64,000 nucleotides of DNA from Fibrobacter sp. UWR4 (GTDB lineage: Bacteria > Fibrobacterota > Fibrobacteria > Fibrobacterales > Fibrobacteraceae): positions 1-64,000 of the forward strand of contig NZ_QGDU01000014.1 of the NCBI RefSeq assembly GCF_003149045.1, read 5' to 3'. Below the pieces are notes generated by a model, which did no database searches, was not told where the DNA came from, and was given only the letters and a program-made list of their open reading frames with translations. Every line of letters begins with the position of its first letter. The stretch's first letter is position 1. Below are positions 1 through 64,000 of the stretch, piece by piece. Made by a program: the position numbers and the translations under genes.

Positions 1-63
1 TCTCGGTTAAGTCTCATCGCTTGTCCTTTTCTTGGTCGAAAACGCAAGTTAGAAACCTAACCA

Positions 64-95
64 TCCCTAGAATTCACTTTCTAGGGATTTTTTTT
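64..95 (+). terminator. Rho-independent terminator
   Basis: A 9-bp perfect stem (64-72 with 79-87) with a 6-nt loop is followed by eight T on the + strand. It would end a transcript entering from the left edge. Bases 1-60 show no gene I can identify. Confidence 0.75.
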
Positions 96-104
96 GTTTT
101 CAGC

Positions 105-917
105 CTAGATCGGATTTACTTGACGATGAGAATCCGCGGGATTTATAAACGACGAATGATTTTTCTCACGAGCCTTTTTCTGTAAAGGCAAAGCAATCAG
201 ATTTCCCAAACCACCCTTCGGCATAAAGTCTTGATTCGGGAAGAATCTATCAAAGGAATTCATTCCGATTTGCGGACGCAAATCAAGGGCCTTCGTCATC
301 AGAGCAGAACCAAGCTCCCGAGCAAGTTTCGCAGGAATGCATTCGTCAAAGAAAAACCATACATGCCCGCCGCAGCCAGAGCGGGAGCGTTCCAATGACG
401 CAAATACATTTTCCGCCTTGCAAGCAGACATAAACGCTCTGGCATCATCCAGCCAATTGCCATCATCAAAATCCACCGCAAGGAATTTACAGGAGTCATC
501 TTCTAAAAGAGGATATATCCCCGCAACAAAAGGACGCGAGCCATTCCAGCAAGGTTCCTCACCTCTCAGGTGATTTTCGATTACTGTTGCAGTCATCGGC
601 AAAAAACATCGACTTGAACAATCTCCGCATTTTACCTTTGGCTTGTTGCAGACTCCCGGCACCCATTCGTTCTTACATACCGGCTGATAGCCAGACTTCC
701 CCGTTTTGGCACTTTCAAAACGCCTTGCATAGACATCTGAACGCCCTTGAAAAAGCGACTGATACAACTTCACCTTTTCCACGACAGGAGAAAACTTATC
801 AACAACAGCAACAGACCGTTTTAGTAAAGCTATCTGCTCGTCAATTTCCTGCAAACGTTTTAGCAGGGCTGATTTTTCAGCTTCAAGATTGGAAAGGAGG
901 TCAGTCAACTCTTGCAT
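105..917 (-). pseudogene. Truncated TOTE-type archaeo-eukaryotic primase (AEP) domain protein
   Basis: The 270-aa reading frame starts with a coiled coil (about residues 1-35). It then matches the AEP primase domain I know from TOTE conflict-system proteins: a cysteine cluster (CNKPKVKCGDCSSRC), the acidic metal-binding motif LAVDFDD, the nucleotide-binding motif SGCGGHVWFF, and the family-typical run FPNQDFMPKGGLGNLIALP. In full-length relatives a superfamily II helicase follows. Here homology stops just after the AREKNHSSF stretch, and about a dozen unrelated residues lead to a stop, so the helicase half is missing. No strong ribosome-binding site precedes the ATG. It is most likely a defence-type remnant. 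A solo primase is possible but less likely. Family assignment is from memory of conserved motifs. Confidence 0.7.
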
Positions 918-971
918 CGGTAAAATCTAAATTTTTACCGATGGTTTAAAATTTCGGGTTATTGCCAAACA

Positions 972-1062
972 AGGTCTTTTTCTCATAAAAAAAGTAAGAA
1001 AAAGACCTAATTAACATTACAAAACAGGTCTTTTTCTAGGCAAAAACACAAGAAAAAGACCC
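972..1062. repeat. Two near-identical 12-bp hairpins upstream of abiE
   Basis: Two inverted repeats share the arms AGGTCTTTTTCT / AGAAAAAGACCT: 972-983 with 997-1008, and 1026-1037 with 1051-1062 (outermost pair mismatched). Each has a 13-nt loop of unrelated sequence. The copies start 54 bp apart. They lie in the gap between the divergent primase remnant and abiEi. Conserved arms with different loops suggest selection on the stem or on protein binding. Confidence 0.8.
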
Positions 1063-1097
1063 ACAATTCTTCAATTTAAACAAAAAACATACAAATT

Positions 1098-1127
1098 TCT
1101 ACGGCACATTTATAAATATGCCGTAGA
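1098..1127. repeat. 30-bp near-perfect palindrome
   Basis: The arms TCTACGGCA (1098-1106) and TGCCGTAGA (1119-1127) are exact complements. The AT-rich centre is also almost palindromic (two mismatches overall). A short T-run follows, so it could be a weak terminator or a protein-binding site upstream of the abiE promoter. Confidence 0.65.
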
Positions 1128-1134
1128 TTTTTAC

Positions 1135-1184
1135 ATACAATAAACAACACACAAACATTTGCATTTGTGTATCAATTATTGTAT
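1135..1184. promoter_or_regulatory. 50-bp nested dyad, probable AbiEi operator
   Basis: Two concentric inverted repeats share one centre (between 1159 and 1160). The outer arms are ATACAATAA (1135-1143) and TTATTGTAT (1176-1184). The inner arms are ACACAAA (1149-1155) and TTTGTGT (1164-1170). The dyad covers the -35 box and overlaps the -10 box of abiEi. Known AbiEi antitoxins repress their own operon by binding inverted repeats, so this is the natural operator candidate. That binding is inferred. Confidence 0.75.
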
Positions 1185-1187
1185 ATT
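1159..1187 (+). promoter_or_regulatory. abiE promoter
   Basis: TTGCAT (1159-1164), a 17-nt spacer and TATATT (1182-1187) form a sigma-70-like promoter. The predicted start of transcription falls at or next to the abiEi ATG (1194), and no Shine-Dalgarno sequence is present, so the mRNA may be leaderless. Confidence 0.65.
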
Positions 1188-1193
1188 TAGACC

Positions 1194-1799
1194 ATGTCCA
1201 AAATCATGGTAGCACACGATATTGTAGCCTCATACGACGGCATTGTCAGAACATCCGACTTCAACGAAAACGGAATCCGCAATGACGAGCTGTCTAGATT
1301 CTGCACTAGCGGAAAACTTTACAGAGTTCGCAAAGGCGTGTACAGTGCCGTTCCGACGAACGAAATAGCAGAAGAACGGTTGCTTGCAGAACTCTTGCCC
1401 GATGCGGTCATCTGCATGGAATCGGCACTCTACTATTACGGCTATAGCGACCACGCCCCCACGGAATGGACAATTTCCGTGCCTAGGTCATTTTCACGTT
1501 CCAGACTTAAAATTGAAGGACTTTTTCTAAAACCACGATATGTGCAAGAAGAACTTTTCAACATTGGACTAAGTACAGAAAACTTCAACGGGTTCGAACT
1601 AAAAATTTACGATCGAGAACGATGCATCTGCGACTGCTTCAAGTACCGCAACAAAATAGACAGCGAGCTATTCAACAAGGCCTTGAACGCCTACGCAAGC
1701 GACCCTCAAAAGAATCTAATGAAGCTTCTGGATTACGCCCGAAAAATGCGAGTACAAAAGAAAGTTAGAGAAATTATGGAGGTTCTGCTCAATGGCTGA
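1194..1799 (+). CDS. abiEi: AbiEi-family antitoxin / transcriptional regulator
   Basis: This 201-aa protein has the AbiEi layout: an N-terminal winged-helix domain (about residues 1-65, with the typical RVRKGVYSAV wing) followed by the AbiEi C-terminal domain (ICMESALYYYGYSDHAP, then CICDCFKYRNKI). In the family the N-terminal domain represses the operon and the C-terminal domain counteracts the partner nucleotidyltransferase. The gene overlaps abiEii by 8 nt (1792-1799), implying translational coupling. The start lies 6 nt after a TATATT box within a large dyad, fitting autoregulation and a possibly leaderless transcript. The operon appears intact and functional. Confidence 0.9.
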   Translation: MSKIMVAHDIVASYDGIVRTSDFNENGIRNDELSRFCTSGKLYRVRKGVYSAVPTNEIAEERLLAELLPDAVICMESALYYYGYSDHAPTEWTISVPRSFSRSRLKIEGLFLKPRYVQEELFNIGLSTENFNGFELKIYDRERCICDCFKYRNKIDSELFNKALNAYASDPQKNLMKLLDYARKMRVQKKVREIMEVLLNG

Positions 1800-2688
1800 T
1801 CGCGCAGCATCGGTACTTGCCAAAATACGAAATAAATCCAAGGAAATGGGCTGGAACAGCATGCAAAGCCTTCAGCTATTTTGCCAGGAAGAATTCATCC
1901 GTAGAATCAACCTTTCAAAATACAAAGATGCATTTATTTTGAAAGGCGGCCTGCTCATTTACGCGCTTTCAAATTTTGGAAGCAGAACAACCCGAGACGC
2001 AGATTTTCTCGTTGAGAACCTCTCAAATTCTCCGGAAAGAATGCGCGAAATCATTCACGAGATAATAAATACGGAATCAGAGAATGACTTTGTAACTTTC
2101 GAATTGGCAAATCTAAAAGAGATTGCCAAAGAAAAGAAATATACTGGGGTTTCTGCATTTCTCATAGCAAAAATCAAAAACACCCGTACGGGGATAAACA
2201 TTGATTTTGGATTTGGAGACACAATCATTCCAAAGCCGAAAACAGCAAACTTTCCTGTTCAAGTCGAAGGGTTTTCATGCCCTCAAATAAAAGTTTACCC
2301 CGTAGAAACAATCATCGCAGAAAAAGTTGACGCCATCCTTGACCGAATGGAACTTTCCAGTCGAATGAAGGACTATTTTGACATTCACTTCATTCTTCAA
2401 AATTTTGATTTTGATGGTGCAACATTGAAAACCGCCATTGCAAGGACCTTCGAAAATCGACTACGCAATTACGATATGAATCGTTTTCAGAAAGTCCTTC
2501 AATTTCACAACGATCAATCTATGGGAACCAAGTGGAAAGCTTTTCTGAGAAAAGCAAAATTGTCCGAGATTCCATTTCAAGATGTTATCGCATCTTTGCA
2601 GAAATTTCTTGAATTGCCAATACAAGCATGCTTCAACAATAAAGACTTTTCGCGAAAATGGAAGAGTAAAGAACAGAAATGGATTTAA
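1792..2688 (+). CDS. abiEii: AbiEii-family nucleotidyltransferase toxin
   Basis: This 298-aa protein shows the DNA-polymerase-beta-like nucleotidyltransferase signature of AbiEii: KGG at residues 51-53, then RTTRDADF (metal-binding D69 and D71), and downstream VYPVETIIAEKVDAIL with a KDYFDIHF motif. Family members halt growth or abort phage infection by nucleotidyl transfer, reported for tRNA in related enzymes. The length is normal and all core motifs are present, so the toxin looks active. Its start codon lies inside the 3' end of abiEi, and a strong hairpin follows the stop. Confidence 0.9.
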   Translation: MADRAASVLAKIRNKSKEMGWNSMQSLQLFCQEEFIRRINLSKYKDAFILKGGLLIYALSNFGSRTTRDADFLVENLSNSPERMREIIHEIINTESENDFVTFELANLKEIAKEKKYTGVSAFLIAKIKNTRTGINIDFGFGDTIIPKPKTANFPVQVEGFSCPQIKVYPVETIIAEKVDAILDRMELSSRMKDYFDIHFILQNFDFDGATLKTAIARTFENRLRNYDMNRFQKVLQFHNDQSMGTKWKAFLRKAKLSEIPFQDVIASLQKFLELPIQACFNNKDFSRKWKSKEQKWI

Positions 2689-2692
2689 CAAA

Positions 2693-2725
2693 AAACGCCC
2701 TGAAGCGTTGAACTTCAGGGCGTTT
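2693..2725 (-). terminator. Terminator between abiEii and the leuS remnant
   Basis: A 13-bp stem (2693-2705 with 2713-2725) has an A-rich left flank, so the U-tract follows the hairpin on the minus strand. It would terminate the truncated leuS transcript. It may also stop abiE transcription from the other side. Confidence 0.75.
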
Positions 2726-2730
2726 CTAAA

Positions 2731-2760
2731 GGAGATCCCCGCTTTCGCGGGGATGACGTC
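2731..2760. repeat. REP-like palindrome
   Basis: ATCCCCGC (2735-2742) and GCGGGGAT (2747-2754) flank a 4-nt loop and lead into GACG. Short hairpins ending in ATGAC recur at 10239-10282 and 31303-31324, and a hairpin at 27718-27731 is similar, so this is probably a dispersed extragenic repeat family. Confidence 0.55.
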
Positions 2761-2766
2761 CATTAG

Positions 2767-3607
2767 TTATTTAACAACGATATTCACCAGCTTACCCGGC
2801 ACGGCAATAACCTTAACCACGGTCTTGCCGTTGGTAAACTCTTGAACTCGTTCGTTAGCCATGGCGAGGGCTTCCAAGGCAGCCTTGTCCATGTCCTTGG
2901 CGACATTTGCCTTGGCGCGGAGCTTGCCGTTCACCTGGAACACGACTTCGACGGTGTTTTCCACAGCCTTGCTTGCGTCGGCTTCAGGCCATGCCACGTT
3001 GGTGAGGGATCCGACCTGACCCAGGATGCTCCACATTTCTTCGGCGATGTGGGGTGCAAAGGGCTGCAGGAGCTTTACGAAGGTTTCGCAAGGTTCGCGG
3101 TAGCGCTTGTCCATCTTCATCATTTCGTTGTTGAAGATCATCAGCTGGCTGATAGCGGTGTTGAAGCTCATGTTTTCAATGTCGCTTGTGACCTTGATGA
3201 TGGACTGGTGCATAATCTTCTGGATTTCTTCCGGAGCGGCTTCGTCAACGAAGACGGGAGCTGCATCGTCGTCGCCTACCACAGAACGCCATGCACGGCC
3301 CAGGAAGCGGTTCATACCTTCGATGCCCTTGGTCTGCCAAGGCTTCACGGCATCCAGAGGACCCATGAACATTTCGTACAAACGAAGGCTGTCTGCGCCG
3401 TAGTCGCGAACCACGTCGTCCGGGTTCACAACGTTCTTCAGGGACTTACTCATCTTGGCAACAATCTGCTTCAGTTCGATGTCGGTACCCTTCTTGAAGA
3501 CTGGCGCAAGCGCCATCTGCTTCGGCTCGACCATGTCCGTGAACAAGTTCCCGGCCGCGGCACTCGCCTTAGGCAGCTGTGCCGTTCTTTTCTTCCACTT
3601 CGTCGGT
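2767..3607 (-). pseudogene. leuS: Truncated duplicate of the leuS 3' end
   Basis: This segment repeats the C-terminal part of leucyl-tRNA synthetase found intact at 7515-10202, in the same orientation. It includes the KMSKS loop, the anticodon-binding domain and the C-terminal tail. By eye the two copies differ at roughly 30-odd of about 735 aligned bases, mostly near the 3' end, so they are about 95% identical. Homology ends abruptly at 3607, and a foreign 79-nt block (3501-3579) shifts the frame, so the 306-aa open frame is an artefact upstream of the KMSKS region. It lacks the HIGH motif and editing domain and cannot be a functional synthetase. Confidence 0.9.
3501..3579. other. 79-nt foreign block inside the leuS remnant
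   Basis: Compared with intact leuS, bases 3501-3579 replace three bases. Exact leuS homology resumes for 28 nt (3580-3607) on the far side. The block begins with the perfect hairpin TGGCGC-AA-GCGCCA (3502-3515). Read on the + strand it contains a lipoprotein-signal-like stretch, MSVNKFPAAALALGSC. Its origin is unknown. Confidence 0.75.
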
Positions 3608-3616
3608 AAAAAAATT

Positions 3617-3730
3617 GGGCGTTCCCCGGCTCCCGAGAACCAAACAACGAAACCGCCGCCGGGTCGGGCTATACTCGCTTCGCTCACCGAGCCTAAAGTC
3701 TCGGCCCATACGGGTAACTATCCCTAACGC
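3617..3730. repeat. GGGCGTT...TAACGC structured element
   Basis: A G+C-rich, palindrome-rich block of about 114 bp sits between the leuS remnant and the lipoprotein gene. It is bounded by GGGCGTT on the left and TAACGC on the right, so the ends can pair. Inner complementary segments include CCCGG/CCGGG and CGGGCT/AGCC. I recall similar blocks as dispersed elements in related genomes, but no second copy is in this window. Confidence 0.45.
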
Positions 3731-3744
3731 GAAATCATCAACAT

Positions 3745-5790
3745 TTATTTTTTTATTGAACAACCAAACTGTTTTCCCATTGCTCCAATGAAAAAAACGC
3801 CGGATTCATTAGAACCAAAACTTCTTCGAAATTCTAAAGCAAAACCTTGGAAAAATTGTACAACCTCCATTACATTTTCTTTATCTCCTGCCCAATCAGG
3901 TCTATGAAATGCTTTCCAAGGGACATCGATAACAGTCAATGCAATTGACGCAGGAATTACAGCAAAGACATCATTAACATATTCAGAATCATTTGCGGAA
4001 TGTAATGTCAATGAAAAGGGCGTAGAAGATGCGTAAGCAAGACATATTCCCTCCCATTCCGATACATCAATTTGTTCGTACTCTCTTCCCGGCCCCAAAG
4101 AAATCCAGGGATCAGCAACAGATGAGTCTAACTCGTAAGTTAATCTAATCCCGTTCTCTTGAGAAATAGCTTTTTCCGAAATTATTTCTACAACCTTTCC
4201 ATTCTCATTAAAAAAATTAGATTTAAATCCTCTATCATTGGAAGGTATAGGAGTATACCAATCACCCCAATACCCTTCATAGGGACCCATCCACAGATTA
4301 TCACTCCCATCCCAAAGATTTCCAGAATATCCTTCCGTTATAACAAGGTCATTTAATGTAGGAGCATCTATTTTCCCACCTTTACAAACATAAAGCTTTC
4401 CACTAACTTCACCAACTTTTACCTCGCCGTCATTTTCGCAATCAATTGTCAATTCATCATACAATTTAACATCAATTTTTTCCCATCCACTAGACTTGCA
4501 CTGCATAGGCGTCCGCAATTCACCATCCACTCCTTTTTCCATCACGCTAACTGCATTCAAATTTTTATTTGAACATGATCCTAATAATTGCTCAACTGCA
4601 GCAGCGGATCTCCATTTCTCATTCTCACAAACATAAAATTGACCATTATTTCTGCTAAGTTCATTCTTATTTTCAACTATTTCAGCATCTCGTTCAGCAG
4701 AACACAATCCGATCTCGTATGCCTTAGTCCAGTACCCTTCAACTATAGTTTCAAAATCAGCAACGGAAGTAAATAGTTTCCAGTTCATAATATTTTCTCT
4801 TACAGAAGTCAAATCATAAAGAGCTATTCCATCCGCAATATCCATCTTTATTTGTTCATCATTCAAGACGCCGTCTTCTCTGATATCAAATGCTATTTTT
4901 GATATTCGTTCTGAAAAAGAAGACTCCATATCAGTTCCTAAAGTCAATACTGAAACCGCCAACAACGCCGCATCATCCTGAGTTGTTCCTCCAATAGAAA
5001 GATCCTCTGCAGACAATTCTGTTGCAGCTTCTATATCAAAAATCGACAAGACTTCCTTTTCTGCTTGAACCTTGGCTTCTTCAAAAGACTTCCCTTGCTT
5101 TTTCACCAGGAATAGAATTCGTTCATACTCCATATGAGTCAAAACATTGACGTTGATCGTATTTCTATTCGTCAAATCCGATATTGCATACAACTGTATT
5201 CTAGACAGAGACTTTTTCCCACTCACTTCGTTGTTGAAAAATCCATCGGCAATAATTGTCACATATTGCGAAGATAGATCCTTCGCATTAATTTCAAACT
5301 CACCTTTATCATTTTCCAATTTTACGAAAAAGGAATTCTTTGTTTGCTCGAAGGAGGAACTATCCATTTCATATAGTGTAACAGTTGTTCCTGTTAAAAA
5401 CGGACCTTTTTGAGAAACACCTGAAATTTTTTTAGAAATCGTTTGTACCTTGGAAGGTCCCACACCAGAACTTGATATACTGGAGTCATACACACTTGAA
5501 CAAGATTTCAAGGTTTCTTGAACGCTGGAAGACGACTCCGGCATTTCCGTCAGAAGCCATTTCCCATTGTGACATTTATAGAAGCTAGAATCAGCCTCAT
5601 AAAATTCAACTTTTCCTTCTCTAGAATCCGTACACTTACCGAGACCTTCAGTTAGATCTCCTATAACAGAATCACCTAAATTTGCAGATTGAGGATCATT
5701 CTCGGAACAGGAAATCATTGTAGGTACAGCCATTAAAGCAATCAACAGTCCGAATAAAAACAAGGACCTGTTCTTGTTAACAAAATTCAT
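3745..5790 (-). CDS. Large Fibrobacter-type surface lipoprotein
   Basis: The 681-aa product begins with a signal sequence ending at a lipobox-like MISC (about residue 28), then a serine-rich linker (SSSSVQ, SSISSSG). Around residues 115-250 it has the module VSQKGPFLTGTTVTLYEMDSS...NVLTHMEYERI, which recurs in the 743-aa lipoprotein at 42663-44894. Next come short cysteine-containing FYVCENEKWR/YKCHNGKW repeats. The C-terminal ~180 residues form a separate domain (WDGSDNLWMGPYEGYWGDWY..., then LTYELDSS...), possibly a carbohydrate-binding beta-sandwich. Start choice is supported by AAGGAG 8 nt before the ATG. It is probably exposed on the outer membrane. No enzyme motif was seen. Confidence 0.8.
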   Translation of the reverse strand: MNFVNKNRSLFLFGLLIALMAVPTMISCSENDPQSANLGDSVIGDLTEGLGKCTDSREGKVEFYEADSSFYKCHNGKWLLTEMPESSSSVQETLKSCSSVYDSSISSSGVGPSKVQTISKKISGVSQKGPFLTGTTVTLYEMDSSSFEQTKNSFFVKLENDKGEFEINAKDLSSQYVTIIADGFFNNEVSGKKSLSRIQLYAISDLTNRNTINVNVLTHMEYERILFLVKKQGKSFEEAKVQAEKEVLSIFDIEAATELSAEDLSIGGTTQDDAALLAVSVLTLGTDMESSFSERISKIAFDIREDGVLNDEQIKMDIADGIALYDLTSVRENIMNWKLFTSVADFETIVEGYWTKAYEIGLCSAERDAEIVENKNELSRNNGQFYVCENEKWRSAAAVEQLLGSCSNKNLNAVSVMEKGVDGELRTPMQCKSSGWEKIDVKLYDELTIDCENDGEVKVGEVSGKLYVCKGGKIDAPTLNDLVITEGYSGNLWDGSDNLWMGPYEGYWGDWYTPIPSNDRGFKSNFFNENGKVVEIISEKAISQENGIRLTYELDSSVADPWISLGPGREYEQIDVSEWEGICLAYASSTPFSLTLHSANDSEYVNDVFAVIPASIALTVIDVPWKAFHRPDWAGDKENVMEVVQFFQGFALEFRRSFGSNESGVFFIGAMGKQFGCSIKK

Positions 5791-5805
5791 GGTTTTATCT
5801 CCTTT

Positions 5806-5910
5806 TTAAGCGTTGTCCCATTTTACATCACTAAGGGGAGCAAAGATTACCAGTTCATCATCAAATGATCTCAAAAATTTACTGAAATCATGCACGACAA
5901 TCTCCATCAT
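5806..5910 (-). CDS. Possible 34-aa upstream ORF
   Basis: An ATG-ATG start leads a 34-codon frame (MMEIVVHDFSKFLRSFDDEL...) that ends at a TAA just upstream of the lipoprotein Shine-Dalgarno sequence, 15 nt before that gene's ATG. AGGTG precedes the start. It could be a short coupled protein, a leader peptide, or the tail of a lost gene. Weakly supported. Confidence 0.3.
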   Translation of the reverse strand: MMEIVVHDFSKFLRSFDDELVIFAPLSDVKWDNA

Positions 5911-5916
5911 CCACAC

Positions 5917-6330
5917 CTATGGAGTTCCACCCTCATCCCACAAAAACCGCGTCAATTTTAGAGAATACAAAAAGGGCGCAGATCGTCGCATTTACCTGTG
6001 TGAGGCTCTCGACAGCCTATAGACGATAAACGCAAACGACCCACGCCCCGAAAGGGCTGTTGCTTTTGGCCACAAACAACCAAAGACCGGTCTAAGGACC
6101 GGTACAGCAAACCGAGACACACCAAAAACGGCATGCCTGCGTGAGCGTTCACCTTATTCTCGTCTATGGAAATTGTCGAGATTTCACACAGAGAACAAGA
6201 GCAAAACTCTCTATTAATGTCTATGTAAAATTAACTTAAAAATGGGAAGTCTGTGCAACCGGGCCATGAAAAATCCTAGTTTACAACCCTTAGAAGCGGC
6301 GAAAAGTGATTTCACGTCCAAATTTGACAT
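5917..6330. other. Intergenic stretch with inverted repeats
   Basis: I see no convincing gene here. A 7-bp stem (ACCGGTC 6086-6092 with GACCGGT 6097-6103) and a GCCCCGAAAGGGC hairpin near 6041-6053 stand out. A minus-strand open frame at 5958-6152 has no ribosome-binding site and an unusual composition. It may be a repeat. Confidence 0.4.
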
Positions 6331-6347
6331 TCCAATTTGGAAGAATC

Positions 6348-6376
6348 TTGACTAAATACCTAAAATTAGGTATATT
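6348..6376 (+). promoter_or_regulatory. Strong promoter of the DUF3800-linked RNA, with a dyad in the spacer
   Basis: TTGACT (6348-6353), exactly 17 nt, then TATATT (6371-6376) is close to the sigma-70 consensus. The spacer holds the 14-bp palindrome ACCTAAAATTAGGT (6358-6371), which touches the -10 box and is a plausible repressor site. No open reading frame of useful size follows, so the product should be an RNA. Confidence 0.75.
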
Positions 6377-6382
6377 CGTCGT

Positions 6383-6463
6383 AGAGTCCTTGGTTGGTGA
6401 AAGTCGGCTCCATGCCGTGCGTTTCTTTGGAAACCTAGCCGCTGATGGGACTCCAATTTTTTT
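6383..6463 (+). ncRNA. Structured small RNA convergent with the DUF3800 gene
   Basis: The predicted ~80-nt transcript is closed by a 7-bp stem (6384-6390 with 6447-6453) followed by CAA and seven T, so the closing stem doubles as a terminator. Inside are a GUUUC/GAAAC hairpin (6421-6425 with 6430-6434) and two competing partners for CGGC(U) 6405-6409: GCCG at 6414-6417 or AGCCG at 6437-6441, which could form a pseudoknot or a switch. Its 3' half is antisense to the last codons of the DUF3800 gene. I recall published candidate structured RNAs called DUF3800 motifs lying next to such genes. Whether this is one of them needs an Rfam covariance search. Confidence 0.6.
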
Positions 6464-7229
6464 GCTCTAACGGTTTCTTCTCCGTATAGAAGGTCCCATA
6501 AAACTGGTTCGATTGCACGTCAAAGATGTCATGGACCAGTTTTATTTTTTCCCTGATAAAATTAAAATAACGGAAATCATTTTTCTCGTATACTCTGAAT
6601 ACGGTCCAAAGTACGTAGTCTATAACCTGGAGCAATGGCAAATGAGAAGGCTGCTGTAGAAATACACGGATTTTTCCGTTATTTTCCTTTCCCCATTTTT
6701 GCTGAAATTTGGCGATAGCATCGTTCAAGGCTTCAGTCATGTTATTAACGCTAACGACGTTACCCATTTCCGAAAAATAGATATCAATTTCACTGTAAAG
6801 GTGCAAACGATTTTTCAATAGTTCCGCAACAAGAAACTTGTACAGTTTTTTGTCGCTCATGTTAAATTTGCGACGAAAAACAGATTCATTTTTACGAGCA
6901 ACAATGATGTACGCTTCAAAGTCCGATTTTTTCAGCAGTTTAAAAACTTTCTCCTTGACTTCGGCACAATCCTTGTTAGCATGAAATCCATTCTTTAGAT
7001 TCCGCATTGAGGGAACCGCTTGGAGATATTCGTCTTCCATCAATTCCTTGCGTAATTTTTCCAAGTCAACAAGCAACTGATGTGGGTTAGATATTTCCAC
7101 ATAGCCAACAGAAAACGTTTTACTTACGGAGCCTTCTTGCAAGAGATTCTTGCCATGATGCCCAAGAATTCTAGGATCACCAGACTCGTCAAAGTAATAG
7201 TACATTTTCTGTGGTAACGCTTCTTTCAC
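6435..7229 (-). CDS. DUF3800 domain protein
   Basis: The 264-aa product has the DUF3800 hallmark YYYFDESGDP near the N-terminus (D14-E15-S16-G17) and the C-terminal Q-x3-D-x3-W pattern (PLLQVIDYVLWTVFR). DUF3800 proteins are often found in phage and mobile islands, and an RNase H-like nuclease role has been suggested. The biochemical function is not settled. The GTG start is preferred over the internal ATG at 7205 because AGGGG lies 5 nt before it. The 3' end overlaps an oppositely transcribed structured RNA, and its own promoter is visible upstream. It sits in the segment bracketed by the leuS duplication. Confidence 0.85.
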   Translation of the reverse strand: MKEALPQKMYYYFDESGDPRILGHHGKNLLQEGSVSKTFSVGYVEISNPHQLLVDLEKLRKELMEDEYLQAVPSMRNLKNGFHANKDCAEVKEKVFKLLKKSDFEAYIIVARKNESVFRRKFNMSDKKLYKFLVAELLKNRLHLYSEIDIYFSEMGNVVSVNNMTEALNDAIAKFQQKWGKENNGKIRVFLQQPSHLPLLQVIDYVLWTVFRVYEKNDFRYFNFIREKIKLVHDIFDVQSNQFYGTFYTEKKPLEQKNWSPISG

Positions 7230-7265
7230 TACAACCCCTAATGTTTTTTAGAAAGATCACCACGC

Positions 7266-7294
7266 AATATATAATTTGAAAGACAATCAAGCAA
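7266..7294 (-). promoter_or_regulatory. DUF3800 promoter
   Basis: On the minus strand TTGCTT (7294-7289), a 17-nt spacer and TATATT (7271-7266) precede the GTG start by about 37 nt. Confidence 0.6.
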
Positions 7295-7307
7295 GCAATT
7301 GCAATAA

Positions 7308-7428
7308 AGCCGGGGCGTTGCGGGCGCGGCGTATGAGCGCCCACCTTGGTGGCCATACGCACTAAGCAACAAGTTGCTAAGTGCTGTCCGCCCGCAGTGG
7401 GGGTAGCGGAAGCCCCCTGGGTGGGGGC
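7308..7428. repeat. Multibranched structured element between leuS and DUF3800
   Basis: GCGGGCG (7320-7326) pairs with CGCCCGC (7389-7395) and encloses two hairpins. The first is GCGTATG/CATACGC (7329-7335 with 7354-7360) with an inner CCACC/GGTGG. The second is AGCAAC/GTTGCT (7365-7370 with 7373-7378). A GGGGG/CCCCC hairpin follows (7399-7417). No conserved protein is encoded. I recall similar sequence recurring in Fibrobacter genomes, so a dispersed element is likely. Confidence 0.5.
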
Positions 7429-7435
7429 ATAGAAA

Positions 7436-7455
7436 AAGCCCGCCGAAGCGGGCTT
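7436..7455 (-). terminator. leuS terminator
   Basis: AAGCCCGC (7436-7443) and GCGGGCTT (7448-7455) form an 8-bp stem with a 4-nt loop. On the minus strand five T follow. It lies about 60 nt past the leuS stop. Confidence 0.8.
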
Positions 7456-7514
7456 GATTATAAGGGCGGGAGGGCTGAAGCGAGGGGGATTCCTCCCCCA
7501 CCTCAACCGAACCT

Positions 7515-10202
7515 TTACTTCACCACGATATTCACCAGCTTACCCGGCACGGCAATGACCTTCACGACGGTCTTGCCAGCAGTAAACTCCTGAACGCGTT
7601 CGTTAGCCATGGCGAGAGCTTCCAAAGCAGCCTTGTCCATGTCCTTGGCGACATTTGCCTTGGCGCGGAGCTTGCCGTTCACCTGGAACACGACTTCAAC
7701 GGTGTTTTCCACAGCCTTGCTTGCGTCAGCTTCAGGCCATGCCACGTTGGTGAGGGATCCTTCGTGACCGAGAATGCTCCACATTTCTTCGGCGATGTGG
7801 GGTGCGAAGGGCTGCAGGAGCTTTACGAAGGTTTCGCAAGGTTCGCGGTAGCGCTTGTCCATCTTCATCATTTCGTTGTTGAAGATCATCAGCTGGCTGA
7901 TAGCGGTATTGAAGCTCATGTTTTCAATGTCGCTTGTGACCTTGATGATGGACTGGTGCATAATCTTCTGGATTTCTTCCGGAGCGGCTTCGTCAACGAA
8001 GACGGGAGCTGCATCGTCGTCACCCACCACAGAACGCCATGCGCGGCCCAGGAAGCGGTTCATGCCTTCGATGCCCTTGGTCTGCCAAGGCTTCACGGCA
8101 TCCAGAGGACCCATGAACATTTCGTACAAACGAAGGCTGTCTGCACCGTAGTCGCGAACCACGTCGTCCGGGTTCACAACGTTCTTCAGGGACTTACTCA
8201 TCTTGGCAACGATCTGCTTCAGTTCGATGTCGGTACCCTTCTTGAAGAACTTGCCGTTCTTTTCTTCCACTTCGTCGGTGGGAACCTTGGAGCCGGCTGC
8301 GTCTTCGTAAGCGAAGGCAAGAATCATGCCCTGGTTAAAGAGCTTCTGGAAGGGTTCGTCGGTAGAGACGAGGCCCAGGTCGAAGAGGACCTTGTGCCAG
8401 AAACGGCTGTACAGCAAGTGGAGCACAGCGTGTTCTGCACCGCCCACATAAAGGTCGACAGGCATCCAGTACTTTTCGAGTTCCTTGGCCAGGAATGCGT
8501 CGCCGTTGCAGGCGTCGATATAGCGGAGGTAGTACCAGCAGGAACCAGCCCACTGCGGCATGGTGTTGGTTTCGCGAACACCCTTACGGCCGTTAGCGTC
8601 AACCACGTTCAGCCATTCAGTTGCGTTGGCCAGCGGAGACTGACCGCCGTCACCCGGCTTGTAGTCCTGCAAGTCCGGCAGCTGCACGGGGAGTTCTGCA
8701 TCGTCGACGGTAGAGATTTCGCCATCTTCCCAGTGGATAATCGGGAACGGTTCGCCCCAGTAACGCTGACGGCTGAAGAGCCAGTCACGGAGCTTGTAGT
8801 TCACGGTAGCCTTACCGATCTTGTTGGCTTCCAGCCATTCGATCACCTTAGCCTTGCCAGCTTCCTTGTTGAGGCCGTTGAGGCAGAGGGTGTCATTCTG
8901 GCTGTTGATGTAGGTGCCGTCGGCAGCCCAGCATGCTTCGCCAGCGAGAACCTGGGGCTTCACGTCTTCCGGGCAGGATGCGTCCGGTTCCATGATGCAG
9001 ATAACAGGCAGGTTGAACTTCTTTGCAAATTCGAAGTCACGAGTGTCGTGGGCGGGCACTGCCATAATAGCGCCGGTGCCGTAGCCAGTCAAAACGTAGT
9101 CAGCCACCCAAACCGGAATCTTGGTGCCGGTCAGCGGGTTGATGGCGTAGGAGCCAGAGAACACGCCGGTCTTTTCCTTGGCCAGTTCGGTACGGTCCAG
9201 GTCGCTCTTGAGGGCGGCGGCGTGAACGTAGGCTTCCACAGCTTCCTTCTGTTCCGGAGTAGTGAGGGTCGGAACCAGCTTGTGTTCAGGAGCCACCACC
9301 ATGTAGGTTGCGCCAAACAGGGTATCGCAACGGGTGGTATAGACGCGGAGCTTGTTTTCGGTGGGCTTGCCGTTTGCATCAGCGATTGCGAAATCCACTT
9401 CTGCACCCTGGCTCTTGCCGATCCAGTTCTTCTGCATGTCCTTCACACCCTGGGGCCAGTCAAGCTTATCGAGGCCCTTCAGCAAGCGGTCGCCATAATG
9501 CGGAATGCGCATGAGCCACTGCTTCAGGTTACGGCGTTCCACTTCCTTGGTGCCGCACTTTTCGTGAGAACCGTCGTTCAAAACTTCTTCGTTAGCGCAA
9601 ACAATCTTGCAGTGCTTGCACCACCAGACCTGAGCGTCGGCATAGTAAGCGAGACGCTTGGAGTCCTTGAACTTGCGAACTTCTGCTGCACCCTGAGCCT
9701 GAACGTCGGCGGGAATGGGCAGTTCTTCAATGGGGCGGCCCTTCTGCTGTTCATCATCGAACCAGGTGCCGTAAAGGCGCTTGAAGATCCACTGGGTCCA
9801 CTTGTAATACTTCGGGTCGGTGGTGTTCACTTCCTTTTCCCAGTCGTAGGAGAGGCCAAGGCGCTGGATCTGACGGCGGAAATTATCGCAGTTCTTCTTG
9901 GTGGTGATTGCCGGATGGGTACCGGTCTGAATAGCGTACTGTTCTGCAGGCAGACCGAAGGCGTCCCAACCCATGGGGTGCAAAACGTTAAAGCCCTTGC
10001 TGCGCTTGTAGCGGCAAATGATATCCGTTGCGGTGTAACCTTCGGGGTGACCAACGTGAAGGCCCGCGCCACTGGGATACGGGAACATGTCCAGGCAGTA
10101 GAACTTGGGCTTGGACTGATCGGTGCCAGTCTTGAAGGTCTGATGTTCAGCCCAGTAAGCCTGCCACTTGGTTTCAATTTCTTGCGGATTATACTTTGCC
10201 AT
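7515..10202 (-). CDS. leuS: Leucyl-tRNA synthetase
   Basis: This 895-aa class I synthetase charges tRNA-Leu in the cytoplasm. The HIGH-type motif appears in [20 protein letters not shown], the KMSKS loop in [12 protein letters not shown]. The CP1 editing domain lies between them ([14 protein letters not shown] and [15 protein letters not shown]), and the bacterial C-terminal domain ends the protein. Start: the ATG at 10202 ([10 protein letters not shown]...) has AGAGGT about 9 nt upstream. The open frame extends 12 codons further without support. It is the only complete leuS here. Its last ~840 bp are repeated, degenerate, at 2767-3607. Confidence 0.97.
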
Positions 10203-10238
10203 TTTTAAGATACCTCTTGCGAATCGTCCTGAAAACAA

Positions 10239-10282
10239 GATCCTTCGACTTCATGCCTACGGCATTTCGCTCAGGATGACAC
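10239..10282. repeat. REP-like repeat
   Basis: GATCCTTCGACTTCATGCCTACGGCATTTCGCTCAGGATGACAC is a known style of intergenic bacterial repeat, with GATCC...GGAT arms and inner ATGCC/GGCAT. It lies just upstream of leuS. Confidence 0.55.
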
Positions 10283-10311
10283 GCGGGATAAATTTTACGG
10301 CGAAAAGATAG

Positions 10312-10347
10312 AAAAAAGGAATCCCGCCTAGCAGGACTCCCTTTTTT
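10312..10347. terminator. Bidirectional terminator
   Basis: An imperfect stem flanked by six A on the left and six T on the right. It can terminate the lipoprotein gene on the minus strand. Confidence 0.65.
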
Positions 10348-10371
10348 GAAAGCACATAAACCACTCTGTTG

Positions 10372-10935
10372 TTATTCTTCCTTGCATTCGCCATTAGCAG
10401 CAAGTTGGCAAACGGGTTCCCATTCTCCCGCTTCTGTGTAAACATACATTACGTTAACACCTGGAATTCCAAGGGTGCCTTCTGTGCCCGACGATACATA
10501 AACAACGCAGGTATCCCCCACCTTCGTATCTTCCTTGGTGCACTGTTCACTTACACTGGGGCCAGCAGGTTTTCCCGTTTCCTTCCACACGCCGTCATTG
10601 CAAATAAAATAATAGTCCGTATGAAATCGGCCGCTATAAACAGTAAAAGTATCCACCACACCTTCGTTTTCTGCAGTACAGGATTCTACAGGATCACGAT
10701 ATTCAGACGGTTGCCATGTTCCATCTGTACAGCGGTAATACTCATCTGTCCCCCCAACCTTATCGCTCTTAACAGTTTTATAGCTACCCTCTTCACCACA
10801 TTTTTCCGTGGTTTGGGGAAGGTCATTTGACGCAGAAGATGACGAATCGTCACCACAGGCGGCAAGTGAGAAAACTGCCCCAGCAACAAAAGTTGCACAG
10901 GCCATATAATTCAAAAGACTGCGTAATCCTCGCAT
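10372..10935 (-). CDS. Small lipoprotein with cysteine repeats
   Basis: The 187-aa product has a signal peptide with lipobox LAAC (about residue 27) followed by DDSSSSAS. It has three or four copies of a short cysteine module (EYYRCTDGTWQ, YYFICNDGVWKE) of the sort seen in the larger lipoproteins of this window. Beyond outer-membrane or periplasmic anchoring, the function is unknown. AGGAGG sits 4 nt before the ATG, one of the strongest ribosome-binding sites in the window. It is divergent from the beta-barrel gene at 11021. Confidence 0.8.
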   Translation of the reverse strand: MRGLRSLLNYMACATFVAGAVFSLAACGDDSSSSASNDLPQTTEKCGEEGSYKTVKSDKVGGTDEYYRCTDGTWQPSEYRDPVESCTAENEGVVDTFTVYSGRFHTDYYFICNDGVWKETGKPAGPSVSEQCTKEDTKVGDTCVVYVSSGTEGTLGIPGVNVMYVYTEAGEWEPVCQLAANGECKEE

Positions 10936-11008
10936 AATTCCTCCTAAATTTTCATGCAGTTAATATACAAAGCAACCATTTCACACACCACCTTTTACGA
11001 AAAAAAGT

Positions 11009-11014
11009 TATAAT
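11009..11014 (+). promoter_or_regulatory. -10 box placed for a leaderless start
   Basis: TATAAT ends 6 nt before the ATG at 11021, and there is no Shine-Dalgarno sequence. No clear -35 box is present at 17 nt. Confidence 0.45.
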
Positions 11015-11020
11015 TCAAGT

Positions 11021-11971
11021 ATGATGAACCGCAAAACCTCTTGCACAGCACTTTCCGTTCTAACCCTATCCCTTTTGGGGGCAACCGACCGCACTTTTGC
11101 CCAAGGGGTTTTTGAAGGTTCCGGTGAAGAGGAAACCTCTTCTAATTGTGTGGGAGATGGTTGCGGCATAGATTTTCCTGCGCCGCAGGATGAAACGCAA
11201 GTAACGGAAACAAGCGATGGTTCCGAGACCGTTTCTGAAGAAGCACAAGCAGACGATCAAAAAATTGCAAGCGATTCCACCCAGCAGGCCCAGGATAGCG
11301 CAGCCGTCGCCCATCTGGATGACGAAGAAGATGCCCGCGAATATTTCGTGGAATCCTCCAGCGAGTACAAGGCTCGTAAGGAAGGTTTCTCCCGCCGTAT
11401 CCAATTCGGCGTTCGCGTAGGCGGTGGCATCAACCTGCCCTTCGGGGATAATGACGGCTGGAATCTCGGTTTCGGATTTGGTGGGGGCATCGCCGCAAGA
11501 CTGCCCCTTACCAGTGGAGGCCTTGGGGTCGCCGCTGGATTGGAATTTGGTTACCGCCAATTCCATTACGAAGGCAAGACGGAATTCAGCAAGGACGAAG
11601 CAACCGTCAGCCAAATGCTTTTTGAAATTCCGGTCACCTTGCAGTACGCCTTCGACGATGAAGGATTCTTCTTTGGCGTAGGTGGCGATATCCAGCTCAA
11701 AATGCAAGGCGAATCCGACTTCACGCAAAAGATCGACACCGACCAGGTCCACGCCAAGGACAAACGTCACAACACACTACCCACTACAGGTGTGGAAGCT
11801 GGTGCAACAGCCATCCTGGGTTTCGCCTTTACCAGCTGGTGCCAGATGGATGTTCGCGGAACATTCAACTTCACGAACTTGCTGGACCAGGACGTCATTG
11901 CCGAATCCAGCCTGATGGATACCGCTCTCCACATGCTCCACTTGAACGCAGGCTTTACGATTCTTCTCTAA
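11021..11971 (+). CDS. Outer-membrane beta-barrel protein, paralogue A
   Basis: The 316-aa product has an N-terminal signal peptide ending near TFAQG, then an acidic, low-complexity linker (to about residue 110). The C-terminal barrel domain has alternating hydrophobic strands (FGVRVGGGINLPFGDND, EIPVTLQYAFDDEGFFFGVGG, LHMLHLNAGFTILL). It resembles the OMP_b-brl (PorT-like) families. The next gene is a clear paralogue with the same layout. The role is unknown, perhaps structural or envelope attachment. Confidence 0.75.
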   Translation: MMNRKTSCTALSVLTLSLLGATDRTFAQGVFEGSGEEETSSNCVGDGCGIDFPAPQDETQVTETSDGSETVSEEAQADDQKIASDSTQQAQDSAAVAHLDDEEDAREYFVESSSEYKARKEGFSRRIQFGVRVGGGINLPFGDNDGWNLGFGFGGGIAARLPLTSGGLGVAAGLEFGYRQFHYEGKTEFSKDEATVSQMLFEIPVTLQYAFDDEGFFFGVGGDIQLKMQGESDFTQKIDTDQVHAKDKRHNTLPTTGVEAGATAILGFAFTSWCQMDVRGTFNFTNLLDQDVIAESSLMDTALHMLHLNAGFTILL

Positions 11972-12010
11972 AATAGGAGCGATTTGTTCCGTTTTTTTCG
12001 AAATTCGTTA

Positions 12011-12048
12011 ACTTATGCGAATATTTTCGCATAAGTAAACTTTTTTTT
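12011..12048 (+). terminator. Terminator of paralogue A
   Basis: ACTTATGCGAA (12011-12021) and TTCGCATAAGT (12026-12036) form an 11-bp perfect stem with a 4-nt loop. Eight T follow after AAAC. Confidence 0.8.
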
Positions 12049-12107
12049 AGGGGCGTTTTCATACCGATTAAAATATCTTTAGGTTCGAGTGTGTTCTAAC
12101 CTTTTTT

Positions 12108-12113
12108 TATTAT
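12108..12113 (+). promoter_or_regulatory. -10 box placed for a leaderless start
   Basis: TATTAT ends 6 nt before the ATG at 12120. No Shine-Dalgarno sequence is seen. A weak TTCGAG lies 18 nt upstream. Confidence 0.4.
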
Positions 12114-12119
12114 TTCGTC

Positions 12120-12932
12120 ATGAAATTTTTTAAACTGCCTATTTTAGCTCCCGTCGTCCTGGCTTTGTCCCTAAACGCCTTTGCTCAGGATGATGATGGA
12201 GAATGGGTCTCCGCCGAAAGCGCACCGGAAGCAACCGAATCTGCTCCGGCTTACGACGGCTCCACCGATAGCGAATTCGCAAACGATGAAGAGTACGCCA
12301 GCGCATACGCCCGTTATAAGTCCGAAACCACCAAGAAATCCGATATTAACCGTCAGCGTAACGAAGGCTTCTCCCGTACGGTGATGCTCGGCGTTCGTGC
12401 ACAGGGCGGTATCAACACCTTCTATGGCGATGGTTCTGACGGCTGGGGCATGGGTTTCCAGGGCGGAGCAGGTCTTATGCTCAAGATGAACCTGGGTATC
12501 AAAAACCTGAGCCTAGTTCCCGAACTGACTTTCAACTACCGTCGCTACAATTTCGAAAAGGATATGGGCGTTTACACGAACGAATCCCAGATCGACATCT
12601 ACATGTTCGAAATTCCCCTGATGGTGCGCTACACCTTCGAAGACTACAACCTCTTTGCAGGCCTGGGCGTGAATTTGGGACTTAAGCTGAAGGGAACATC
12701 TGAATTCAGCAGCAGTGGCGGCACCCGTTACAACACCGTGGCAACCTCCGGTATGGAAGTTGGCGGCGCTCTGGACCTGGGTTACATGCTGACCCGTTTC
12801 GTCCATATTAACCTTCGCTTTGTCGCTTGCTTCACTAGCCTGCTGAACGACGCCCTGGTTGCAGAAGAGCTCTTCTACGAATCCAAGCTGAACACACTCT
12901 ACACCACCTTCGGCGTCAGCTTCTTGTTCTAA
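12120..12932 (+). CDS. Outer-membrane beta-barrel protein, paralogue B
   Basis: The 270-aa product has a signal peptide (…LSLNAFAQDDD), an acidic linker rich in Ser/Glu/Ala to about residue 75, then a barrel domain. It aligns along its length with paralogue A (GVRAQGGINTFYGDGSDGWGMGF against GVRVGGGINLPFGDNDGWNLGF; EIPLMVRYTFEDYNLFAGLG against EIPVTLQYAFDDEGFFFGVG). A local duplication is the simplest origin. The two genes have separate promoters and terminators. Confidence 0.75.
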   Translation: MKFFKLPILAPVVLALSLNAFAQDDDGEWVSAESAPEATESAPAYDGSTDSEFANDEEYASAYARYKSETTKKSDINRQRNEGFSRTVMLGVRAQGGINTFYGDGSDGWGMGFQGGAGLMLKMNLGIKNLSLVPELTFNYRRYNFEKDMGVYTNESQIDIYMFEIPLMVRYTFEDYNLFAGLGVNLGLKLKGTSEFSSSGGTRYNTVATSGMEVGGALDLGYMLTRFVHINLRFVACFTSLLNDALVAEELFYESKLNTLYTTFGVSFLF

Positions 12933-12956
12933 AAAAAAACATAAACAATTTGAAAA

Positions 12957-12991
12957 TAGCCCGCAGCTCAAACTGCGGGCTAATTTTTTTT
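12957..12991 (+). terminator. Terminator of paralogue B
   Basis: TAGCCCGCAG (12957-12966) pairs with CTGCGGGCTA (12973-12982), followed by eight T. Confidence 0.9.
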
Positions 12992-13022
12992 GCTTATAAA
13001 GTCGAGAAGGAGCTTGTGTTAT

Positions 13023-16000
13023 TTACAGGCTGCGGAGTTTCTGGAGTTCGCGCTTGATGAGTCTGCGTTCCACCCCAAAGAAGCTTTCATTTCCTTCGAT
13101 GGCATCCTTATAGACGGCCATTGTCAGCTCCGGTTCATTGGCTAGGAGCGACAGCACGATGCAGTTTCTCAGGAACAGTTCGTCCATTGCCCGCATTTCG
13201 TAGCTATCGTAGAACTTGGCAATATGGATGGCAGCCTGAGCATAATCCTTGGCGCGGGCGGCTTCCATAATGTTGAACTCATCACGGAAGGAGGCGGGCA
13301 ATCTGTTTTTCTGAACCAGCTCACGAACCTTCATGTATACTGTATTGGTATCGCGAGCTTCCAGCGGAATTCTGCGGATCCATTCCACATATTCATCACG
13401 GAACTTCTGGAACTCAGCCGACTTTTCAAGTTCCTGCAGGTAGGCGCTTTCAACTTCTCCTGTGGTATCCGCAGAGTCAGTTCCTGCAACCACAGCGGAA
13501 TCCGCCTTGGCGGAATCTGCCACCACGTTTTCAGGAACTCGGGCGGAACCATCCTGCGAAATCTTCTCAGATTCCTTCAGCAGGTATTCCGCATAGTTCA
13601 ACAGGCCTCGGGCCACAAAGGGATCGGCACCCTGCTTCAGCATGGCATCCACGCGGGCGGCACGGCGGGGCTCGTTATCCTTGGGGTCAAGGTACTGTTG
13701 CCAGCAGACTTCACAGGAGTCGAACATCTGGACAATGTGAGCCTCGGAGTGAGTGAAGCGGGCTTCCTCGGCGCGGTTATCCACCATGGGGACAAATACG
13801 CTATTGGGCTCCACACCATCCAGCAAGGCGGAGACCATCTTGTTGGTGAACAGGAAGTTTCGTTCACCGAAGAATTCAGGCTCGCGGTGAATGCGATTGA
13901 ATTCGTTCACCAGGGCAGTATCCGTACTGAAGCGTCCAATGCCCTTCTGGAAAACGGGCTGGTCGCTGGCGATCATGATAATGTCCGGTTCATCGGTAGA
14001 CTTATAGAGGCTGACATAGGGGAAGTTCTTGTCCATAGCCTTCAGGATATTCAGGAACATCAGGTCATTAAATTCGTAGGTCTGAATCCACTGTACCCAA
14101 AGTCCGCCCGGCTTCATGTAGCGGCGCATCTTGGCATAGAATTCATCAGCGAAGAGGCCTGCCACACCGCTCACCCAGGGATTAGACGGCACGCTAATAA
14201 TCATGTCGTACTGACGGCGATTGGTGTGGAAGAAGGTAGTGGCGTCATCAATAAAGATGTGAATGCGGGGATCGTCGTAACCGCGGTTGTTCCAGGGATA
14301 GAAACCCTTGGCCAAGTCCATCATGGCCTCTTCAATTTCCACGCAGTCGAAATCCTTCAACAGCGGGTCAGAAAGCAAGTAATGGGCGCCCATACCGCTA
14401 CCAAAGCCCACCATGGCGGCATCATAAGGCTTGTCCATCACAGCCATAGGCATGAAGGCAGTTGCAGCCTGAGTCAGTTCATCGCTTGAAATAGGAGCCT
14501 CGCGATCCTTGCTCATGCTGGCGTCAGCCTTACCATTAGTCTTCACATAGAAATGCACAGGAGATTCATGGAAGCTGATGGTTGCGGTCTTTCCATCGAT
14601 GACACGAATCTTTTCATCCGGATGCAAGTTCTTGTATGCACGGAAAGCGCCGGAGGTAATGAGGGAGGGATCGAACTTCACAAAGATCGCAGGCAGCACC
14701 ATCATGGCGGCCACCACATAGAACATGACGCTACGGCGCCAGCGCTTGCGATAAACGGCAATCAGGATGAAGCCAATGGCAAAATCCAGAATAGCCGCAA
14801 GAACCAAGGCGCCCTTCAGCTGGAGGAGCGGCAACAGCAAAAGGCCACCGCCGGCGGAACCGATAATGGAGCCAAGCGTATTCCAGCCATACACCTTACC
14901 GATGGGAGCTTCGCTCTTGAAAGCGCGGGTAAGAATCAAGGTAATCAGCGGAAGCGTCATGCCAGCAAAGAAGCTGGTGGGCACCATCCACAACAGGGAC
15001 AGAGCGTACTTAAACAGGCTCCAGCAAACGTATCCATCTGTCGTAGGATTGAAAATCTGGTTGGCCTCGTTCATCATGGCCCAGAAAGGCTGATGGAAGT
15101 ACAGCGTACAGAGCGCAAAGAACGCCATGAAAATCTGAGCCAAAGAAAGGACAATGAGGGAGTCCTTCTTCAAAAGCTTACCACTGCAGGCGCTACCCAA
15201 TGCAAGACCCAGAATAAATGCGGAAAGCATCTGGTCGAAGCTATGGCTGGAAGAACCCATCAGGAGGGACAATAGACGAGTCCAGACAATTTCGTACACG
15301 AAAGAAGTCAAGCCCGTAATGGCAGCAATCCAGAGCCAAGTATTCTTGTGGGGCATGGGCAAGTTATGCTTTGCCACATAATCTTCGTTAGGATCTTCTT
15401 CGTCTTCACTTTCTGCGGTATGAACGGGAGAAGTGGTAAGGCCAATAAAACTAAAGATAGCAGCCAGCAGGAAGTTAATACCCGCAGCAACACAAAGCGT
15501 AGCGTGGTTACCCACGTTAGGAATCAGCAGGTAGCTTGTTGCCAGAATACCGATGGCAGAACCCAAGCTATTGGTGAAGTAAAGCATGGGAAGCGAAACT
15601 TCCGCACCGCTCTTGCGCATGAGACCCGCAGCAATGAAGGGGAACGTCATACCCACCGCAATGGCAATGGGAAGCGTGGAACCTGTGGCCAGAAGCACCT
15701 TCACGATTTCTGCCCCACGGGAACTTAAGCCTGCGGTAAACTCGGAAGTGAAGAATATTCCCGTCAGGAGATTGTACAGCGGGTGGTACGCCACACCGCC
15801 AATACCGATGGCAAGTTCCACCAGGCCGTAACCCAAGAGCGGACGCTTCGTCTTTGTGACCAGCTTGCCAGCCACAAAGCTACCGATGGCAAGGCCACCC
15901 ATGTAAATGCAGAGGGTCAGCACCTGACCATAGCTGGAATGACCCAGGAAAAGCTTAAGATAACGTGCCCAGGAGCCTTCGTAAATCAGGCCTGCAAAAC

Positions 16001-16037
16001 CAGACAACGCAAATAGAAAATAAATGAGAATATTCAT
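13023..16037 (-). CDS. Membrane-fused spermidine synthase-like protein
   Basis: The 1004-aa product joins a multi-pass membrane region (two blocks, about residues 1-200 and 230-450) to a spermidine-synthase/methyltransferase-like domain (about 520-740). The latter has the AdoMet-binding GFGSGMGAHYLL, CVEIEEAMMDLA and the DDATTFF/DMIISVPSNPWVSG motifs. A Ser/Ala-rich linker and a helical tail (about 850-1004) follow. This matches the 'fused MFS/spermidine synthase' family. The product is unproven, as such fusions may act on small amines or lipids at the membrane. It is 46 nt downstream of the P-II-like gene and may be read through with it. Confidence 0.8.
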   Translation of the reverse strand: MNILIYFLFALSGFAGLIYEGSWARYLKLFLGHSSYGQVLTLCIYMGGLAIGSFVAGKLVTKTKRPLLGYGLVELAIGIGGVAYHPLYNLLTGIFFTSEFTAGLSSRGAEIVKVLLATGSTLPIAIAVGMTFPFIAAGLMRKSGAEVSLPMLYFTNSLGSAIGILATSYLLIPNVGNHATLCVAAGINFLLAAIFSFIGLTTSPVHTAESEDEEDPNEDYVAKHNLPMPHKNTWLWIAAITGLTSFVYEIVWTRLLSLLMGSSSHSFDQMLSAFILGLALGSACSGKLLKKDSLIVLSLAQIFMAFFALCTLYFHQPFWAMMNEANQIFNPTTDGYVCWSLFKYALSLLWMVPTSFFAGMTLPLITLILTRAFKSEAPIGKVYGWNTLGSIIGSAGGGLLLLPLLQLKGALVLAAILDFAIGFILIAVYRKRWRRSVMFYVVAAMMVLPAIFVKFDPSLITSGAFRAYKNLHPDEKIRVIDGKTATISFHESPVHFYVKTNGKADASMSKDREAPISSDELTQAATAFMPMAVMDKPYDAAMVGFGSGMGAHYLLSDPLLKDFDCVEIEEAMMDLAKGFYPWNNRGYDDPRIHIFIDDATTFFHTNRRQYDMIISVPSNPWVSGVAGLFADEFYAKMRRYMKPGGLWVQWIQTYEFNDLMFLNILKAMDKNFPYVSLYKSTDEPDIIMIASDQPVFQKGIGRFSTDTALVNEFNRIHREPEFFGERNFLFTNKMVSALLDGVEPNSVFVPMVDNRAEEARFTHSEAHIVQMFDSCEVCWQQYLDPKDNEPRRAARVDAMLKQGADPFVARGLLNYAEYLLKESEKISQDGSARVPENVVADSAKADSAVVAGTDSADTTGEVESAYLQELEKSAEFQKFRDEYVEWIRRIPLEARDTNTVYMKVRELVQKNRLPASFRDEFNIMEAARAKDYAQAAIHIAKFYDSYEMRAMDELFLRNCIVLSLLANEPELTMAVYKDAIEGNESFFGVERRLIKRELQKLRSL

Positions 16038-16083
16038 GGCGTAAATTTATACAAATTATGCCACGATAGATGCAAACAAATGT

Positions 16084-16560
16084 TTAAGCGTCGTCTTTCT
16101 TATCGGACTTCTCAGACCGTACAATGGACGCCATTTTCTGCGTGAGGCGAGCCGCAATGGACGTAGCCTCATCCTTGTCTTCAGACTTTTCAGCAGCGGC
16201 CTTCTCTGCGGCGGCGGCCTTGGCGGCAGCGATCGCTTCGGGTTTCCAAGGGGTGAGACCCACAACGTTATCTACCGGCAGGGAGAAAGCTATGCCCTGG
16301 CCCATGGTATCGAGGCCCGCTTTCTGATAGAGGGCGTGGAGAACATCATCCTTGATCTTTGAATCCACCAGAATCATGACTATTTCCTTTTCCGGCTGGA
16401 TTGCGATCTGGAACAGGGATTCCGCTTCCTTATTGGCCGTACCACGGGCATTGAGGATCGTACCACCACGGGCCCCCGCTTCCTTGGCGGCGTCCATGAC
16501 AGCATCCGAAAAACCGGCGTTCACAATACAGAAAATTACTTCGTGCTTGAATCCGTTCAT
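16084..16560 (-). CDS. P-II-like regulator with Ala/Lys-rich tail
   Basis: The 158-aa product has a P-II ferredoxin-like fold in its first ~110 residues (EVIFCIVNAGFSDAVMDAAKEAGARGGTILNARG, then KEIVMILVDSKIKD). An Ala/Lys/Glu-rich extension follows. In the family GARGGTI lies where GlnB/GlnK carry the flexible T-loop, and no Tyr51-type uridylylation site is obvious. The start overlaps the upstream P-II gene by 4 nt (ATGA). It probably gates the DUF1538 membrane protein in response to a nucleotide. This role is inferred from context. Confidence 0.8.
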   Translation of the reverse strand: MNGFKHEVIFCIVNAGFSDAVMDAAKEAGARGGTILNARGTANKEAESLFQIAIQPEKEIVMILVDSKIKDDVLHALYQKAGLDTMGQGIAFSLPVDNVVGLTPWKPEAIAAAKAAAAEKAAAEKSEDKDEATSIAARLTQKMASIVRSEKSDKKDDA

Positions 16561-16976
16561 TTTTCATTTCCCCGAACCGCACCGCGGTTATCGCTTAAAA
16601 AATTAAAGATAGACTTTCCGATGACGCTTGCCATGGGGATGGTATATGCAATCCCCTTGCCACCCACGATGGTGTTGAACTTTTCTTCCAGGCTTTCCAG
16701 GGCCGCCTTCAGCTGTTCTTCGCCAATGATGCTGAAAATAACGGCACGGTCAGAATCCGTAAGACCCATGGCGGAAGCGATTTCACGGGGAGCAGTTCCC
16801 TTACCGTAAATTACCATCTGCATATTCACGCCAAAGGACTGAATATGGTCCATGTAGAAGTCCGCCTTAGTACGGCTTACCACCGTTATCAGGACCTTCA
16901 GCTTGTTCATGGACACATGGGAATGTCCATCCTTTGCAGGGGCAGTTCTTCGTATGTACTTTCTAAAATCAGCCAT
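16557..16976 (-). CDS. P-II-family regulator
   Basis: The 139-aa product has the P-II fold: KLKVLITVVSRTKADFYMDHIQSFGVNMQMVIYGKGTA, then RAVIFSIIGEEQLKAALESLEEKF and GKGIAYTIPMASVIG. It precedes a second P-II-like gene with a 4-nt overlap and follows the DUF1538 gene by 8 nt. Two P-II-like proteins with one transporter-like membrane protein form a conserved-looking cassette. Ligands are unknown. Confidence 0.8.
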   Translation of the reverse strand: MADFRKYIRRTAPAKDGHSHVSMNKLKVLITVVSRTKADFYMDHIQSFGVNMQMVIYGKGTAPREIASAMGLTDSDRAVIFSIIGEEQLKAALESLEEKFNTIVGGKGIAYTIPMASVIGKSIFNFLSDNRGAVRGNEK

Positions 16977-16984
16977 AGTCCACC

Positions 16985-18517
16985 CTACATAAAGTCAATA
17001 ATCTGTTCGTCATCGGCATCCTGGATGCGGCGCATCATCAGACGGTTACGAACCATTCTGGAAACAACAGCCTTAAAGCCCAAAACCTGGATCGTAATCA
17101 GCGGAGTCATGGCCACCATGGCCACAATGCCAAAAGCATAATTCAAGACTGAATCCCCTCCACCGTGAATACTGGCGCAAGCACCAATGGCAAGAGGCAA
17201 GATAAAGCTGGAGGTCAAGGGACCGCTTGCCACGCCACCGGAGTCAAAGGCGATAGCTGTATAAAGTTTCGGTACAAAAAGGGACAAAGCCAGAGAAATG
17301 AAATATCCCGGAATCAGGTAGTAGATAATGGGGAACCCCATCTGGATTCGGATCATGGAAAGACCAATGGAAATGCCTACACCAACGGACAAGGCAATCA
17401 ACATGGAGCGCTTGGTCACAAGACCGTCTGTAATTTCTTCGACCTGCTTGTTCAAAACGTGTACAGCAGGTTCTGCAAGCACCACTACCATGCCAATGAC
17501 AAATCCCGCAATCACCAGTGCCTTGGGAAGCTGGGCTAGCTGCTGACCTAATTCAAAACCGATAGGCATAAAGCCCACAGTCACTGCGGTCAGGAAAATC
17601 ACAAGACCTACAAAAGTATAGGCAATGCCAAAAGTGATTTGGGTAAGCTTAGCCTTGGAAAGTTTAAGAACCGTAATCTGCAAGATGGTAAAGAAGATGA
17701 TGATTAGGCCAAGAGCCACAATCACTTCCTTGGCAACACCCATAATGGTAGGCAGAAAATGTTCACCTAGGCTTGCATCAATAGAATAGGCGCTTTCGCT
17801 CAGTTCATAGGTAAGATCGCCTTGGGAAAACAAGATTAGACCCATCAACGCAATAATAGGACCGATGGAACAAAGGGCAATCAGACCGAAACTGTTTTCG
17901 TTGGAATTCTTACCGCCAATGGCACCGGCCACGCCCACGCCCAACGCCATAATGAAAGGCACGGTAATAGGGCCCGTGGTAACGCCACCGCTATCAAATG
18001 CCAGCGGGACAAAAACATCCTTCTCCATGGAAACCATCAGCATGCCCAACATAAAGAGCGTCATGTAGAAGAAGGTGATCATGGCAGAAAGATCGTAACG
18101 GAATACTACCTTGAGAATTGCAAAAAGCAAGAAAAGACCTACACCCACTCCAATGGTTCCGATCAGCATCGTGGGAGTCACCGCATTTTTCACCTGTTCC
18201 GCCAAGACGGACAAATCAGGCTCCGCGATGGTGATCAGCACGCCCATAATAAAGCAGATGGACACCAGCAAAAGCAAGCGTTTGGACTTGGCAAGACCAG
18301 AACCCACATGCTCTCCCATGGGAGTCATGGCCAGATCCGCACCCAGATTAAAAAGACCGATACCCACCACCAGGAAGATGGCACTGACGCCAAAGACCAA
18401 AAGTTCCTTCGGGGTAAGGGAAACTAGGGGCGTAAAGGATACCAGCATGACAATCAGTGTTATAGGCAACACCGATTCGAAGGATTCCTTAAGTTTTCCT
18501 AGTAAAATCTTGAACAT
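16985..18517 (-). CDS. DUF1538 multi-pass membrane protein
   Basis: The 510-aa protein has about twelve hydrophobic segments arranged as two internal repeats. Each carries the DUF1538 signature (AFDSGGVTTGPITVPFIMALGVG and AFDSGGVASGPLTSSFILPLAIG) and a matching TIAEPDLSVLAEQV / VLAEPAVHVLNKQV helix. Inverted-repeat symmetry and small-residue motifs suggest a transporter or channel. The two P-II-like genes immediately downstream suggest nucleotide-controlled gating. The substrate is unknown. It lies 18 nt after the Mla auxiliary lipoprotein gene, so one long operon is possible. Confidence 0.85.
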   Translation of the reverse strand: MFKILLGKLKESFESVLPITLIVMLVSFTPLVSLTPKELLVFGVSAIFLVVGIGLFNLGADLAMTPMGEHVGSGLAKSKRLLLLVSICFIMGVLITIAEPDLSVLAEQVKNAVTPTMLIGTIGVGVGLFLLFAILKVVFRYDLSAMITFFYMTLFMLGMLMVSMEKDVFVPLAFDSGGVTTGPITVPFIMALGVGVAGAIGGKNSNENSFGLIALCSIGPIIALMGLILFSQGDLTYELSESAYSIDASLGEHFLPTIMGVAKEVIVALGLIIIFFTILQITVLKLSKAKLTQITFGIAYTFVGLVIFLTAVTVGFMPIGFELGQQLAQLPKALVIAGFVIGMVVVLAEPAVHVLNKQVEEITDGLVTKRSMLIALSVGVGISIGLSMIRIQMGFPIIYYLIPGYFISLALSLFVPKLYTAIAFDSGGVASGPLTSSFILPLAIGACASIHGGGDSVLNYAFGIVAMVAMTPLITIQVLGFKAVVSRMVRNRLMMRRIQDADDEQIIDFM

Positions 18518-18535
18518 GTCCTAAACTATATAGCT

Positions 18536-19156
18536 TTATTCTTTTGACTGCGATACGGTTTCCAGAATTTTTTGGATTTCCTGGAGAGCTGTATTGGTAT
18601 AATTTTCTAGCAACTGGGAAATGGCTGTTGCGAATTCACGCATGTCATCACCATCATAGGATTTCCTGGAATCAAAACGTTTGCTCCAAAGATCACCATC
18701 ACTTTCGGCCTTACGGAAGGAAATGTTCATGGCCAGATGAGCCTCGCGGCCCTTGTCCCCGTCAATTTCCTCTACGGCAATGACATGAAGGGAAAGTTCA
18801 TAGTCGGGCTTTGCCGTAGGGGTATTTTCTACATACTGGAACAAGCCCACCTGTTCGACGCGGAGGCTTACCGCCTGTTCTATCAAGTACTCCGGACGGG
18901 TTGCCCAGCTGGAATAGTTATAGAACATGAAATCGTAAGGGGACTCACGATAGACAATGTTGTTCCTGCGATAAGCCGGATCGATGGTTGCTTTCTTCAC
19001 GAGAAGGCGAACAGGATAGGTTTTGTCCACAGAGGCGCCTGCAGAAGGCAGCACCACCGTATAGTAGCGTGTGGGCTTCTGGGAGCCGAAACAACCCGAC
19101 AAGGCAAAGGCGACAGCCACAATGGCGCATACTGCAAAAAGTTTCTTAAACTTCAT
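18536..19156 (-). CDS. ABC-type transport auxiliary lipoprotein (PqiC/YmbA-like)
   Basis: The 206-aa product has a signal peptide with lipobox LSGC (Cys about residue 22), then KPTRYYTVVLPSAGA and YPVRLLVKKATIDPAYRRNNIVYRESPYDFMFY, typical of the ABC_trans_aux family. In related systems this lipoprotein sits with an MCE protein to move phospholipids between membranes. It follows the MCE gene by 2 nt and completes a four-gene Mla-type set. Confidence 0.85.
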   Translation of the reverse strand: MKFKKLFAVCAIVAVAFALSGCFGSQKPTRYYTVVLPSAGASVDKTYPVRLLVKKATIDPAYRRNNIVYRESPYDFMFYNYSSWATRPEYLIEQAVSLRVEQVGLFQYVENTPTAKPDYELSLHVIAVEEIDGDKGREAHLAMNISFRKAESDGDLWSKRFDSRKSYDGDDMREFATAISQLLENYTNTALQEIQKILETVSQSKE

Positions 19157-19158
19157 TT

Positions 19159-20190
19159 TTAGTCCCTCCCATTATCGCCAGCACCACGAATGAGGCTAGA
19201 CGGATTGTTCTTGACCTTTTGACTAAATTCGTTCAGGTTATCCATGATTTCGTTCATCTGGTTAATGACCTCGGAAACCGCATTCTGATTCTTATAGACA
19301 AACAGGTCGATACGCTTGGACATTTCCTGAACAGAATGCAAGGTTTTTACTAGATCGTCATTCATCTGCTTGGTATCCAGTGCGGCAAGTTTCGCCTGGA
19401 CATCGTCCAAGGTCTTCTTCAGCTCTTCTACCAGATGGGCATCCTTCATTTCGTTAGACACCGTCTTGAAAGACTGGGTAATAGAATCCAGATTCTGAAT
19501 GGGTGTTTCCAGAGATTTCAGGAGGACGCGGCCATCCCCAATGAGCAGGCTACCATTCTCCACCATACGGTTGCTGTTGTTGACCAGCGCATTGCTGTTG
19601 ACCACAAGGGCATTGCCGTTTTCCACCAGTTTTTTGCCGCCAGCGGATGCACTTTCCAGATTTGAAAGGGTACGACTGATCTTGCCTGCATTTTCAGAAG
19701 AAAGAATGTTATTCAGGTTGTTGATCAGGATTTCCACTCGTTCAATCATGCTTTCCGCCTGGCCCGTAATTTCGTTAATGCGGTTCTTGCCCACCCGCAC
19801 CTGGGAGCCATCGGGAAGATTCTGCTCCATGGCTTCACCACCAGAGAGAATCAGGTAGCGGTTACCCGTCAGGGAAATTCCGCTGGTCATCTGCACGGTG
19901 GTTCCCCGCTTCACAGGAGTCTCGGGATTGACTTCAAACCACACCACCACCTTTTCCAGGTTCATGGGGTCAATCTGGGTCTTGGTCACGCGACCTACGT
20001 CAATACCATTCAACATCACGCGGGCATCCAGAGACAAGCCCTGCACCGATTCAGAAAATACAGCAAAGTAGGATATCTTCTGCTCACGGACCTTTTCCCC
20101 AATAAGGTAACCCGCAAAGCCGAGAATGCCCACTATGCACAGTAGCAGGAATATTCCCAGTCTTATTCGTTCAGCTCTAGTAGTTTCCAT
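19159..20190 (-). CDS. MCE-domain lipid-transport protein (MlaD-like)
   Basis: The 343-aa protein has one N-terminal membrane helix (about residues 9-29), a single MCE domain (about 35-125; YFAVFSESVQGLSLDARVMLNGIDVGRV and SGISLTGNRYLILSGG), then a long coiled-coil region with an Asn-rich repeat (NGNALVVNSNALVNNSNRMVENG). MCE proteins form hexameric rings that carry lipids across the periplasm. The gene follows the ATPase gene by 14 nt. Confidence 0.9.
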   Translation of the reverse strand: METTRAERIRLGIFLLLCIVGILGFAGYLIGEKVREQKISYFAVFSESVQGLSLDARVMLNGIDVGRVTKTQIDPMNLEKVVVWFEVNPETPVKRGTTVQMTSGISLTGNRYLILSGGEAMEQNLPDGSQVRVGKNRINEITGQAESMIERVEILINNLNNILSSENAGKISRTLSNLESASAGGKKLVENGNALVVNSNALVNNSNRMVENGSLLIGDGRVLLKSLETPIQNLDSITQSFKTVSNEMKDAHLVEELKKTLDDVQAKLAALDTKQMNDDLVKTLHSVQEMSKRIDLFVYKNQNAVSEVINQMNEIMDNLNEFSQKVKNNPSSLIRGAGDNGRD

Positions 20191-20204
20191 AACTTTCCAG
20201 CCTT

Positions 20205-20987
20205 CTAATCCACAAAGTCAAAATCATAGTAGCGAGTGCCAGCAAATTCGTCGGGGCACTTGCGGTCAAAGAAAGTACGGATATCAGGTATATCCGATTC
20301 CAGCCCCTGCTTTAGGGTTCCATCCAACAGCACCTCCCCCTCTTTCAGGAAGATGAACTTATCGCAGATGGTCTTAATACTCTCAAGCTCATGTGTCACG
20401 ATGACCACAGAAATCTTCAAGTCATCCCGCAAAGTCAAAAGCAGTTCATCCAGGGAACGGGCCGTAATGGGGTCCAGGCCAGCAGAGGGTTCGTCGCAGA
20501 ACAGCAGCTCCGGCTCCAACGCCAGGGCCCTCGCCAGAGCGGCACGCTTTTTCATACCGCCCGAAAGTTCCGAGGGATACTTGTTGAACGCATGCATCAT
20601 GTGGACCTTCTCCAGTCGGTCCGCAATGATCTCGTCCATCATCCTCTTCGGAAGTCCGGGCATGTGCCTACGCAATGGAAGCGCCACGTTTTCCGCCACC
20701 GTAAGGCTTGTGAGCAGGGCTCCCCCCTGGAAAAGAACACCCGTGCGCTTGCGGACTTCGTCAGGAATCAGCTTTGTGGCCGCATATTCCTGCCCAAAGA
20801 AGGAAATGCTTCCGCCCAGGGGACGTTCCAGCTGGAGAATGTTGTTCAGCAGCGTGGACTTACCGCAACCGGAACCACCGAGAATCACGCGGATTTCGCC
20901 AGCATCCACCCCGAAGCTTACATCCTTCAGGACCACACGGGATCCGTAGCCCGCCTTCAAATGTTCCACTTTCAGTACCTGGGTCAT
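20205..20987 (-). CDS. ABC transporter ATPase (MlaF-like)
   Basis: The 260-aa ATPase has Walker A GGSGCGKSTL, signature LSGGMKKRAALARAL and Walker B LLFCDEPSAGLD, the last two typical of MlaF/Ttg2A. The start at 20987 (MTQVLKVEHL) has AGAGG 5 nt upstream. The open frame extends 24 codons into mlaE without support. It lies 7 nt after the mlaE stop and powers the lipid-transport complex from the cytoplasmic face. Confidence 0.92.
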   Translation of the reverse strand: MTQVLKVEHLKAGYGSRVVLKDVSFGVDAGEIRVILGGSGCGKSTLLNNILQLERPLGGSISFFGQEYAATKLIPDEVRKRTGVLFQGGALLTSLTVAENVALPLRRHMPGLPKRMMDEIIADRLEKVHMMHAFNKYPSELSGGMKKRAALARALALEPELLFCDEPSAGLDPITARSLDELLLTLRDDLKISVVIVTHELESIKTICDKFIFLKEGEVLLDGTLKQGLESDIPDIRTFFDRKCPDEFAGTRYYDFDFVD

Positions 20988-20994
20988 ATTGCCT

Positions 20995-22062
20995 CTAATA
21001 GAATACGAAAGAGAACATGGCGTCGGCAAGAATAATGCCCGCGATGGAATAAACGACACAGACCGTGGTTGCCTTACCTACGGCATCCGCGCCGCCACTG
21101 GCCTTAAAGCCCCTGTGGCAGGCAATGAGAGTCACAATCCAGCCAAAGACCATGGACTTGATGACACTCTTGAAAAGAAGGACCAAAGGCATGCTGGTGC
21201 GCAAGCCATCCCAATAATTATGGGGAGAAATTTCACAGAACCAGAATGCCACCAGGAATCCAGCGAAGCACCCGATAATACTTGCCATAAAGGACAAAAG
21301 AGGCACCGCAATGGTCATGGCCTTGAATCGAGGAACAATCAGGTACTGGATAGGATTAATGCCCATAGTCCGCAGGGCCTTGATTTCTTCGGCAACATTC
21401 ATGCTGGCGATTTCTGCAGTAATGGAGCTGCCGGAACGTCCCGCCAGAATGATCGAGGTCAGCAGGGGGCCAAGTTCCGCAAACATCAGGAACCCGACGC
21501 CAACAGAAAGATATTCCCCTGCGCCAAAAGTGTTCAGCTGGGATGCGCTCTGGAGGGAAAGGGTAAAACCGATGAGAAAAACCAGCAGGAACACAATTCC
21601 CGCAGCCTCGCTCCCCAGGCGCAACAACTGCTTGGAAACGCCACCGAAAGGAAGCCTGTGCTTATCGAACCTGCCCACAAAAGTCCAGTAGATACATTCA
21701 CTCAGCAGGTAAAAAAGAGTCTTCAGGGTTCCAAGAATTTCATAACCACCAGCCCCCAGCGTTTCAAGAAAGCTCCTGGAGGCTTTTACCTCCGGCTTGG
21801 GAATGTCAATTCTTCGGATTTTGGCGATTTCCGCCTGAATTTCCCGGGAAAAGTGACTGAGACGCAGCTTTTTTCCCAGAAGTTCCGCTTCGGCGGCAAC
21901 AGCGGCAAAAAAAGCCTTTCCTTCCAGATTCAAGTTCAAAAATTCGGAACCGTCCAATTCCAGATTCGACTTTTTCAATATTCGCACACAACGAGACACC
22001 CAAGAACGGCAATCCTTAGGTTCAAATTCAGCCGGAAGTGTCAATGAGACTCTATCGTCCAC
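20995..22062 (-). CDS. MlaE-like permease with N-terminal STAS-like extension
   Basis: The 355-aa protein has an ~100-residue soluble N-terminal region, then the MlaE/permease domain with LILAGRSGSSITAEIASMNVAEEIKALRTMGINPIQYL, the family signature that binds the ATPase. The N-terminal region (LTLPAEFEPKDCRSWVSR) resembles the STAS-type part seen in fused MlaB-MlaE proteins. The start is a GTG at 22062 with little ribosome-binding signal, and a later start is possible. It heads the operon mlaE-mlaF-mlaD-auxiliary lipoprotein. Confidence 0.87.
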   Translation of the reverse strand: MDDRVSLTLPAEFEPKDCRSWVSRCVRILKKSNLELDGSEFLNLNLEGKAFFAAVAAEAELLGKKLRLSHFSREIQAEIAKIRRIDIPKPEVKASRSFLETLGAGGYEILGTLKTLFYLLSECIYWTFVGRFDKHRLPFGGVSKQLLRLGSEAAGIVFLLVFLIGFTLSLQSASQLNTFGAGEYLSVGVGFLMFAELGPLLTSIILAGRSGSSITAEIASMNVAEEIKALRTMGINPIQYLIVPRFKAMTIAVPLLSFMASIIGCFAGFLVAFWFCEISPHNYWDGLRTSMPLVLLFKSVIKSMVFGWIVTLIACHRGFKASGGADAVGKATTVCVVYSIAGIILADAMFSFVFY

Positions 22063-22133
22063 GTCCTAAAAGGTAGCAAAACATTTACATTTTAAGGCAA
22101 CCGTTTAGTTTCCGTGCTCATCTAAAGGGTATA

Positions 22134-22724
22134 ATGAGTTTGAATATGGTCGAATCCACAATCGTCAAAAAGCTGAAGGACGGCAGTCGCGAAGCCCTGG
22201 CCCTGCTCTGGCAGGATCATAGCAAGAACGTGCTGAATCTGGCCTTCCGCCTGATGAAGGATCGGGACCAGGCCGAAGATATGCTGATGGACGTTTTCGT
22301 TCAGGTTCCCAGGGCCATCCAGAGTTTCCAGGGAAACTCCACTCTCGGAACCTGGCTTTACAGGCTTACGGTAAACGCCTGCCTCATGAAACTTCGGGCA
22401 ACCAAGCGCCACGGCGAGCTGGAAGAAGAACATATTGACTTGATTATCGAGGACGCCCTCGGAAAAACAGATGACGTACTCGATAGAAACATCCAGAATT
22501 CCGCAGATCACTATGACCCTGAACTTCTGGAACTAGGGCTGAACAGCCTGCCTGCAGAAACCCGCAGCATGCTCTGGCTCAAGGATGGCGAAGATTTGGA
22601 CATCAGGGACCTTTCGGAAATCTACCGCATTCCCGAAGGCACCATCAAGGCAAGACTCAGCCGAGCCCGCCACTACATCAAGGACTTCATCAAGGAGCGT
22701 ATCTGCCATGCAAAACAAGCTTGA
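22134..22724 (+). CDS. ECF-type RNA polymerase sigma factor
   Basis: The 196-aa product has sigma region 2 (LAFRLMKDRDQAEDMLMDVFVQVPRAIQSF) and region 4 (LPAETRSMLWLKDGEDLDIRDLSEIYRIPEGTIKARLSRARHYI). TATAAT at 22130-22135 overlaps the first ATG, so initiation at the in-frame ATG at 22146 from a near-leaderless mRNA is also possible. GGCAACC about 35 nt upstream of that point could be an ECF-type -35 element for autoregulation. The next two genes look like its anti-sigma factor and a periplasmic sensor. Confidence 0.9.
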   Translation: MSLNMVESTIVKKLKDGSREALALLWQDHSKNVLNLAFRLMKDRDQAEDMLMDVFVQVPRAIQSFQGNSTLGTWLYRLTVNACLMKLRATKRHGELEEEHIDLIIEDALGKTDDVLDRNIQNSADHYDPELLELGLNSLPAETRSMLWLKDGEDLDIRDLSEIYRIPEGTIKARLSRARHYIKDFIKERICHAKQA

Positions 22725-23070
22725 TTTTTCTGGTATGGAACGGCTCACCCCTAGGGCCGACTCCTGGGATAAAGTCTGCGCCCGCCTGGACGCGGAATCC
22801 CGCAATGCAGCAAGCGAAAAGCCCGCCCGCAACAACATCATTCCTTTCCGCATTCTGAGCGCCATCCCGCTGGCAGCAAGCCTTGTCCTGATCGGGCTCA
22901 GCGTGCTCATGACCGCATTTTCAAATTCGTCCGACGAAATCTCCATCAATAGCGTTACCTCGACGGAAGTTTCCAACTGGTACGGCAACCTGGGCAACAC
23001 CGAAGAAGATGACTTCTATACCCTGGACGAAAACGTAACCCTCAGCTATTTCTATAAGGAGTCCAAATAA
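22708..23070 (+). CDS. Probable membrane anti-sigma factor
   Basis: The 120-aa protein starts inside the sigma gene (17-nt overlap), with a cytoplasmic N-terminal part (MQNKLDFSGMERLTPRADSW), one transmembrane helix at about residues 48-70 (ILSAIPLAASLVLIGLSVLM) and a short acidic periplasmic tail. Size, topology and position match single-pass anti-sigma factors, although no zinc-binding HxxxCxxC motif is seen. A longer open frame starting at 22585 is rejected because it lies inside the sigma coding region. Confidence 0.7.
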   Translation: MQNKLDFSGMERLTPRADSWDKVCARLDAESRNAASEKPARNNIIPFRILSAIPLAASLVLIGLSVLMTAFSNSSDEISINSVTSTEVSNWYGNLGNTEEDDFYTLDENVTLSYFYKESK

Positions 23071-23645
23071 TGAAAGGTTCTGTAAAGCTGTTCATCGCAA
23101 GCCTAATCGTGCTTGCCGCATCCATCGGGTTCTTTGCGGGATCCCTATGTTTCAAGCAGTGCCCCAAGGCCCCTATGGTGAAGGAAGGCATGATGCCTCC
23201 ACCGCCTCCTGGATTCAACGGCCAGCTGCCTCCGGGTTTTGAAGGCAAGGGCCCTCACGGTCCTAAAGGTCCCCACGCCATGAAGGGTCACGGTCCCAAG
23301 GGACCTAACCCCGAGATGATGGATTCCCTCCTGCAGATTACCCCGGAGCAGAAGGCTGCCCTGGAAAAGAACCGCGCCGAACAGGATTCCGTCAACAAGG
23401 AACTTCGCAAGAGCAAGTTTGAAGCGGAAAAATCCCTTGGCGAAGCCCTGGATTCCGAAAACGCAGAGGCAATTGAAGCGGCTAAGGCAAAAGTGATGGA
23501 AGCCCAGAAGGCGCTCCTTGACCATCGCGTCAACGCCATGGCTGCACTGAACAAGATTCTGACCAAGGAACAGCGTGAAAAGTTCCGCCAGTTCCACAAG
23601 GACCGCAAGGGTCCCAGAGGTCCCATGCCCAAGCAGGAATTCTAA
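23070..23645 (+). CDS. Spy/CpxP-like periplasmic protein
   Basis: The 191-aa protein has an N-terminal signal-anchor, a Pro/Gly/His/Lys-rich segment (residues ~40-85; PPPPPGFNG, GPHGPKGPHAMKGHGPKG) that could bind metal, and a helical C-terminal half with the LTxxQ-like motifs ITPEQKAALEK and LTKEQREKFRQF of Spy/CpxP/ZraP proteins. It overlaps the anti-sigma stop by 1 nt, forming a sigma / anti-sigma / periplasmic-sensor unit for envelope stress. Confidence 0.75.
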   Translation: MKGSVKLFIASLIVLAASIGFFAGSLCFKQCPKAPMVKEGMMPPPPPGFNGQLPPGFEGKGPHGPKGPHAMKGHGPKGPNPEMMDSLLQITPEQKAALEKNRAEQDSVNKELRKSKFEAEKSLGEALDSENAEAIEAAKAKVMEAQKALLDHRVNAMAALNKILTKEQREKFRQFHKDRKGPRGPMPKQEF

Positions 23646-23675
23646 TCAAAGTTTTCCTTGATAAACCACAAAAGA

Positions 23676-23700
23676 CCCCGGCGAAAGCCGGGGCCTTTTC
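23676..23700 (+). terminator. Terminator of the ECF operon
   Basis: CCCCGGC (23676-23682) pairs with GCCGGGG (23687-23693) around a GAAA loop, followed by a T-rich run. Confidence 0.85.
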
Positions 23701-23745
23701 TGTATGGGAGTACTTTTAGAGAGAGAAATTCGTGCGTAAAACGGA

Positions 23746-23874
23746 TTAAACGAGATTTGCGATGAGCAGTGCTGCGCTGGATGCGACCAGCAGCAAACCG
23801 CTGAGGATGGCTTCCACCTTGGGACCGTACTGCTTAGAGATCGTACTGGTCTGAGCTTTGTAACGCTGTTCCAT
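23746..23874 (-). CDS. 42-aa single-pass membrane protein
   Basis: The frame MEQRYKAQTSTISKQYGP is followed by a hydrophobic helix (EAILSGLLLVASSAALLIANLV) that ends the protein. AAAAGG lies about 7 nt before the ATG. The sharp split between a polar N-terminus and a C-terminal helix argues for a real gene. No homologue is recognised. A small regulatory membrane protein is a guess. Confidence 0.6.
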   Translation of the reverse strand: MEQRYKAQTSTISKQYGPKVEAILSGLLLVASSAALLIANLV

Positions 23875-24001
23875 AATTTTACCTTTTCCTTTTCACCAAA
23901 CAAGTTTCATAGGTTCCCTAATCCCTATGTTCTTAAAGTACCTAATCCACTGTGAAAAAAAGCACAATGTGACGTAGGTTTCATGGACACATTGTCCACA
24001 C

Positions 24002-24151
24002 CTATTTGTACCTGGAATATTCAGCAATGCCTTATTCGTAGCGGGTTTATTCGTCCTGGATTTATTCCAGGATGCACTATTCGGCTTCGTTTTATTCGCC
24101 CTTATTTTATTCGCCGATGTTTTATTCTTTTCAGCTTTATTCCATTCCGGA
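24002..24151. repeat. 15-bp phased TTATTC repeat array
   Basis: TTATTC(G/C) cores start at 24032, 24047, 24062, 24077 (CTATTC), 24092, 24107, 24122 and 24137, exactly 15 bp apart. Degenerate units at 24017 and 24002 hold the same phase, giving 8 clear and 2 weak copies. The ~8 bases between cores are variable. The array lies 130-280 bp upstream of pgi. Both strands stay open in one frame because the period is a multiple of three, but neither has a credible gene start. Confidence 0.85.
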
Positions 24152-24279
24152 ATAGAGTATTTGCGTCAAAAAAGCCAAAAATATACCCGCTCGGTCCATT
24201 TTTCGCAGACTGCAACCACATTGAATTTTTCTAAATTTTCCCTCGTATTTAAACACCCGCTTAGCGGAAAGGATAAACA

Positions 24280-25941
24280 ATGTCTAAACTGACTGATTCT
24301 ATGGAATGGAAGGCTCTCGAAGCCCACTCCGAAGTCGCCAAGACCTGGCACATGAAGGAACTCTTCGCCAAGGACCCCAGCCGTGCTGCAAAGTTCAGCG
24401 CTGAAGCCTGCGGCCTCTTCCTGGACTACTCCAAGAACATCATTACCGACGAAACCATGGCCAAGCTCCAGGACCTCCTGAAGGCAGCCAACTTCGAAGA
24501 CATTCGCGCCAAGTACTTCGGCGGCGAAAAGATTAACACCACCGAAAAGCGCGCCGTGCTCCACACCGCTCTGCGTTACAAGGGTACCGAATCCATCTGC
24601 GTCGATGGCAAGGACGTGATGCCGGAAGTTCGTGCAGTTCTCAAGCACATGGAAGACTTCACCAAGCTGGTTCGTTCCGGTTCCTGGAAGGGCCACACCG
24701 GCAAGTCCATCAAGTATGTGGTGAACATCGGTATCGGCGGTTCCGACCTGGGTCCTGTGATGGTTACCGAAGCCCTCAAGCCCTATGCTGAAAAGCCGGC
24801 TGCAGGCGAAACTTCTCCGGAAGTGTTCTTCGTTTCCAACATCGATGGCACCCACATGGCAGAAACCCTGAAGAAGGTTAACCTGGAAGAAACCCTCTTC
24901 ATCGTCGCTTCCAAGACTTTCACCACTCTGGAAACCATGACCAACGCACAGACCGCCAAGGAAGCTGTGCTGAAGGCTTTCAATGGTGACGAAAAGTCCA
25001 TCGCCAAGCACTTCGTTGCTCTTTCCACCAACACTGAAGCAGTTTCCGCTTTCGGTATCGACCCGGCTAACATGTTCGAATTCTGGAACTGGGTTGGCGG
25101 CCGCTACTCTCTGTGGTCTGCAATCGGTCTGTCCATCTCCCTGCGCATCGGCTTCGATAACTACATGAAGCTCCACCAGGGTGCTTACGAAATGGATCAG
25201 CACTTCAAGACTGCTCCTGCCGACAAGAACCTGCCGGTTATCCTCGCCCTCATCGGTGTCTGGTACAACAACTTCTTCGGTGCATCCAGCTACGCTATGC
25301 TCCCCTACGACCAGTACCTCCATCGCCTGGCTGCCTACTTCCAGCAGGCTGACATGGAATCCAACGGCAAGTTCGTTGACCGCGACTGCAAGCGCGTGAA
25401 CTACCAGACCGGTCCTATCCTCTGGGGCGAACCGGGTACCAACGGCCAGCATGCCTTCTACCAGCTGATCCACCAGGGCACCAAGATGATTCCTTGCGAC
25501 TTCATCGCTCCGGCAAACAGCCACAACCCTGTTGGCGATCACCACCAGAAGCTGCTCTCCAACTTCTTCGCTCAGCCCGAAGCTCTCATGAACGGCAAGA
25601 CCCTGGACCAGGCTGCAGAAGAGCTCCGCAAGGCTGGCAAGTCTGAAGAAGAAATCGCTTTCCTCGCTCCTCACAAGGTGTTCGAAGGCAACAAGCCCAC
25701 CAACTCCATCATGATGGACTACGTTTCTCCGGAACGTCTGGGCGCTCTCATCGCCATGTACGAACACAAGATCTTCACTCAGGGCGTAATCTGGAACATC
25801 AACAGCTACGACCAGTGGGGTGTTGAACTCGGTAAGCAGCTCGCCATGAAGATCCTCCCGGAACTGAAGGCTGACGCAGAACTCAAGCACGACTCTTCCA
25901 CCAACCAGCTCATCAACTGGTTCAAGAGCCACCAGGCTTAA
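24280..25941 (+). CDS. pgi: Glucose-6-phosphate isomerase
   Basis: The 553-aa enzyme interconverts glucose-6-phosphate and fructose-6-phosphate in glycolysis. Family motifs are visible: [33 protein letters not shown], the substrate loop [20 protein letters not shown], and [21 protein letters not shown] near the C-terminus. AAAGGA precedes the ATG by about 6 nt. The sequence is unusually rich in preferred codons, as expected for a highly expressed gene. A phased repeat array lies upstream and a hairpin terminator downstream. Confidence 0.97.
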
Positions 25942-25990
25942 GAGGTGTGAGGGCGCTCATGCCTCACGGCATTCGCTTTGAGGTGTGAGG
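25942..25990. repeat. Direct repeat downstream of pgi
   Basis: GAGGTGTGAGG occurs at 25942-25952 and again at 25980-25990. Between them is an ATGCCTCACGGCATTCGCT palindromic stretch like that in the repeat at 10239. Confidence 0.5.
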
Positions 25991-26017
25991 TCAGTCGCTT
26001 CGCTCCCTTTGAAAACA

Positions 26018-26050
26018 ACCCGTCCGGTTTTTATGCCGGGCGGGTGTTTC
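26018..26050 (+). terminator. pgi terminator
   Basis: ACCCGTCCGG (26018-26027) pairs with CCGGGCGGGT (26036-26045, one G-U pair), followed by a T-rich tract. Confidence 0.8.
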
Positions 26051-26073
26051 TTTTATTCAAACGAATTAGAAGA

Positions 26074-27231
26074 CTAGTGCGGAATTAAGGTCAAGTTCTT
26101 TTGGACGATACTCCGCTGAACCCAGGAAACTCGGTTTTTGGAATCAACGGTAATATCAGGAAACATCACGTTATATTGCTCCATACATTCCTGTTCATAC
26201 GCTGCGGTACTGCGATTTGCCTTTTGCAAAATACGGTTATTATCCACTAGTCCCGAACAAATATCCGTATCCTCAATGCCATCCTCTAAAACAGAATGAT
26301 CATAAATATTCGAAAAATCAAACTCCGTTAAGGACGTATGCATTAACCCAAAGAAATGCCCCAACTCATGCAATGCAGTCCAAGAGACGAAAGCAGAAGA
26401 TCGTAACACGCCCGACCGTTTTCGTACCGCAACAACCATTACATTCTTTTCTGTATCTTCACCATATCTTGGCGAATACCCCGAAAAGCCTGATTCTATT
26501 TGATCCACAAGGACAATATCCAGAGCTTTAGAAACTCGTTCACCAGACCATCTGGCTAAACCAGAAAAATCTTCACTAAACGAAGCGATATAAGGTTCAT
26601 CGCTGGCGATTCTATTTTCAAACAGGGGGTGCATTGCAGCGTAGGAAACATACAAAGAATCCACACAAATCTCGTAATGTTTTTGAACGTCCCTTTTTAT
26701 AACGTTCATGAGACTATCTGCAGAAACACTGTCGCTAGTTCCAGCATACTCACCAACAATGACGAGATTCAAAGAAATGCACTCCGATCCCGAACCAGTT
26801 CCTTCTAAACGCACCTGGGAAACAGACTTTCCATATGGCGAATCATCAGCATTTACCAAGCTTAAAGCAGCGGTTCCAACAGTATCAGATTTACATGTAA
26901 ATTCATAAGTCAACAAACTATCAATTATTTTTCCATCATAGATTCCATCGCAAACGGAATGATGGATAGATAATTTCGGCAATTCAAACGATTCGTCTAT
27001 AACTGCAGTAAGTTTATATTCTCCTAAGGGGCTCAAATAAGTGCCAACAAAATTATAGGCAATATTATAATCCACAGAATCTCGGACTTCCCCCGCATTC
27101 GGGAATAGAACAATTTTCGACTCTATATTTTTTTGATCTACTATTTTTCCCTCAGTACCTTTATCCCCGCAGGCACCTAAAGTAAAGAAACATACGAGCA
27201 TCAATACAATATTGAAATACTTTTTTTTCAT
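26074..27231 (-). CDS. Secreted metzincin-like zinc-protease lipoprotein
   Basis: The 385-aa product has a signal peptide with lipobox LGAC (Cys about residue 21). The C-terminal half carries HELGHFFGLMH, the zinc-binding HExxHxxGxxH motif of metzincin peptidases, following ASFSEDFSGLARWSGERVSKALDIVLVDQI. The N-terminal half (about 30-190) is a probable beta-sandwich of unknown role. The ATG at 27231 is chosen because it starts the signal peptide (MKKKYFNIVLML). The open frame begins with a TTG ten codons earlier. Probably an outer-membrane-anchored protease. The substrate is unknown. Confidence 0.8.
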   Translation of the reverse strand: MKKKYFNIVLMLVCFFTLGACGDKGTEGKIVDQKNIESKIVLFPNAGEVRDSVDYNIAYNFVGTYLSPLGEYKLTAVIDESFELPKLSIHHSVCDGIYDGKIIDSLLTYEFTCKSDTVGTAALSLVNADDSPYGKSVSQVRLEGTGSGSECISLNLVIVGEYAGTSDSVSADSLMNVIKRDVQKHYEICVDSLYVSYAAMHPLFENRIASDEPYIASFSEDFSGLARWSGERVSKALDIVLVDQIESGFSGYSPRYGEDTEKNVMVVAVRKRSGVLRSSAFVSWTALHELGHFFGLMHTSLTEFDFSNIYDHSVLEDGIEDTDICSGLVDNNRILQKANRSTAAYEQECMEQYNVMFPDITVDSKNRVSWVQRSIVQKNLTLIPH

Positions 27232-27268
27232 TGCAAATGACAATAATATCACAAAGTACAATATAACG

Positions 27269-27296
27269 AAAAAAACGAACTTACGTTCGTTTTTTT
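27269..27296. terminator. Bidirectional terminator
   Basis: AAAAAAACGAAC (27269-27280) pairs with GTTCGTTTTTTT (27285-27296), giving A/T tracts on both sides. It terminates the gene remnant at 27304 on the minus strand. Confidence 0.85.
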
Positions 27297-27303
27297 GTGG
27301 CGG

Positions 27304-27744
27304 TTATTTGATTTTCCTCACCAGTCGAAGTCCTTGATACCCCCCAAAGCCGCCATTAGAATTATCCATGTGAGCCCCAAAATTCAGCGATTGCAGAGAG
27401 TCATACAAAAAGCCACCCTTACACGATGTGATTTCATTACCAAAAATGCTCTTTCCGGGAAGCATCACATGCTCGCAAACAAGGCCTGTCATATCATAAA
27501 GCCCATAATCATTCGGTTTTTTCATGCCAACCGGCTTCGATTCTTGCTGATATACTCCATACTTTTTAGAAATAGCAATTCCTTCACCAAACCAAGCATA
27601 TTGAGAAGCAACGTCTTTACTTTCACTATTTCCCCAAACATATTTTCGTCCAATCTTCCCAGCTTTAGCTAAAGCCATCCATTCATCATAAAAAGGCAAA
27701 CGATAACCATTGGCGTCCTCGCGAAAGCGAGAATCTAGCATCAA
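27304..27744 (-). pseudogene. C-terminal fragment of a formylglycine-generating-enzyme-like (SUMF1/FGE) protein
   Basis: The 3' part of the frame reads ANGYRLPFYDEWMALAKAG...YAWFGE...KPVGMKKPNDYGLYDMTGLVCEHV...GFGGYQGLRLVR, the FGE-sulfatase fold found in many Fibrobacter paralogues. Upstream of ANGYRLP (about 27714) homology ends inside a short palindromic repeat (27718-27731), so the N-terminal half, signal peptide and start are lost. It probably came from a surface protein of the major paralogous type. No ribosome-binding site supports the current ATG. Confidence 0.75.
27718..27742. repeat. REP-like hairpin at the gene break
   Basis: CTCGC (27718-27722) and GCGAG (27727-27731) with a GAAA loop lead into AATCTAGCATC, a common dispersed repeat pattern. 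The FGE-like fragment stops matching its family exactly here. Confidence 0.5.
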
Positions 27745-27776
27745 AAAAGGCCGTAGGGAACACCTGCGGTCTTTTT
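27743..27776. terminator. Bidirectional terminator
   Basis: AAAAAAGGCCGTAGG (27743-27757) pairs imperfectly with CCTGCGGTCTTTTT (27763-27776). It lies past the antitoxin gene on the minus strand. Confidence 0.7.
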
Positions 27777-27807
27777 CGTTTATTTAAACGTTATTGGAAT
27801 TCAACAC

Positions 27808-27993
27808 TTAAGGCTGGTACTTCTCCCGCTTTTCGCGAAGGGACAGAATGATAGATTGAACTTCTGGAGAAATTTTATTCAAATCCTCTAACAGTTCTTC
27901 CTGCGACATGCCCTTTATTTTTTCGTAATGAGCTTCTCGGATTTTATGAATATCTTCTACAGTAAAGTCTTTCGAGATGTCTACTTTTTCCAT
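27808..27993 (-). CDS. Small antitoxin-like protein of a PIN system
   Basis: The 61-aa, charged, helical protein (MEKVDISKDFTVEDIHKIREAHYEKIKGM...) overlaps the 3' end of a PIN-domain remnant by 13 nt. Toxin-first PIN operons with such small partners are, as I recall, frequent in Fibrobacter. No DNA-binding motif is obvious. With the toxin broken it may be an orphan. Confidence 0.6.
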   Translation of the reverse strand: MEKVDISKDFTVEDIHKIREAHYEKIKGMSQEELLEDLNKISPEVQSIILSLREKREKYQP

Positions 27994-28133
27994 AAACGAT
28001 ACTCCTCGTCTTCCTGATGTTCAATAAGAACCGTTGGCAGCACAATTGCCAACATAGATAAATCCTGATGCAGGTAGCTGATTACAGAAGTGTCAAGATA
28101 GACCTTCAACTTTTTCTGATTGTCATTAGACAT
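27981..28133 (-). pseudogene. Internally deleted PIN-domain toxin
   Basis: The 50-codon frame starts with a classic PIN N-terminus (KLKVYLDTSVISYL, containing the first catalytic Asp) and then jumps to what looks like the C-terminal tail of the same family (IVLPTVLIEHQEDEEYRLWKK). About 100 residues, including the other acidic catalytic positions, are missing, so it cannot be an active nuclease. AAGGAG precedes the ATG. The downstream partner gene overlaps it. Confidence 0.65.
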
Positions 28134-28154
28134 AGTATCTCCTTAAAAAGAAAA

Positions 28155-28177
28155 AACACTTGATTTTTTCAAGTGTT
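28155..28177 (-). terminator. Terminator on the minus strand
   Basis: AACACTTGA (28155-28163) pairs with TCAAGTGTT (28169-28177). Six T follow on the minus strand. It would end the transcript of the 133-aa gene at 28291. Confidence 0.7.
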
Positions 28178-28214
28178 CAGGAGACGAATTCTAACGCTCG
28201 GGATGTAATATAGA

Positions 28215-28242
28215 AAGCACCCTATTTTTGTAAAGGGTGCTT
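28215..28242. terminator. Second hairpin upstream of the PIN remnant
   Basis: AAGCACCCT (28215-28223) pairs with AGGGTGCTT (28234-28242) around a T-rich loop. Confidence 0.5.
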
Positions 28243-28290
28243 AGGTAAATGGTTTGTAATTTATGACTTTGCTTTTACAGCGTTGCCGTT

Positions 28291-28692
28291 CTACTTCAGC
28301 AGAATCTTGAGGAGGGATTCTGCTGTTTCGTTCTCGACAAAACGGATAGCGGTTACGGGCCTGTATTCAAAGGACATGTATTTCGTAAGCTGCAAAGCCG
28401 CGAACTTGTGGTCCTTAGAATAGCAGTAGGAAAGATCGTACATTCCATTTTCTACGGAAGGCAGAGGTTCCATCTTCGCAACCGTTTCGCAGATTGAATC
28501 ATCGGGCAATTCCAACAATTCCTTGATTTTATCACCATTGTCTGGATCCAGTTCCAAATCGCCACCATCAATTTTCGACTTTGTCGGATTATAAAAGATT
28601 GTTTCCCTGAGACCAAAGAATGTTTTCTTGACGGTAATGTTGGATTGGTTGTGAAGGGAGTCATCCATCTCCCTGTCATTTGTAAGACTCAT
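28291..28692 (-). CDS. Hypothetical protein, 133 aa
   Basis: I do not recognise this protein. It is soluble, acidic, has no signal peptide, and shows mixed alpha/beta character (VKKTFFGLRETIFYNPTKSK, then HKFAALQLTKYMSFEYRPVTAIRF). Codon use matches neighbouring genes. The ribosome-binding signal is weak (GAGAAAG). Two hairpins lie downstream. Confidence 0.5.
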   Translation of the reverse strand: MSLTNDREMDDSLHNQSNITVKKTFFGLRETIFYNPTKSKIDGGDLELDPDNGDKIKELLELPDDSICETVAKMEPLPSVENGMYDLSYCYSKDHKFAALQLTKYMSFEYRPVTAIRFVENETAESLLKILLK

Positions 28693-28796
28693 TTTTCTTT
28701 CTCTTGTTTATAAAATTTGTGAAAGCCGCGCGCACGCCAAAACAAGCGCAAGTTCTTTGCGCGGCATAATTGCAATCTTTATGGGAGAAAGAAGGA

Positions 28797-29198
28797 TTAA
28801 CAGAGAATCCGTTCTAGAGTATAGACGTAATATTCCTTCGGGTGGCTAAATGTAAGTGCTGTCGGAAACTCCGATCGCAGAACTATACGGCCCTCAGTAT
28901 TTCGAAGGGTATTGAAATCATGCCATCCAGCTATTCCGCGATAGGCACTGCGACCGCCGAGACCATCAAGGAATACACTCCGCAGAACCCGAGAAGAAAT
29001 ATTCTGTGCAGGAGCGCGAGATTCCACATACGCCGTTACAGGAAGAGCATCGCCATAACGCAACAAATGGTCGCCCTGCAATTCCTGTGCTTGACGGGAA
29101 TCGACATCACTAGCATAGGCGCCAATATTCATTCCAGCAAACAGAGCGAAAATCACGCTTGCCAGAATCATCACTGCATTTTGCTTAAGCCATTTCAT
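28797..29198 (-). CDS. Hypothetical exported protein, 133 aa
   Basis: The product starts with a hydrophobic signal/anchor (NAVMILASVIFALFAGMNIGAYA) and then about 105 soluble residues of unknown family (RYGDALPVTAYVESRAPAQ, EYYVYTLERILC). A conserved domain is not recognised. It is probably periplasmic or inner-membrane tethered. It is divergent from the Gfo/Idh/MocA fusion gene. Confidence 0.5.
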   Translation of the reverse strand: MKWLKQNAVMILASVIFALFAGMNIGAYASDVDSRQAQELQGDHLLRYGDALPVTAYVESRAPAQNISSRVLRSVFLDGLGGRSAYRGIAGWHDFNTLRNTEGRIVLRSEFPTALTFSHPKEYYVYTLERILC

Positions 29199-29309
29199 AG
29201 TCTAATCAAAAGTGAAAACTACAAATTAATCAACTCTAAAACAAGGGTAACGGGTACGCTAGTAAACAAGATTGTCCAAAATATTTCAGGCGTCAATCGT
29301 TCTGAGATT

Positions 29310-29315
29310 TATATT
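29310..29315 (+). promoter_or_regulatory. -10 box placed for a leaderless start
   Basis: TATATT ends 6 nt before the ATG at 29322 in the context TATATTTAAGTCATG. No Shine-Dalgarno sequence and no good -35 box are present. Confidence 0.4.
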
Positions 29316-29321
29316 TAAGTC

Positions 29322-31286
29322 ATGAAGAACATGAAATTGGGAATTCTCGGGTGTGGCTATATCGCCGGCAAGATGGCGGAAGCCGTCAAGGTATTGGAAT
29401 GCAAGGGTATGGGCGTGGAACTGCACGCTGTTGCCGCTCGCGATTTTGAGAAAGCGGACGCATTCGCCAAGCAGTATGGCGCAGTCAAGGCTTACGGAAG
29501 CTATCAGGAACTGGCCGCCGACGCGGATGTGGATTTGATTTATATCGCCACTCCTCATTCCCATCATCATGAACATTCCAAGCTTTGCATTGCCGCCGGC
29601 AAGAACATCCTGGTGGAAAAGGCATTCTGCGGAAACGTGAAGCAGGCAACGGAAGTGATTGCCATGGCCCATGACAAGGGCGTGTTTTTGTGCGAAGCCA
29701 TGTGGACCCGTTTCCTGCCCGCAGTTAACGTTGTTCGCAATTGGATTAAAGCTGGTCGCATTGGCGAAGTACAAAGCATTGAAGCAGACTTCTCCCAGCC
29801 CCTCACTCATGTGGAACGTTTGATGAATCCTGCCTTGGCTGGTGGCGCCCTGCTGGATTTGGGAATTTACAGTCTGACTTTTGCAGACTTGTTCCTGAAT
29901 GATGAGGGTTGCCAGGGTAACGACGGCATTGTGGGCGTGAACTGCGCAAACTACGGCGCACCTATTGCCAGTCTGGACGCACGCTGCATCAAGACGGAAA
30001 CCGGCGTAGATGCCACCGACTGGATCAATATCACCTACAAGAATGGCAAGAAGGCTTATCTCAAGGCCTCCATCGCCAATCCCTGGCATAACGAAGGTGT
30101 TATCTACGGAACCAAGGGCTACATCCGGGTGGTGAACCTGAACGACATGGAAGAGCTGCAAGTTTATGACGCCGCGGGCCAGCTGGTGGAAAGCGTGAAG
30201 CCGGAACGCGTTTGCAACTTCTACGAGTATGAGGTATTGGCCTGCCGCGACGCAATGGCCAAGGGCGCCAAGGAATGTGCCGAGATGACCCATTACAAGA
30301 CCATGGAAATGATGGAACTGATGGACAATCTCCGCGACCGTTTTGGCGTAAGCTATCCCTTCGAGATTGCGTCGGGCGTTACTTGGGACCGTAGCGGCAA
30401 TAAGTCTATCCTGCAGGTCTTTGATATTGAAACCGGCAAGATTACAACGCTGAAAAAGTTTGACTGCGTCATGGAAGCTCCCAACTGGAGCGCCGACGGA
30501 AAGTACATCACCTACAATTCCAACGGTCGCATCTACAAGATGGACCTAGTCCGCGATGCCGCTGGTGAACTTGCCGCAGGCGAAACTACGGAAGTGCCCA
30601 GCTACTATGTGGACAACTGTAACAATGACCACGTCCTGGATCCCGATGGAAGCGGTTTGTACGTCAGTCACCACACGAAGGAAGATGGCCAGTCCCGCAT
30701 CTACAAGATTTTCTTTGACGGTCGCGAACCTGTGCTGGTGACGCCCCTGGCCCCCAGCTACCTCCACGGAATCACTCCCGACGGAAAGCACCTGGCCTAC
30801 TGCGCCGAACGTAACGGGGAATACGACATCTACACCATTCCCACCGCCGGCGGAAACGAAAAACAGCTTACAACTGCCCGCGGGTTGAACGATGGCCCGG
30901 AATACGATTGCAAGGGCGAATACATCTGGTTCAACTCCGTACGCACCGGCCGTATGCAGGCTTGGCGCATGAAAGCCGACGGTTCTGAACAGACCCAGAT
31001 GACCTTCGACAAGCATTGGAATACCTGGTTCCCCCACATTTCCCCGGACCTTAAGAAAGTGGTCATGGTGGCCTATACGGAAGTGGACGTGAAGCCCGGC
31101 GAACACGTTCCCAACAAGAATGTGGAACTGCGATTGATGACTGCCGATGAACCTAACGGCGGCAAGGACAATACCTGGACTAAGCCAAAGACCATCCTGA
31201 AGTTGTTTGGCGGTCAGGGCACGGTCAACGTGAATTCCTGGGCTCCTGACAGCAGGCAGTTTGCGTTCGTGATTTACGAGAAGTAA
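29322..31286 (+). CDS. Gfo/Idh/MocA oxidoreductase fused to a TolB-like beta-propeller
   Basis: The 654-aa protein has two parts. Residues 1-~345 are a Gfo/Idh/MocA dehydrogenase: Rossmann motif LGILGCGYIAGKMAE, catalytic-type EKAFCGN, and a C-terminal sheet domain (GALLDLGIYSLTFADLF). Residues ~350-654 are a WD40/TolB-type propeller with repeats such as APNWSADGKYITYNSNGRIY, HGITPDGKHLAYCAERNGEYDIY and FPHISPDLKKVVMVAY. The junction YPFEIASGVTWDRSGNKSILQVF is in one continuous frame. No signal peptide is seen, so both halves are cytoplasmic. The propeller may bind a sugar-derived ligand. The fusion is unusual in my experience. Confidence 0.85.
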   Translation: MKNMKLGILGCGYIAGKMAEAVKVLECKGMGVELHAVAARDFEKADAFAKQYGAVKAYGSYQELAADADVDLIYIATPHSHHHEHSKLCIAAGKNILVEKAFCGNVKQATEVIAMAHDKGVFLCEAMWTRFLPAVNVVRNWIKAGRIGEVQSIEADFSQPLTHVERLMNPALAGGALLDLGIYSLTFADLFLNDEGCQGNDGIVGVNCANYGAPIASLDARCIKTETGVDATDWINITYKNGKKAYLKASIANPWHNEGVIYGTKGYIRVVNLNDMEELQVYDAAGQLVESVKPERVCNFYEYEVLACRDAMAKGAKECAEMTHYKTMEMMELMDNLRDRFGVSYPFEIASGVTWDRSGNKSILQVFDIETGKITTLKKFDCVMEAPNWSADGKYITYNSNGRIYKMDLVRDAAGELAAGETTEVPSYYVDNCNNDHVLDPDGSGLYVSHHTKEDGQSRIYKIFFDGREPVLVTPLAPSYLHGITPDGKHLAYCAERNGEYDIYTIPTAGGNEKQLTTARGLNDGPEYDCKGEYIWFNSVRTGRMQAWRMKADGSEQTQMTFDKHWNTWFPHISPDLKKVVMVAYTEVDVKPGEHVPNKNVELRLMTADEPNGGKDNTWTKPKTILKLFGGQGTVNVNSWAPDSRQFAFVIYEK

Positions 31287-31302
31287 GGTTACAAGACAGC
31301 CG

Positions 31303-31324
31303 ATGCTGACATTCGTCAGCATGA
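31303..31324. repeat. REP-like hairpin
   Basis: ATGCTGAC (31303-31310) pairs with GTCAGCAT (31315-31322) and is followed by GACA, as in other repeats of this window. Confidence 0.5.
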
Positions 31325-31339
31325 CATCGCAGGAAAAAA

Positions 31340-31807
31340 ATGTACCTTTATGGTATGTTGCAGGACGTTGCCGGACAAATCAAGAAACTATCTCCCCTAA
31401 TGGATGAAACTTCCGAAATCTTTCGGGAGCTTTCCCTCTACTTTGGAGGTCCTGCAAAGATCCAAGTCCACCAGGGGGACCTGGCAAAGTTTCTCGGTCA
31501 CAAGCGTCTCTATCGGGTCATCCGACTAAAGGGCGAATCCTACAAGGATTGCGTCTACCAGCTGGTAGATGACCATCCCGAATCTCTGGATGCCTTGGGC
31601 ATGCTCCGCTACTATCGTGCTCCCGCCGGAAAAATCAAGTGGGAAGAAATCGAGAAAGCAGAAACCGCCATGGGCAACGAATTGACCGTCAATGCCTACG
31701 GCTGGATGCCGGACGCATGGACTGTATTTGAAAAAAACGCCCCCGATGAAGAGGACGTTCAATCTCACGAGCTCATCGCCATTTTGGCTTTTGATTTCGG
31801 CGACTAA
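31340..31807 (+). CDS. Hypothetical protein, 155 aa
   Basis: A cytoplasmic, mixed-charge protein I cannot place. Visible pieces are an N-terminal helical stretch (LYGMLQDVAGQIKKLSPLMDE), a central basic segment (FLGHKRLYRVIRLKGESY) and an acidic C-terminus. AGGA lies about 6 nt before the ATG. It is convergent with the PBP4-like gene. Confidence 0.55.
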   Translation: MYLYGMLQDVAGQIKKLSPLMDETSEIFRELSLYFGGPAKIQVHQGDLAKFLGHKRLYRVIRLKGESYKDCVYQLVDDHPESLDALGMLRYYRAPAGKIKWEEIEKAETAMGNELTVNAYGWMPDAWTVFEKNAPDEEDVQSHELIAILAFDFGD

Positions 31808-31832
31808 ATCGATCGTTTCGTTCCGATAGATT

Positions 31833-34025
31833 TTACTTCTGGATGAATTCAAACAGGGAAATACCAGGAAGTTTTCCCTTGCTAGATTTTAGATAATCCA
31901 CCATATTCATTTCCACCACTCTCTTCTTTAAGGAAGAGGCATGACGGACTCTGGGAAGTTCGCCCGGAATGCAGATTACAAATCCCGTATGGTAGGCATC
32001 AATCTTTGAACTCTTGGAAATGAAAGCGACGCCCAACACAAGGAGCGGTCCTTCGTAAGGCTTGCTCATAAGTTCCATCGCCTTGTCATACGGCAAGTAG
32101 CGGATACTTACCTGGGGGTCTTCTGCGGGGGCACCATTGACCAGATACTTCAGGTTCTTGGCCTTGAAGAAAGCGTTCTTGGGCATGGTACGCACAATTG
32201 TGGTATCGCCCGGAACTTCAATCATGCGGGCAAAATCACCTGCGCCAACCCAGTCCGCAATCAGGTAATGCTTGCGATAGCTATAATCAATTTGTCCATC
32301 AAAGTAACGGATCTTCTGATGGGTATCGAAAATGGATTCTGCACTTGGGGCAAGAGCCATGGCCAAAGCATGTTCCACATAGGTCACGCAATCTACGGAA
32401 TCCATATACACCAGAGGCTTTGAATCAATATCACCCAAATAGCCTTCACCCATGGGGCCAAGCAGATAAGGACGACCAACCAGCTTACTGGAGAAGAAAT
32501 CCAGACGGGCGGACAAGTCGCCAATAGGGCGAGCTTCCTGCCACATGGATTTCATTTCCATCAGGGAGCCGTAATTGTCATTAGTCTGAGAAATGAGACG
32601 CATCCACAGAGTGTCCAAAACATCCTTGCTGATTGCATCCGGATTCTTATTCGTCTCATTCAAGTACATGGCAACGGTCAAGGTGTCCCCATCCAGAGTC
32701 TGGATATAACCGGCAAGGCCGTGCACTTCGCCAATAAAGCCCGTCTTAAACTGAGTGAGCCAAGGATACTTCAGTTCCTTCATGCGGGTGCTTCCGGAAC
32801 CTACGCCAGGGCTTGCGAAACTACGGATGTAATATTCACCCTTGGGGTGCCTTGCCATGAAAGCCAACAGCTTAGTTTCGGAGGTCGGCTTCAGACGATT
32901 TCTAAAGGAAAGGCCGCTACCGTCGTACACTTCAAAATCGTCGCCACTAATGCCCGCCTCTGCAAGAAGTTTCTGTTCCAGCTGTTTACCGCTTTCCACG
33001 CTACCTTCGTTCAGGAGCTCCGCCCCCATATTGCGAAGGAGTGTTTCTGCATGATAGTTCTGGCTCTTCTGATTGATTTCATCCAGGAAACTCAACAGCG
33101 GGGCTGCAGAGAACAAGAACCTCTTCTGCATTTTTTCAGAGCCGCCTGCCGTTTCCTCAGCAGCAATCTCTTCAGGAACATAAACAATTCCGCGATCGTT
33201 CAAGGCTTTCTTGAATGCGGCATCGAAGTAAAGGACAGGGTTACGAATAGGGAACGCGACCTGCGCGGAATCACCTTCGATATCGAAATCGCCACTGACC
33301 GTAACGATGTTTCGTTCCGGATCCAGGGCATACTCCCACTTCAGCCTCTTACGACGTTTCTTAGGCTTCTGGGCGGTCTTCAGCAGGTTGCGGATTTCGG
33401 TATAGCCCACATCCGGTTCAATAGTCACGATTGCCGGATCGCCTACTTTCTTACCGGGCTTAATCTTCAGCAACCCGCAGTTGTCATTGAAATTCAGGGG
33501 TGCAATTTCTGCACCATACCAGGCGTCAAAAAAGTTCTTACGCCAGTTATCCGGATTGGACTTCCAGGGGCCTTTATAGTAGGAGGAATCCAATTCAATG
33601 TTTCCACGGATTGTATCAACACCCAGTGCCTTGATGGAATCCACCATGGCGTAAAGCATGTGGAAAGGATTGGCATAGAAACGACCGGAGAAGTTCGGAT
33701 CCCCCTGGCCGCGAACGTTCACAACCCCATTAAAGACACGACCTTCCTTCCTGCCGTCCAGCGTAATGAAAGTCTTGGGTTCATAATCCAAGGGCAGGAA
33801 ATGAATTGCAGCCGCAGTGGTCAAGGTCTTTAAGGTACTTGCAGGAGTGAACTTTTCATTGCCTCGAATGTTGACCAGTTCTTCTCCCGTCTTTACGGAA
33901 CGAACAGAAAGACCGAATCGGGAATTCGGAACCATGGAATCCACAATCGCCTGGAAATCAGAAACATTCAGCTTTGCAAAGCAAAGCGCGGCAAGCAACC
34001 CAATCCAAAAAGCAACTTTTTTCAT
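31833..34025 (-). CDS. PBP4-like D-Ala-D-Ala carboxypeptidase fused to a DUF1460 amidase-like domain
   Basis: The 730-aa protein starts with a signal peptide. The S13 peptidase domain (about 20-470) has S63-T-L-K66 (SxxK), SQNYHAE (SxN) and FKTGF (KTG), so it should cleave D-Ala-D-Ala bonds in peptidoglycan. Residues ~490-730 match DUF1460, an NlpC/P60-like amidase fold with catalytic Cys in DSVDCVTYVEHAL and a His in DAYHTGFVI. In other species these activities lie on separate proteins. Together they suggest a two-step periplasmic remodelling enzyme. It ends 7 nt before the solute-binding protein gene's 5' neighbour and may share its transcript. Confidence 0.85.
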   Translation of the reverse strand: MKKVAFWIGLLAALCFAKLNVSDFQAIVDSMVPNSRFGLSVRSVKTGEELVNIRGNEKFTPASTLKTLTTAAAIHFLPLDYEPKTFITLDGRKEGRVFNGVVNVRGQGDPNFSGRFYANPFHMLYAMVDSIKALGVDTIRGNIELDSSYYKGPWKSNPDNWRKNFFDAWYGAEIAPLNFNDNCGLLKIKPGKKVGDPAIVTIEPDVGYTEIRNLLKTAQKPKKRRKRLKWEYALDPERNIVTVSGDFDIEGDSAQVAFPIRNPVLYFDAAFKKALNDRGIVYVPEEIAAEETAGGSEKMQKRFLFSAAPLLSFLDEINQKSQNYHAETLLRNMGAELLNEGSVESGKQLEQKLLAEAGISGDDFEVYDGSGLSFRNRLKPTSETKLLAFMARHPKGEYYIRSFASPGVGSGSTRMKELKYPWLTQFKTGFIGEVHGLAGYIQTLDGDTLTVAMYLNETNKNPDAISKDVLDTLWMRLISQTNDNYGSLMEMKSMWQEARPIGDLSARLDFFSSKLVGRPYLLGPMGEGYLGDIDSKPLVYMDSVDCVTYVEHALAMALAPSAESIFDTHQKIRYFDGQIDYSYRKHYLIADWVGAGDFARMIEVPGDTTIVRTMPKNAFFKAKNLKYLVNGAPAEDPQVSIRYLPYDKAMELMSKPYEGPLLVLGVAFISKSSKIDAYHTGFVICIPGELPRVRHASSLKKRVVEMNMVDYLKSSKGKLPGISLFEFIQK

Positions 34026-34031
34026 AACACC

Positions 34032-35618
34032 TTATTTTTTCTTGCGATTCATGATTCTGCGAATTTTCTTGAGACGATGTCCCCAGCGCCAAAACATCAA
34101 TAGAGCAGCCACGCCAATAAAGCAGCGAATGACAAAGGCTTCGTTGTCCCTGGTATGTGACACAGGGGATACTTCAAGATTCAAATTTGCAGGCGGGACT
34201 TCTGCAGGAATAGCTGACAGATATTTTTCAACATCTGCTTGGGAAATTCCCTGCGCGGATTCCACTTTCAACACTTCGTTCATCTTTCGATCTGCAGCAA
34301 TCAGCAGCTTCGCAATCTCGCTATTACGCCTGGACACATTTGCCGTACGTTCATTCACCTTGGCCACATCGCCGGCGAGATTATTCAGGATGTTTTCGAT
34401 AACGCCCCACTCCGCAATGTTCGGAAATGTTTTGCCGCGGTCCAGATTGTTTATCAGCTGGGCGTAACGAATATCCTTGAACCAGATACGGATCAAACCC
34501 TGATCTGCGGGCAAGAAGCCTATCTTGCGAGAATAGGCATCCAGGTTATCCGCACGGAGGAGGTACACCAGAAGTTTTTCCGCCTGGGCACGACGGACTG
34601 CATCCCCCTTTCCGGAAATGGCCAGATGACTGCCGCCTACATAAGCAGCCTTGCCTGCAGGGCCTCCCGGGAAAGGAATCACCATGATGCCGTCTTCGGA
34701 AATAGGCATAGTGCGAAGTCCACCTTCCGACGGGAAAAATTCCAGGAGACGAATCAGCTCGGCAGTTCCGTACACCACCAGCTGTTCGGACATGACAAAA
34801 CGGTCTGAACTTTGGGAAGAGTTGTCCCGCAGGCTATAAGGTCCAATGATCTTGTCCCCCATAAGGGAGGCGTATACAGCGAAACCCTTCAGGAAATTAG
34901 AATCCAGCAGGGCGCTGCGAGTTCCTTCACTATCGCGGGAAATGAAATCACCCCCATAACTCCAGACGAAAGGAGCCATCTGTTGCGCACCGGTCCAGTC
35001 CCCATGAGAGGGTAAGGAAAAAGGCGCCACCTTCTTTCCCGCTGCATTTTTCAGATCGCTCTTTCCAATGGCACGCAATGTCCCTATAAAGTTCGCCAAA
35101 GAATCCACATGGGATTCATTCACCTTCAGTTCACGCCAAAGACGTTCATTCACGAAAAGTCCACGAACGTCCATGAACCAGGGAACCGCATAGTAGTTGG
35201 AATCCCCTTCAATACGGGCGTTTCTCAGCCCCACATCCAGGAAGCGGCTAAAGTCAATTTTATCGGACAGAGCGTTTAATGGATGGATTCCCCCGACAGA
35301 CGCAAAGTAAGTAATCCAGGTCGAACCTAACTGCAGCACATCGGGAGCATTTACCGTGTCTGTTGTATCCAGCAGCGCTTCCTTGATTTTTTCAAAAGCG
35401 TCCCCCCAGTCCAGAACCAGAATGCGTACGGGAGTTCCCATTTCCTTCTGGAAGCCACGGACAATTGTTTTCAGGCTCCCTTGCGCTCCAACACCATTGT
35501 TGATGGTCCAGACCACCAGGGTATCCTTTGGGCGTTCAACAAAACGCTCCGGTCCACCAAAGGATAGGCCGGTACATGCCAAAAGCACAAAAAGAAGAAC
35601 AGAAAGAATCCTTGCCAC
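34032..35618 (-). CDS. Extracellular solute-binding protein with C-terminal membrane anchor
   Basis: The 528-aa protein has a signal peptide and a family 1 solute-binding fold (KDTLVVWTINNGVGAQGSLKTIVRGFQKEMG, YYAVPWFMDVRGLFVNERLW, AYVGGSHLAISGKGDAVRRAQAEKLL). Unusually, the C-terminus adds a hydrophobic helix and a basic tail (NEAFVIRCFIGVAALLMFWRWGHRLKKIRR), which would anchor it in a membrane. No ABC permease or ATPase gene is adjacent. It may be a sensor or a partner of a remote sugar transporter. The gene is 6 nt upstream of the PBP4-like gene. Confidence 0.8.
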   Translation of the reverse strand: MARILSVLLFVLLACTGLSFGGPERFVERPKDTLVVWTINNGVGAQGSLKTIVRGFQKEMGTPVRILVLDWGDAFEKIKEALLDTTDTVNAPDVLQLGSTWITYFASVGGIHPLNALSDKIDFSRFLDVGLRNARIEGDSNYYAVPWFMDVRGLFVNERLWRELKVNESHVDSLANFIGTLRAIGKSDLKNAAGKKVAPFSLPSHGDWTGAQQMAPFVWSYGGDFISRDSEGTRSALLDSNFLKGFAVYASLMGDKIIGPYSLRDNSSQSSDRFVMSEQLVVYGTAELIRLLEFFPSEGGLRTMPISEDGIMVIPFPGGPAGKAAYVGGSHLAISGKGDAVRRAQAEKLLVYLLRADNLDAYSRKIGFLPADQGLIRIWFKDIRYAQLINNLDRGKTFPNIAEWGVIENILNNLAGDVAKVNERTANVSRRNSEIAKLLIAADRKMNEVLKVESAQGISQADVEKYLSAIPAEVPPANLNLEVSPVSHTRDNEAFVIRCFIGVAALLMFWRWGHRLKKIRRIMNRKKK

Positions 35619-35640
35619 TAAAACACCAACCCCAAACCAA

Positions 35641-36960
35641 CTACTTTGAAAGTTTCAGAAAATCTTCGAAGTACTTGGGATAAGTCTTGTTGACGCAAGC
35701 CGGATCCAGGATGGTAATGGGCACGCCACCCAAGGCCACCAGACTAAAGCACATGGCCATGCGATGGTCATTGTAGGTTGCAATGGATGCGTTTTCCACC
35801 GGCTTTGCAGGAGGGGTGATTTCGATGAAGTCATCACCGGCAATTACTTCTGCGCCTACCTTACGGAGTTCCGTAGCGATAGCGGTAATGCGGTCCGTTT
35901 CCTTCACCTTCCAGCTGGCAATGCCACTAATGCGGGTCTTGCCCTTGGCAAAAAGAGCCAGGGGAGCAACCGTCATGGCTGCGTCAGGAATATCGTTCAG
36001 GTTCATATCCACCCCCTTAAGGGGCGCACCGACGCACTCCACCCAATCCGGGCCCATGGTCACCTTAGCGCCCATGGCTTCCAGAACCTTGGTAAAGGCA
36101 ATATCGCCCTGACGGCAGTCAGAACCTACCCCCAGAACACGGACCTTGCCGCCTGTAATGGCAGCGGCAGCCAGCGGGTAGCTAGCGGAACTTGCATCGC
36201 TTTCCACCATGTAGTCACCAGGACTCTGATAAACGCCCTTCGGCACGTAAAAATCCGTGAGGCCTTCTCTGCGGACTTCAATTCCGAAATGCTTCATCAC
36301 ATCCAGAGTAAGGAGGATGTAGGGAACGGAAATCAAGGTACCTTCCACATGGATATGCATTTCGCTTTCTGCGTAGGGAGCACAAATCAGAAGTGCAGTC
36401 AGGTACTGGCTGGAAATATTTCCGCGAACGCTAACAGTGCCGCCCTTCAGGCCATGAGCCTTGATGCAAACCGGCGGATAGCCTTCGTTTTCCTTGTAGC
36501 TGACGTCGGCCCCCAAGGTCTTGAGAGCATCCACCAGGTCACGGATAGGACGTTCCTTCATGCGGTCTTCGCCAGTCAGGTTAAATTCACCTTCACCCAG
36601 AGTAAGTGCTGCGCAAAGGGAACGCATGGCAGTACCCGCATTACCCAGGTAAAGGTCAGCCACTTCATCCCCATCCACATTTTCGGGAGCCTTCAGCGGG
36701 CCACCATTGCCCACCACCACAGCTTCCGTAAAGTCCTCGGACATCTGGATTTTCACACCCAGTTCCTTAAGGGCTTCCCCCATATAGCGGGTATCGTCAC
36801 TGCGCAGCAAATTGTGCAGTTTGGTCACCCCCTTAGCCAGGGCGGAAATCAAAAAGACGCGGTTGGTAATGCTCTTGGAACCCGGAACGCGGATTTCGCC
36901 ATTATAGGAACTGAGAGCAGGCAACTGAATAGATGCAGGACGTGTATTTGTGCTAACCAT
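35641..36960 (-). CDS. aroA: 3-phosphoshikimate 1-carboxyvinyltransferase (EPSP synthase)
   Basis: The 439-aa enzyme transfers enolpyruvate from PEP to shikimate-3-phosphate in aromatic amino-acid synthesis. Motifs visible are VPGSKSITNR (substrate binding), LGNAGTAMRSL (PEP-binding), YKENEGYPPVCIKAHG, and the C-terminal NDHRMAMCFSLVAL with KTYPKYFEDF. Shikimate genes are dispersed here: the type I dehydroquinase is at 57333. The promoter region is shared with the divergent thioesterase gene. Confidence 0.95.
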   Translation of the reverse strand: MVSTNTRPASIQLPALSSYNGEIRVPGSKSITNRVFLISALAKGVTKLHNLLRSDDTRYMGEALKELGVKIQMSEDFTEAVVVGNGGPLKAPENVDGDEVADLYLGNAGTAMRSLCAALTLGEGEFNLTGEDRMKERPIRDLVDALKTLGADVSYKENEGYPPVCIKAHGLKGGTVSVRGNISSQYLTALLICAPYAESEMHIHVEGTLISVPYILLTLDVMKHFGIEVRREGLTDFYVPKGVYQSPGDYMVESDASSASYPLAAAAITGGKVRVLGVGSDCRQGDIAFTKVLEAMGAKVTMGPDWVECVGAPLKGVDMNLNDIPDAAMTVAPLALFAKGKTRISGIASWKVKETDRITAIATELRKVGAEVIAGDDFIEITPPAKPVENASIATYNDHRMAMCFSLVALGGVPITILDPACVNKTYPKYFEDFLKLSK

Positions 36961-37038
36961 AAACCGAAAAAATATATAGTTTCAATGAACAAGCCAAAGA
37001 TAGAAATTCATGCGTCCGTTATTTTTCGAGAGGTCTAG

Positions 37039-37800
37039 ATGAACAACAAAATCACAGAGTTAAAGTTTACCGTACGCTTTTCCGACTGCGATGAATACAG
37101 CCGTCTTAAGCTCTCTCGACTGTTCCAGTTTACCGAAGAAACTGCAATTGCCGATGCGGAACGCAACGGCTATGGCCTCTGGAAAATGATGAAGATAGGC
37201 TATGGCTGCGCCGTGACCCGCATGAAACTGCGATTCAATCACGTTCCTGTCATTGGCGAAGAACTGACCATCAGTACCTGGGCTAAAGAGAACTATAAGG
37301 ACAAAGTAATATACAAGGATTACAGCATCCTGGACGCCATGGGCAATTCCCTTGCCGAGGGAACTTCTTCCTGGCTATTGGTAGACATGAAGAACATGCA
37401 GGCAGTGCCTCCCTCCGAAAGTCCTTACCCCATTCCCCTGCAAAACAAGCAAGCCTTCCCCGAAAAGCTGGACATTCTCCCCATCGGGCTTTTCCCGAAG
37501 GTGGTAGACCAGGTGCAGGCCCGCAATAGCGACCTGGACATCAACCATCACGTAAACCATTGCCGTTACGTGGACTGGGTCACAGACTGCCTAAGCAGGG
37601 AGGAGTGTAAGGAACGCGGCATCCGTTCCCTGCAGTTGAACTACATCCACCAGGTGCCCCCTGGCGAAAAGGTCAGCATCGTACGTTTCAGGGACTCCAA
37701 GCACCATGTGGTCTTCTTCGGGATGAACGCCGAGGAAATGAAGAAAAATCCCTTCAAGGCCCGCTGCCACTTCCAGGCCCGCGTAGGCTTCGGGGATTAG
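37039..37800 (+). CDS. Acyl-ACP thioesterase
   Basis: The 253-aa protein has the double hot-dog fold of FatA-type acyl-ACP thioesterases: SDCDEYSRLKLSRLFQFTEETAIADAE, then KENYKDKVIYKDYSILDAMGN and the second half ARNSDLDINHHVNHCRYVDW. The last motif holds the Asp/Asn/His residues of the active site. It releases free fatty acids from ACP. AGAGG lies 6 nt before the ATG. The 3' end overlaps the convergent metallo-hydrolase gene by 4 nt. Confidence 0.9.
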   Translation: MNNKITELKFTVRFSDCDEYSRLKLSRLFQFTEETAIADAERNGYGLWKMMKIGYGCAVTRMKLRFNHVPVIGEELTISTWAKENYKDKVIYKDYSILDAMGNSLAEGTSSWLLVDMKNMQAVPPSESPYPIPLQNKQAFPEKLDILPIGLFPKVVDQVQARNSDLDINHHVNHCRYVDWVTDCLSREECKERGIRSLQLNYIHQVPPGEKVSIVRFRDSKHHVVFFGMNAEEMKKNPFKARCHFQARVGFGD

Positions 37801-38723
37801 TCCTTCAGAATTCCCACACCAGGGATCACCTGGTAGGAAACGCTCCCCTCCAGATCCGTACGCGAGATCAGCTCACTGCGGGAAGAATCCACAGGCACTC
37901 CTATGACGTACTGCAGTTTCCGCAGTACGTTTTCTGTTGGGTGGCCGTACCCGTTATGGGCCCCCACGCTAATGACCGCCTGACGCGGCGCCACCCGGGA
38001 GAGGAACCTGAGGGTGCTGCTCCCCGCGGAACCGTGGTGTCCCACCTGCAACAGTCCCGACGTAAGATCCGGCGAAAGCTCCATCAGGCGGCGCTCCCCC
38101 GCGGAATCCAGGTCGCCTGTCAGGAGAAAGGAGACGTCCGGATTGTCTGATCCTGCGGAATTCGAACGACCCAATACACTCCCGTCGTAACCGCCTGCGG
38201 AACGACCCTGCAGTACAAGACTTGCCCCGTTGTCACCTACCTTCGTGAACGTTGCCGGCCAGAGAACCTTTAAGGTCATGGTCCCGAGGGATAGTTCGTC
38301 CCCACGGTAGAGGGTATCCACCGGAATTTTCAGGCGAAAAGCCACCCGAAGGATACTGTCCCTGACGAAACCGCCGGACGTATCCGGCCCCACATAGAGC
38401 CTGCGGATAAAAGGGGACGCACCCTCCCCACCGGCGGATCCATCCCCCAGGTTCATTTCAAATACGGAACCTCCGTGATCCCGATGATTATGGCTCAGGA
38501 CCGCCCATTCCAGCGTATCTACACCCCGCGCCCGCAAGGAATCCCACACCCCCGCAGAATCGGGCCCCAGATCGTACATGGCAAACCGCCCCTCCTGTTC
38601 CAGCAGCACCGCCAGCCCCTGCCCCACGTCCAGGAACGTCACCCGCCCGGCCACCTCCCCGTCCGCCCCCGTATCGTTATAGCACCCCCAAAGGAAGATC
38701 AACAATGTCCAGATCCACTTCAT
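37797..38723 (-). CDS. ComEC/Rec2-like metallo-beta-lactamase-fold lipoprotein
   Basis: The 308-aa product has a lipobox (IFLWGC, Cys about residue 14) and a metallo-beta-lactamase fold: VTFLDVGQGLAVLL, AVLSHNHRDHGGSVFEM (metal-site motif with Asn replacing the second His), SFLLTGDLDSAGERRLM and LLQVGHHGSAGS. This is the soluble domain seen at the C-terminus of the competence protein ComEC, here free and lipid-anchored. DNA hydrolysis at the cell surface is plausible but unproven. AGG 4 nt before the ATG supports the start. Confidence 0.85.
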   Translation of the reverse strand: MKWIWTLLIFLWGCYNDTGADGEVAGRVTFLDVGQGLAVLLEQEGRFAMYDLGPDSAGVWDSLRARGVDTLEWAVLSHNHRDHGGSVFEMNLGDGSAGGEGASPFIRRLYVGPDTSGGFVRDSILRVAFRLKIPVDTLYRGDELSLGTMTLKVLWPATFTKVGDNGASLVLQGRSAGGYDGSVLGRSNSAGSDNPDVSFLLTGDLDSAGERRLMELSPDLTSGLLQVGHHGSAGSSTLRFLSRVAPRQAVISVGAHNGYGHPTENVLRKLQYVIGVPVDSSRSELISRTDLEGSVSYQVIPGVGILKD

Positions 38724-38858
38724 AAAACCTCACTTTCAAAAAACAGCTCCCCTTATAAACGTTGTTATCACCCCATTTGTACGACTTTTTTTCATTTTTT
38801 ACTATCTTTTAACAAGATGGTCGGGTCAACCCCGTCTGTTGATCTAAATGAGGTCTAT

Positions 38859-39224
38859 ATGCAGTTACCCAAGTACAAGAAAAAGAAGCGCATTAAGTTG
38901 AAAGTCTGCCAGGAACCGGGCTGCGGCCGCGAATTCTGGGGCCATCCGATCGCCAAGTACTGCGAACAGCACCGCGACATCAAGCAGCGTCAGAAGCAGA
39001 AGAAGGACATCGAAAACATCGAGTCCAAGAACATCATCTTCCGCCACAACTACACGGAATCCATGGACCTGACCTTCAAGTGCTGTCTGGAAGGCTGCAA
39101 CGAGAAGTTCACCATCCGTATCTTCCCCAAGCAGTACATCTACCCCCGTTTCTGCGACGACCATCGTAACGACTTTAAGCGCTCCAACTTCCTGCGCCTT
39201 ACGTCCAAGTTGAAGAACGGCTAA
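38859..39224 (+). CDS. Small protein with two zinc-binding Cys/His motifs
   Basis: The 121-aa basic protein has two repeats of C-x4-C-x(n)-C-x2-H: CQEPGC...YCEQH (about residues 18-40) and CCLEGC...FCDDH (about 77-105), linked by a Lys/Gln-rich helix. It looks like a nucleic-acid-binding zinc-ribbon pair. Family unknown. The ATG at 38859 is chosen because GAGG lies 5-6 nt upstream. The longer open frame from 38475 is in the metallo-hydrolase gene's shadow. A terminator follows directly. Confidence 0.75.
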   Translation: MQLPKYKKKKRIKLKVCQEPGCGREFWGHPIAKYCEQHRDIKQRQKQKKDIENIESKNIIFRHNYTESMDLTFKCCLEGCNEKFTIRIFPKQYIYPRFCDDHRNDFKRSNFLRLTSKLKNG

Positions 39225-39272
39225 CTTTAGCGACGCAGGCAAAAAAAGCACGTTTTTCAAAAAAAAGTTTAG

Positions 39273-39302
39273 GCCACCCTTGAAATTTGGGGTGGCTTTT
39301 TT
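39273..39302 (+). terminator. Terminator with an embedded tRNA promoter
   Basis: GCCACCC (39273-39279) pairs with GGGTGGC (39290-39296), followed by six T. The loop sequence is also the -35 box of the tRNA-His promoter. Confidence 0.85.
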
Positions 39303-39307
39303 ATATT
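39280..39307 (+). promoter_or_regulatory. tRNA-His promoter
   Basis: TTGAAA (39280-39285) lies in the loop of the preceding terminator. A 16-nt spacer and TATATT (39302-39307) follow, with the last T of the terminator tract serving as the first base of the -10 box. The tRNA starts 15 nt later. Confidence 0.6.
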
Positions 39308-39321
39308 TGGCACACATTCAT

Positions 39322-39396
39322 GGTGGATGTAGCTCAATTGGTTAGAGTCCCAGATTGTGATTCTGGATGTTGTCGGTTCGAGTCCGGTCATCCACC
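39322..39396 (+). tRNA. tRNA-His (GTG)
   Basis: The cloverleaf is clear: acceptor GTGGATG with CATCCAC plus the extra 5' G opposite C typical of tRNA-His, a D-arm, anticodon stem CCAGA/TCTGG with loop TTGTGAT (anticodon GTG), and T-loop TTCGAGT. The 3' CCA is not encoded. Confidence 0.93.
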
Positions 39397-39410
39397 CTTA
39401 AAAAAGAAAG

Positions 39411-39439
39411 CCTCGCTTGACAGCGAGGTTTTCTTTTTA
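39411..39439 (+). terminator. Terminator after tRNA-His
   Basis: CCTCGC (39411-39416) pairs with GCGAGG (39423-39428), followed by a T-rich run. Confidence 0.8.
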
Positions 39440-39575
39440 TCATTAGGGAAGGCTTCGCCCTCCCTAAAACCCTCCCGGGCAATCGCATAGCGATTGCGAA
39501 TTCAGGATAAACCATCTTTCCGCCGCGCTATCATTCAGGGGCTCCGCCCCCGAACCCCTGGGCAAATGGTGTAAC
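39440..39575. repeat. G/C-rich palindromic repeat region
   Basis: Several short palindromes sit together: GGGAAGGC-TTC-GCCCTCCC, AATCGCATAGCGATT, and CAGGGGCTCCGCCCCCGAACCCCTG. The last type (GGGGC...GCCCC) recurs near 49645 and 52940. No gene is seen. Confidence 0.5.
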
Positions 39576-39620
39576 GCCAGGGTAAGTCCCTGCCAGTATT
39601 TTTGCAAAATCATCCCTGCA

Positions 39621-39767
39621 GACAATCAAATTGACCATAACGGGCAGATGATGTTTCTTGTTGAACACAACAACTACATTCATTGTATACCATTTGTCGA
39701 AGACAACAAGAGCATTTTTCTGAAAAACGCATTTAGTTCAAGAAAGCACCAAAAGGAGGGCTTATGA
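39621..39767 (+). pseudogene. C-terminal remnant of a BrnT-like toxin
   Basis: In the frame ending at TGA 39765-39767 the translation reads DNQIDHNGQMMFLVEHNNY, then IHCIPFVEDNKSIFLKNAFSSRK. This matches the C-terminal half of BrnT-type ribonuclease toxins (…VPFVE...IFLKTI.PSRK...). The N-terminal half is replaced by the palindromic repeat region. Its stop overlaps the next start (ATGA), the coupling usual for this toxin-antitoxin arrangement. Confidence 0.6.
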
Positions 39768-39961
39768 AAAAATACGAAGTCATTGATGAGCCTCTTGACG
39801 AAGAAGAAAGAATTCTCATGGAAGCCATTGAAAGAGGTGATTTCAAGCATGAAGAAAAAGGCAGAACAGGCAGGAATCCCCTACCAGACGCTGATCAATT
39901 CTGTCATCCATCGATACCTAAACGGCGGCATCATTTTAAAGGACGCCATCTAAATTCATAA
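39764..39961 (+). pseudogene. Deleted CopG-type antitoxin partner of BrnT
   Basis: The frame starts like the family (MKKYEVIDEPLDEEERILMEAIERGDFK) but then changes. The true C-terminus is found in another frame (AEQAGIPYQTLINSVIHRYLNGG, ending at 39953). The intervening ~25 residues with the ribbon-helix-helix core are deleted, with a frameshift. GGAGGG precedes the ATG. Both genes of the pair are therefore broken. Confidence 0.65.
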
Positions 39962-39966
39962 AAGAA

Positions 39967-39999
39967 AGAAGCCCCCGGTTCGTCACCGAGGGTTTCTTT
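39967..39999. terminator. Bidirectional terminator before the decarboxylase genes
   Basis: AGAAGCCCCCGGT pairs with ACCGAGGGTTTCT around a TCGTC loop, with T-rich flanks in both directions. It terminates the minus-strand decarboxylase operon. Confidence 0.75.
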
Positions 40000-40019
40000 A
40001 ATTTTGCGAATGCTTTTGA

Positions 40020-41180
40020 TTAAGCAAGTCTGCTAATCATGTAACCTGCGCAAACTGCAGTACCGATCACGCCAGCCACGTTGGGGCCCATAGCGTGCAT
40101 CAGCAGGAAGTTCTGCGGGTCATACTTAGCACCTTCCACCTGGGAAACTCGTGCAGCCATCGGCACAGCGGAAACGCCAGCGGAGCCAATGAGCGGGTTC
40201 ACCGGATTCTTCGGGGAGAGCTTGTTCATGATCTTTGCGAGGAAGAGGCCAGCAGCGGTAGAGAAGCCGAATGCGACCACGCCCATGGCGATGATCATGA
40301 GGGTCTGCGGACGGAGGAAGATGTCGGCAGACATGGTGAGGCCCACGGAAGTACCGAGGAAGATAGTCACGATGTTCATGAGTTCGTTCTGACCGGTCTT
40401 GACGAGACGATCAACAACGCCGGATTCCTTGAAGATGTTACCCAGCATGAGCATGATAATCAAAGCAGAAGCATCGGGCACGACCAGGATGCAGACAACC
40501 ATGACCATGACAGCGAAGGCAAGACGTTCGGCCTTGGAAACCTTGCGGAGAGCCTTCATGCGGATCTTGCGTTCGGCATCATTGGTCATGAGACGCATGA
40601 TGGGCGGCTGGATCAGCGGAACGAGAGCCATGTAGGTGTAAGCTGCAACGGCGATGGGGCCGATGAGGTGCTTAGCCAACTTGTTAGCAGTAAAGATGGA
40701 GGTCGGACCATCTGCACCACCGATAATACCGATGGAAGCAGCTTCGCCAAGAGTAAAGCCACCGAAAGCAACGGCGCAGAACATGGTAGCGAAGACACCG
40801 AACTGAGCGCCACCACCCAACAACAGGGTGCGGGGATTAGCAATCAGCGGTCCGAAGTCAGTCATGGCACCCACGCCCAGGAAGATGATGGGCGGGAAGA
40901 GTTCCAGATGGATACCCTGGCTGATGTAGTAATAGAGGCCTTCAGTCGGGACAAACATGCCCTCGATGCTCCAGCCACCATCATAGAATCCCTTGGTGGG
41001 GATGTTCACCGCAAGAGCGCCCAGTGCGATCGGCAAGAGCAGCAGCGGTTCGAACTTTTTCACGATTGCCAAGTACATCAGGACGAAGCTGACAATCCAC
41101 ATCACGATCATAGACGGAGTGATGTAGGCAAAGCCAGTGTCGCCAGCGAACTGGACAACGGAGTTAAGGATTGAACTCAT
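40020..41180 (-). CDS. oadB: Na+-translocating decarboxylase beta subunit
   Basis: The 386-aa inner-membrane protein is the sodium-pumping beta subunit of oxaloacetate/methylmalonyl-CoA decarboxylases. It has 9-11 hydrophobic helices and the family motifs [20 protein letters not shown] and [13 protein letters not shown], the latter with the conserved Asp of the Na+ site, and [20 protein letters not shown] near the end. In succinate-forming anaerobes the methylmalonyl-CoA version is likely, but the alpha subunit that decides this is not in the window. Confidence 0.93.
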
Positions 41181-41204
41181 TTATATGTACCTCAGTAGGC
41201 TGAA

Positions 41205-41576
41205 TTAAGCGATGGTGAGGAGAGTCTGGCCGTCAACGACGGTGTCAGTTTCCTTAACAGCGACAGAGTTCACGGTACCTGCGCAAGGAGCGACAACCGG
41301 GTTTTCCATCTTGAGAGCTTCGATGATTGCAACTTCCTGGTTAGCTTCAACCTTATCGCCAACCTTGACCTTCAGCTTGAACACAGAACCAGCGAGGGGG
41401 CTCTTCACTTCGGTACCACCAGCAACAGCAGGTGCAGCAGCGGGAGCCGGAGCAGCAACCGGAGCGGGAGCTGCAGCAGGAGCAGCAGCCGGAGCAACGG
41501 CAACATTGGAATCAAGAACTTCAACTTCTACATCGTAGCTCTTGCCTTCGAAACTGATACGTACGGTCTTCTTCAT
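41205..41576 (-). CDS. Biotin carboxyl-carrier subunit of the decarboxylase
   Basis: The 123-aa protein has an N-terminal sheet (VRISFEGKSYDVEVEVLD), a flexible Pro/Ala linker (residues ~32-55) and a biotinyl domain. The biotin lysine lies in EALKMENPV, with ALKM in place of the usual AMKM. It carries CO2 between the carboxyltransferase and the membrane beta subunit. It is 24 nt upstream of the beta subunit gene. Confidence 0.9.
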   Translation of the reverse strand: MKKTVRISFEGKSYDVEVEVLDSNVAVAPAAAPAAAPAPVAAPAPAAAPAVAGGTEVKSPLAGSVFKLKVKVGDKVEANQEVAIIEALKMENPVVAPCAGTVNSVAVKETDTVVDGQTLLTIA

Positions 41577-41633
41577 TTTTCTTTTTCCTGGCTAAATAGC
41601 CTGTTGAATTTTTAAAGGTTTACCTGGCTAGAC

Positions 41634-42470
41634 TTAAACGATGGTCCAAGCAGGGGAGTTAACATTCTTGTATGCGGTGACGCGGCAGGGCTGACCGAGA
41701 ACCTGAGTTGCAGCTGCAGTCATGATCACTACCAGTTCGTCATTGGTAAGGCCCGGATGTTCTTCGAGGGCGGCAATAGCAGCAATGGACAGGAAAGCCT
41801 GGAGCTGCTTGTTGGTCATGCCCGGATGAACGCTCTTAGCATTGGGATCCCAGTCGCAGTGGGCGGGGCCAATGGTACGGGGTGCAGCGGCAGCAGGTGC
41901 TGCAGCCGGAGCAGCGGCAGCGGGAGCAGCCTTGACTGCGGGTGCCGGAGCCTTGTCCACATTGAGGCCAAGCTTTGCCATGATGAAGTTCATCAGGTAG
42001 CAGAGCAAGCAAAGGCCGATAATCACAGCCATCACTACGATAAGGCCCGTTGCCTGGAATTCAGCAAGCTTGCCGATAGTGAAGACTTCCTTTTCGCCCT
42101 GGCATACGCCTTCTACGACGTCGCCATTGCAGTATTCCTTGCCCAGAGTAGCCTTGGCAATGGGAAGAACTGCAGAAGAAGCGTCGTCCTTTGCCTTGAG
42201 AGCATTACGGGCAGTTACAGACTGGTCATAAGTCTTGTATAGCACCTGGAATCCACCGCCATGGGCTTCGACAATTTCGAAGACAGCGGAATCGGCACCA
42301 GGAGTAAGGTCAAGCTGAGCCTGAACCTTTGCAGCATCAGTAGGGGACATCAAGCCGATCTGCTCGTCAAAACGTCCCTTAGCCTTTGCCGGGGTAGCCA
42401 CTACAGCTTCTTCAGCGGCAGCGGGTGCTGCTACCTGGGATTCTGCAGTATTCTGTTGCGTTTCATTCAT
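41634..42470 (-). CDS. OadG-family (gamma/delta) decarboxylase subunit with extra domains
   Basis: The 278-aa protein has a transmembrane helix (ATGLIVVMAVIIGLCLLCYLMNFIM, about 138-163) followed by an Ala/Pro linker, as in OadG/MmdD anchors. It also has an N-terminal ~130-residue soluble part containing a YCNGDVVEGVC cysteine pair. The C-terminal ~80-residue domain (MTNKQLQAFLSIAAIAALEEHPGLTNDELVVIMTAAA) resembles MmdE-type small subunits. It probably scaffolds the pump. A TAAAAT box close to the ATG suggests a short or absent leader. Confidence 0.75.
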   Translation of the reverse strand: MNETQQNTAESQVAAPAAAEEAVVATPAKAKGRFDEQIGLMSPTDAAKVQAQLDLTPGADSAVFEIVEAHGGGFQVLYKTYDQSVTARNALKAKDDASSAVLPIAKATLGKEYCNGDVVEGVCQGEKEVFTIGKLAEFQATGLIVVMAVIIGLCLLCYLMNFIMAKLGLNVDKAPAPAVKAAPAAAAPAAAPAAAAPRTIGPAHCDWDPNAKSVHPGMTNKQLQAFLSIAAIAALEEHPGLTNDELVVIMTAAATQVLGQPCRVTAYKNVNSPAWTIV

Positions 42471-42538
42471 ATTGGATTTTATCCATTCTTTTAGGTGAAC
42501 TTACTTGATAAAAATCAACGACGGAAATGTAATAAAAG

Positions 42539-42566
42539 TAGGTAGTAGGAAGTAGGAAGTAGGAAG
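42539..42566. repeat. Heptamer repeat array (TAGGNAG)
   Basis: TAGG starts at 42539, 42546, 42553 and 42560, a strict 7-bp period (TAGGTAG, then TAGGAAG three times). On the minus strand it reads CTNCCTA toward the gene at 42470, about 70 nt upstream of its start. A related heptad array precedes aroD at 57291. Confidence 0.8.
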
Positions 42567-42603
42567 GGGATGTAGGGAAAATAAGGTGTTTTTGCATAAG
42601 GAA

Positions 42604-42630
42604 AGGTCCCGCGAGAAGCTCGGGGGACCT
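42604..42630 (-). terminator. Terminator of the 743-aa lipoprotein gene
   Basis: AGGTCCC (42604-42610) pairs with GGGACCT (42624-42630), with an inner CGAG/CTCG pair. A short T-run follows on the minus strand. Confidence 0.7.
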
Positions 42631-42662
42631 GATCTTTGAAATCCTTTACAAACTATGAAAAG

Positions 42663-44894
42663 CTACAGTTTCATGGTGCCGGAATCAAGGCCACGGACAG
42701 GAACATAACGAACCTTGCCTGCGCTGTCAAAAATCACTGCTGCACCCGCCAGGAAGTTGATCCAGTTGCGCGTGCCCATCACATCGAAGAATCGCAAGTC
42801 AACCTTCTTCTGAGATGCATAAACCGCAAGAGGTAGGACCATTCTATCGTGAGAAATGTAGAAGTTGACCTTCTGCAATTTGCTGCGATTGGCCAGGATG
42901 TAATCAGAAACCAGTTCCTTGCTACGGCCTTCCAAATCGTAGAAACTTCCAGCAGGAGAACCCGTATAGGCCCAGCGGCTCACATCTTCAATGGAAGGTT
43001 GACCAGACTTAACAAACCATTCCCCATCGAGGCCCGCAAGGCTATCGGGAGAAGCGCTTAATCCAGCGCCTGCCGCAATGTTTTCGCAGGTTTCCAAGGT
43101 GCGGGTATATCCGGAATAGGCAAAGTAAATGCGGCCGGCATTCTTGAACTTGGCCCCAACGCTCTTCGCCTGGGCCTTACCGTTATCCGTCAGGTGGCCC
43201 TTGGAACCCGTCTCATTGGTACGTTCCGCATGGCGAAGCACGAACACTACGGATTCGCCCGGAGCGAGGCTCTTATAGACGTCTTCCACATCGACAAAAT
43301 CCATGATGTCATCGCTAGTGGCAGCACGCCACTTGCCGGAGGACTTTTCATAGATGTAGCTGATATCCTTGTTGATCACACCCGGACGGATTGCCCCGTC
43401 ATACTTGGATGTATCGGCACCAAGGCCCACCGTATCCTTTTCGATATCGGTGGCGGCGCGCCATCTGCCCAGTTCCGCATCGCAGGTAAAACGGACCTTG
43501 GTCTTGGTCGTATCCTGGTAATTACATCCAAAGTAATTACTCTGGCTGTAACCGATATGAGTCACCACGCCATTATTGGACTTGCCGCAAGTGGGGAACT
43601 GGAATTCACTAGTCCAGAACTTACGCAGGTGACGTTCAAAGTCGGGAACATCGCCCAGGCCCCAGCCAGCCACATTCTTACGGATCTTTTCAAAGGAGCC
43701 GTTAATATCAAGAGCCATAAGCCAGTCTGCCAGGTGAGCCCTGGAAGTCCAGTCGTCCCAGTTACCGCTGCCAGCAATTTTCTGGGCGATGGAATCTGCA
43801 AACTGCAACATCTTCTGACCGGAACCATGGCGTTGCAGCATGACGGATATCGCCAGGAGAGCCTCACTAAATTCATCACCAGCAAACAGGCTTACTTCAT
43901 CTGCGGTTCTGGAAATCGTGGAAGCGGACGCACCACCTCCAAAGCCGCCAAAAACGCCCTGCTGCTGCATAAAGAAGGAATCGTTAAAGCCTTCAATCTT
44001 GATGCCGAAAGCGTACAGGACCTTCTTCAGGGACTGTTCCTTGAACATACGGACCGGAGAATTGTAACCGCTCTGTTCCACAAGCTTGAGAGTAGGTACA
44101 GCCTCAAGATGAGTCAGGATATTCACGTTTACGGAATCCTTTTCCGTAAGGTCCGTTACAGAGGTGAGCGTTACCGGCTCGGCAGAAAGACCGCCGGTCA
44201 ATTCACTCTTGTAATAGCCGAATGCTTCCACTCGGACATAAGGAGAAACAATATCAAACGCATCAAAAGTATAGGAGCCATTACCGGTGGTAATGCAGGT
44301 CTTGTGCTTACGGTCGGAATCAGCCAGGCGATGCAGGCTATCCAATTCCACCACCGTTACGGAAGTACCATGACGGAAAGGTCCCTTTTCCGCAATACCG
44401 GCAACAACCACGCCCTCCCTACGGTAGACGAATTCGCCTGTGAGGGAATCCATACCGAAAACGGATACGGACGGTTCTTCCTCTTCGGCACCAACGGACA
44501 GGGAGCCATCGTTACAGGAAACACCGATTTGTTCAACAATGTCCGTACGCCATTCCCCGTTTACACAGAAATACAGAGTATTTTCCGCAGCCACCAGGAA
44601 GGATTCCCCATCATTGGCGGAAGTACACTTCGGCAGCTCATCCGCCTCTTCGACAGCGGTAGTATCTTCCACAGGTTCCTCGTTCCCGCCGACAGGATCG
44701 ATGGGAATAATAATCTCGCCCCCCTGAGAGTCCCCAGGGTTATTTGGATTATTGGGGTCACCGGGATTACTAGGATCCTTAGAATGTCCAGTGGAAGAAC
44801 TGGAGAAATCTTCCTGCAGTTCGGATTCGACGCCTGTATGTCCTTTACAGGCGACAAAAATCAAGGGCAAAACCAAAAAAATCAAACGATACAT
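42663..44894 (-). CDS. Fibrobacter-type lipoprotein with C-terminal histidine-phosphatase domain
   Basis: The 743-aa product has a lipobox (LPLIFVAC, Cys about residue 16), a linker rich in Ser, Asn, Pro and Gly, and a module (GIAEKGPFRHGTSVTVVELDS...VNILTHLEAVP) shared with the 681-aa lipoprotein at 3745-5790. Cysteine repeats follow. Residues ~545-743 are a histidine-phosphatase (phosphoglycerate-mutase fold) domain with the catalytic FVLRHAERTNETG, YSGYTRTLETCENIA and FYISHDRM motifs. An extracellular phosphatase is likely. Nothing shows whether it acts on phosphosugars, phytate or other substrates. TATATT ends 8 nt before the ATG and there is no Shine-Dalgarno sequence. Confidence 0.85.
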   Translation of the reverse strand: MYRLIFLVLPLIFVACKGHTGVESELQEDFSSSSTGHSKDPSNPGDPNNPNNPGDSQGGEIIIPIDPVGGNEEPVEDTTAVEEADELPKCTSANDGESFLVAAENTLYFCVNGEWRTDIVEQIGVSCNDGSLSVGAEEEEPSVSVFGMDSLTGEFVYRREGVVVAGIAEKGPFRHGTSVTVVELDSLHRLADSDRKHKTCITTGNGSYTFDAFDIVSPYVRVEAFGYYKSELTGGLSAEPVTLTSVTDLTEKDSVNVNILTHLEAVPTLKLVEQSGYNSPVRMFKEQSLKKVLYAFGIKIEGFNDSFFMQQQGVFGGFGGGASASTISRTADEVSLFAGDEFSEALLAISVMLQRHGSGQKMLQFADSIAQKIAGSGNWDDWTSRAHLADWLMALDINGSFEKIRKNVAGWGLGDVPDFERHLRKFWTSEFQFPTCGKSNNGVVTHIGYSQSNYFGCNYQDTTKTKVRFTCDAELGRWRAATDIEKDTVGLGADTSKYDGAIRPGVINKDISYIYEKSSGKWRAATSDDIMDFVDVEDVYKSLAPGESVVFVLRHAERTNETGSKGHLTDNGKAQAKSVGAKFKNAGRIYFAYSGYTRTLETCENIAAGAGLSASPDSLAGLDGEWFVKSGQPSIEDVSRWAYTGSPAGSFYDLEGRSKELVSDYILANRSKLQKVNFYISHDRMVLPLAVYASQKKVDLRFFDVMGTRNWINFLAGAAVIFDSAGKVRYVPVRGLDSGTMKL

Positions 44895-44902
44895 TTGAGT
44901 CC

Positions 44903-44908
44903 AATATA
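44903..44908 (-). promoter_or_regulatory. -10 box close to the lipoprotein start
   Basis: TATATT on the minus strand ends 8 nt before the ATG at 44894, consistent with a leaderless or 1-2 nt leader. Confidence 0.35.
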
Positions 44909-44979
44909 AAAATGGACCTTTGGATTGCCAACAAAAAAAGATTTTACAAGGCTTCGGATAAGGGAAAACACCCCAAAAA

Positions 44980-46467
44980 TTACAGCATGGAACCCGTTTC
45001 CAGGAATTTCTGGTGCATTTCGAAGGCGCGGTTGATGGCCAGAGGCATGTGGATGCCCTTGGCGTGCTTCAGACTATATTCCAGGAAGTCGCTTAACGGC
45101 TCCTTGAAATTGGGGTGGGCGCAGTTCTTGATGATCAGTCGGGCGCGGTCTTCTGCAGCGAGGCCGCGAAGGTCGGCGAGACCCTGCTCCGTCACGAAAA
45201 TCATGGTATCGTGATCCGGATGGTCCACATGACTTACGTAAGGAACCACGGAACTGATGGTGCCGTTCTTTGCAACGGAAGGCGTCATGAAAAATCCCAG
45301 CAGGCAGTTGCGGGCAAAGTCCGCAGAGCCGCCGATACCGTTCATCATGGCAGAACCCGTCACCAGGGAACTGTTCACGTTGCCGAAAATATCCACTTCA
45401 AGGGCAGTGTTCATGGAGATGACGCCAATACGCTTGATGACGTCAGGGCTGTTGCTCACTTCCTGCTGGCGGATAATCAAATGTTTCTTCCATTCGTCAG
45501 CATTGGCCACAAATTCCTTCTGGGTACTTTCAGACAAAGTAAGTGCCGTACCGGAGGCGATGCCAAGCTTGCCGTTCTTCAACAGCGGGAGAACCGCTTC
45601 CTGGATGACTTCGGTATAAAGGTCAATCTGATGGAGGCGGCTATCAGCAGCCATGGCGGAGAGAACCGCATTTGCAACCTTGCCTACGCCACTCTGGTAG
45701 GCCAGCCCCTTCAGGAGGCGTCCGCGTTTTTCTTCATAGCGGACAAAGTCCAAGATGCGGTCCCCGATATTACGGGAAATTTCATCCGGTTCCACAAAAG
45801 GAGTAACTTCGTCAAAGCGGGACTGTTCCACGATAGCAACAACGCGATTGGGATTTACGCGGGCAAAAGTATCGCCTACGCGATCACCGGCGGCATCAAT
45901 GGGCAGGGCCTTTGCGTGGGGCGGAAGTTCCGGCAGCGCCACGTCGTGAATGCCCACGCAGGCTTCCCCAAAGCGGGTGTTCAATTCCAGAATGACCTTT
46001 TCTGCAGATTCCAGGAAGGTAACGGAATTGCCGCCAGATGTAGAAAGGCACACGCGACCATCGGGCAAAATCTGGGTCACTTCCACAATGGCAACCGTGG
46101 GACGGGGAAGCGCCCCCGTACGGATCCAATAGCCCATCTTGCCCAAGTGGGCGTCAATGTACTTGATGGAGCCGGAGTTGATGGCCTTGCGGAGTGCGGG
46201 ATTGGACTGATAAGGCATGCGGAAGCTAACGGCTTCTGCACGGGCAAGGGCGCCGTCGCAGGAATCGCCGGTAGAGGCTCCGGAGAAAAGCGTCACCTGG
46301 AAGGGTTTACCCTCGGCGTGAAGTTTTTCCGCGCGGGTTGCAAGAGCCGTAGGCACCACCTTAGGGTAGCCAGCCAGCGTAAAGCCGGAAACACCCAGAA
46401 CGTCACCATCGTTAATGAGGAGAGCCGCTTCTTCAGCGGTGCACTTTTTATCTTCAATCCAATTCAT
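44980..46467 (-). CDS. Acetyl-CoA hydrolase/transferase family protein (succinyl-CoA:acyl CoA-transferase type)
   Basis: The 495-aa protein matches the Cat1/ScpC family of CoA transferases: DGDVLGVSGFTLAGYPKVVP, LFSGASTGDSCDGALARA, RIGVISMNTALEVDIFGNVN, GSAMMNGIGGSADFARN, and FVTEQGLADLRGLAAEDRA. It likely swaps CoA between succinyl-CoA and acetate or propionate. With the Na+-pumping decarboxylase subunits 3-5 kb away it fits the succinate/propionate end of fermentation. It is divergent from the GtrA gene with a shared palindromic promoter region. Confidence 0.88.
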   Translation of the reverse strand: MNWIEDKKCTAEEAALLINDGDVLGVSGFTLAGYPKVVPTALATRAEKLHAEGKPFQVTLFSGASTGDSCDGALARAEAVSFRMPYQSNPALRKAINSGSIKYIDAHLGKMGYWIRTGALPRPTVAIVEVTQILPDGRVCLSTSGGNSVTFLESAEKVILELNTRFGEACVGIHDVALPELPPHAKALPIDAAGDRVGDTFARVNPNRVVAIVEQSRFDEVTPFVEPDEISRNIGDRILDFVRYEEKRGRLLKGLAYQSGVGKVANAVLSAMAADSRLHQIDLYTEVIQEAVLPLLKNGKLGIASGTALTLSESTQKEFVANADEWKKHLIIRQQEVSNSPDVIKRIGVISMNTALEVDIFGNVNSSLVTGSAMMNGIGGSADFARNCLLGFFMTPSVAKNGTISSVVPYVSHVDHPDHDTMIFVTEQGLADLRGLAAEDRARLIIKNCAHPNFKEPLSDFLEYSLKHAKGIHMPLAINRAFEMHQKFLETGSML

Positions 46468-46475
46468 AGCACCAC

Positions 46476-46489
46476 AAAATAATTATTTT
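46476..46489. promoter_or_regulatory. Palindromic divergent promoter
   Basis: The perfect 14-bp palindrome AAAATAATTATTTT carries one TATTTT -10-like box per strand. They end 8 nt before the CoA-transferase ATG (46467, minus) and 7 nt before the GtrA ATG (46497, plus). Confidence 0.45.
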
Positions 46490-46496
46490 GCGGACA

Positions 46497-46913
46497 ATGT
46501 TTCATTTCGTCAAGTACAATCTCATCGGAATTATGAACACCTTGATTACCCTCCTGGTTGTCTGGGTGTTCCACCAGCTTTTGGACTGGAACCTGGAACT
46601 GTCCAACTTCCTAGGTTTTGTAGCCGGCGGTTGTAACAGTTACGTGATGAACCGAATCTGGAATTTCAAGAGCCAGAATGAAAAAAAGACCGAAGTGGTC
46701 CGATTCCTTATCGTATTCCTCTGCGCCTACGGATTGAACCTGCTGGTTCTGGAAGTTTGCGTCTATGCACTTGGGAACTTCGGCTGGCTTGCCGGTTTCA
46801 ATGAATTCGTAACGAAATTCATGAAGCCCAGTTATTTCGCCAACATCGTGGCAAACATTGTCTATGTGCTGGCTAGCTTCACCTTGTACAAAAAGTGGGT
46901 TTTCAGGAAGTAA
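46497..46913 (+). CDS. GtrA-family membrane protein
   Basis: The 138-aa protein has four hydrophobic helices and the GtrA signature (YNLIGIMNTLITLLVVWVF, FLGFVAGGCNSYVMNRIWNF, ASFTLYKKWVF). GtrA proteins are thought to flip polyprenyl-linked sugars in cell-surface glycan modification. The ATG at 46497 is chosen; an in-frame TTG lies three codons upstream. Confidence 0.87.
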   Translation: MFHFVKYNLIGIMNTLITLLVVWVFHQLLDWNLELSNFLGFVAGGCNSYVMNRIWNFKSQNEKKTEVVRFLIVFLCAYGLNLLVLEVCVYALGNFGWLAGFNEFVTKFMKPSYFANIVANIVYVLASFTLYKKWVFRK

Positions 46914-46952
46914 CTGCAACCCCATCGCGAATACAGGCATCTAAAAAGGCGT

Positions 46953-47720
46953 ATGGAAAAATCCCCTATTTTATCAATCCAGAATCTCCGTCGCGATTTC
47001 AAGATGGGCGACGAGACGGTCCACGCCCTGCGTGGGGTAAGCTTTGATATTTACGAAGGGGAATTTGTCACCATCATGGGCACCAGCGGTTCCGGCAAAT
47101 CCACCATGCTGAATATTTTAGGATGCATGGACAAGCCCACCAGCGGCCACTATATCCTGGACGGGGAACACACCGAAAAGCTGAAGCGGGATGCACTTGC
47201 CCGGATCCGAAACAAGAAGCTTGGCTTTGTATTCCAGAGTTACAATCTTCTGAGCCGCACCACCGCACTGGAAAACGTGGAACTTCCGCTGCTGTACAAT
47301 TCCAAGGTTTCCTCCGGGGAACGCCGCCGCCGAGCCATCGAAGCTCTGGAAATGGTGGGACTTTCCGACCGCATGAACCACCTGCCCAACCAGATGTCCG
47401 GCGGTCAGCAGCAACGTGTGGCCATTGCCCGCGCCCTGGTCAACGACCCGGTAATTATTCTGGCCGATGAAGCTACCGGAAATCTGGATACCCGCACCAG
47501 CTACGAAATCATGATGATTTTCCAGGAACTGCATAGACAGGGAAAGACCATCGCCTTCGTGACCCACGAGCCGGATATCGCCACCTTCAGCGGTCGCACC
47601 ATCACCCTGCGGGACGGCCTCCTGAAAAAGGATGTCGTGAACGATAACGTAGCAGACGCCCGTGCGGCACTGGAGGCATTGCCCCTGCCGGAAGTTTTCG
47701 ATGACGAGGAGAAAACATGA
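46953..47720 (+). CDS. MacB-type ABC exporter ATPase
   Basis: The 255-aa ATPase has Walker [17 protein letters not shown], signature [15 protein letters not shown], Walker [14 protein letters not shown] and the H-loop VTHE. It is of the LolD/MacB-ATPase class (energises mechanotransmission-type exporters). The stop overlaps the permease start by 4 nt (ATGA), so the two are co-translated. Confidence 0.93.
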
Positions 47721-48922
47721 GTCCGTTCATCCTGATGAAAATTGCACTGAAGGCTCTGTTCAGAAACCGCATGCGCACCTTCCTTTCGGTGCTGGGCATC
47801 GTCATTGGTGTAGCCGCCGTCATCGCCATGGTAGCCATGGGCGAAGGTTCCAAGCAGTCCATCAAGGAACAGATGACCTCCATGGGCACCAACGCCATCA
47901 TCATCATGCCCAACCGCGACCGTCGTGGCGGCGTCCAGACGGAATCCGCAGTCTCCCTGGAAGAAGAAGACGTTATCGAAATTCGGGAAAGGGCGCAGTT
48001 CATCAACGGAGTCTCCCCCATGATTACCGCAAACGGACAGGCTATTGCAGGGAACAACAACTCCCCCACCCAACTCAGCGGCATTTCCTCGGACTATCTC
48101 AAGATCCGCAACTACGAAATTGAGGACGGCGTCATGTTCGACGACGAGGCGGACCGCATGGCAAAAGTCTGCGTTATCGGCCAGACCGTCATCAAGAACC
48201 TATTCCCCGACACGGATCCCATCGGGAAGACCATCCGATACAAGAGCATCCCTCTGAAAGTCATCGGGACCTTAAAAACCAAGGGTAGCGGCGACTTCGG
48301 GCAGGACCAGGACGACGTCATCTTTACGCCTTACCAGACTGTCATGAGACGCTTTAACGCTACCACGGATATCCGCCAGATTTATGCCAACTCCATCGGA
48401 GAAGGTTACGCGGAACGGGCCACCGAAGAAATCATGGGCATCCTGAAGGAACGACGCAACTGGACAAAGCCCGTGGATCCCTTCCGAATTTTCACCCAGG
48501 AAGAAATGATCACCATGATGACCAACACTTCCGACATGCTTTCCCTGGTCCTTACGGCAATCGCAGGCATTAGCCTTCTGGTAGGCGGCATCGGCATCAT
48601 GAACATCATGTATGTCTCCGTTACGGAACGCACCAAGGAAATCGGCCTGCGCATGGCTATTGGCGCCCGTGGCCGCGACATTCTCCTGCAGTTCCTTTTC
48701 GAATCCGTCATGATCAGCCTGCTAGGCGGCCTTATTGGCATAGCCCTCGGGATAGGCGCTTCCGAAATTGTGAAAAACGTCCTGAACTGGCCCATGAGCG
48801 TCTCCATTACAAGCGTCATCGCAAGCTTCAGCGTCTGTTTCATGACAGGCGTATTCTTCGGATGGTATCCCGCCCGAAAGGCCAGCCGACTGGATCCTAT
48901 CGAAGCATTGAGATTTGAATAA
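47717..48922 (+). CDS. MacB-type ABC exporter permease
   Basis: The 401-aa protein has the MacB layout: one N-terminal helix (FRNRMRTFLSVLGIVIGVAAVIAMVAMG), a periplasmic MacB_PCD domain (~55-260; GISSDYLKIRNYEIEDG), then three helices (LLVGGIGIMNIMYVSVTERTKEIGLRMAIGARGRDIL...). No membrane-fusion protein is adjacent, although a TolC-like gene is present at 58903. The substrate is unknown. Confidence 0.9.
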   Translation: MSPFILMKIALKALFRNRMRTFLSVLGIVIGVAAVIAMVAMGEGSKQSIKEQMTSMGTNAIIIMPNRDRRGGVQTESAVSLEEEDVIEIRERAQFINGVSPMITANGQAIAGNNNSPTQLSGISSDYLKIRNYEIEDGVMFDDEADRMAKVCVIGQTVIKNLFPDTDPIGKTIRYKSIPLKVIGTLKTKGSGDFGQDQDDVIFTPYQTVMRRFNATTDIRQIYANSIGEGYAERATEEIMGILKERRNWTKPVDPFRIFTQEEMITMMTNTSDMLSLVLTAIAGISLLVGGIGIMNIMYVSVTERTKEIGLRMAIGARGRDILLQFLFESVMISLLGGLIGIALGIGASEIVKNVLNWPMSVSITSVIASFSVCFMTGVFFGWYPARKASRLDPIEALRFE

Positions 48923-48936
48923 TTTTCTTGTATATT
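48908..48936 (+). promoter_or_regulatory. eda promoter inside the macB-like gene
   Basis: TTGAGA (48908-48913), a 17-nt spacer and TATATT (48931-48936). The -35 lies in the last codons of the permease gene, and the -10 ends 6 nt before the eda ATG in the context TATATTTAAGGCATG. Confidence 0.65.
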
Positions 48937-48942
48937 TAAGGC

Positions 48943-49581
48943 ATGGAATTTCTTGAATCTCTAAAAGACATGCCGGTCATCGGCATCCTCCGTGATATCC
49001 CTCGCGGCTCCGAAGAACTTTGCGCGAAGACTGCTGCCAAGTGCGGCTTGAAGGCGATTGAAGTCACCATGAATACCGATGGCGCCGCAGAAATCATTAC
49101 CCGTCTAAAAGATGCTTGCAAACCCTACGGCATCACCGTCGGTGCAGGCACTGTCCGTCACGACAGCGACCTGGAGGCAGCACTTCTTGCAGGGGCAAAC
49201 TTCATCGTGACTCCCAATACACGAAGCAACATCATCCGTACGGCAGCTTCTTCCAGGACGCCCATCATTCCGGGAGCGCTCACCCCTACGGAAGTCCAGA
49301 AGGCTTACGACCTGGGAGCCACCGCCGTAAAGATTTTCCCGGTGGATTGCGTAGGCGGCCCCAAGTACATCAAGGCTCTCCGCGGTCCCTTCCGCGACAT
49401 TCCGCTCCTTGCCTGCAGTGGCGTAAACGCAGAAAATGCTGGTGACTACATCAAGGCTGGCGCCAACCTGCTGGCATTCGGCGGAAGCATCTTCAGTGCA
49501 AAACTCATGCAGGAAGGCAACTGGGATGAAATCGGCCACCGTCTTACGGAACTTTTGGAAGCCGTCCGCAAAGCCCTGTAA
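48943..49581 (+). CDS. eda: KDPG / 2-keto-4-hydroxyglutarate aldolase
   Basis: The 212-aa TIM-barrel aldolase has the Schiff-base lysine in GATAVKIFPVDCVGGPKYIKAL, the catalytic Glu in AIEVTMNTDGA, and GAGTVRHDSDLEAALLAGANFIVTPNT. It splits 2-keto-3-deoxy-6-phosphogluconate (Entner-Doudoroff or uronate breakdown). The gene is transcribed alone from a promoter in its upstream neighbour and may be leaderless. Confidence 0.93.
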   Translation: MEFLESLKDMPVIGILRDIPRGSEELCAKTAAKCGLKAIEVTMNTDGAAEIITRLKDACKPYGITVGAGTVRHDSDLEAALLAGANFIVTPNTRSNIIRTAASSRTPIIPGALTPTEVQKAYDLGATAVKIFPVDCVGGPKYIKALRGPFRDIPLLACSGVNAENAGDYIKAGANLLAFGGSIFSAKLMQEGNWDEIGHRLTELLEAVRKAL

Positions 49582-49642
49582 TACTCCCGCAAAACTTAAA
49601 GCAAGCTAAGTAGGCGTAGCCTATGAAAGCGCAGTCTTTTTT

Positions 49643-49671
49643 CGGGGGTCCAGGGGGCAGCGCCCCTTGCA
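49643..49671. repeat. G/C-rich palindromic repeat
   Basis: GGGGGTCCAGGGGGCAGCGCCCCTTGC carries the GGGGC/GCCCC palindrome seen at 39535 and 52940. It separates two convergent genes. Confidence 0.45.
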
Positions 49672-49676
49672 TCATA

Positions 49677-50537
49677 CTAAGATTTCATTTTCTTCTTGCA
49701 TTCGTACATGGACACGTCTGCACTATGGAGCATGTCATCCATTTCCGCATAGTCTTCGGAAGAATGGGCGACGCCATAGGCGAAGGAAACCTTCTGGTCC
49801 ACGATGGTAATTTCATCCACCGCCTGACGCATACGGTCCACGCAAATGAAGGCGCCCTTCTTGTCCGTTTCGGGGCAGATGATCATGAATTCGTCACCGC
49901 CCATACGGAACAGCAAATCGGACTCACGGAGCAGGGCCTTCACGGAATTCACTACGGAACGCAGGAGCAGGTCGCCGGCCTGATGGCCATAGCGATCGTT
50001 TACAGTCTTCAAGCCGTTCACATCAAAATAAATCAAGGAGAAACTATTACCATAGCGACGGCTACGGGAGAACCATTCCCTCAGGGAGTACATACCATGA
50101 CGACGGTTGTAGCAGCCGGTCATATCGTCCGTAAGGGAAATGTCTCGCAGGTGGCGCAATGCACGGGCCAGGCGGATATGAACATTCACGCGAGCCAAAA
50201 GAATATCGGTCATGGCATTCTTGCTGACAAAATCAGATGCGCCAGACTGGAAGCCCTTGGTAATGCTATCCGTGTCTTCACGACTGGTGAGGAATATAAT
50301 GGGCAGGTCATCCAGAGCGAAACGCTGACGGATTCGCAGGCAGACTTCATAACCATTCAGGTTCGGCATGTTGATGTCCAGAAGGACTAAGTCTACGCGG
50401 TTTTCGTTCAAGAAAGCCAGGGCTTCCTCACCGGAATTACAGCAGGTCACATTGTAACCCACATGAGACAAAAGTTCAGAAGTCTGATTCAAGACTTCGG
50501 CATTGTCATCCACAATCAATATTTTTTCTTCAACCAT
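49677..50537 (-). CDS. Response-regulator diguanylate cyclase (REC-GGDEF)
   Basis: The 286-aa protein has an N-terminal receiver domain (ILIVDDNAEVLNQTSEL, phospho-acceptor Asp in LVLLDINMPNLNGYEV) and a C-terminal GGDEF domain with an intact active site (FRMGGDEFMIICPE). It should make cyclic di-GMP when phosphorylated. An RxxD inhibitory site is not evident. The start at 50537 has GGAAGGG about 5 nt upstream. The open frame extends seven codons further. No cognate histidine kinase is adjacent. Confidence 0.92.
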   Translation of the reverse strand: MVEEKILIVDDNAEVLNQTSELLSHVGYNVTCCNSGEEALAFLNENRVDLVLLDINMPNLNGYEVCLRIRQRFALDDLPIIFLTSREDTDSITKGFQSGASDFVSKNAMTDILLARVNVHIRLARALRHLRDISLTDDMTGCYNRRHGMYSLREWFSRSRRYGNSFSLIYFDVNGLKTVNDRYGHQAGDLLLRSVVNSVKALLRESDLLFRMGGDEFMIICPETDKKGAFICVDRMRQAVDEITIVDQKVSFAYGVAHSSEDYAEMDDMLHSADVSMYECKKKMKS

Positions 50538-50600
50538 GTTAACCCTTCCCAAAACCACACACCGATTGGTTCTGGTTCAAAAATACAATTTTTGATGGGT

Positions 50601-51422
50601 CTAGAGTTGTAAAAATTCCAACACAGGAGAAGTCTCCACAAGACTCATTTTCTGTGCGTAATTGAAAAAACTTTTTAACGATTCCTTACGTTCATCGGTA
50701 AAACGATAGTCCAGGGCGCTATAATAATTTTCCACCACCTGGCGAGGTAAACTTACCGGATATCGTTCCAGCCATTTATCCAGAGCCCGTGATGGATTTT
50801 CCCTAAACTTGTCGATACTGATTTTTGTGGCATCCAAATACCGACGCAGGGAATCTATATGCTCGTTGTCCAAGGCGTTCTTGGAAATAATCCAGGCACC
50901 GAAAACGAAAGGCTTCTTCTGCCATTCCTGCCAGAGAGTACCCAAGTCATAATCGTATGCAAAACGATGACGCTCATTTTCTTCCAGAGCCTGGTCACCA
51001 ATCAGGAGGCAAGCATCATCGCCTTCCTCATAGGCGCCATCCACATAAATGGGCTTTATGCCAAATCGTTCTTCCAGAAGAATTCGCAGCAAGGTGACCG
51101 AAGTCTTACTTTGACCTGTCATACGAATGCGACGGCCATCCAATGAATTTATCTGTAATTTGGAAAATAACTTAACCGAACGAACTTCAAAAGAACAGGA
51201 CGTACACAATTCCGGCGAAAGAACAAAAGCGCCTGGTTTTTGAGCGAACGTAATGGAAGATGCCGGAGACAAGTGAATGGATCCATCCTTCAGCCCAGCA
51301 CAATGGGCGCTAGGGGGGCCGTCTATAAATTCAATGTCACGAAATTCCGACTCACGCCCAATAAAATCATGAAAAAAGGGCGCACAGACTAAAAATGGAA
51401 TTCGGCCAACTCGTAAAGTCAT
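50601..51422 (-). CDS. mqnA: Chorismate dehydratase of the futalosine menaquinone pathway (MqnA-like)
   Basis: The 273-aa protein starts with RVGRIPFLVCAPFFHDF, typical of MqnA/MqnD periplasmic-binding-like folds, with SIHLSPASSITFAQKP and RMTGQSKTSVTLLRILL downstream. MqnA makes 3-enolpyruvylbenzoate from chorismate for menaquinone, used in fumarate respiration. No other menaquinone gene is adjacent. The closely related MqnD is the main alternative. Confidence 0.8.
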   Translation of the reverse strand: MTLRVGRIPFLVCAPFFHDFIGRESEFRDIEFIDGPPSAHCAGLKDGSIHLSPASSITFAQKPGAFVLSPELCTSCSFEVRSVKLFSKLQINSLDGRRIRMTGQSKTSVTLLRILLEERFGIKPIYVDGAYEEGDDACLLIGDQALEENERHRFAYDYDLGTLWQEWQKKPFVFGAWIISKNALDNEHIDSLRRYLDATKISIDKFRENPSRALDKWLERYPVSLPRQVVENYYSALDYRFTDERKESLKSFFNYAQKMSLVETSPVLEFLQL

Positions 51423-51445
51423 GTAAAAAAGTTAACTTTTCTCCC

Positions 51446-51463
51446 GTGATCAAATTGTGATCA
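51446..51463. promoter_or_regulatory. GTGATCA direct repeat in a divergent promoter region
   Basis: GTGATCA occurs at 51446-51452 and 51457-51463, 11 bp apart (one helical turn). Each contains the palindrome TGATCA. It lies between mqnA and the 96-aa gene and may be an operator. Confidence 0.4.
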
Positions 51464-51508
51464 TAGAGGAAATAGAAAGAAAAACAAAAGATAATTGGCT
51501 AAGGTATA

Positions 51509-51799
51509 ATGGCTGTATTCCACGTTAAGAAAACGTCGCTCGGTGAAGATCCCAACACTCTGGTCTTCAAGGGCAAGATTGTTGAAGGCCCCATCAGCAA
51601 GGGCATGACCATTGAAATCCCCGTTACACAGGAAGCTGTGGTCAGTATGAAGATTTACGATGTCGTCCTCTTTGAAAAGCAGAAGGATGACGAAAAGAAA
51701 GTCGGTCTGGTCATGGACTTCGACGGCCTCCCAGATGACATGGAAGTCATCATGGGCCTGAACATCGCCGAAGAAGACCTGAAGATCGTCAACGAATAG
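51509..51799 (+). CDS. Hypothetical protein, 96 aa
   Basis: A small, acidic, beta-rich protein with alternating strands (LVFKGKIVEGPISKGMTIEIPV, VSMKIYDVVLFEKQKDDEKKVGLVMDF). It resembles a translation-factor-like beta barrel in outline only. No family is assigned. AAGG lies 4 nt before the ATG. It precedes the GH5 gene by 56 nt and may share its transcript. Confidence 0.6.
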   Translation: MAVFHVKKTSLGEDPNTLVFKGKIVEGPISKGMTIEIPVTQEAVVSMKIYDVVLFEKQKDDEKKVGLVMDFDGLPDDMEVIMGLNIAEEDLKIVNE

Positions 51800-51855
51800 G
51801 AATTCCTAAAAAACGGCGGTCAATTCAGACCACCAAAACACAATGGGATGGTACA

Positions 51856-52929
51856 ATGAAAAAAGAAAGACTACGGGGAGTGAATTTGGGTGGCTGGTTC
51901 AGTCAGGTTGACTGCATTCAGGAAAAAGATCCTGTAGGATTTCCTGGACTGGTACCTCACATCAAATCCTTCCTTGACGTGAATGATTTCAAGCGCATCC
52001 GCGAGGCGGGGTTCAACCACGTTCGCCTGCCGGTGGACTACTTTAACGTCTTCGATGGCGCCGAACTGAAGCCCAACGAAGAAGTTTTCGGTCTTCTGGA
52101 CAAGGCCCTGAAGGAAATTCAGGCAGCCGACCTGGACGTCATTCTGGACCTCCATAAGTGTCCGGGCCATGACTTCCACCTGGGATGTTCCGAAGAACAG
52201 GCATTCTTCACCAGCGCCGAAGCACGCAAGGACACCAACAAGGTCTGGGCCTACATGGCCGAACGCTATAGCGGTGAATCCCGTGTGATGATGGAACTGT
52301 TGAACGAACCCTCCTGCAGCGACTCCAAGATTTGGGACAAAGTAAAGGACGAAATCTTCTGGACAATTCGCAAGCACGCTCCCAAGAACACCATCGTGGT
52401 GGGTTCCAACAAGTGGAACAGCGCCCGCGAATTCGAATCTCTCACACCTATGGATGACGATAACGCCATCTACAGTTTCCATACCTACACTCCGGTGACA
52501 TTCACTCATCAGGGTGCCGCATGGATTAACGATCCCTTCTTCAAGATCGAACGCCCCTGGCCCGGCGACTACGCCGCCCCCGAAGCAGGTGCCACCACCC
52601 GCCTCGATGTGGAATTCGGCAAGTGGGACAAGGCAAAGCTCCAGGCAAGTATCCAGAACGCCTTGGATTTCCGCGCCAAGTACGACCTGCCGGTCGCCTG
52701 TAACGAATTCGGCGTCTACGTCCAGGTGCCCCGCCAGTACCAGATGGCATGGATGCGCGACTTCATGGAAATTCTCCGTGACGCAGACGTAGGCTACAGC
52801 TACTGGAACTACAAGAATCTTGACTTCGGTATTGTCTCCAAGGGTGAATCCCTGCACAACTCTCTGGCACAGTACAACAACCCGGATCGCCTCGACAGCG
52901 AACTGATGGACCTGCTGGCTAAGGGGTAA
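51856..52929 (+). CDS. Glycoside hydrolase family 5 (beta-glucanase), cytoplasmic
   Basis: The 357-aa TIM-barrel enzyme shows GH5 motifs: RGVNLGGWF, GFNHVRLPVDY, the acid/base Glu151 in MELLNEPS, and the nucleophile Glu284 in ACNEFGVY; HTYTPVTFTHQG carries the conserved His/Tyr. There is no signal peptide, binding module or secretion tail, unlike the exported cellulases of such bacteria. It probably hydrolyses imported oligosaccharides or glycosides in the cytoplasm. Confidence 0.92.
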   Translation: MKKERLRGVNLGGWFSQVDCIQEKDPVGFPGLVPHIKSFLDVNDFKRIREAGFNHVRLPVDYFNVFDGAELKPNEEVFGLLDKALKEIQAADLDVILDLHKCPGHDFHLGCSEEQAFFTSAEARKDTNKVWAYMAERYSGESRVMMELLNEPSCSDSKIWDKVKDEIFWTIRKHAPKNTIVVGSNKWNSAREFESLTPMDDDNAIYSFHTYTPVTFTHQGAAWINDPFFKIERPWPGDYAAPEAGATTRLDVEFGKWDKAKLQASIQNALDFRAKYDLPVACNEFGVYVQVPRQYQMAWMRDFMEILRDADVGYSYWNYKNLDFGIVSKGESLHNSLAQYNNPDRLDSELMDLLAKG

Positions 52930-52934
52930 ATTAG

Positions 52935-53060
52935 ATGCAGAGGGGTTTCACCCCTCTGGACTCCCCATCGCAAGGAATGGGCCATCACAAGCTTGCGCTT
53001 GTTTGTCGCCGCCCTTGCTCGTTTGAAGGGTGCTAAAGCGCCTCTTCAAAATAGAACGCT
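52935..53060. repeat. Palindromic repeat region after GH5
   Basis: AGAGGGGTTTCACCCCTCT forms a hairpin near 52938-52956. Further short palindromes (CAAGCTTGCGCTTG) follow. No gene is seen. Confidence 0.45.
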
Positions 53061-53068
53061 GGAATATT

Positions 53069-53103
53069 AAAAGGCTGACCAAGATAAACTTGGCCAGCCT
53101 TTT
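53069..53103. terminator. Bidirectional terminator
   Basis: AAAAGGCTGACCAAG (53069-53083) pairs with CTTGGCCAGCCTTTT (53089-53103; one mismatch), with A/T tracts on both sides. Confidence 0.85.
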
Positions 53104-53108
53104 CTTTT

Positions 53109-53573
53109 TTATAACTCAATTAAGATGCCCGCCTGGATGTAGGCGTAGCCCTTCCCGTAATGGTCCAGGAACTCATAACCTCCCATGACCATAATGGAAG
53201 ACAAGTCGCCATTCTTGATATCCAGGCCGCCACCGGCACGCCAGAACATCTGGTGGTCACTTCCTATCAGGTAGCCAAAGTCTCCCGTAGCAACAGGCAG
53301 CACAGTACGTCCAAACGGCAAGCGCACCCACAAGCTACCAGACAACGGGAACAGTCGGGTATTGTCAATCTCCTGATAGCCCGTACCGATACCCACAAAA
53401 AGCATCTGGTCAATAGGATACCACCAGTGGCCATAGACGTTCAGGTTGAACTTGGAAATCTCGCTGACATGATTCACCACGCCTCCCTGGAGATCAAGCG
53501 TAAACGCCCCTGCCGGCGCACAGGCGCAGGCCAAGGCAAACAGAATCGCGGCAACGGACTTTCTCAACTTCAT
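53109..53573 (-). CDS. Small outer-membrane beta-barrel-like protein
   Basis: The 154-aa product has a signal peptide (VAAILFALACACAPAGAF) and then amphipathic beta strands (LNVYGHWWYPIDQMLFVGIGTGY, WRAGGGLDIKNG, KGYAYIQAGILIEL) of an 8-strand barrel type. The start at 53573 has GAGG 8 nt upstream. The earlier in-frame starts lie over the neighbouring gene's end. It follows the glycosyltransferase gene by 13 nt. Confidence 0.7.
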   Translation of the reverse strand: MKLRKSVAAILFALACACAPAGAFTLDLQGGVVNHVSEISKFNLNVYGHWWYPIDQMLFVGIGTGYQEIDNTRLFPLSGSLWVRLPFGRTVLPVATGDFGYLIGSDHQMFWRAGGGLDIKNGDLSSIMVMGGYEFLDHYGKGYAYIQAGILIEL

Positions 53574-53586
53574 TGACAGAACCTCG

Positions 53587-54744
53587 TTAGGCATCTTCAT
53601 CACTTCGTGCTTCGCGAGCCCAGCCACCGCTCTTTTCGCGGGTAAAGGACAGGAAGAAGCCCTTCAGCAAGGCAACATTCATCAGCAGGAAATAATATCC
53701 ACTAGGAATAATCCTGAAAGCGAAAGCCAACAGACCCGCCACCATCAGGCCGAAGAAAATCTGATAGAAGAGACCGCTGGTCAGCAGCAAGCCACTGCAG
53801 ATAAACAGCAGGATAAAGATGTGGGGAGAGAACCAGCGAAGAATCTTGTGGGAGAAGAACAGGTACGCCGTCAAGGGACGGAACGGATTCAGCAATGGCA
53901 AGTAGGAAAGCAGGAAGTTAAAGTTGGCTCGACCGATACGAACCTTACGGCGGAATTCACCGCTGGATTCCTTGGAGGTCTGTTCCGTACCAATGGCACT
54001 GGAAACAAACGTACAGAAGTATCCCTTCTGCAGGACCTTTGTAGCAATGAAGAAGTCATCCATGACGCTCTTCTTCACCGGCAGTTCCGTATAGAGACTA
54101 CGACGGATTGCATAGAGAGCGCCGTTACCACCCACCAGGCGGTCCAGGATACCTTCGAACTTCTTGATTTCGGATTCCAGGTCCCAGTAGGAACTTTCGC
54201 CACGACCCAGCACGCTACCGCTCTTATCGGTAAGAATCAAGTGACCGCAAGCGCAGCCAATCTTCTTGTCCTTGAAAGGCTGCACCAGCTTTCGCACTAC
54301 GTTGGGGAAGAACATGGTGTTAGCATCGCAAAGCAGGAGAATTTCGTTCTTCGCAATTCCATTCAGGCGGTTCAGCATGGCTGCCTTACCCGCATTCTTG
54401 GGAGCCTTCACAAGGGTGATGCCCTGGTCAGCATAGCGGGCCACAATTTCAGCGGTACGGTCTGCGGAGCCGTCATCACCAATCAGCACCTCAAGCTTTT
54501 CCTTGGGGTAATCGATTTCAAGAATGTTCTGGATCTTACGTTCAATGATGGCTTCCTCATTGAAGGCGGAAATCAGGATGGATACCGAGGGCAGTTCATC
54601 GCTTTCATCCAAGTCCTTCTTACGGCGCTTGAACAACTCGCTCACAAAAGGAAGGGAAACCAGGAACAGCAAATAGCAATGGACTACCAAAAACAGCAGA
54701 ACCCAGAAAGCTATCTGTACGTAAAAAAGGAATTGTTCGTTCAT
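53587..54744 (-). CDS. Membrane glycosyltransferase, family 2
   Basis: The 385-aa protein has an N-terminal membrane helix, a GT-A domain (~40-270; SVSILISAFNEEAIIERKIQNIL, IGDDGSADRTAEIV, CDANTMFF with the DxD-like metal site, and a Q-x-R-R-W-like EFRRKVRIGRANF), and four C-terminal helices. Such enzymes make secreted polysaccharides. The start at 54744 overlaps the thioredoxin stop (ATGA), so it is translationally coupled. Confidence 0.88.
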   Translation of the reverse strand: MNEQFLFYVQIAFWVLLFLVVHCYLLFLVSLPFVSELFKRRKKDLDESDELPSVSILISAFNEEAIIERKIQNILEIDYPKEKLEVLIGDDGSADRTAEIVARYADQGITLVKAPKNAGKAAMLNRLNGIAKNEILLLCDANTMFFPNVVRKLVQPFKDKKIGCACGHLILTDKSGSVLGRGESSYWDLESEIKKFEGILDRLVGGNGALYAIRRSLYTELPVKKSVMDDFFIATKVLQKGYFCTFVSSAIGTEQTSKESSGEFRRKVRIGRANFNFLLSYLPLLNPFRPLTAYLFFSHKILRWFSPHIFILLFICSGLLLTSGLFYQIFFGLMVAGLLAFAFRIIPSGYYFLLMNVALLKGFFLSFTREKSGGWAREARSDEDA

Positions 54745-55217
54745 CGTGCAATCCACTCCTTCTCTTTTGAAAGGAACTGATTTAGCAAGTAAAGCATGTC
54801 TTCCACAGTCATGGACTGGGTGACCGTCAGTATGGACATCCCCTTAGGCGCCACCAGCACAAAGGAGGGCAAGGCCTTCAGCTCCCATACTTCGGAATAA
54901 CATTTCTGAACCGTTTTCTTCTTGCCGTCGCAGACAATCTTTTCCTGGGAGTCCGCGTCCAGCTTTACAGGAATAAAACGTTCATTCAAAACTTTTGCAA
55001 CAGCGGTATCACCATAGACGTTTGCATCCATGATTCGGCAAGGCACGCACCAATCCGCATACATATCCACAAAGACCAGTTTCTTCTGGACCTTGGCAAG
55101 ATTCATCGCCTGGTTATATCCGTACCAATGGACAGCGGAGGAATCCGATCCCTCGGCCAGGGCAAAACCGCAGGCAACAAATAACAGCAGGAGCGCAAGA
55201 CGCTTAATCATCTTCAA
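54741..55217 (-). CDS. Periplasmic thioredoxin-fold protein
   Basis: The 158-aa product has a signal peptide and a thioredoxin fold with active-site YADWCVPCRIMD and the cis-Pro loop LKALPSFVLVAPKG. An extra Cys pair (IVCDGKKKTVQKC) lies between. It probably reduces or isomerises disulfides of exported proteins, which suits a genus with many cysteine-containing lipoproteins. It overlaps its upstream neighbour by 14 nt. Confidence 0.87.
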   Translation of the reverse strand: MKMIKRLALLLLFVACGFALAEGSDSSAVHWYGYNQAMNLAKVQKKLVFVDMYADWCVPCRIMDANVYGDTAVAKVLNERFIPVKLDADSQEKIVCDGKKKTVQKCYSEVWELKALPSFVLVAPKGMSILTVTQSMTVEDMLYLLNQFLSKEKEWIAR

Positions 55218-55644
55218 TCACCCCCTTGCGAGTTCTTGGCCGAGCATTCGTCTGGACCTTGTTATCGGGAGTAGAGGGCCCGGACTTCGGTACGGAAGGT
55301 TTCTCCTCCGCAGCCTTCTTTACGGCAAGCAGCGAATCAATTCGGGCATTTACGGCCTTTTCAAAAGGAATCCACTGGTCCGGATCGTCCAGAATTTTTT
55401 GAATCCTCTCCAGGTATTCTTCCCGAGTGTAACCCGCATCCCTCAGGATATCCTGACGGCCCAGCCTTGCCATGGGAGTTTCGCCACCGTAGTTGATATC
55501 CAGCAGGCGCAATTCAACAAAGGTATCCACCAGATGTTCATCTGCAGAAACTTCACCAGAACAGCCTACACCCAACAATAAGGCAAAGGCGAGACAGCAG
55601 AACTGCCCCACCTTAAAGCACCTATTCCTGAAAATGCTAGCCAT
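55204..55644 (-). CDS. Lipoprotein, possibly DUF4296-like
   Basis: The 146-aa product has a signal peptide with lipobox VGCS (Cys about residue 28), a helical domain (DEHLVDTFVELRLLDINYGG..., then GYTREEYLERIQKILDDPDQW) and a Pro/Lys-rich tail. The helical part recalls DUF4296, but I am not certain. It lies 18 nt after ftsY and overlaps the thioredoxin gene. Confidence 0.6.
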   Translation of the reverse strand: MASIFRNRCFKVGQFCCLAFALLLGVGCSGEVSADEHLVDTFVELRLLDINYGGETPMARLGRQDILRDAGYTREEYLERIQKILDDPDQWIPFEKAVNARIDSLLAVKKAAEEKPSVPKSGPSTPDNKVQTNARPRTRKGVIEDD

Positions 55645-55662
55645 TCCCGAAGGCTCCAGACT

Positions 55663-56583
55663 CTAGGATTTATCTTCCAGTGCGTTCTCGAAAAGACCTT
55701 CCACGTATTCGGACTTGCTGAAAGGCACCAGCTGGTCGATGCGTTCACCCATACCAATCCAGCGGATGGGAATCTGGAGGGAACTTGCAATGGAAAGCAC
55801 GGCGCCACCGCGGGCGGTACCATCCAGCTTCGTCACCACAAGACCGGTCAGCGGGAAACTCTGGTTGAAGATCTTGGTCTGGTTGATGGTATTCTGTCCG
55901 GTGTTGCCGTCGATCACCAGCCACATGTCGTGAGGCATGTCGGGATTGACCTTCTTGATGACGCGGACAATCTTCTTCAACTCTTCCATCAGGTAGTCTT
56001 TATTGTGCAAGCGACCTGCGGTATCGATCAGCACCACGTCGCATCCGCGGGCCTGGGCGGCCTGGCAGGCGTCATAGGCAACCGCAGCCGGGTCGGAACC
56101 TTCCTGATGTTTCACGAATTCTGCGCCAGAACGTTCAGCCCAGGTTTCCAGCTGGTCGATAGCTGCCGCACGGAAAGTATCGCAGGCCGCAATCATCACC
56201 TTCTTGCCTTCGCCAATGAGGCGGGCGGCAAGCTTACCGATGGTTGTGGTCTTTCCGGCACCGTTCACGCCAATGACGAGAACCACATGGGGCTTACCCT
56301 TCAGTTCAAAGGGAGGAGGATCCTTCAGAAGACGTTCCGCCTCGGAGCGCATAATGTCCAGCACCTGTTCGGTAGTGAGGGACTTGCCCAGGGCGTTTTC
56401 ACGAAGGGCGTCTGTCAGGAGGAACGCAGCTTCTACGCCAACGTCCGCCTTGATCAGGTGTTCCTCCAGTTCCTCAAGAGTATCATCCGTAATCTTGCCT
56501 GCACCGACAATTCCCTTCAGTTCTCCAAGAAGGGCGTCGCGGGTCTTGGCAAGACCGTTCTTAATCGCAGAAAAAAATCCCAT
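55663..56583 (-). CDS. ftsY: Signal recognition particle receptor FtsY
   Basis: The 306-aa SRP GTPase has the G1 loop GVNGAGKTTTIGKLA, DTFRAAAIDQLE, DTAGR, and TKLDGTARGGAVLSI with the C-terminal FGIGE-type PIRWIGMGERIDQL. The N-terminal helical N-domain is present, but the long acidic A-domain of enteric FtsY is absent. It docks ribosome-SRP complexes at the inner membrane. Confidence 0.96.
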   Translation of the reverse strand: MGFFSAIKNGLAKTRDALLGELKGIVGAGKITDDTLEELEEHLIKADVGVEAAFLLTDALRENALGKSLTTEQVLDIMRSEAERLLKDPPPFELKGKPHVVLVIGVNGAGKTTTIGKLAARLIGEGKKVMIAACDTFRAAAIDQLETWAERSGAEFVKHQEGSDPAAVAYDACQAAQARGCDVVLIDTAGRLHNKDYLMEELKKIVRVIKKVNPDMPHDMWLVIDGNTGQNTINQTKIFNQSFPLTGLVVTKLDGTARGGAVLSIASSLQIPIRWIGMGERIDQLVPFSKSEYVEGLFENALEDKS

Positions 56584-56584
56584 A

Positions 56585-57166
56585 TTACAGCTTGCTTTCT
56601 ACAATGTCCACCAGGCCGTAAGCCTTGGCTTCTTCTGCAGACATAAAGTTATCACGTTCAGTGTCGCGGTCAATTTCTTCCATGGTATGACCGGAAGTTT
56701 CAGCAAGAATCTTGCCGGTGATGCCACGGATACGGAGCATTTCTTCGGCCTGGATCTGGATATCGCTAGCGGGAGCCACAATTTCGCCATGAATCAAAGG
56801 CTGATGAATCATGATGCGGGCGTTGGGCCATGCATAACGTTTGCCCTTTGCACCTGCAGTCAAAAGCACGGCGCCCATGGAGGCAGCCTGGCCACAGCAA
56901 ACCGTAACCACGTCACTCTTGATGGCATTCATGCAGTCATAAATGGCAAGACCGCTGGAAATCACGCCACCGGGGCTGTTGATGTAAAGAGTAATGTCGT
57001 CATTATTCAGGGAATCCAAATAAAGAAGCTGCTTCACGATACGTTCAGCACTTTCGTCATCCACACCGCCCCACAGGAAAATACGGCGGTTCTGAGCCAG
57101 GTATTCCTCGGCCTTCTTCATCATATCCGGGGTCTGGGCTTCTTTCTTTTCGTTACAATCTGCCAT
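56585..57166 (-). CDS. clpP: ATP-dependent Clp protease proteolytic subunit
   Basis: The 193-aa serine protease has the catalytic triad Ser96 (CGQAASMGA), His121 (RIMIHQPL) and Asp172 (ERDNFM), and the oligomer loop INSPGGVISSGLAIYD. AAGGA lies about 8 nt before the ATG. It precedes ftsY by 1 nt, so the two are probably co-transcribed. The unfoldase (clpX) is not in the window. Confidence 0.96.
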   Translation of the reverse strand: MADCNEKKEAQTPDMMKKAEEYLAQNRRIFLWGGVDDESAERIVKQLLYLDSLNNDDITLYINSPGGVISSGLAIYDCMNAIKSDVVTVCCGQAASMGAVLLTAGAKGKRYAWPNARIMIHQPLIHGEIVAPASDIQIQAEEMLRIRGITGKILAETSGHTMEEIDRDTERDNFMSAEEAKAYGLVDIVESKL

Positions 57167-57290
57167 AAAAGCAATCCTTTATCTTGTTCGTCCGTTAATG
57201 TAGAAATTTTCGGTCAGCCACTTTTCGTAGGCACCTTCATTCCCCCTATATTATCGCTTCTGTACAATGATTTGTAAAACACTCATTTCC

Positions 57291-57325
57291 CTACCCCCTA
57301 GCCCCTAGTCTCTATTTTCTATATT
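57291..57325 (+). promoter_or_regulatory. CTA heptad array running into the aroD -10 box
   Basis: CTA recurs at 57291, 57298, 57305, 57312 and 57319, exactly 7 bp apart. The last copy forms part of TATATT (57320-57325), which ends 7 nt before the aroD ATG (57333). No -35 consensus and no Shine-Dalgarno sequence are present. Confidence 0.6.
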
Positions 57326-57332
57326 CTCCATC

Positions 57333-58091
57333 ATGAACGAAACAAAATATCTTGTAGGTCTAATCGGTCCCGAAATTTTAGAAGCCGCGGAAAAGGATTC
57401 CCTGCACCCGGTCCACCTGGATCTGGAAGCCTGCACCTCCCTGGAAATCCGCTATGACTTCTTTGACGAAAAGCTGTGGCCGGAACTATCTGCAAGAGTG
57501 GAGAAAGTCGCCCCCGGCAAGCTGCAGATCGGCACCATCCGTCTCAAGCGCGATGGCGGAACCTTCCCCGACGCCCGCGAGATTGAACGACTGGACCTCT
57601 GGAAAAAAATCCTGGAAGCGCCAGCAGTTCCCCAATGGCTTGACCTGGAACGGGATTGCCTTCATCAGTTCGAAACCTTGAACAAATTAACCGCAGGCCG
57701 CAAGGTTCAGTTATTGATTTCCGAGCACAATTTTTCTCGGGTACCAAGCGATGCGGAACTGGAAGACTACGCCAAGGACGTAAAGCGTTTTAACGCACCC
57801 GGCCTGAAGATCGCCGCCATGAGTAACGACACCGAGGACTGCGGAAGGCTTTACAAGTTCATCAAGAAACATTCCAAAAAATTCAAGCTCTTTGCCGCCT
57901 TCGGTATGGGGGATACCGGCAAGGCTAGCCGCCTCTGGTCCTTAAAAGAGGGTGCAAACCTGACCTACGGAGCCATCGGCAATGCCCAGGCCCCTGGTCA
58001 AATTGAAGTGATGACCATGAAAACCGCCCTGGACCAGTGGGACACCTTCCAAACTGAACTAGAATTATCCGCGTTTTTGAGCAAATTTTAG
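57333..58091 (+). CDS. aroD: Type I 3-dehydroquinate dehydratase
   Basis: The 252-aa protein shows type I dehydroquinase positions: EIRYDFF, GTIRLKRDGG, the catalytic His in ISEHNFSRVP, the Schiff-base Lys in LKIAAMSND, and MGDTGKASRLWS with QAPGQ near the end. It removes water from dehydroquinate in the shikimate pathway, which also uses aroA at 35.6 kb. The sequence is divergent from model AroD proteins (EIRYDFF for ElRxD; SEHNF for SYHDF). Confidence 0.85.
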   Translation: MNETKYLVGLIGPEILEAAEKDSLHPVHLDLEACTSLEIRYDFFDEKLWPELSARVEKVAPGKLQIGTIRLKRDGGTFPDAREIERLDLWKKILEAPAVPQWLDLERDCLHQFETLNKLTAGRKVQLLISEHNFSRVPSDAELEDYAKDVKRFNAPGLKIAAMSNDTEDCGRLYKFIKKHSKKFKLFAAFGMGDTGKASRLWSLKEGANLTYGAIGNAQAPGQIEVMTMKTALDQWDTFQTELELSAFLSKF

Positions 58092-58155
58092 CGATTTTTG
58101 ATATTTTCATAATACATTGTGGTTTTGACCCTCCCCAAAAACGAAATAATTGCTA

Positions 58156-58173
58156 AAATATCTACAGATATTT
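58156..58173. promoter_or_regulatory. Perfect 18-bp palindrome upstream of the PTS EIIA gene
   Basis: AAATATCT (58156-58163) and AGATATTT (58166-58173) are exact complements with a 2-nt centre, 17 nt before the ATG. It could be an operator or a 5'-UTR hairpin. Confidence 0.4.
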
Positions 58174-58190
58174 ACAAAAGGGTATGAGAT

Positions 58191-58655
58191 ATGCGCCTTT
58201 CCGAAAGGTTTGTTGACAATTGCATCATTATTAATTCCGCTAGTAACTCCAAGGAATCCATCCTGAACGAGCTGGTGGATACACTCTGCAGTGCCTACAA
58301 GCTGGAACACCGCGACGAGATCTTCGACGCAGTGTGGAGCCGCGAACAGAGCCGTTCTACCGGCATCGGATGCGGCCTTGCAGTCCCCCACGCAAAGATT
58401 GATGCCGTCGACCGTATGTGCATGGTGGCAGCAACCATCGAGAACGGCCTGGACTTCGCTTCCTTCGATGGCGAACCGGTCTACCTGATCATCCTGATCG
58501 TAAGCCCGGGCAATACCGTGGGTCCCCACCTGAAGGCTCTTTCCTCCGTCAGCCGCCTGCTGGCCGATGGCGGTGTCCGTAAGGACCTGATCGCCTCCAA
58601 GGACCCGGCTGAATTCCTGACCATCCTCAAGGCCGCCGAAGATAAGTATTTATAA
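58191..58655 (+). CDS. PTS EIIA-type (PtsN-like) protein
   Basis: The 154-aa protein is a fructose/mannitol-type EIIA domain with the phospho-acceptor His in GIGCGLAVPHAKID and FASFDGEPVYLIILIVSP. It is similar to regulatory PtsN (EIIA-Ntr). No PTS transporter genes are nearby, which points to a regulatory role. AAGGG lies about 8 nt before the ATG. Confidence 0.88.
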   Translation: MRLSERFVDNCIIINSASNSKESILNELVDTLCSAYKLEHRDEIFDAVWSREQSRSTGIGCGLAVPHAKIDAVDRMCMVAATIENGLDFASFDGEPVYLIILIVSPGNTVGPHLKALSSVSRLLADGGVRKDLIASKDPAEFLTILKAAEDKYL

Positions 58656-58661
58656 TTTGGG

Positions 58662-58690
58662 TTGACAACCAGAGGGAGTTGTTCTATATT
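58662..58690 (+). promoter_or_regulatory. tRNA-Val promoter
   Basis: A consensus TTGACA (58662-58667), 17-nt spacer and TATATT (58685-58690) lie 13 nt before the tRNA. Confidence 0.88.
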
Positions 58691-58703
58691 TGCTCCCACG
58701 CTT

Positions 58704-58778
58704 GGACGGTTAGCTCAGTTGGTTTAGAGCGCTGCTTTCACACGGCAGAGGTCATTGGTTCAAATCCAATACCGTCCA
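58704..58778 (+). tRNA. tRNA-Val (CAC)
   Basis: Acceptor GGACGGT pairs with ACCGTCC, a D-arm is present, anticodon stem CTGCT/GGCAG has loop TTCACAC (anticodon CAC), and the T-arm reads ATTGG-TTCAAAT-CCAAT. The CCA end is not encoded. Confidence 0.92.
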
Positions 58779-58785
58779 CTAGAAA

Positions 58786-58812
58786 AGGTTTGGCTTTGCC
58801 AAGCCTTTTTTT
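58786..58812 (+). terminator. Terminator after tRNA-Val
   Basis: AGGTTTGGC (58786-58794) pairs with GCCAAGCCT (58798-58806), followed by a run of T. Confidence 0.85.
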
Positions 58813-58902
58813 GTTGGCGAATCCTTACCGCAATGTTTTTTCTATTTTGAGCCTATCCTGCAAAAAAGCAACGAATTCACCTTATCATTCATCTAAAAAG
58901 GC

Positions 58903-60201
58903 ATGATCAAGTCTAAGGCAACACTTTTGAGCATCCTCGCGGCAACTTCTGTCGCCCTAGCTGGTAGCACCTGGACTCTGGAGCAATGCCTAGATAAGGC
59001 AAAGAAGTCCAGCCTATCCCTGGAAGCAGCCAAGCTGAAGGAGCAGGCCGCCGAGATTTCCGTCAAGCAGGCAAAGTCCAGCGGTGGCCCCTCAGTCAGC
59101 GCCACCATTGGCAATACGCTCTACGACCATCCCCTGGCACCCCACCCCCAGGATCACTACCGCTTTAACGTGGGAATTTCCGGATCCTACACCCTGTGGG
59201 ATGGCGGAAGCACCAAGCTGAACACCGAAGCTACCCAGCTATCCAGGGAAGCGGTCGCGCTAGCAACCAAGCAGACGGAACGATCCATCCAGGAAAGTGT
59301 CCTGAACGCCTACATCAACCTGCTGGCCGCCCAGGAAAAGCTCCGTACCGCAGACGCCTCCGTAGAACTGTCCCAGGCTGAATTCGAGCACTACACCAAG
59401 CTTTTCGAGGCAGGCGCCATCACCAAGAAGGACCTGACCCAGTCCCAGTCCAACGTCCTGCAAAAGCAGGTGGCACAGCTTACCGCCCAGTTGAACGTAA
59501 GTACTAGCAGGACCTCCCTTCGCCAGCTCCTGGAACTGGACGCGAACGACAGCATGGAAGTTTCCGCACCGGAAGCAAACATTTCCTCACCGGACTCCCT
59601 CCCCCCGCTGCCCGCCTACGACCAGCTCATGACAGACGCCCGTGCCGCAAATCCAGGTCTGAAATCGGATAGCATTTCCATCAAGGCCGCCCACAAGAAT
59701 ACGGAAGCCGCCGGCGCCAACAACTCCATCACCGTCACCTTGGGAGCCAACTCCTCCACCGGCTTTACCGCCTGGGAATCGGACCGTTACGCCCGACAGC
59801 TAAAGAACGGCTGGCAGAACTCCATCTCCCTGAACATCAACATTCCCATCATCGACAACGGCTCTACGGAAAACAAGGTTCTCCAGGCACAGGTCAACGA
59901 AGCCTCCTCCCAGGTAGCCCTTCAGGAATCCTCCAAGAACCTGGAAAACAACATGGAGAAGCTCTACATTAACGCCATGAGCGCCGATATGCAGTGGAAG
60001 GCGGCCGCCCTCCAGGTGGAAGCGGAAATGGAAGCCCTGGCAGTGGCCGAGGAACAACGTAACGCAGGCGCCATCACCTATACCGATTACCTCACCCAGA
60101 AAAACAATCTGGAAAGCGCCCAGGTGACCCTCACCAACGCAAAATACACAAGTATCCTGGCCCGTAAGCTACTTGAACTTTACCAGGGCAAACTAGACTA
60201 G
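58903..60201 (+). CDS. TolC-family outer-membrane efflux protein
   Basis: The 432-aa protein has a signal peptide (…ATSVALAGS), two repeats of the outer-membrane efflux domain with long coiled-coil helices (SLEAAKLKEQAAEISVKQAKS; KVLQAQVNEASSQVALQESSKNLENNMEKL), and the usual GAITKKDLTQSQSNVLQ / GAITYTDYLTQKNNLESAQV motifs. It forms the exit duct for efflux or type I secretion. No inner-membrane partner is adjacent; the MacB-type pair at 47 kb is a candidate. Confidence 0.9.
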   Translation: MIKSKATLLSILAATSVALAGSTWTLEQCLDKAKKSSLSLEAAKLKEQAAEISVKQAKSSGGPSVSATIGNTLYDHPLAPHPQDHYRFNVGISGSYTLWDGGSTKLNTEATQLSREAVALATKQTERSIQESVLNAYINLLAAQEKLRTADASVELSQAEFEHYTKLFEAGAITKKDLTQSQSNVLQKQVAQLTAQLNVSTSRTSLRQLLELDANDSMEVSAPEANISSPDSLPPLPAYDQLMTDARAANPGLKSDSISIKAAHKNTEAAGANNSITVTLGANSSTGFTAWESDRYARQLKNGWQNSISLNINIPIIDNGSTENKVLQAQVNEASSQVALQESSKNLENNMEKLYINAMSADMQWKAAALQVEAEMEALAVAEEQRNAGAITYTDYLTQKNNLESAQVTLTNAKYTSILARKLLELYQGKLD

Positions 60202-60226
60202 TCAAGAATACTAGGCAAGTATTGAG

Positions 60227-60255
60227 AAAGGCGCGGCAATGAACCGCGCCTTTTT
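60227..60255. terminator. Terminator of the TolC-like gene
   Basis: AAAGGCGCGG (60227-60236) pairs with CCGCGCCTTT (60244-60253), followed by T on the + strand. Confidence 0.85.
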
Positions 60256-60273
60256 ACATCAGGAGTGAGAAAA

Positions 60274-63240
60274 CTATACCGAGAGACGAGAACGTCCGGA
60301 TTCCTTGGACTTGTACAGCAGCTTGTCAGCAGACTGGTAAAGCGCATTGAAGGAGTTCAACGTCATATTGGAAATAATCGCCCCCATGGACATGCTTGTA
60401 GTACGGGAGGCCATATTCAGGGACATGTTGATCTTGTCAAAAATCTGCTGGGCACGCTGGTACATGAACTCATCCGTACAGGCCTGATCAAAGAAGAGCG
60501 CCGCCGCAAATTCATCACCGCCCATACGTCCTGCAATATCGTTACGACGCAAGGTGGACAACAGGGTCTGACCCACCAGCGAGAGGAATTCATCACCTGC
60601 GGCGTGACCGTAGGTGTCATTAAATTCCTTGAAATGGTCCACATCCAGCATCAAGAGCATGACCTTGGTCTTGCCTTCCAGAAGTTTGTATTCCGTATCG
60701 CTCTTGAAGGCGGAACGGTTCAGAAGTCCCGTGAGGGCATCTCTACGGAAGGCGTTTTCCCACTGTTCCTGCTGGACTCGGACCTTGCTTCGTTCCGTGC
60801 TGACCATCACCCGCAGGGAATAGGTATCCGCCACATCGGCCACCACGATTTCGGCACGTCCCGCACGGACGGCGGAGTCAAAGTAAAGACGGCCAAAGCA
60901 CAATACATAAATGATGGAGCCGTCCTTACGGCGGATACGATGTTCAAAGAACGCCTGGGGTGCCTTGCCCAAGTATTCCACCATCTGAGTCATATATTCC
61001 ATACGGTCTTCCTCGGGAAGCAGGTCAACCTGATTCATATGGAGCCTTTCTACATCCTCCTTGGAATATCCTGTAAGAGCCTCAAAATCCTTGTCCATGC
61101 CGACAATGAAGTTCTGTTCATCCAGAGTATAGCGAATATGCTTTAGAGCATGAACCGTATTCACCATGTTTGCCGCAATCGAGTCGCCCTGGGCAAGTGC
61201 CTCACGGACCATATCTCTAGATTCCCGGTCCACGGAAGTCTCCTTCTCGATGGGGGCAGGCATGGCATCCAGCATCTGGAGAAATTCCGAGACAATATTG
61301 GGGTCGAACTGGGTACCGGCACAACGTTTCAGTTCGTCAATCGCCATCTTCTGGGGCAAAGCCTTACGGTAGGAACGGGTATTGACCATGGCGTCATAGG
61401 CGTCCACCACAGCAATCACACGAGACAATAGGGGAATGGTTTCACAGGAAAGTCCATCGGGATATCCGGCACCGTCCCAACGTTCGTGATGATGCAAAAT
61501 CATATCCGCAATCCCTTCCAGCTCCGCAGAGCTCTTGGCAATCTGGTAACCCTTCATCGGATGGGACCGCAATACATCCCATTCCTCGCTGGTCAGTTTG
61601 CCAGGCTTATTCAGAATTTCAAGAGGCACACCAATCTTGCCGATATCGTGGAGCAGGCACAACAGGGAAAGGTTACTCTGGTCCACGTCGGAAAGGCCTA
61701 TGCGGCGGCCCAATTCAGCACCCATGGTCTGGGTACGACGGACATGTTCTTCCGTATCGGAATCGCATTCCTGCAAAGCCTGCACAAGGGAATTAAGCAC
61801 CACGGAATGGGAAGAGTTACGGTCCAGAAGCTTTTTCTGTCGCAGGCCCCTGACCGCCAAGTCAATGGATTCCAGCAGAACGGCATCGGGATCGCAGGAA
61901 CTTACGGCATACAGGACCTTCTGTTCAAACTTTTTCTCGATCTGGGACATCATTTCCAGCACGGAGTTTTCACTTCCACGCAGGACCAAGGCGATGAGCA
62001 TGGCATCCTGGCCTCGAATGAAGTAGGTTCCAGAGGCGAAATGGGAACGGAGCAGTTCGGACAGGTTCTTGATCATCTGGTCGCCCGCATGATGCCCCTT
62101 GGCGGTATTCACGATCGACAACCCTACAATATCGCAGGCGACAACCACCATACTTTCACGGCGTACATTCTTGGTTTCATCCGCGAACACACAGAAATCA
62201 TCCCAGTTATGGAATCCCGTCAGAGGATCCGTCGCAAGGACTGCATTGGTGAACATGAATAGGTGACCAATGACTCGATGGTTCCTATTCTGGAGCGTTC
62301 TGAAATCGCAGCGCAACGGTCTACTGATTTCCCCGTCCTTGGCATAGCATTGAACCACAAGATTTTCGAAGCGTTCTTCCATGTGGATTCCGCACTGTTC
62401 TGCAAAATCCCTGATGTTCATCTGGTCCACAATATCAACTTGTGGCAGCAGCCCGTGGGCCATATCGTTGTGAAGAATAAGCCTTCCGTTGTAGTCAAAA
62501 AGAACAAGACCCTGGTCCAGATTTTCGAACACACTCATCTTGAACAGGTTCAGCATGCCCTTGGAGGAATACTGGAAACAGGCCCAGTAGAACACATAGG
62601 CGCCAAGGCTATAGCCAAGAATGGAGTAGTCCAGGAAATTGAACTTGGAAAGTCCAGGAGTGAACAGAAAGACGGCATTGATTGCAACAATCCCCACAAT
62701 TCCCAACGCAGCATACAAGTACATTCTCTTGTATTCAAAAGGAACTCGGACCACCCTGGACAAGAGCAACCAGATGCAGGATGCAACCATCAGATAACAG
62801 AATGTCAAATGGACATAGAAAAGCGTATGCATGTCATAGCTGAACTTCGCAAATTCCGTTTCGCGGGGAACGTAGCTGACGGCAATGTCACAGAACGGGT
62901 TAACGGCAAAGACAGCGATTTCAAAGGCAAAAAATAGATGGGCAAGTTTCAAATGTCCAAGACCGGCCTTGCTCTGCTTGATATTACAGAAGTCCGATAC
63001 GAACAGAACCAGGCATATCAGCATGAAATCGATGCAGATAAAATAGACGCTGGACAGGCAGGAGAAAATAAACACGTTGTCGAAAAGGGTGCTCAGCAAG
63101 TAGCTAATGTCCACAAGTGCGCAACCGATACAGGTATAACCTAAAGCCTTGCCACGAATGCCTGTTTTTTTAAAGGACATCATTGCAAGCAAAACATCCA
63201 AGGCGGCAAACACCAGGGACGCTACAATATATTCAGCCAT
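60274..63240 (-). CDS. Membrane c-di-GMP signalling protein: degenerate GGDEF, HD-GYP, PAS, GGDEF
   Basis: The 988-aa product has an N-terminal region of about seven membrane helices (1-220). A PAS-like segment and a GGDEF-like domain follow, the latter degenerate at its core (IRGQDAMLIAL in place of GGDEF). An HD-GYP phosphodiesterase domain comes next (LLHDIGKIGVP, HHERWDGAGYPDGL, VIAVVDAYDAM), then a PAS domain and an intact GGDEF (AGRMGGDEFAAAL). It therefore combines c-di-GMP synthesis and breakdown. The start at 63240 is chosen because the first helix begins there; GGAGG lies rather far (16 nt) upstream. Confidence 0.9.
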   Translation of the reverse strand: MAEYIVASLVFAALDVLLAMMSFKKTGIRGKALGYTCIGCALVDISYLLSTLFDNVFIFSCLSSVYFICIDFMLICLVLFVSDFCNIKQSKAGLGHLKLAHLFFAFEIAVFAVNPFCDIAVSYVPRETEFAKFSYDMHTLFYVHLTFCYLMVASCIWLLLSRVVRVPFEYKRMYLYAALGIVGIVAINAVFLFTPGLSKFNFLDYSILGYSLGAYVFYWACFQYSSKGMLNLFKMSVFENLDQGLVLFDYNGRLILHNDMAHGLLPQVDIVDQMNIRDFAEQCGIHMEERFENLVVQCYAKDGEISRPLRCDFRTLQNRNHRVIGHLFMFTNAVLATDPLTGFHNWDDFCVFADETKNVRRESMVVVACDIVGLSIVNTAKGHHAGDQMIKNLSELLRSHFASGTYFIRGQDAMLIALVLRGSENSVLEMMSQIEKKFEQKVLYAVSSCDPDAVLLESIDLAVRGLRQKKLLDRNSSHSVVLNSLVQALQECDSDTEEHVRRTQTMGAELGRRIGLSDVDQSNLSLLCLLHDIGKIGVPLEILNKPGKLTSEEWDVLRSHPMKGYQIAKSSAELEGIADMILHHHERWDGAGYPDGLSCETIPLLSRVIAVVDAYDAMVNTRSYRKALPQKMAIDELKRCAGTQFDPNIVSEFLQMLDAMPAPIEKETSVDRESRDMVREALAQGDSIAANMVNTVHALKHIRYTLDEQNFIVGMDKDFEALTGYSKEDVERLHMNQVDLLPEEDRMEYMTQMVEYLGKAPQAFFEHRIRRKDGSIIYVLCFGRLYFDSAVRAGRAEIVVADVADTYSLRVMVSTERSKVRVQQEQWENAFRRDALTGLLNRSAFKSDTEYKLLEGKTKVMLLMLDVDHFKEFNDTYGHAAGDEFLSLVGQTLLSTLRRNDIAGRMGGDEFAAALFFDQACTDEFMYQRAQQIFDKINMSLNMASRTTSMSMGAIISNMTLNSFNALYQSADKLLYKSKESGRSRLSV

Positions 63241-63356
63241 AAAAAGAGACAAGAGGCCTCCGGGAAACTCAAAAACACCCCTGCAGGAACAGGGGAAACA
63301 CATTACTAAATATAAACTATTTTGTTCAGAGTCAAGCAATTAGCATCACACAATGC

Positions 63357-64000
63357 TTAGTTTGCTTGAATCTCTGGCTTTTTCCGTATTTCAAGTTGGA
63401 ACAAGTAGACGCCTACGCAAATAAGCACCGAGAGGAAAGAGCCCGACAGGGTGGCAATTCCCATGGGGAAAAGGGTATCCGGATACCAAATTGCGGCAAG
63501 GTAGGCCCCCGGGACACGGAGGGTTACGATAGAAATCGCATTGTGTATAAAGGACACGACGGAGCGGCCACAGGCGCAGAAGTACCCGCTAAAGCAGAAA
63601 TGGATACCGGCCACCATGCAGTCAAAGACATAGGCGTGCAGGTACTGGGTACCATAGGTGATTACCTTCAGGTCGTCCGTAAACAGGGCAAGGACTGGTT
63701 CGGAAATAAACTGGAAGAGGATTCCGCACGCCAGGCCGAAACCGGCGGCAATCCCCATGCCACAATACAGCGTCTGGCGGGCTCGATCGTAGCGGTCCGC
63801 CCCAATGCACTGCGCGCTAATGGCGGAGACAGAGGACAACATGGCGGAAGGCACCAGGAAGAGGAAGCAGATGATCTTTTCCACCACGCCAACTGCGGCG
63901 GCGATCTCTAGCCCGCGGGAGTTTGCGATGAGGGTTATGAACAGGAAGGAAACCTGGATGAACCCTTCCTGACAGGCGATGGGGAAGCCGATTTTCGTCA
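63357..64000 (-). CDS. MATE-family efflux transporter, C-terminal part
   Basis: The frame is open to the right edge (start outside the window). Visible are the MATE motif TKIGFPIACQEGFIQVSF, FITLIANSRGLEIAAAVG, and then SAISAQCIGADRYDRARQTLYCG and several helices (FDCMVAGIHFCFSGYFCACGRS). It is a Na+- or H+-coupled multidrug exporter of the inner membrane. The C-terminus (LEIRKKPEIQAN) is complete. Confidence 0.85.
   Translation of the reverse strand, partial: TKIGFPIACQEGFIQVSFLFITLIANSRGLEIAAAVGVVEKIICFLFLVPSAMLSSVSAISAQCIGADRYDRARQTLYCGMGIAAGFGLACGILFQFISEPVLALFTDDLKVITYGTQYLHAYVFDCMVAGIHFCFSGYFCACGRSVVSFIHNAISIVTLRVPGAYLAAIWYPDTLFPMGIATLSGSFLSVLICVGVYLFQLEIRKKPEIQAN

What the first reader, a model, noticed from the sequence alone, without database searches (positions are those of the whole stretch)
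6348..7229. DUF3800 gene convergent with a promoter-driven structured RNA that overlaps its 3' end
Seen: TTGACT-17-TATATT with a 14-bp palindrome in the spacer, then an ~80-nt sequence closed by a 7-bp stem and seven T, with competing inner helices and no ORF. Its 3' half is antisense to the last codons of the DUF3800 gene. Known, from memory: several candidate structured RNAs have been named for their association with DUF3800 genes, and DUF3800 genes are common in mobile islands. Inference: the RNA and the protein form one functional unit, possibly a defence or toxin-antitoxin-like pair in which the RNA is bound or processed by the DUF3800 protein, with the palindrome giving regulated expression.
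Basis: partly seen in the sequence, partly recalled or inferred. Interest (0 to 1): 0.75.

Follow-up and report, generated by a model that had tools for sequence, protein, structure and literature searches.

The report
Bacterial nuclease gene with partner RNA
A gene for a DUF3800 protein (probably a nuclease) is always found, in distantly related bacteria, head-on against a small folded RNA gene that no RNA database lists; the pair behaves like a mobile toxin-and-antidote or phage-defence unit, and unrelated phages carry the RNA alone.

Summary
Window 6384-6463 (+) is an ~80-nt structured RNA with a sigma-70-type promoter and a terminator, convergent with a DUF3800 gene (6435-7229, -) and overlapping its last 29 nt. 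Relatives in Fibrobacterota, Spirochaetota and a degraded cyanobacterial plasmid copy keep the convergent arrangement. The RNA folds as a three-way junction. Of its 25 base pairs, 18 change on both sides across 42 copies, 12 of them in the outer stems P1 and P2 (0/500 shuffles reach the observed values). Every close DUF3800 relative found by protein search has this RNA at its 3' end. The reverse fails: more than 20 genomes and three unrelated phage contigs carry the RNA without a close DUF3800 gene, and five copies sit beside a broken or partial one. Neighbours are typical of defence islands (AbiE, type I R-M, Shedu, Abi_alpha, Abi_2). The RNA matches no Rfam family, including the DUF3800-linked ones. 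DUF3800-VI and -XI, found in sister Fibrobacter genomes, lie upstream on the same strand instead. Most likely it is an RNA antitoxin that restrains a DUF3800 nuclease, comparable to AbiF or ToxIN but convergent; binding, toxicity and defence are inferred, not shown.

The parts
6348..6376 (+). sigma-70-type promoter of the RNA: TTGACT - 17 nt - TATATT
   Evidence: 10/12 consensus; promoter of 9/12 or better at a similar distance in 17 of 19 gene-linked copies
6384..6463 (+). structured small RNA (new family): three-way junction closed by P1, ending in seven T
   Evidence: CM R2/R3 matches; covariation; no Rfam match
6384..6389 (+). P1 5' arm (pairs with 6448-6453)
   Evidence: all 6 pairs have changes on both sides across relatives
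6390..6398 (+). P2 5' arm (6390-6394, bulge 6395, 6396-6398; pairs with 6438-6445)
   Evidence: 6 of 8 pairs have changes on both sides
6399..6402 (+). conserved GAAA junction strand J2/3 (follows the P2 U)
   Evidence: near-invariant in A7
6403..6420 (+). P3 hairpin, loop UCCAU (consensus GGC-N5-GCC)
   Evidence: folds
6421..6434 (+). P4 hairpin GUUUC-UUUG-GAAAC
   Evidence: 4 of 5 pairs have changes on both sides
6435..6437 (+). junction strand J4/2 CUA = complement of the DUF3800 stop codon TAG
   Evidence: near-invariant in A7; same coincidence in the cyanobacterial copy
6438..6463 (+). P2 and P1 3' arms plus T-run; P1 doubles as the terminator stem; antisense to the last codons of DUF3800
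6435..7229 (-). DUF3800 protein, 264 aa (YFDESGD, FHANKD and LQVIDY motifs)
   Evidence: PF12686 E=3.9e-9; PADLOC DUF3800_VII E=2.2e-25; invariant D14, E15, H83, D87, D204 in 17 relatives

Best explanation
A mobile two-part RNA-protein unit. The DUF3800 protein is an RNase H-fold nuclease that acts as a toxin or defence effector. The ~80-nt RNA, made from its own promoter on the opposite strand, folds into a three-way junction that binds the protein and keeps it inactive until infection or stress upsets the balance; it is an RNA antitoxin, comparable to ToxI or the AbiF RNA but convergent with its toxin gene. Solitary RNA copies would be leftovers or protective antitoxins, and phage copies would be decoys. 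Shown here: the RNA exists as a conserved, covarying, promoter-bearing element; it is invariably linked to the close members of this DUF3800 subfamily that were found; RNA without gene is common and gene without RNA was not seen among them; the setting is defence islands. Inferred: protein-RNA binding, nuclease activity, toxicity, antitoxin role, phage defence.
For: Protein-only searches found the RNA convergent at the 3' end of every close relative: 7 of 7 in genome contigs, 8 of 8 in Fibrobacterota, 7 of 7 in Spirochaetota (these overlap partly with the first set). A distant relative in G353 has it by CM (E=8e-8). Covariation: 18 of 25 pairs with changes on both sides, 90.5% of cells paired against 34-46% when slid, 0/500 shuffles. 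RNA and protein distances correlate, Mantel r=0.94, p=1e-4. Asymmetry expected of toxin and antitoxin: 11 Fibrobacterota and 10 Spirochaetota genomes with RNA but no close DUF3800 gene in the fetched flanks. RNA remains beside dead or partial genes: G123 in-frame TGA, G104 and G555 C-terminal remnants, G541 fragment, Annamia plasmid internal deletion. Defence neighbours: AbiEi/AbiEii and TOTE primase in the window, AlwI and Shedu in L009, Abi_alpha and type I R-M in L012, type I R-M in L011, L006, L074 and L081, Abi_2 in L027 and L045. Three phage contigs carry the RNA alone. Precedents: the Rfam abiF motif proved to be an RNA antitoxin (PMC12373285); phage mimicry of an RNA antitoxin (PMC3475682). 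DUF3800 is described as an RNase H-fold nuclease (PMC10910872, PMC12669027).
Against: No expression data, binding data or toxicity assay. Classical type III antitoxins lie upstream on the toxin's strand, so the convergent layout is atypical and gives no obvious coupling of expression. The AlphaFold model was too poor to check the fold or active site (pLDDT 47). Solitary RNAs could also be simple remnants. A guide or cofactor role would leave much of the same pattern. DUF3800 homology to the retron VII effector does not itself prove toxicity.
Confidence: 0.56

Rival explanations
1. The RNA is an essential cofactor or guide: DUF3800 plus RNA form an active ribonucleoprotein effector, as in the RNA-guided nucleases with RNase H-like folds.
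For: RNase H-fold annotation of DUF3800 and its association with Cas12a2 loci (PMC10910872); strict conservation of junction strands GUGAAA and CUA; obligate linkage.
Against: No variable guide segment: the sequence is conserved through the junction and hairpins (A7). RNA is retained beside dead genes and alone in many genomes and phages, which is odd for a cofactor of a missing enzyme.
Confidence: 0.2
2. The RNA is mainly a cis-antisense regulator or a convergent terminator of the DUF3800 mRNA (type I TA-like).
For: 29 nt of complementarity to the mRNA 3' end in the window; convergent layout conserved.
Against: P3, P4 and the 5' half of the RNA lie outside the coding overlap yet hold the most conserved part; P1 and P2 covary as RNA helices. 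In L041 and L042 the gene stops in the terminator, so almost no overlap remains. The RNA is conserved without any partner gene and in phages.
Confidence: 0.08
3. The RNA is an independent mobile or phage-derived RNA, and its locus is simply a favoured insertion site for DUF3800 and other defence genes.
For: Solitary copies near Abi_2, type I R-M and another DUF3800; phage copies; two copies flank the degraded gene in the cyanobacterial plasmid.
Against: Orientation and position are the same in every gene-linked copy; close relatives without the RNA were not found; RNA and protein divergence are parallel.
Confidence: 0.09

Closest known systems
Rfam DUF3800-linked RNA motifs (RF02969 DUF3800-I, RF02915 DUF3800-VI, RF02968 DUF3800-IX, RF02975 DUF3800-XI and others)
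   Same: Small structured RNA next to a DUF3800 gene; VI and XI occur in sister Fibrobacter genomes.
   Different: No CM match to any of them. DUF3800-VI and -XI lie upstream on the same strand, XI with its own promoter and terminator before the gene; here the RNA is convergent at the 3' end.
AbiF with its abiF-motif RNA antitoxin (RF03085; RCd22)
   Same: RNA first known only as a gene-associated motif, later shown to bind and neutralise the toxin (PMC12373285); solitary copies of our RNA sit beside Abi_2 genes in two genomes.
   Different: Toxin is HEPN Abi_2, not DUF3800; RNA lies upstream on the same strand and reads through; no abiF motif match in our loci.
Type III toxin-antitoxin systems (ToxIN)
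   Same: Predicted nuclease kept in check by a structured RNA; phages can carry an antitoxin mimic (PMC3475682).
   Different: No tandem repeats, different protein family, convergent genes; neutralisation not tested.
Retron type VII effector (PADLOC DUF3800_VII, RT-DUF3800_VII-A1)
   Same: The protein matches the DUF3800_VII model, E=2.2e-25.
   Different: No reverse transcriptase on the window's contig; the RNA was not tested as an msr-msd but is much smaller than one.

Membership tests
PF12686 DUF3800 protein family | profile match above gathering score | tested here: met
   37.8 bits against a cut-off of 21, E=3.9e-9
Rfam DUF3800-linked RNA families | covariance-model match | tested here: not met
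   no match at gathering nor at E up to 10
Rfam DUF3800-VI and -XI RNAs | position upstream of the gene on the same strand (as seen in L005 and L033) | tested here: not met
   window RNA is convergent at the 3' end; layouts of VI and XI
Type III toxin-antitoxin | RNA antitoxin gene upstream of the toxin gene on the same strand | tested here: not met
   convergent in all gene-linked copies
Type III toxin-antitoxin | tandem-repeat antitoxin RNA (ToxI type) | tested here: not met
   single unit in the window and relatives
Type III toxin-antitoxin | RNA binds and neutralises the toxin | not testable with these tools
   needs bench assay
Retron type VII | DUF3800_VII effector | tested here: met
   E=2.2e-25
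Retron type VII | linked reverse transcriptase | tested here: not met
   RVT_1 hits of the genome lie on other contigs
AbiF/abiF-RNA system | abiF motif RF03085 | tested here: not met
   cmscan of window and 20 related loci
RNase H-fold nuclease | fold and catalytic acids | tested here: inconclusive
   AF2 pLDDT 47; candidate acids D14, E15, D204 invariant; fold claim rests on PMC10910872

The most novel reading that the evidence does not exclude
A new class of trans-acting RNA antitoxin for DUF3800 nucleases, encoded convergently with its toxin, which unrelated phages have captured as stand-alone counter-defence RNAs in their late gene clusters or beside their tRNAs.
Probability: 0.3. Interest if true: 0.82.

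Novelty: new variant of a known kind. Interest (0 to 1): 0.72.

Why it matters
DUF3800 proteins are widespread, appear as retron effectors and beside Cas12a2, and have been linked to orphan RNA motifs without a known mechanism. This unit gives a clear, conserved, unlisted RNA with defined boundaries, natural gene-dead and RNA-only variants, and phage copies, so the question 'is the DUF3800-linked RNA an antitoxin, a guide or a regulator?' becomes directly testable. An antitoxin answer would extend the AbiF story to a second, RNase H-fold toxin family.

Tried and rejected
Rfam at gathering and at E up to 10: nothing relevant. RF02969 in 41 relatives and 14 controls: nothing, and not informative. 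Plasmid and phage tblastn with the DUF3800 protein: none; viral contigs with protein or alignment: none. AlphaFold with the 8-sequence alignment: too poor, so no fold search was run. The deeper alignment A6 was not handed to the predictor because it holds loci of a kind its rule does not allow. Most viral hits of the pattern (L016-L025) lack the rest of the RNA and score nothing with the CM: rejected as chance. R3 did not recognise the RNA of the distant G067 locus (L065), and gave G301 (L096, partly masked) only a weak, unconvincing hit; their RNAs are called by eye from layout and motifs and are weaker evidence. L056 and L082-L084 (26-34 bits) are borderline copies. Considered and rejected: a tRNA-like or cobalamin-riboswitch reading of GGUGAAAGUC (no Rfam support); the promoter palindrome as a conserved operator (absent in relatives).

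Full report
WHAT IS THERE. The DUF3800 gene is 6435-7229 on the minus strand (264 aa, GTG start; PF12686 E=3.9e-9; PADLOC DUF3800_VII E=2.2e-25). Facing it is TTGACT-17-TATATT (6348-6376) and an RNA at 6384-6463 that ends in seven T. The RNA overlaps the gene by 29 nt. On its own the sequence folds only a little better than shuffled sequence (z about -1.9), so the case rests on comparison.

RELATIVES FOUND BY PROTEIN. A scan of genome contigs with the protein alone gave seven loci, 68-90% identical, in MAGs labelled Fibrobacter, Treponema and Spirochaetales or Spirochaetia. All seven carry the RNA at the gene's 3' end in convergent orientation, although the surrounding DNA differs; in L013 only the 3' part is seen because the contig ends. 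One of them, L008, is labelled Treponema but carries a leuS fragment 97% identical to the window's and is probably a misbinned Fibrobacter contig; the others lie in different surroundings. Whole-phylum searches with an 11-protein alignment found eight close relatives in 168 Fibrobacterota genomes and seven in 393 Spirochaetota genomes; every one has the RNA, convergent. More distant relatives: G353 has a CM-supported RNA (E=8e-8); G067 and G301 have RNAs of the same layout recognised by eye only. G353 also has a second, tandem DUF3800 gene with a different small folded RNA in the same convergent place.

RELATIVES FOUND BY RNA. A covariance model found the RNA in 20 of 168 Fibrobacterota and 19 of 393 Spirochaetota genomes. 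In Fibrobacterota 8 have the gene beside it (one of them, G123, broken by an in-frame TGA), 1 has a C-terminal remnant and 11 have no close DUF3800 within the fetched flanks; in Spirochaetota the numbers are 7, 2 and 10. Four weak copies at 26-34 bits are borderline. A cyanobacterial plasmid (Annamia, AP025634) has the RNA convergent with a DUF3800 gene that has lost its middle part and changes frame; its stop codon is again the complement of the RNA's CUA. A second, more diverged RNA copy lies upstream of that gene. Three viral contigs carry the RNA without DUF3800: L014/L085 between a MuF-type gene and the next structural gene, L100 just after the major capsid gene, L103 directly before a tRNA and near terminase-like genes. 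These were found by sequence pattern, so part of their CM score is given by the pattern; the P1/P2/P4 pairing and the ACCTAG strand were not in the pattern that found L100 and L103.

STRUCTURE. Forty-two copies fit one fold: P1, P2 with a bulge, hairpins P3 and P4, and junction strands GUGAAA and CUA. Of 25 pairs, 18 show changes on both sides; 90.5% of cells are paired against 34-46% when the partners are slid; no shuffle of 500 reached the observed covariation. The alignment was fitted to the model, which favours the structure, but independent minimum-energy folds of L035 and L103 give the same helices, and L076's minimum-energy fold does too although its centroid differs; the phage copies L014 and L100 fold less cleanly on their own. 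The promoter is conserved: 17 of 19 gene-linked copies score at least 9/12, against 0.55% of random stretches.

WHY THE RNA IS SELECTED FOR ITSELF. The P3, P4 and GUGAAA parts lie outside the coding overlap. The gene ends differently in different copies: at CUA in the window type, at a TAA within P2 in L034, and in the terminator in L041 and L042; the RNA core is conserved in all. It is also conserved where there is no gene. That argues against a mere antisense effect or codon constraint.

SETTING. In the window the neighbours are AbiEi and AbiEii (1194-1799, 1792-2688) and a TOTE-type primase (105-917). Elsewhere: AlwI-type endonuclease and Shedu (L009), Abi_alpha and type I R-M (L012), type I R-M (L011, L006, L074, L081; L011, L012 and L006 assigned by reading the translations, not by profile), Abi_2 (L027, L045), DUF4062 (L070). 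This is a defence-island setting.

HOW IT MOST LIKELY WORKS. The RNA-without-gene pattern, the RNAs kept beside broken genes (G123, G104, G555, G541, Annamia), the parallel divergence of RNA and protein (Mantel r=0.94) and the defence setting fit an RNA antitoxin and a nuclease toxin best. Parallel divergence also follows from joint inheritance, so it shows that they travel together, not that they bind. DUF3800 is described in the literature as an RNase H-fold nuclease (PMC10910872, PMC12669027); my own model was too poor to check this. The nearest worked example is AbiF, whose RNA was also first listed as a gene-associated motif and was then shown to bind and neutralise the toxin (PMC12373285). 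Phage RNA mimics of an antitoxin are known for ToxIN (PMC3475682). Binding, toxicity and defence are not shown here.

COMPARISON. No Rfam family matches the RNA. Sister Fibrobacter genomes carry DUF3800-XI (L033) and DUF3800-VI (L005) upstream of other DUF3800 genes on the same strand, so several DUF3800 subfamilies have their own RNA, and this one differs in both sequence and layout. I therefore rate it a new variant of a known kind. That further DUF3800 motifs were described by Weinberg and colleagues in 2017, and their published gene layouts, is from memory; that paper is not in the library searched, so a convergent layout may already be on record for another motif.

Noticed in passing
window 2767-3500 and 7515-8248: The 3' part of leuS is duplicated (96% identical over 734 bp) and flanks the segment with the lipoprotein gene, the RNA and DUF3800; the RNA loci L007, L008 and L027 also lie beside leuS, so this gene end looks like an insertion hot spot.
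   Followed up: partly
window 1194-2688 and 105-917: AbiEi/AbiEii toxin-antitoxin pair and a TOTE-type primase gene next to the unit.
   Followed up: partly
L033:2447-2493 and L005:2213-2263: Rfam DUF3800-XI and DUF3800-VI RNAs directly upstream of other DUF3800 genes in Fibrobacter; L033 also carries the RNA of this report nearby.
   Followed up: partly
L097/L099 (G353): Tandem DUF3800 genes, each with a convergent small RNA; the second RNA is of a different sequence and matches no model.
   Followed up: partly
L087:13784-13877: Second, diverged RNA copy with its own promoter-like sequence upstream of an IrrE-like metallopeptidase gene on a cyanobacterial plasmid.
   Followed up: partly
L103:1210-1354: In a phage contig the RNA directly abuts a tRNA gene, which hints at processing from a shared transcript.
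   Followed up: no
L029, L030, L032: Solitary RNA copies with conserved downstream DNA, no recognisable promoter and a PIN-like toxin gene nearby (L030, L032).
   Followed up: no
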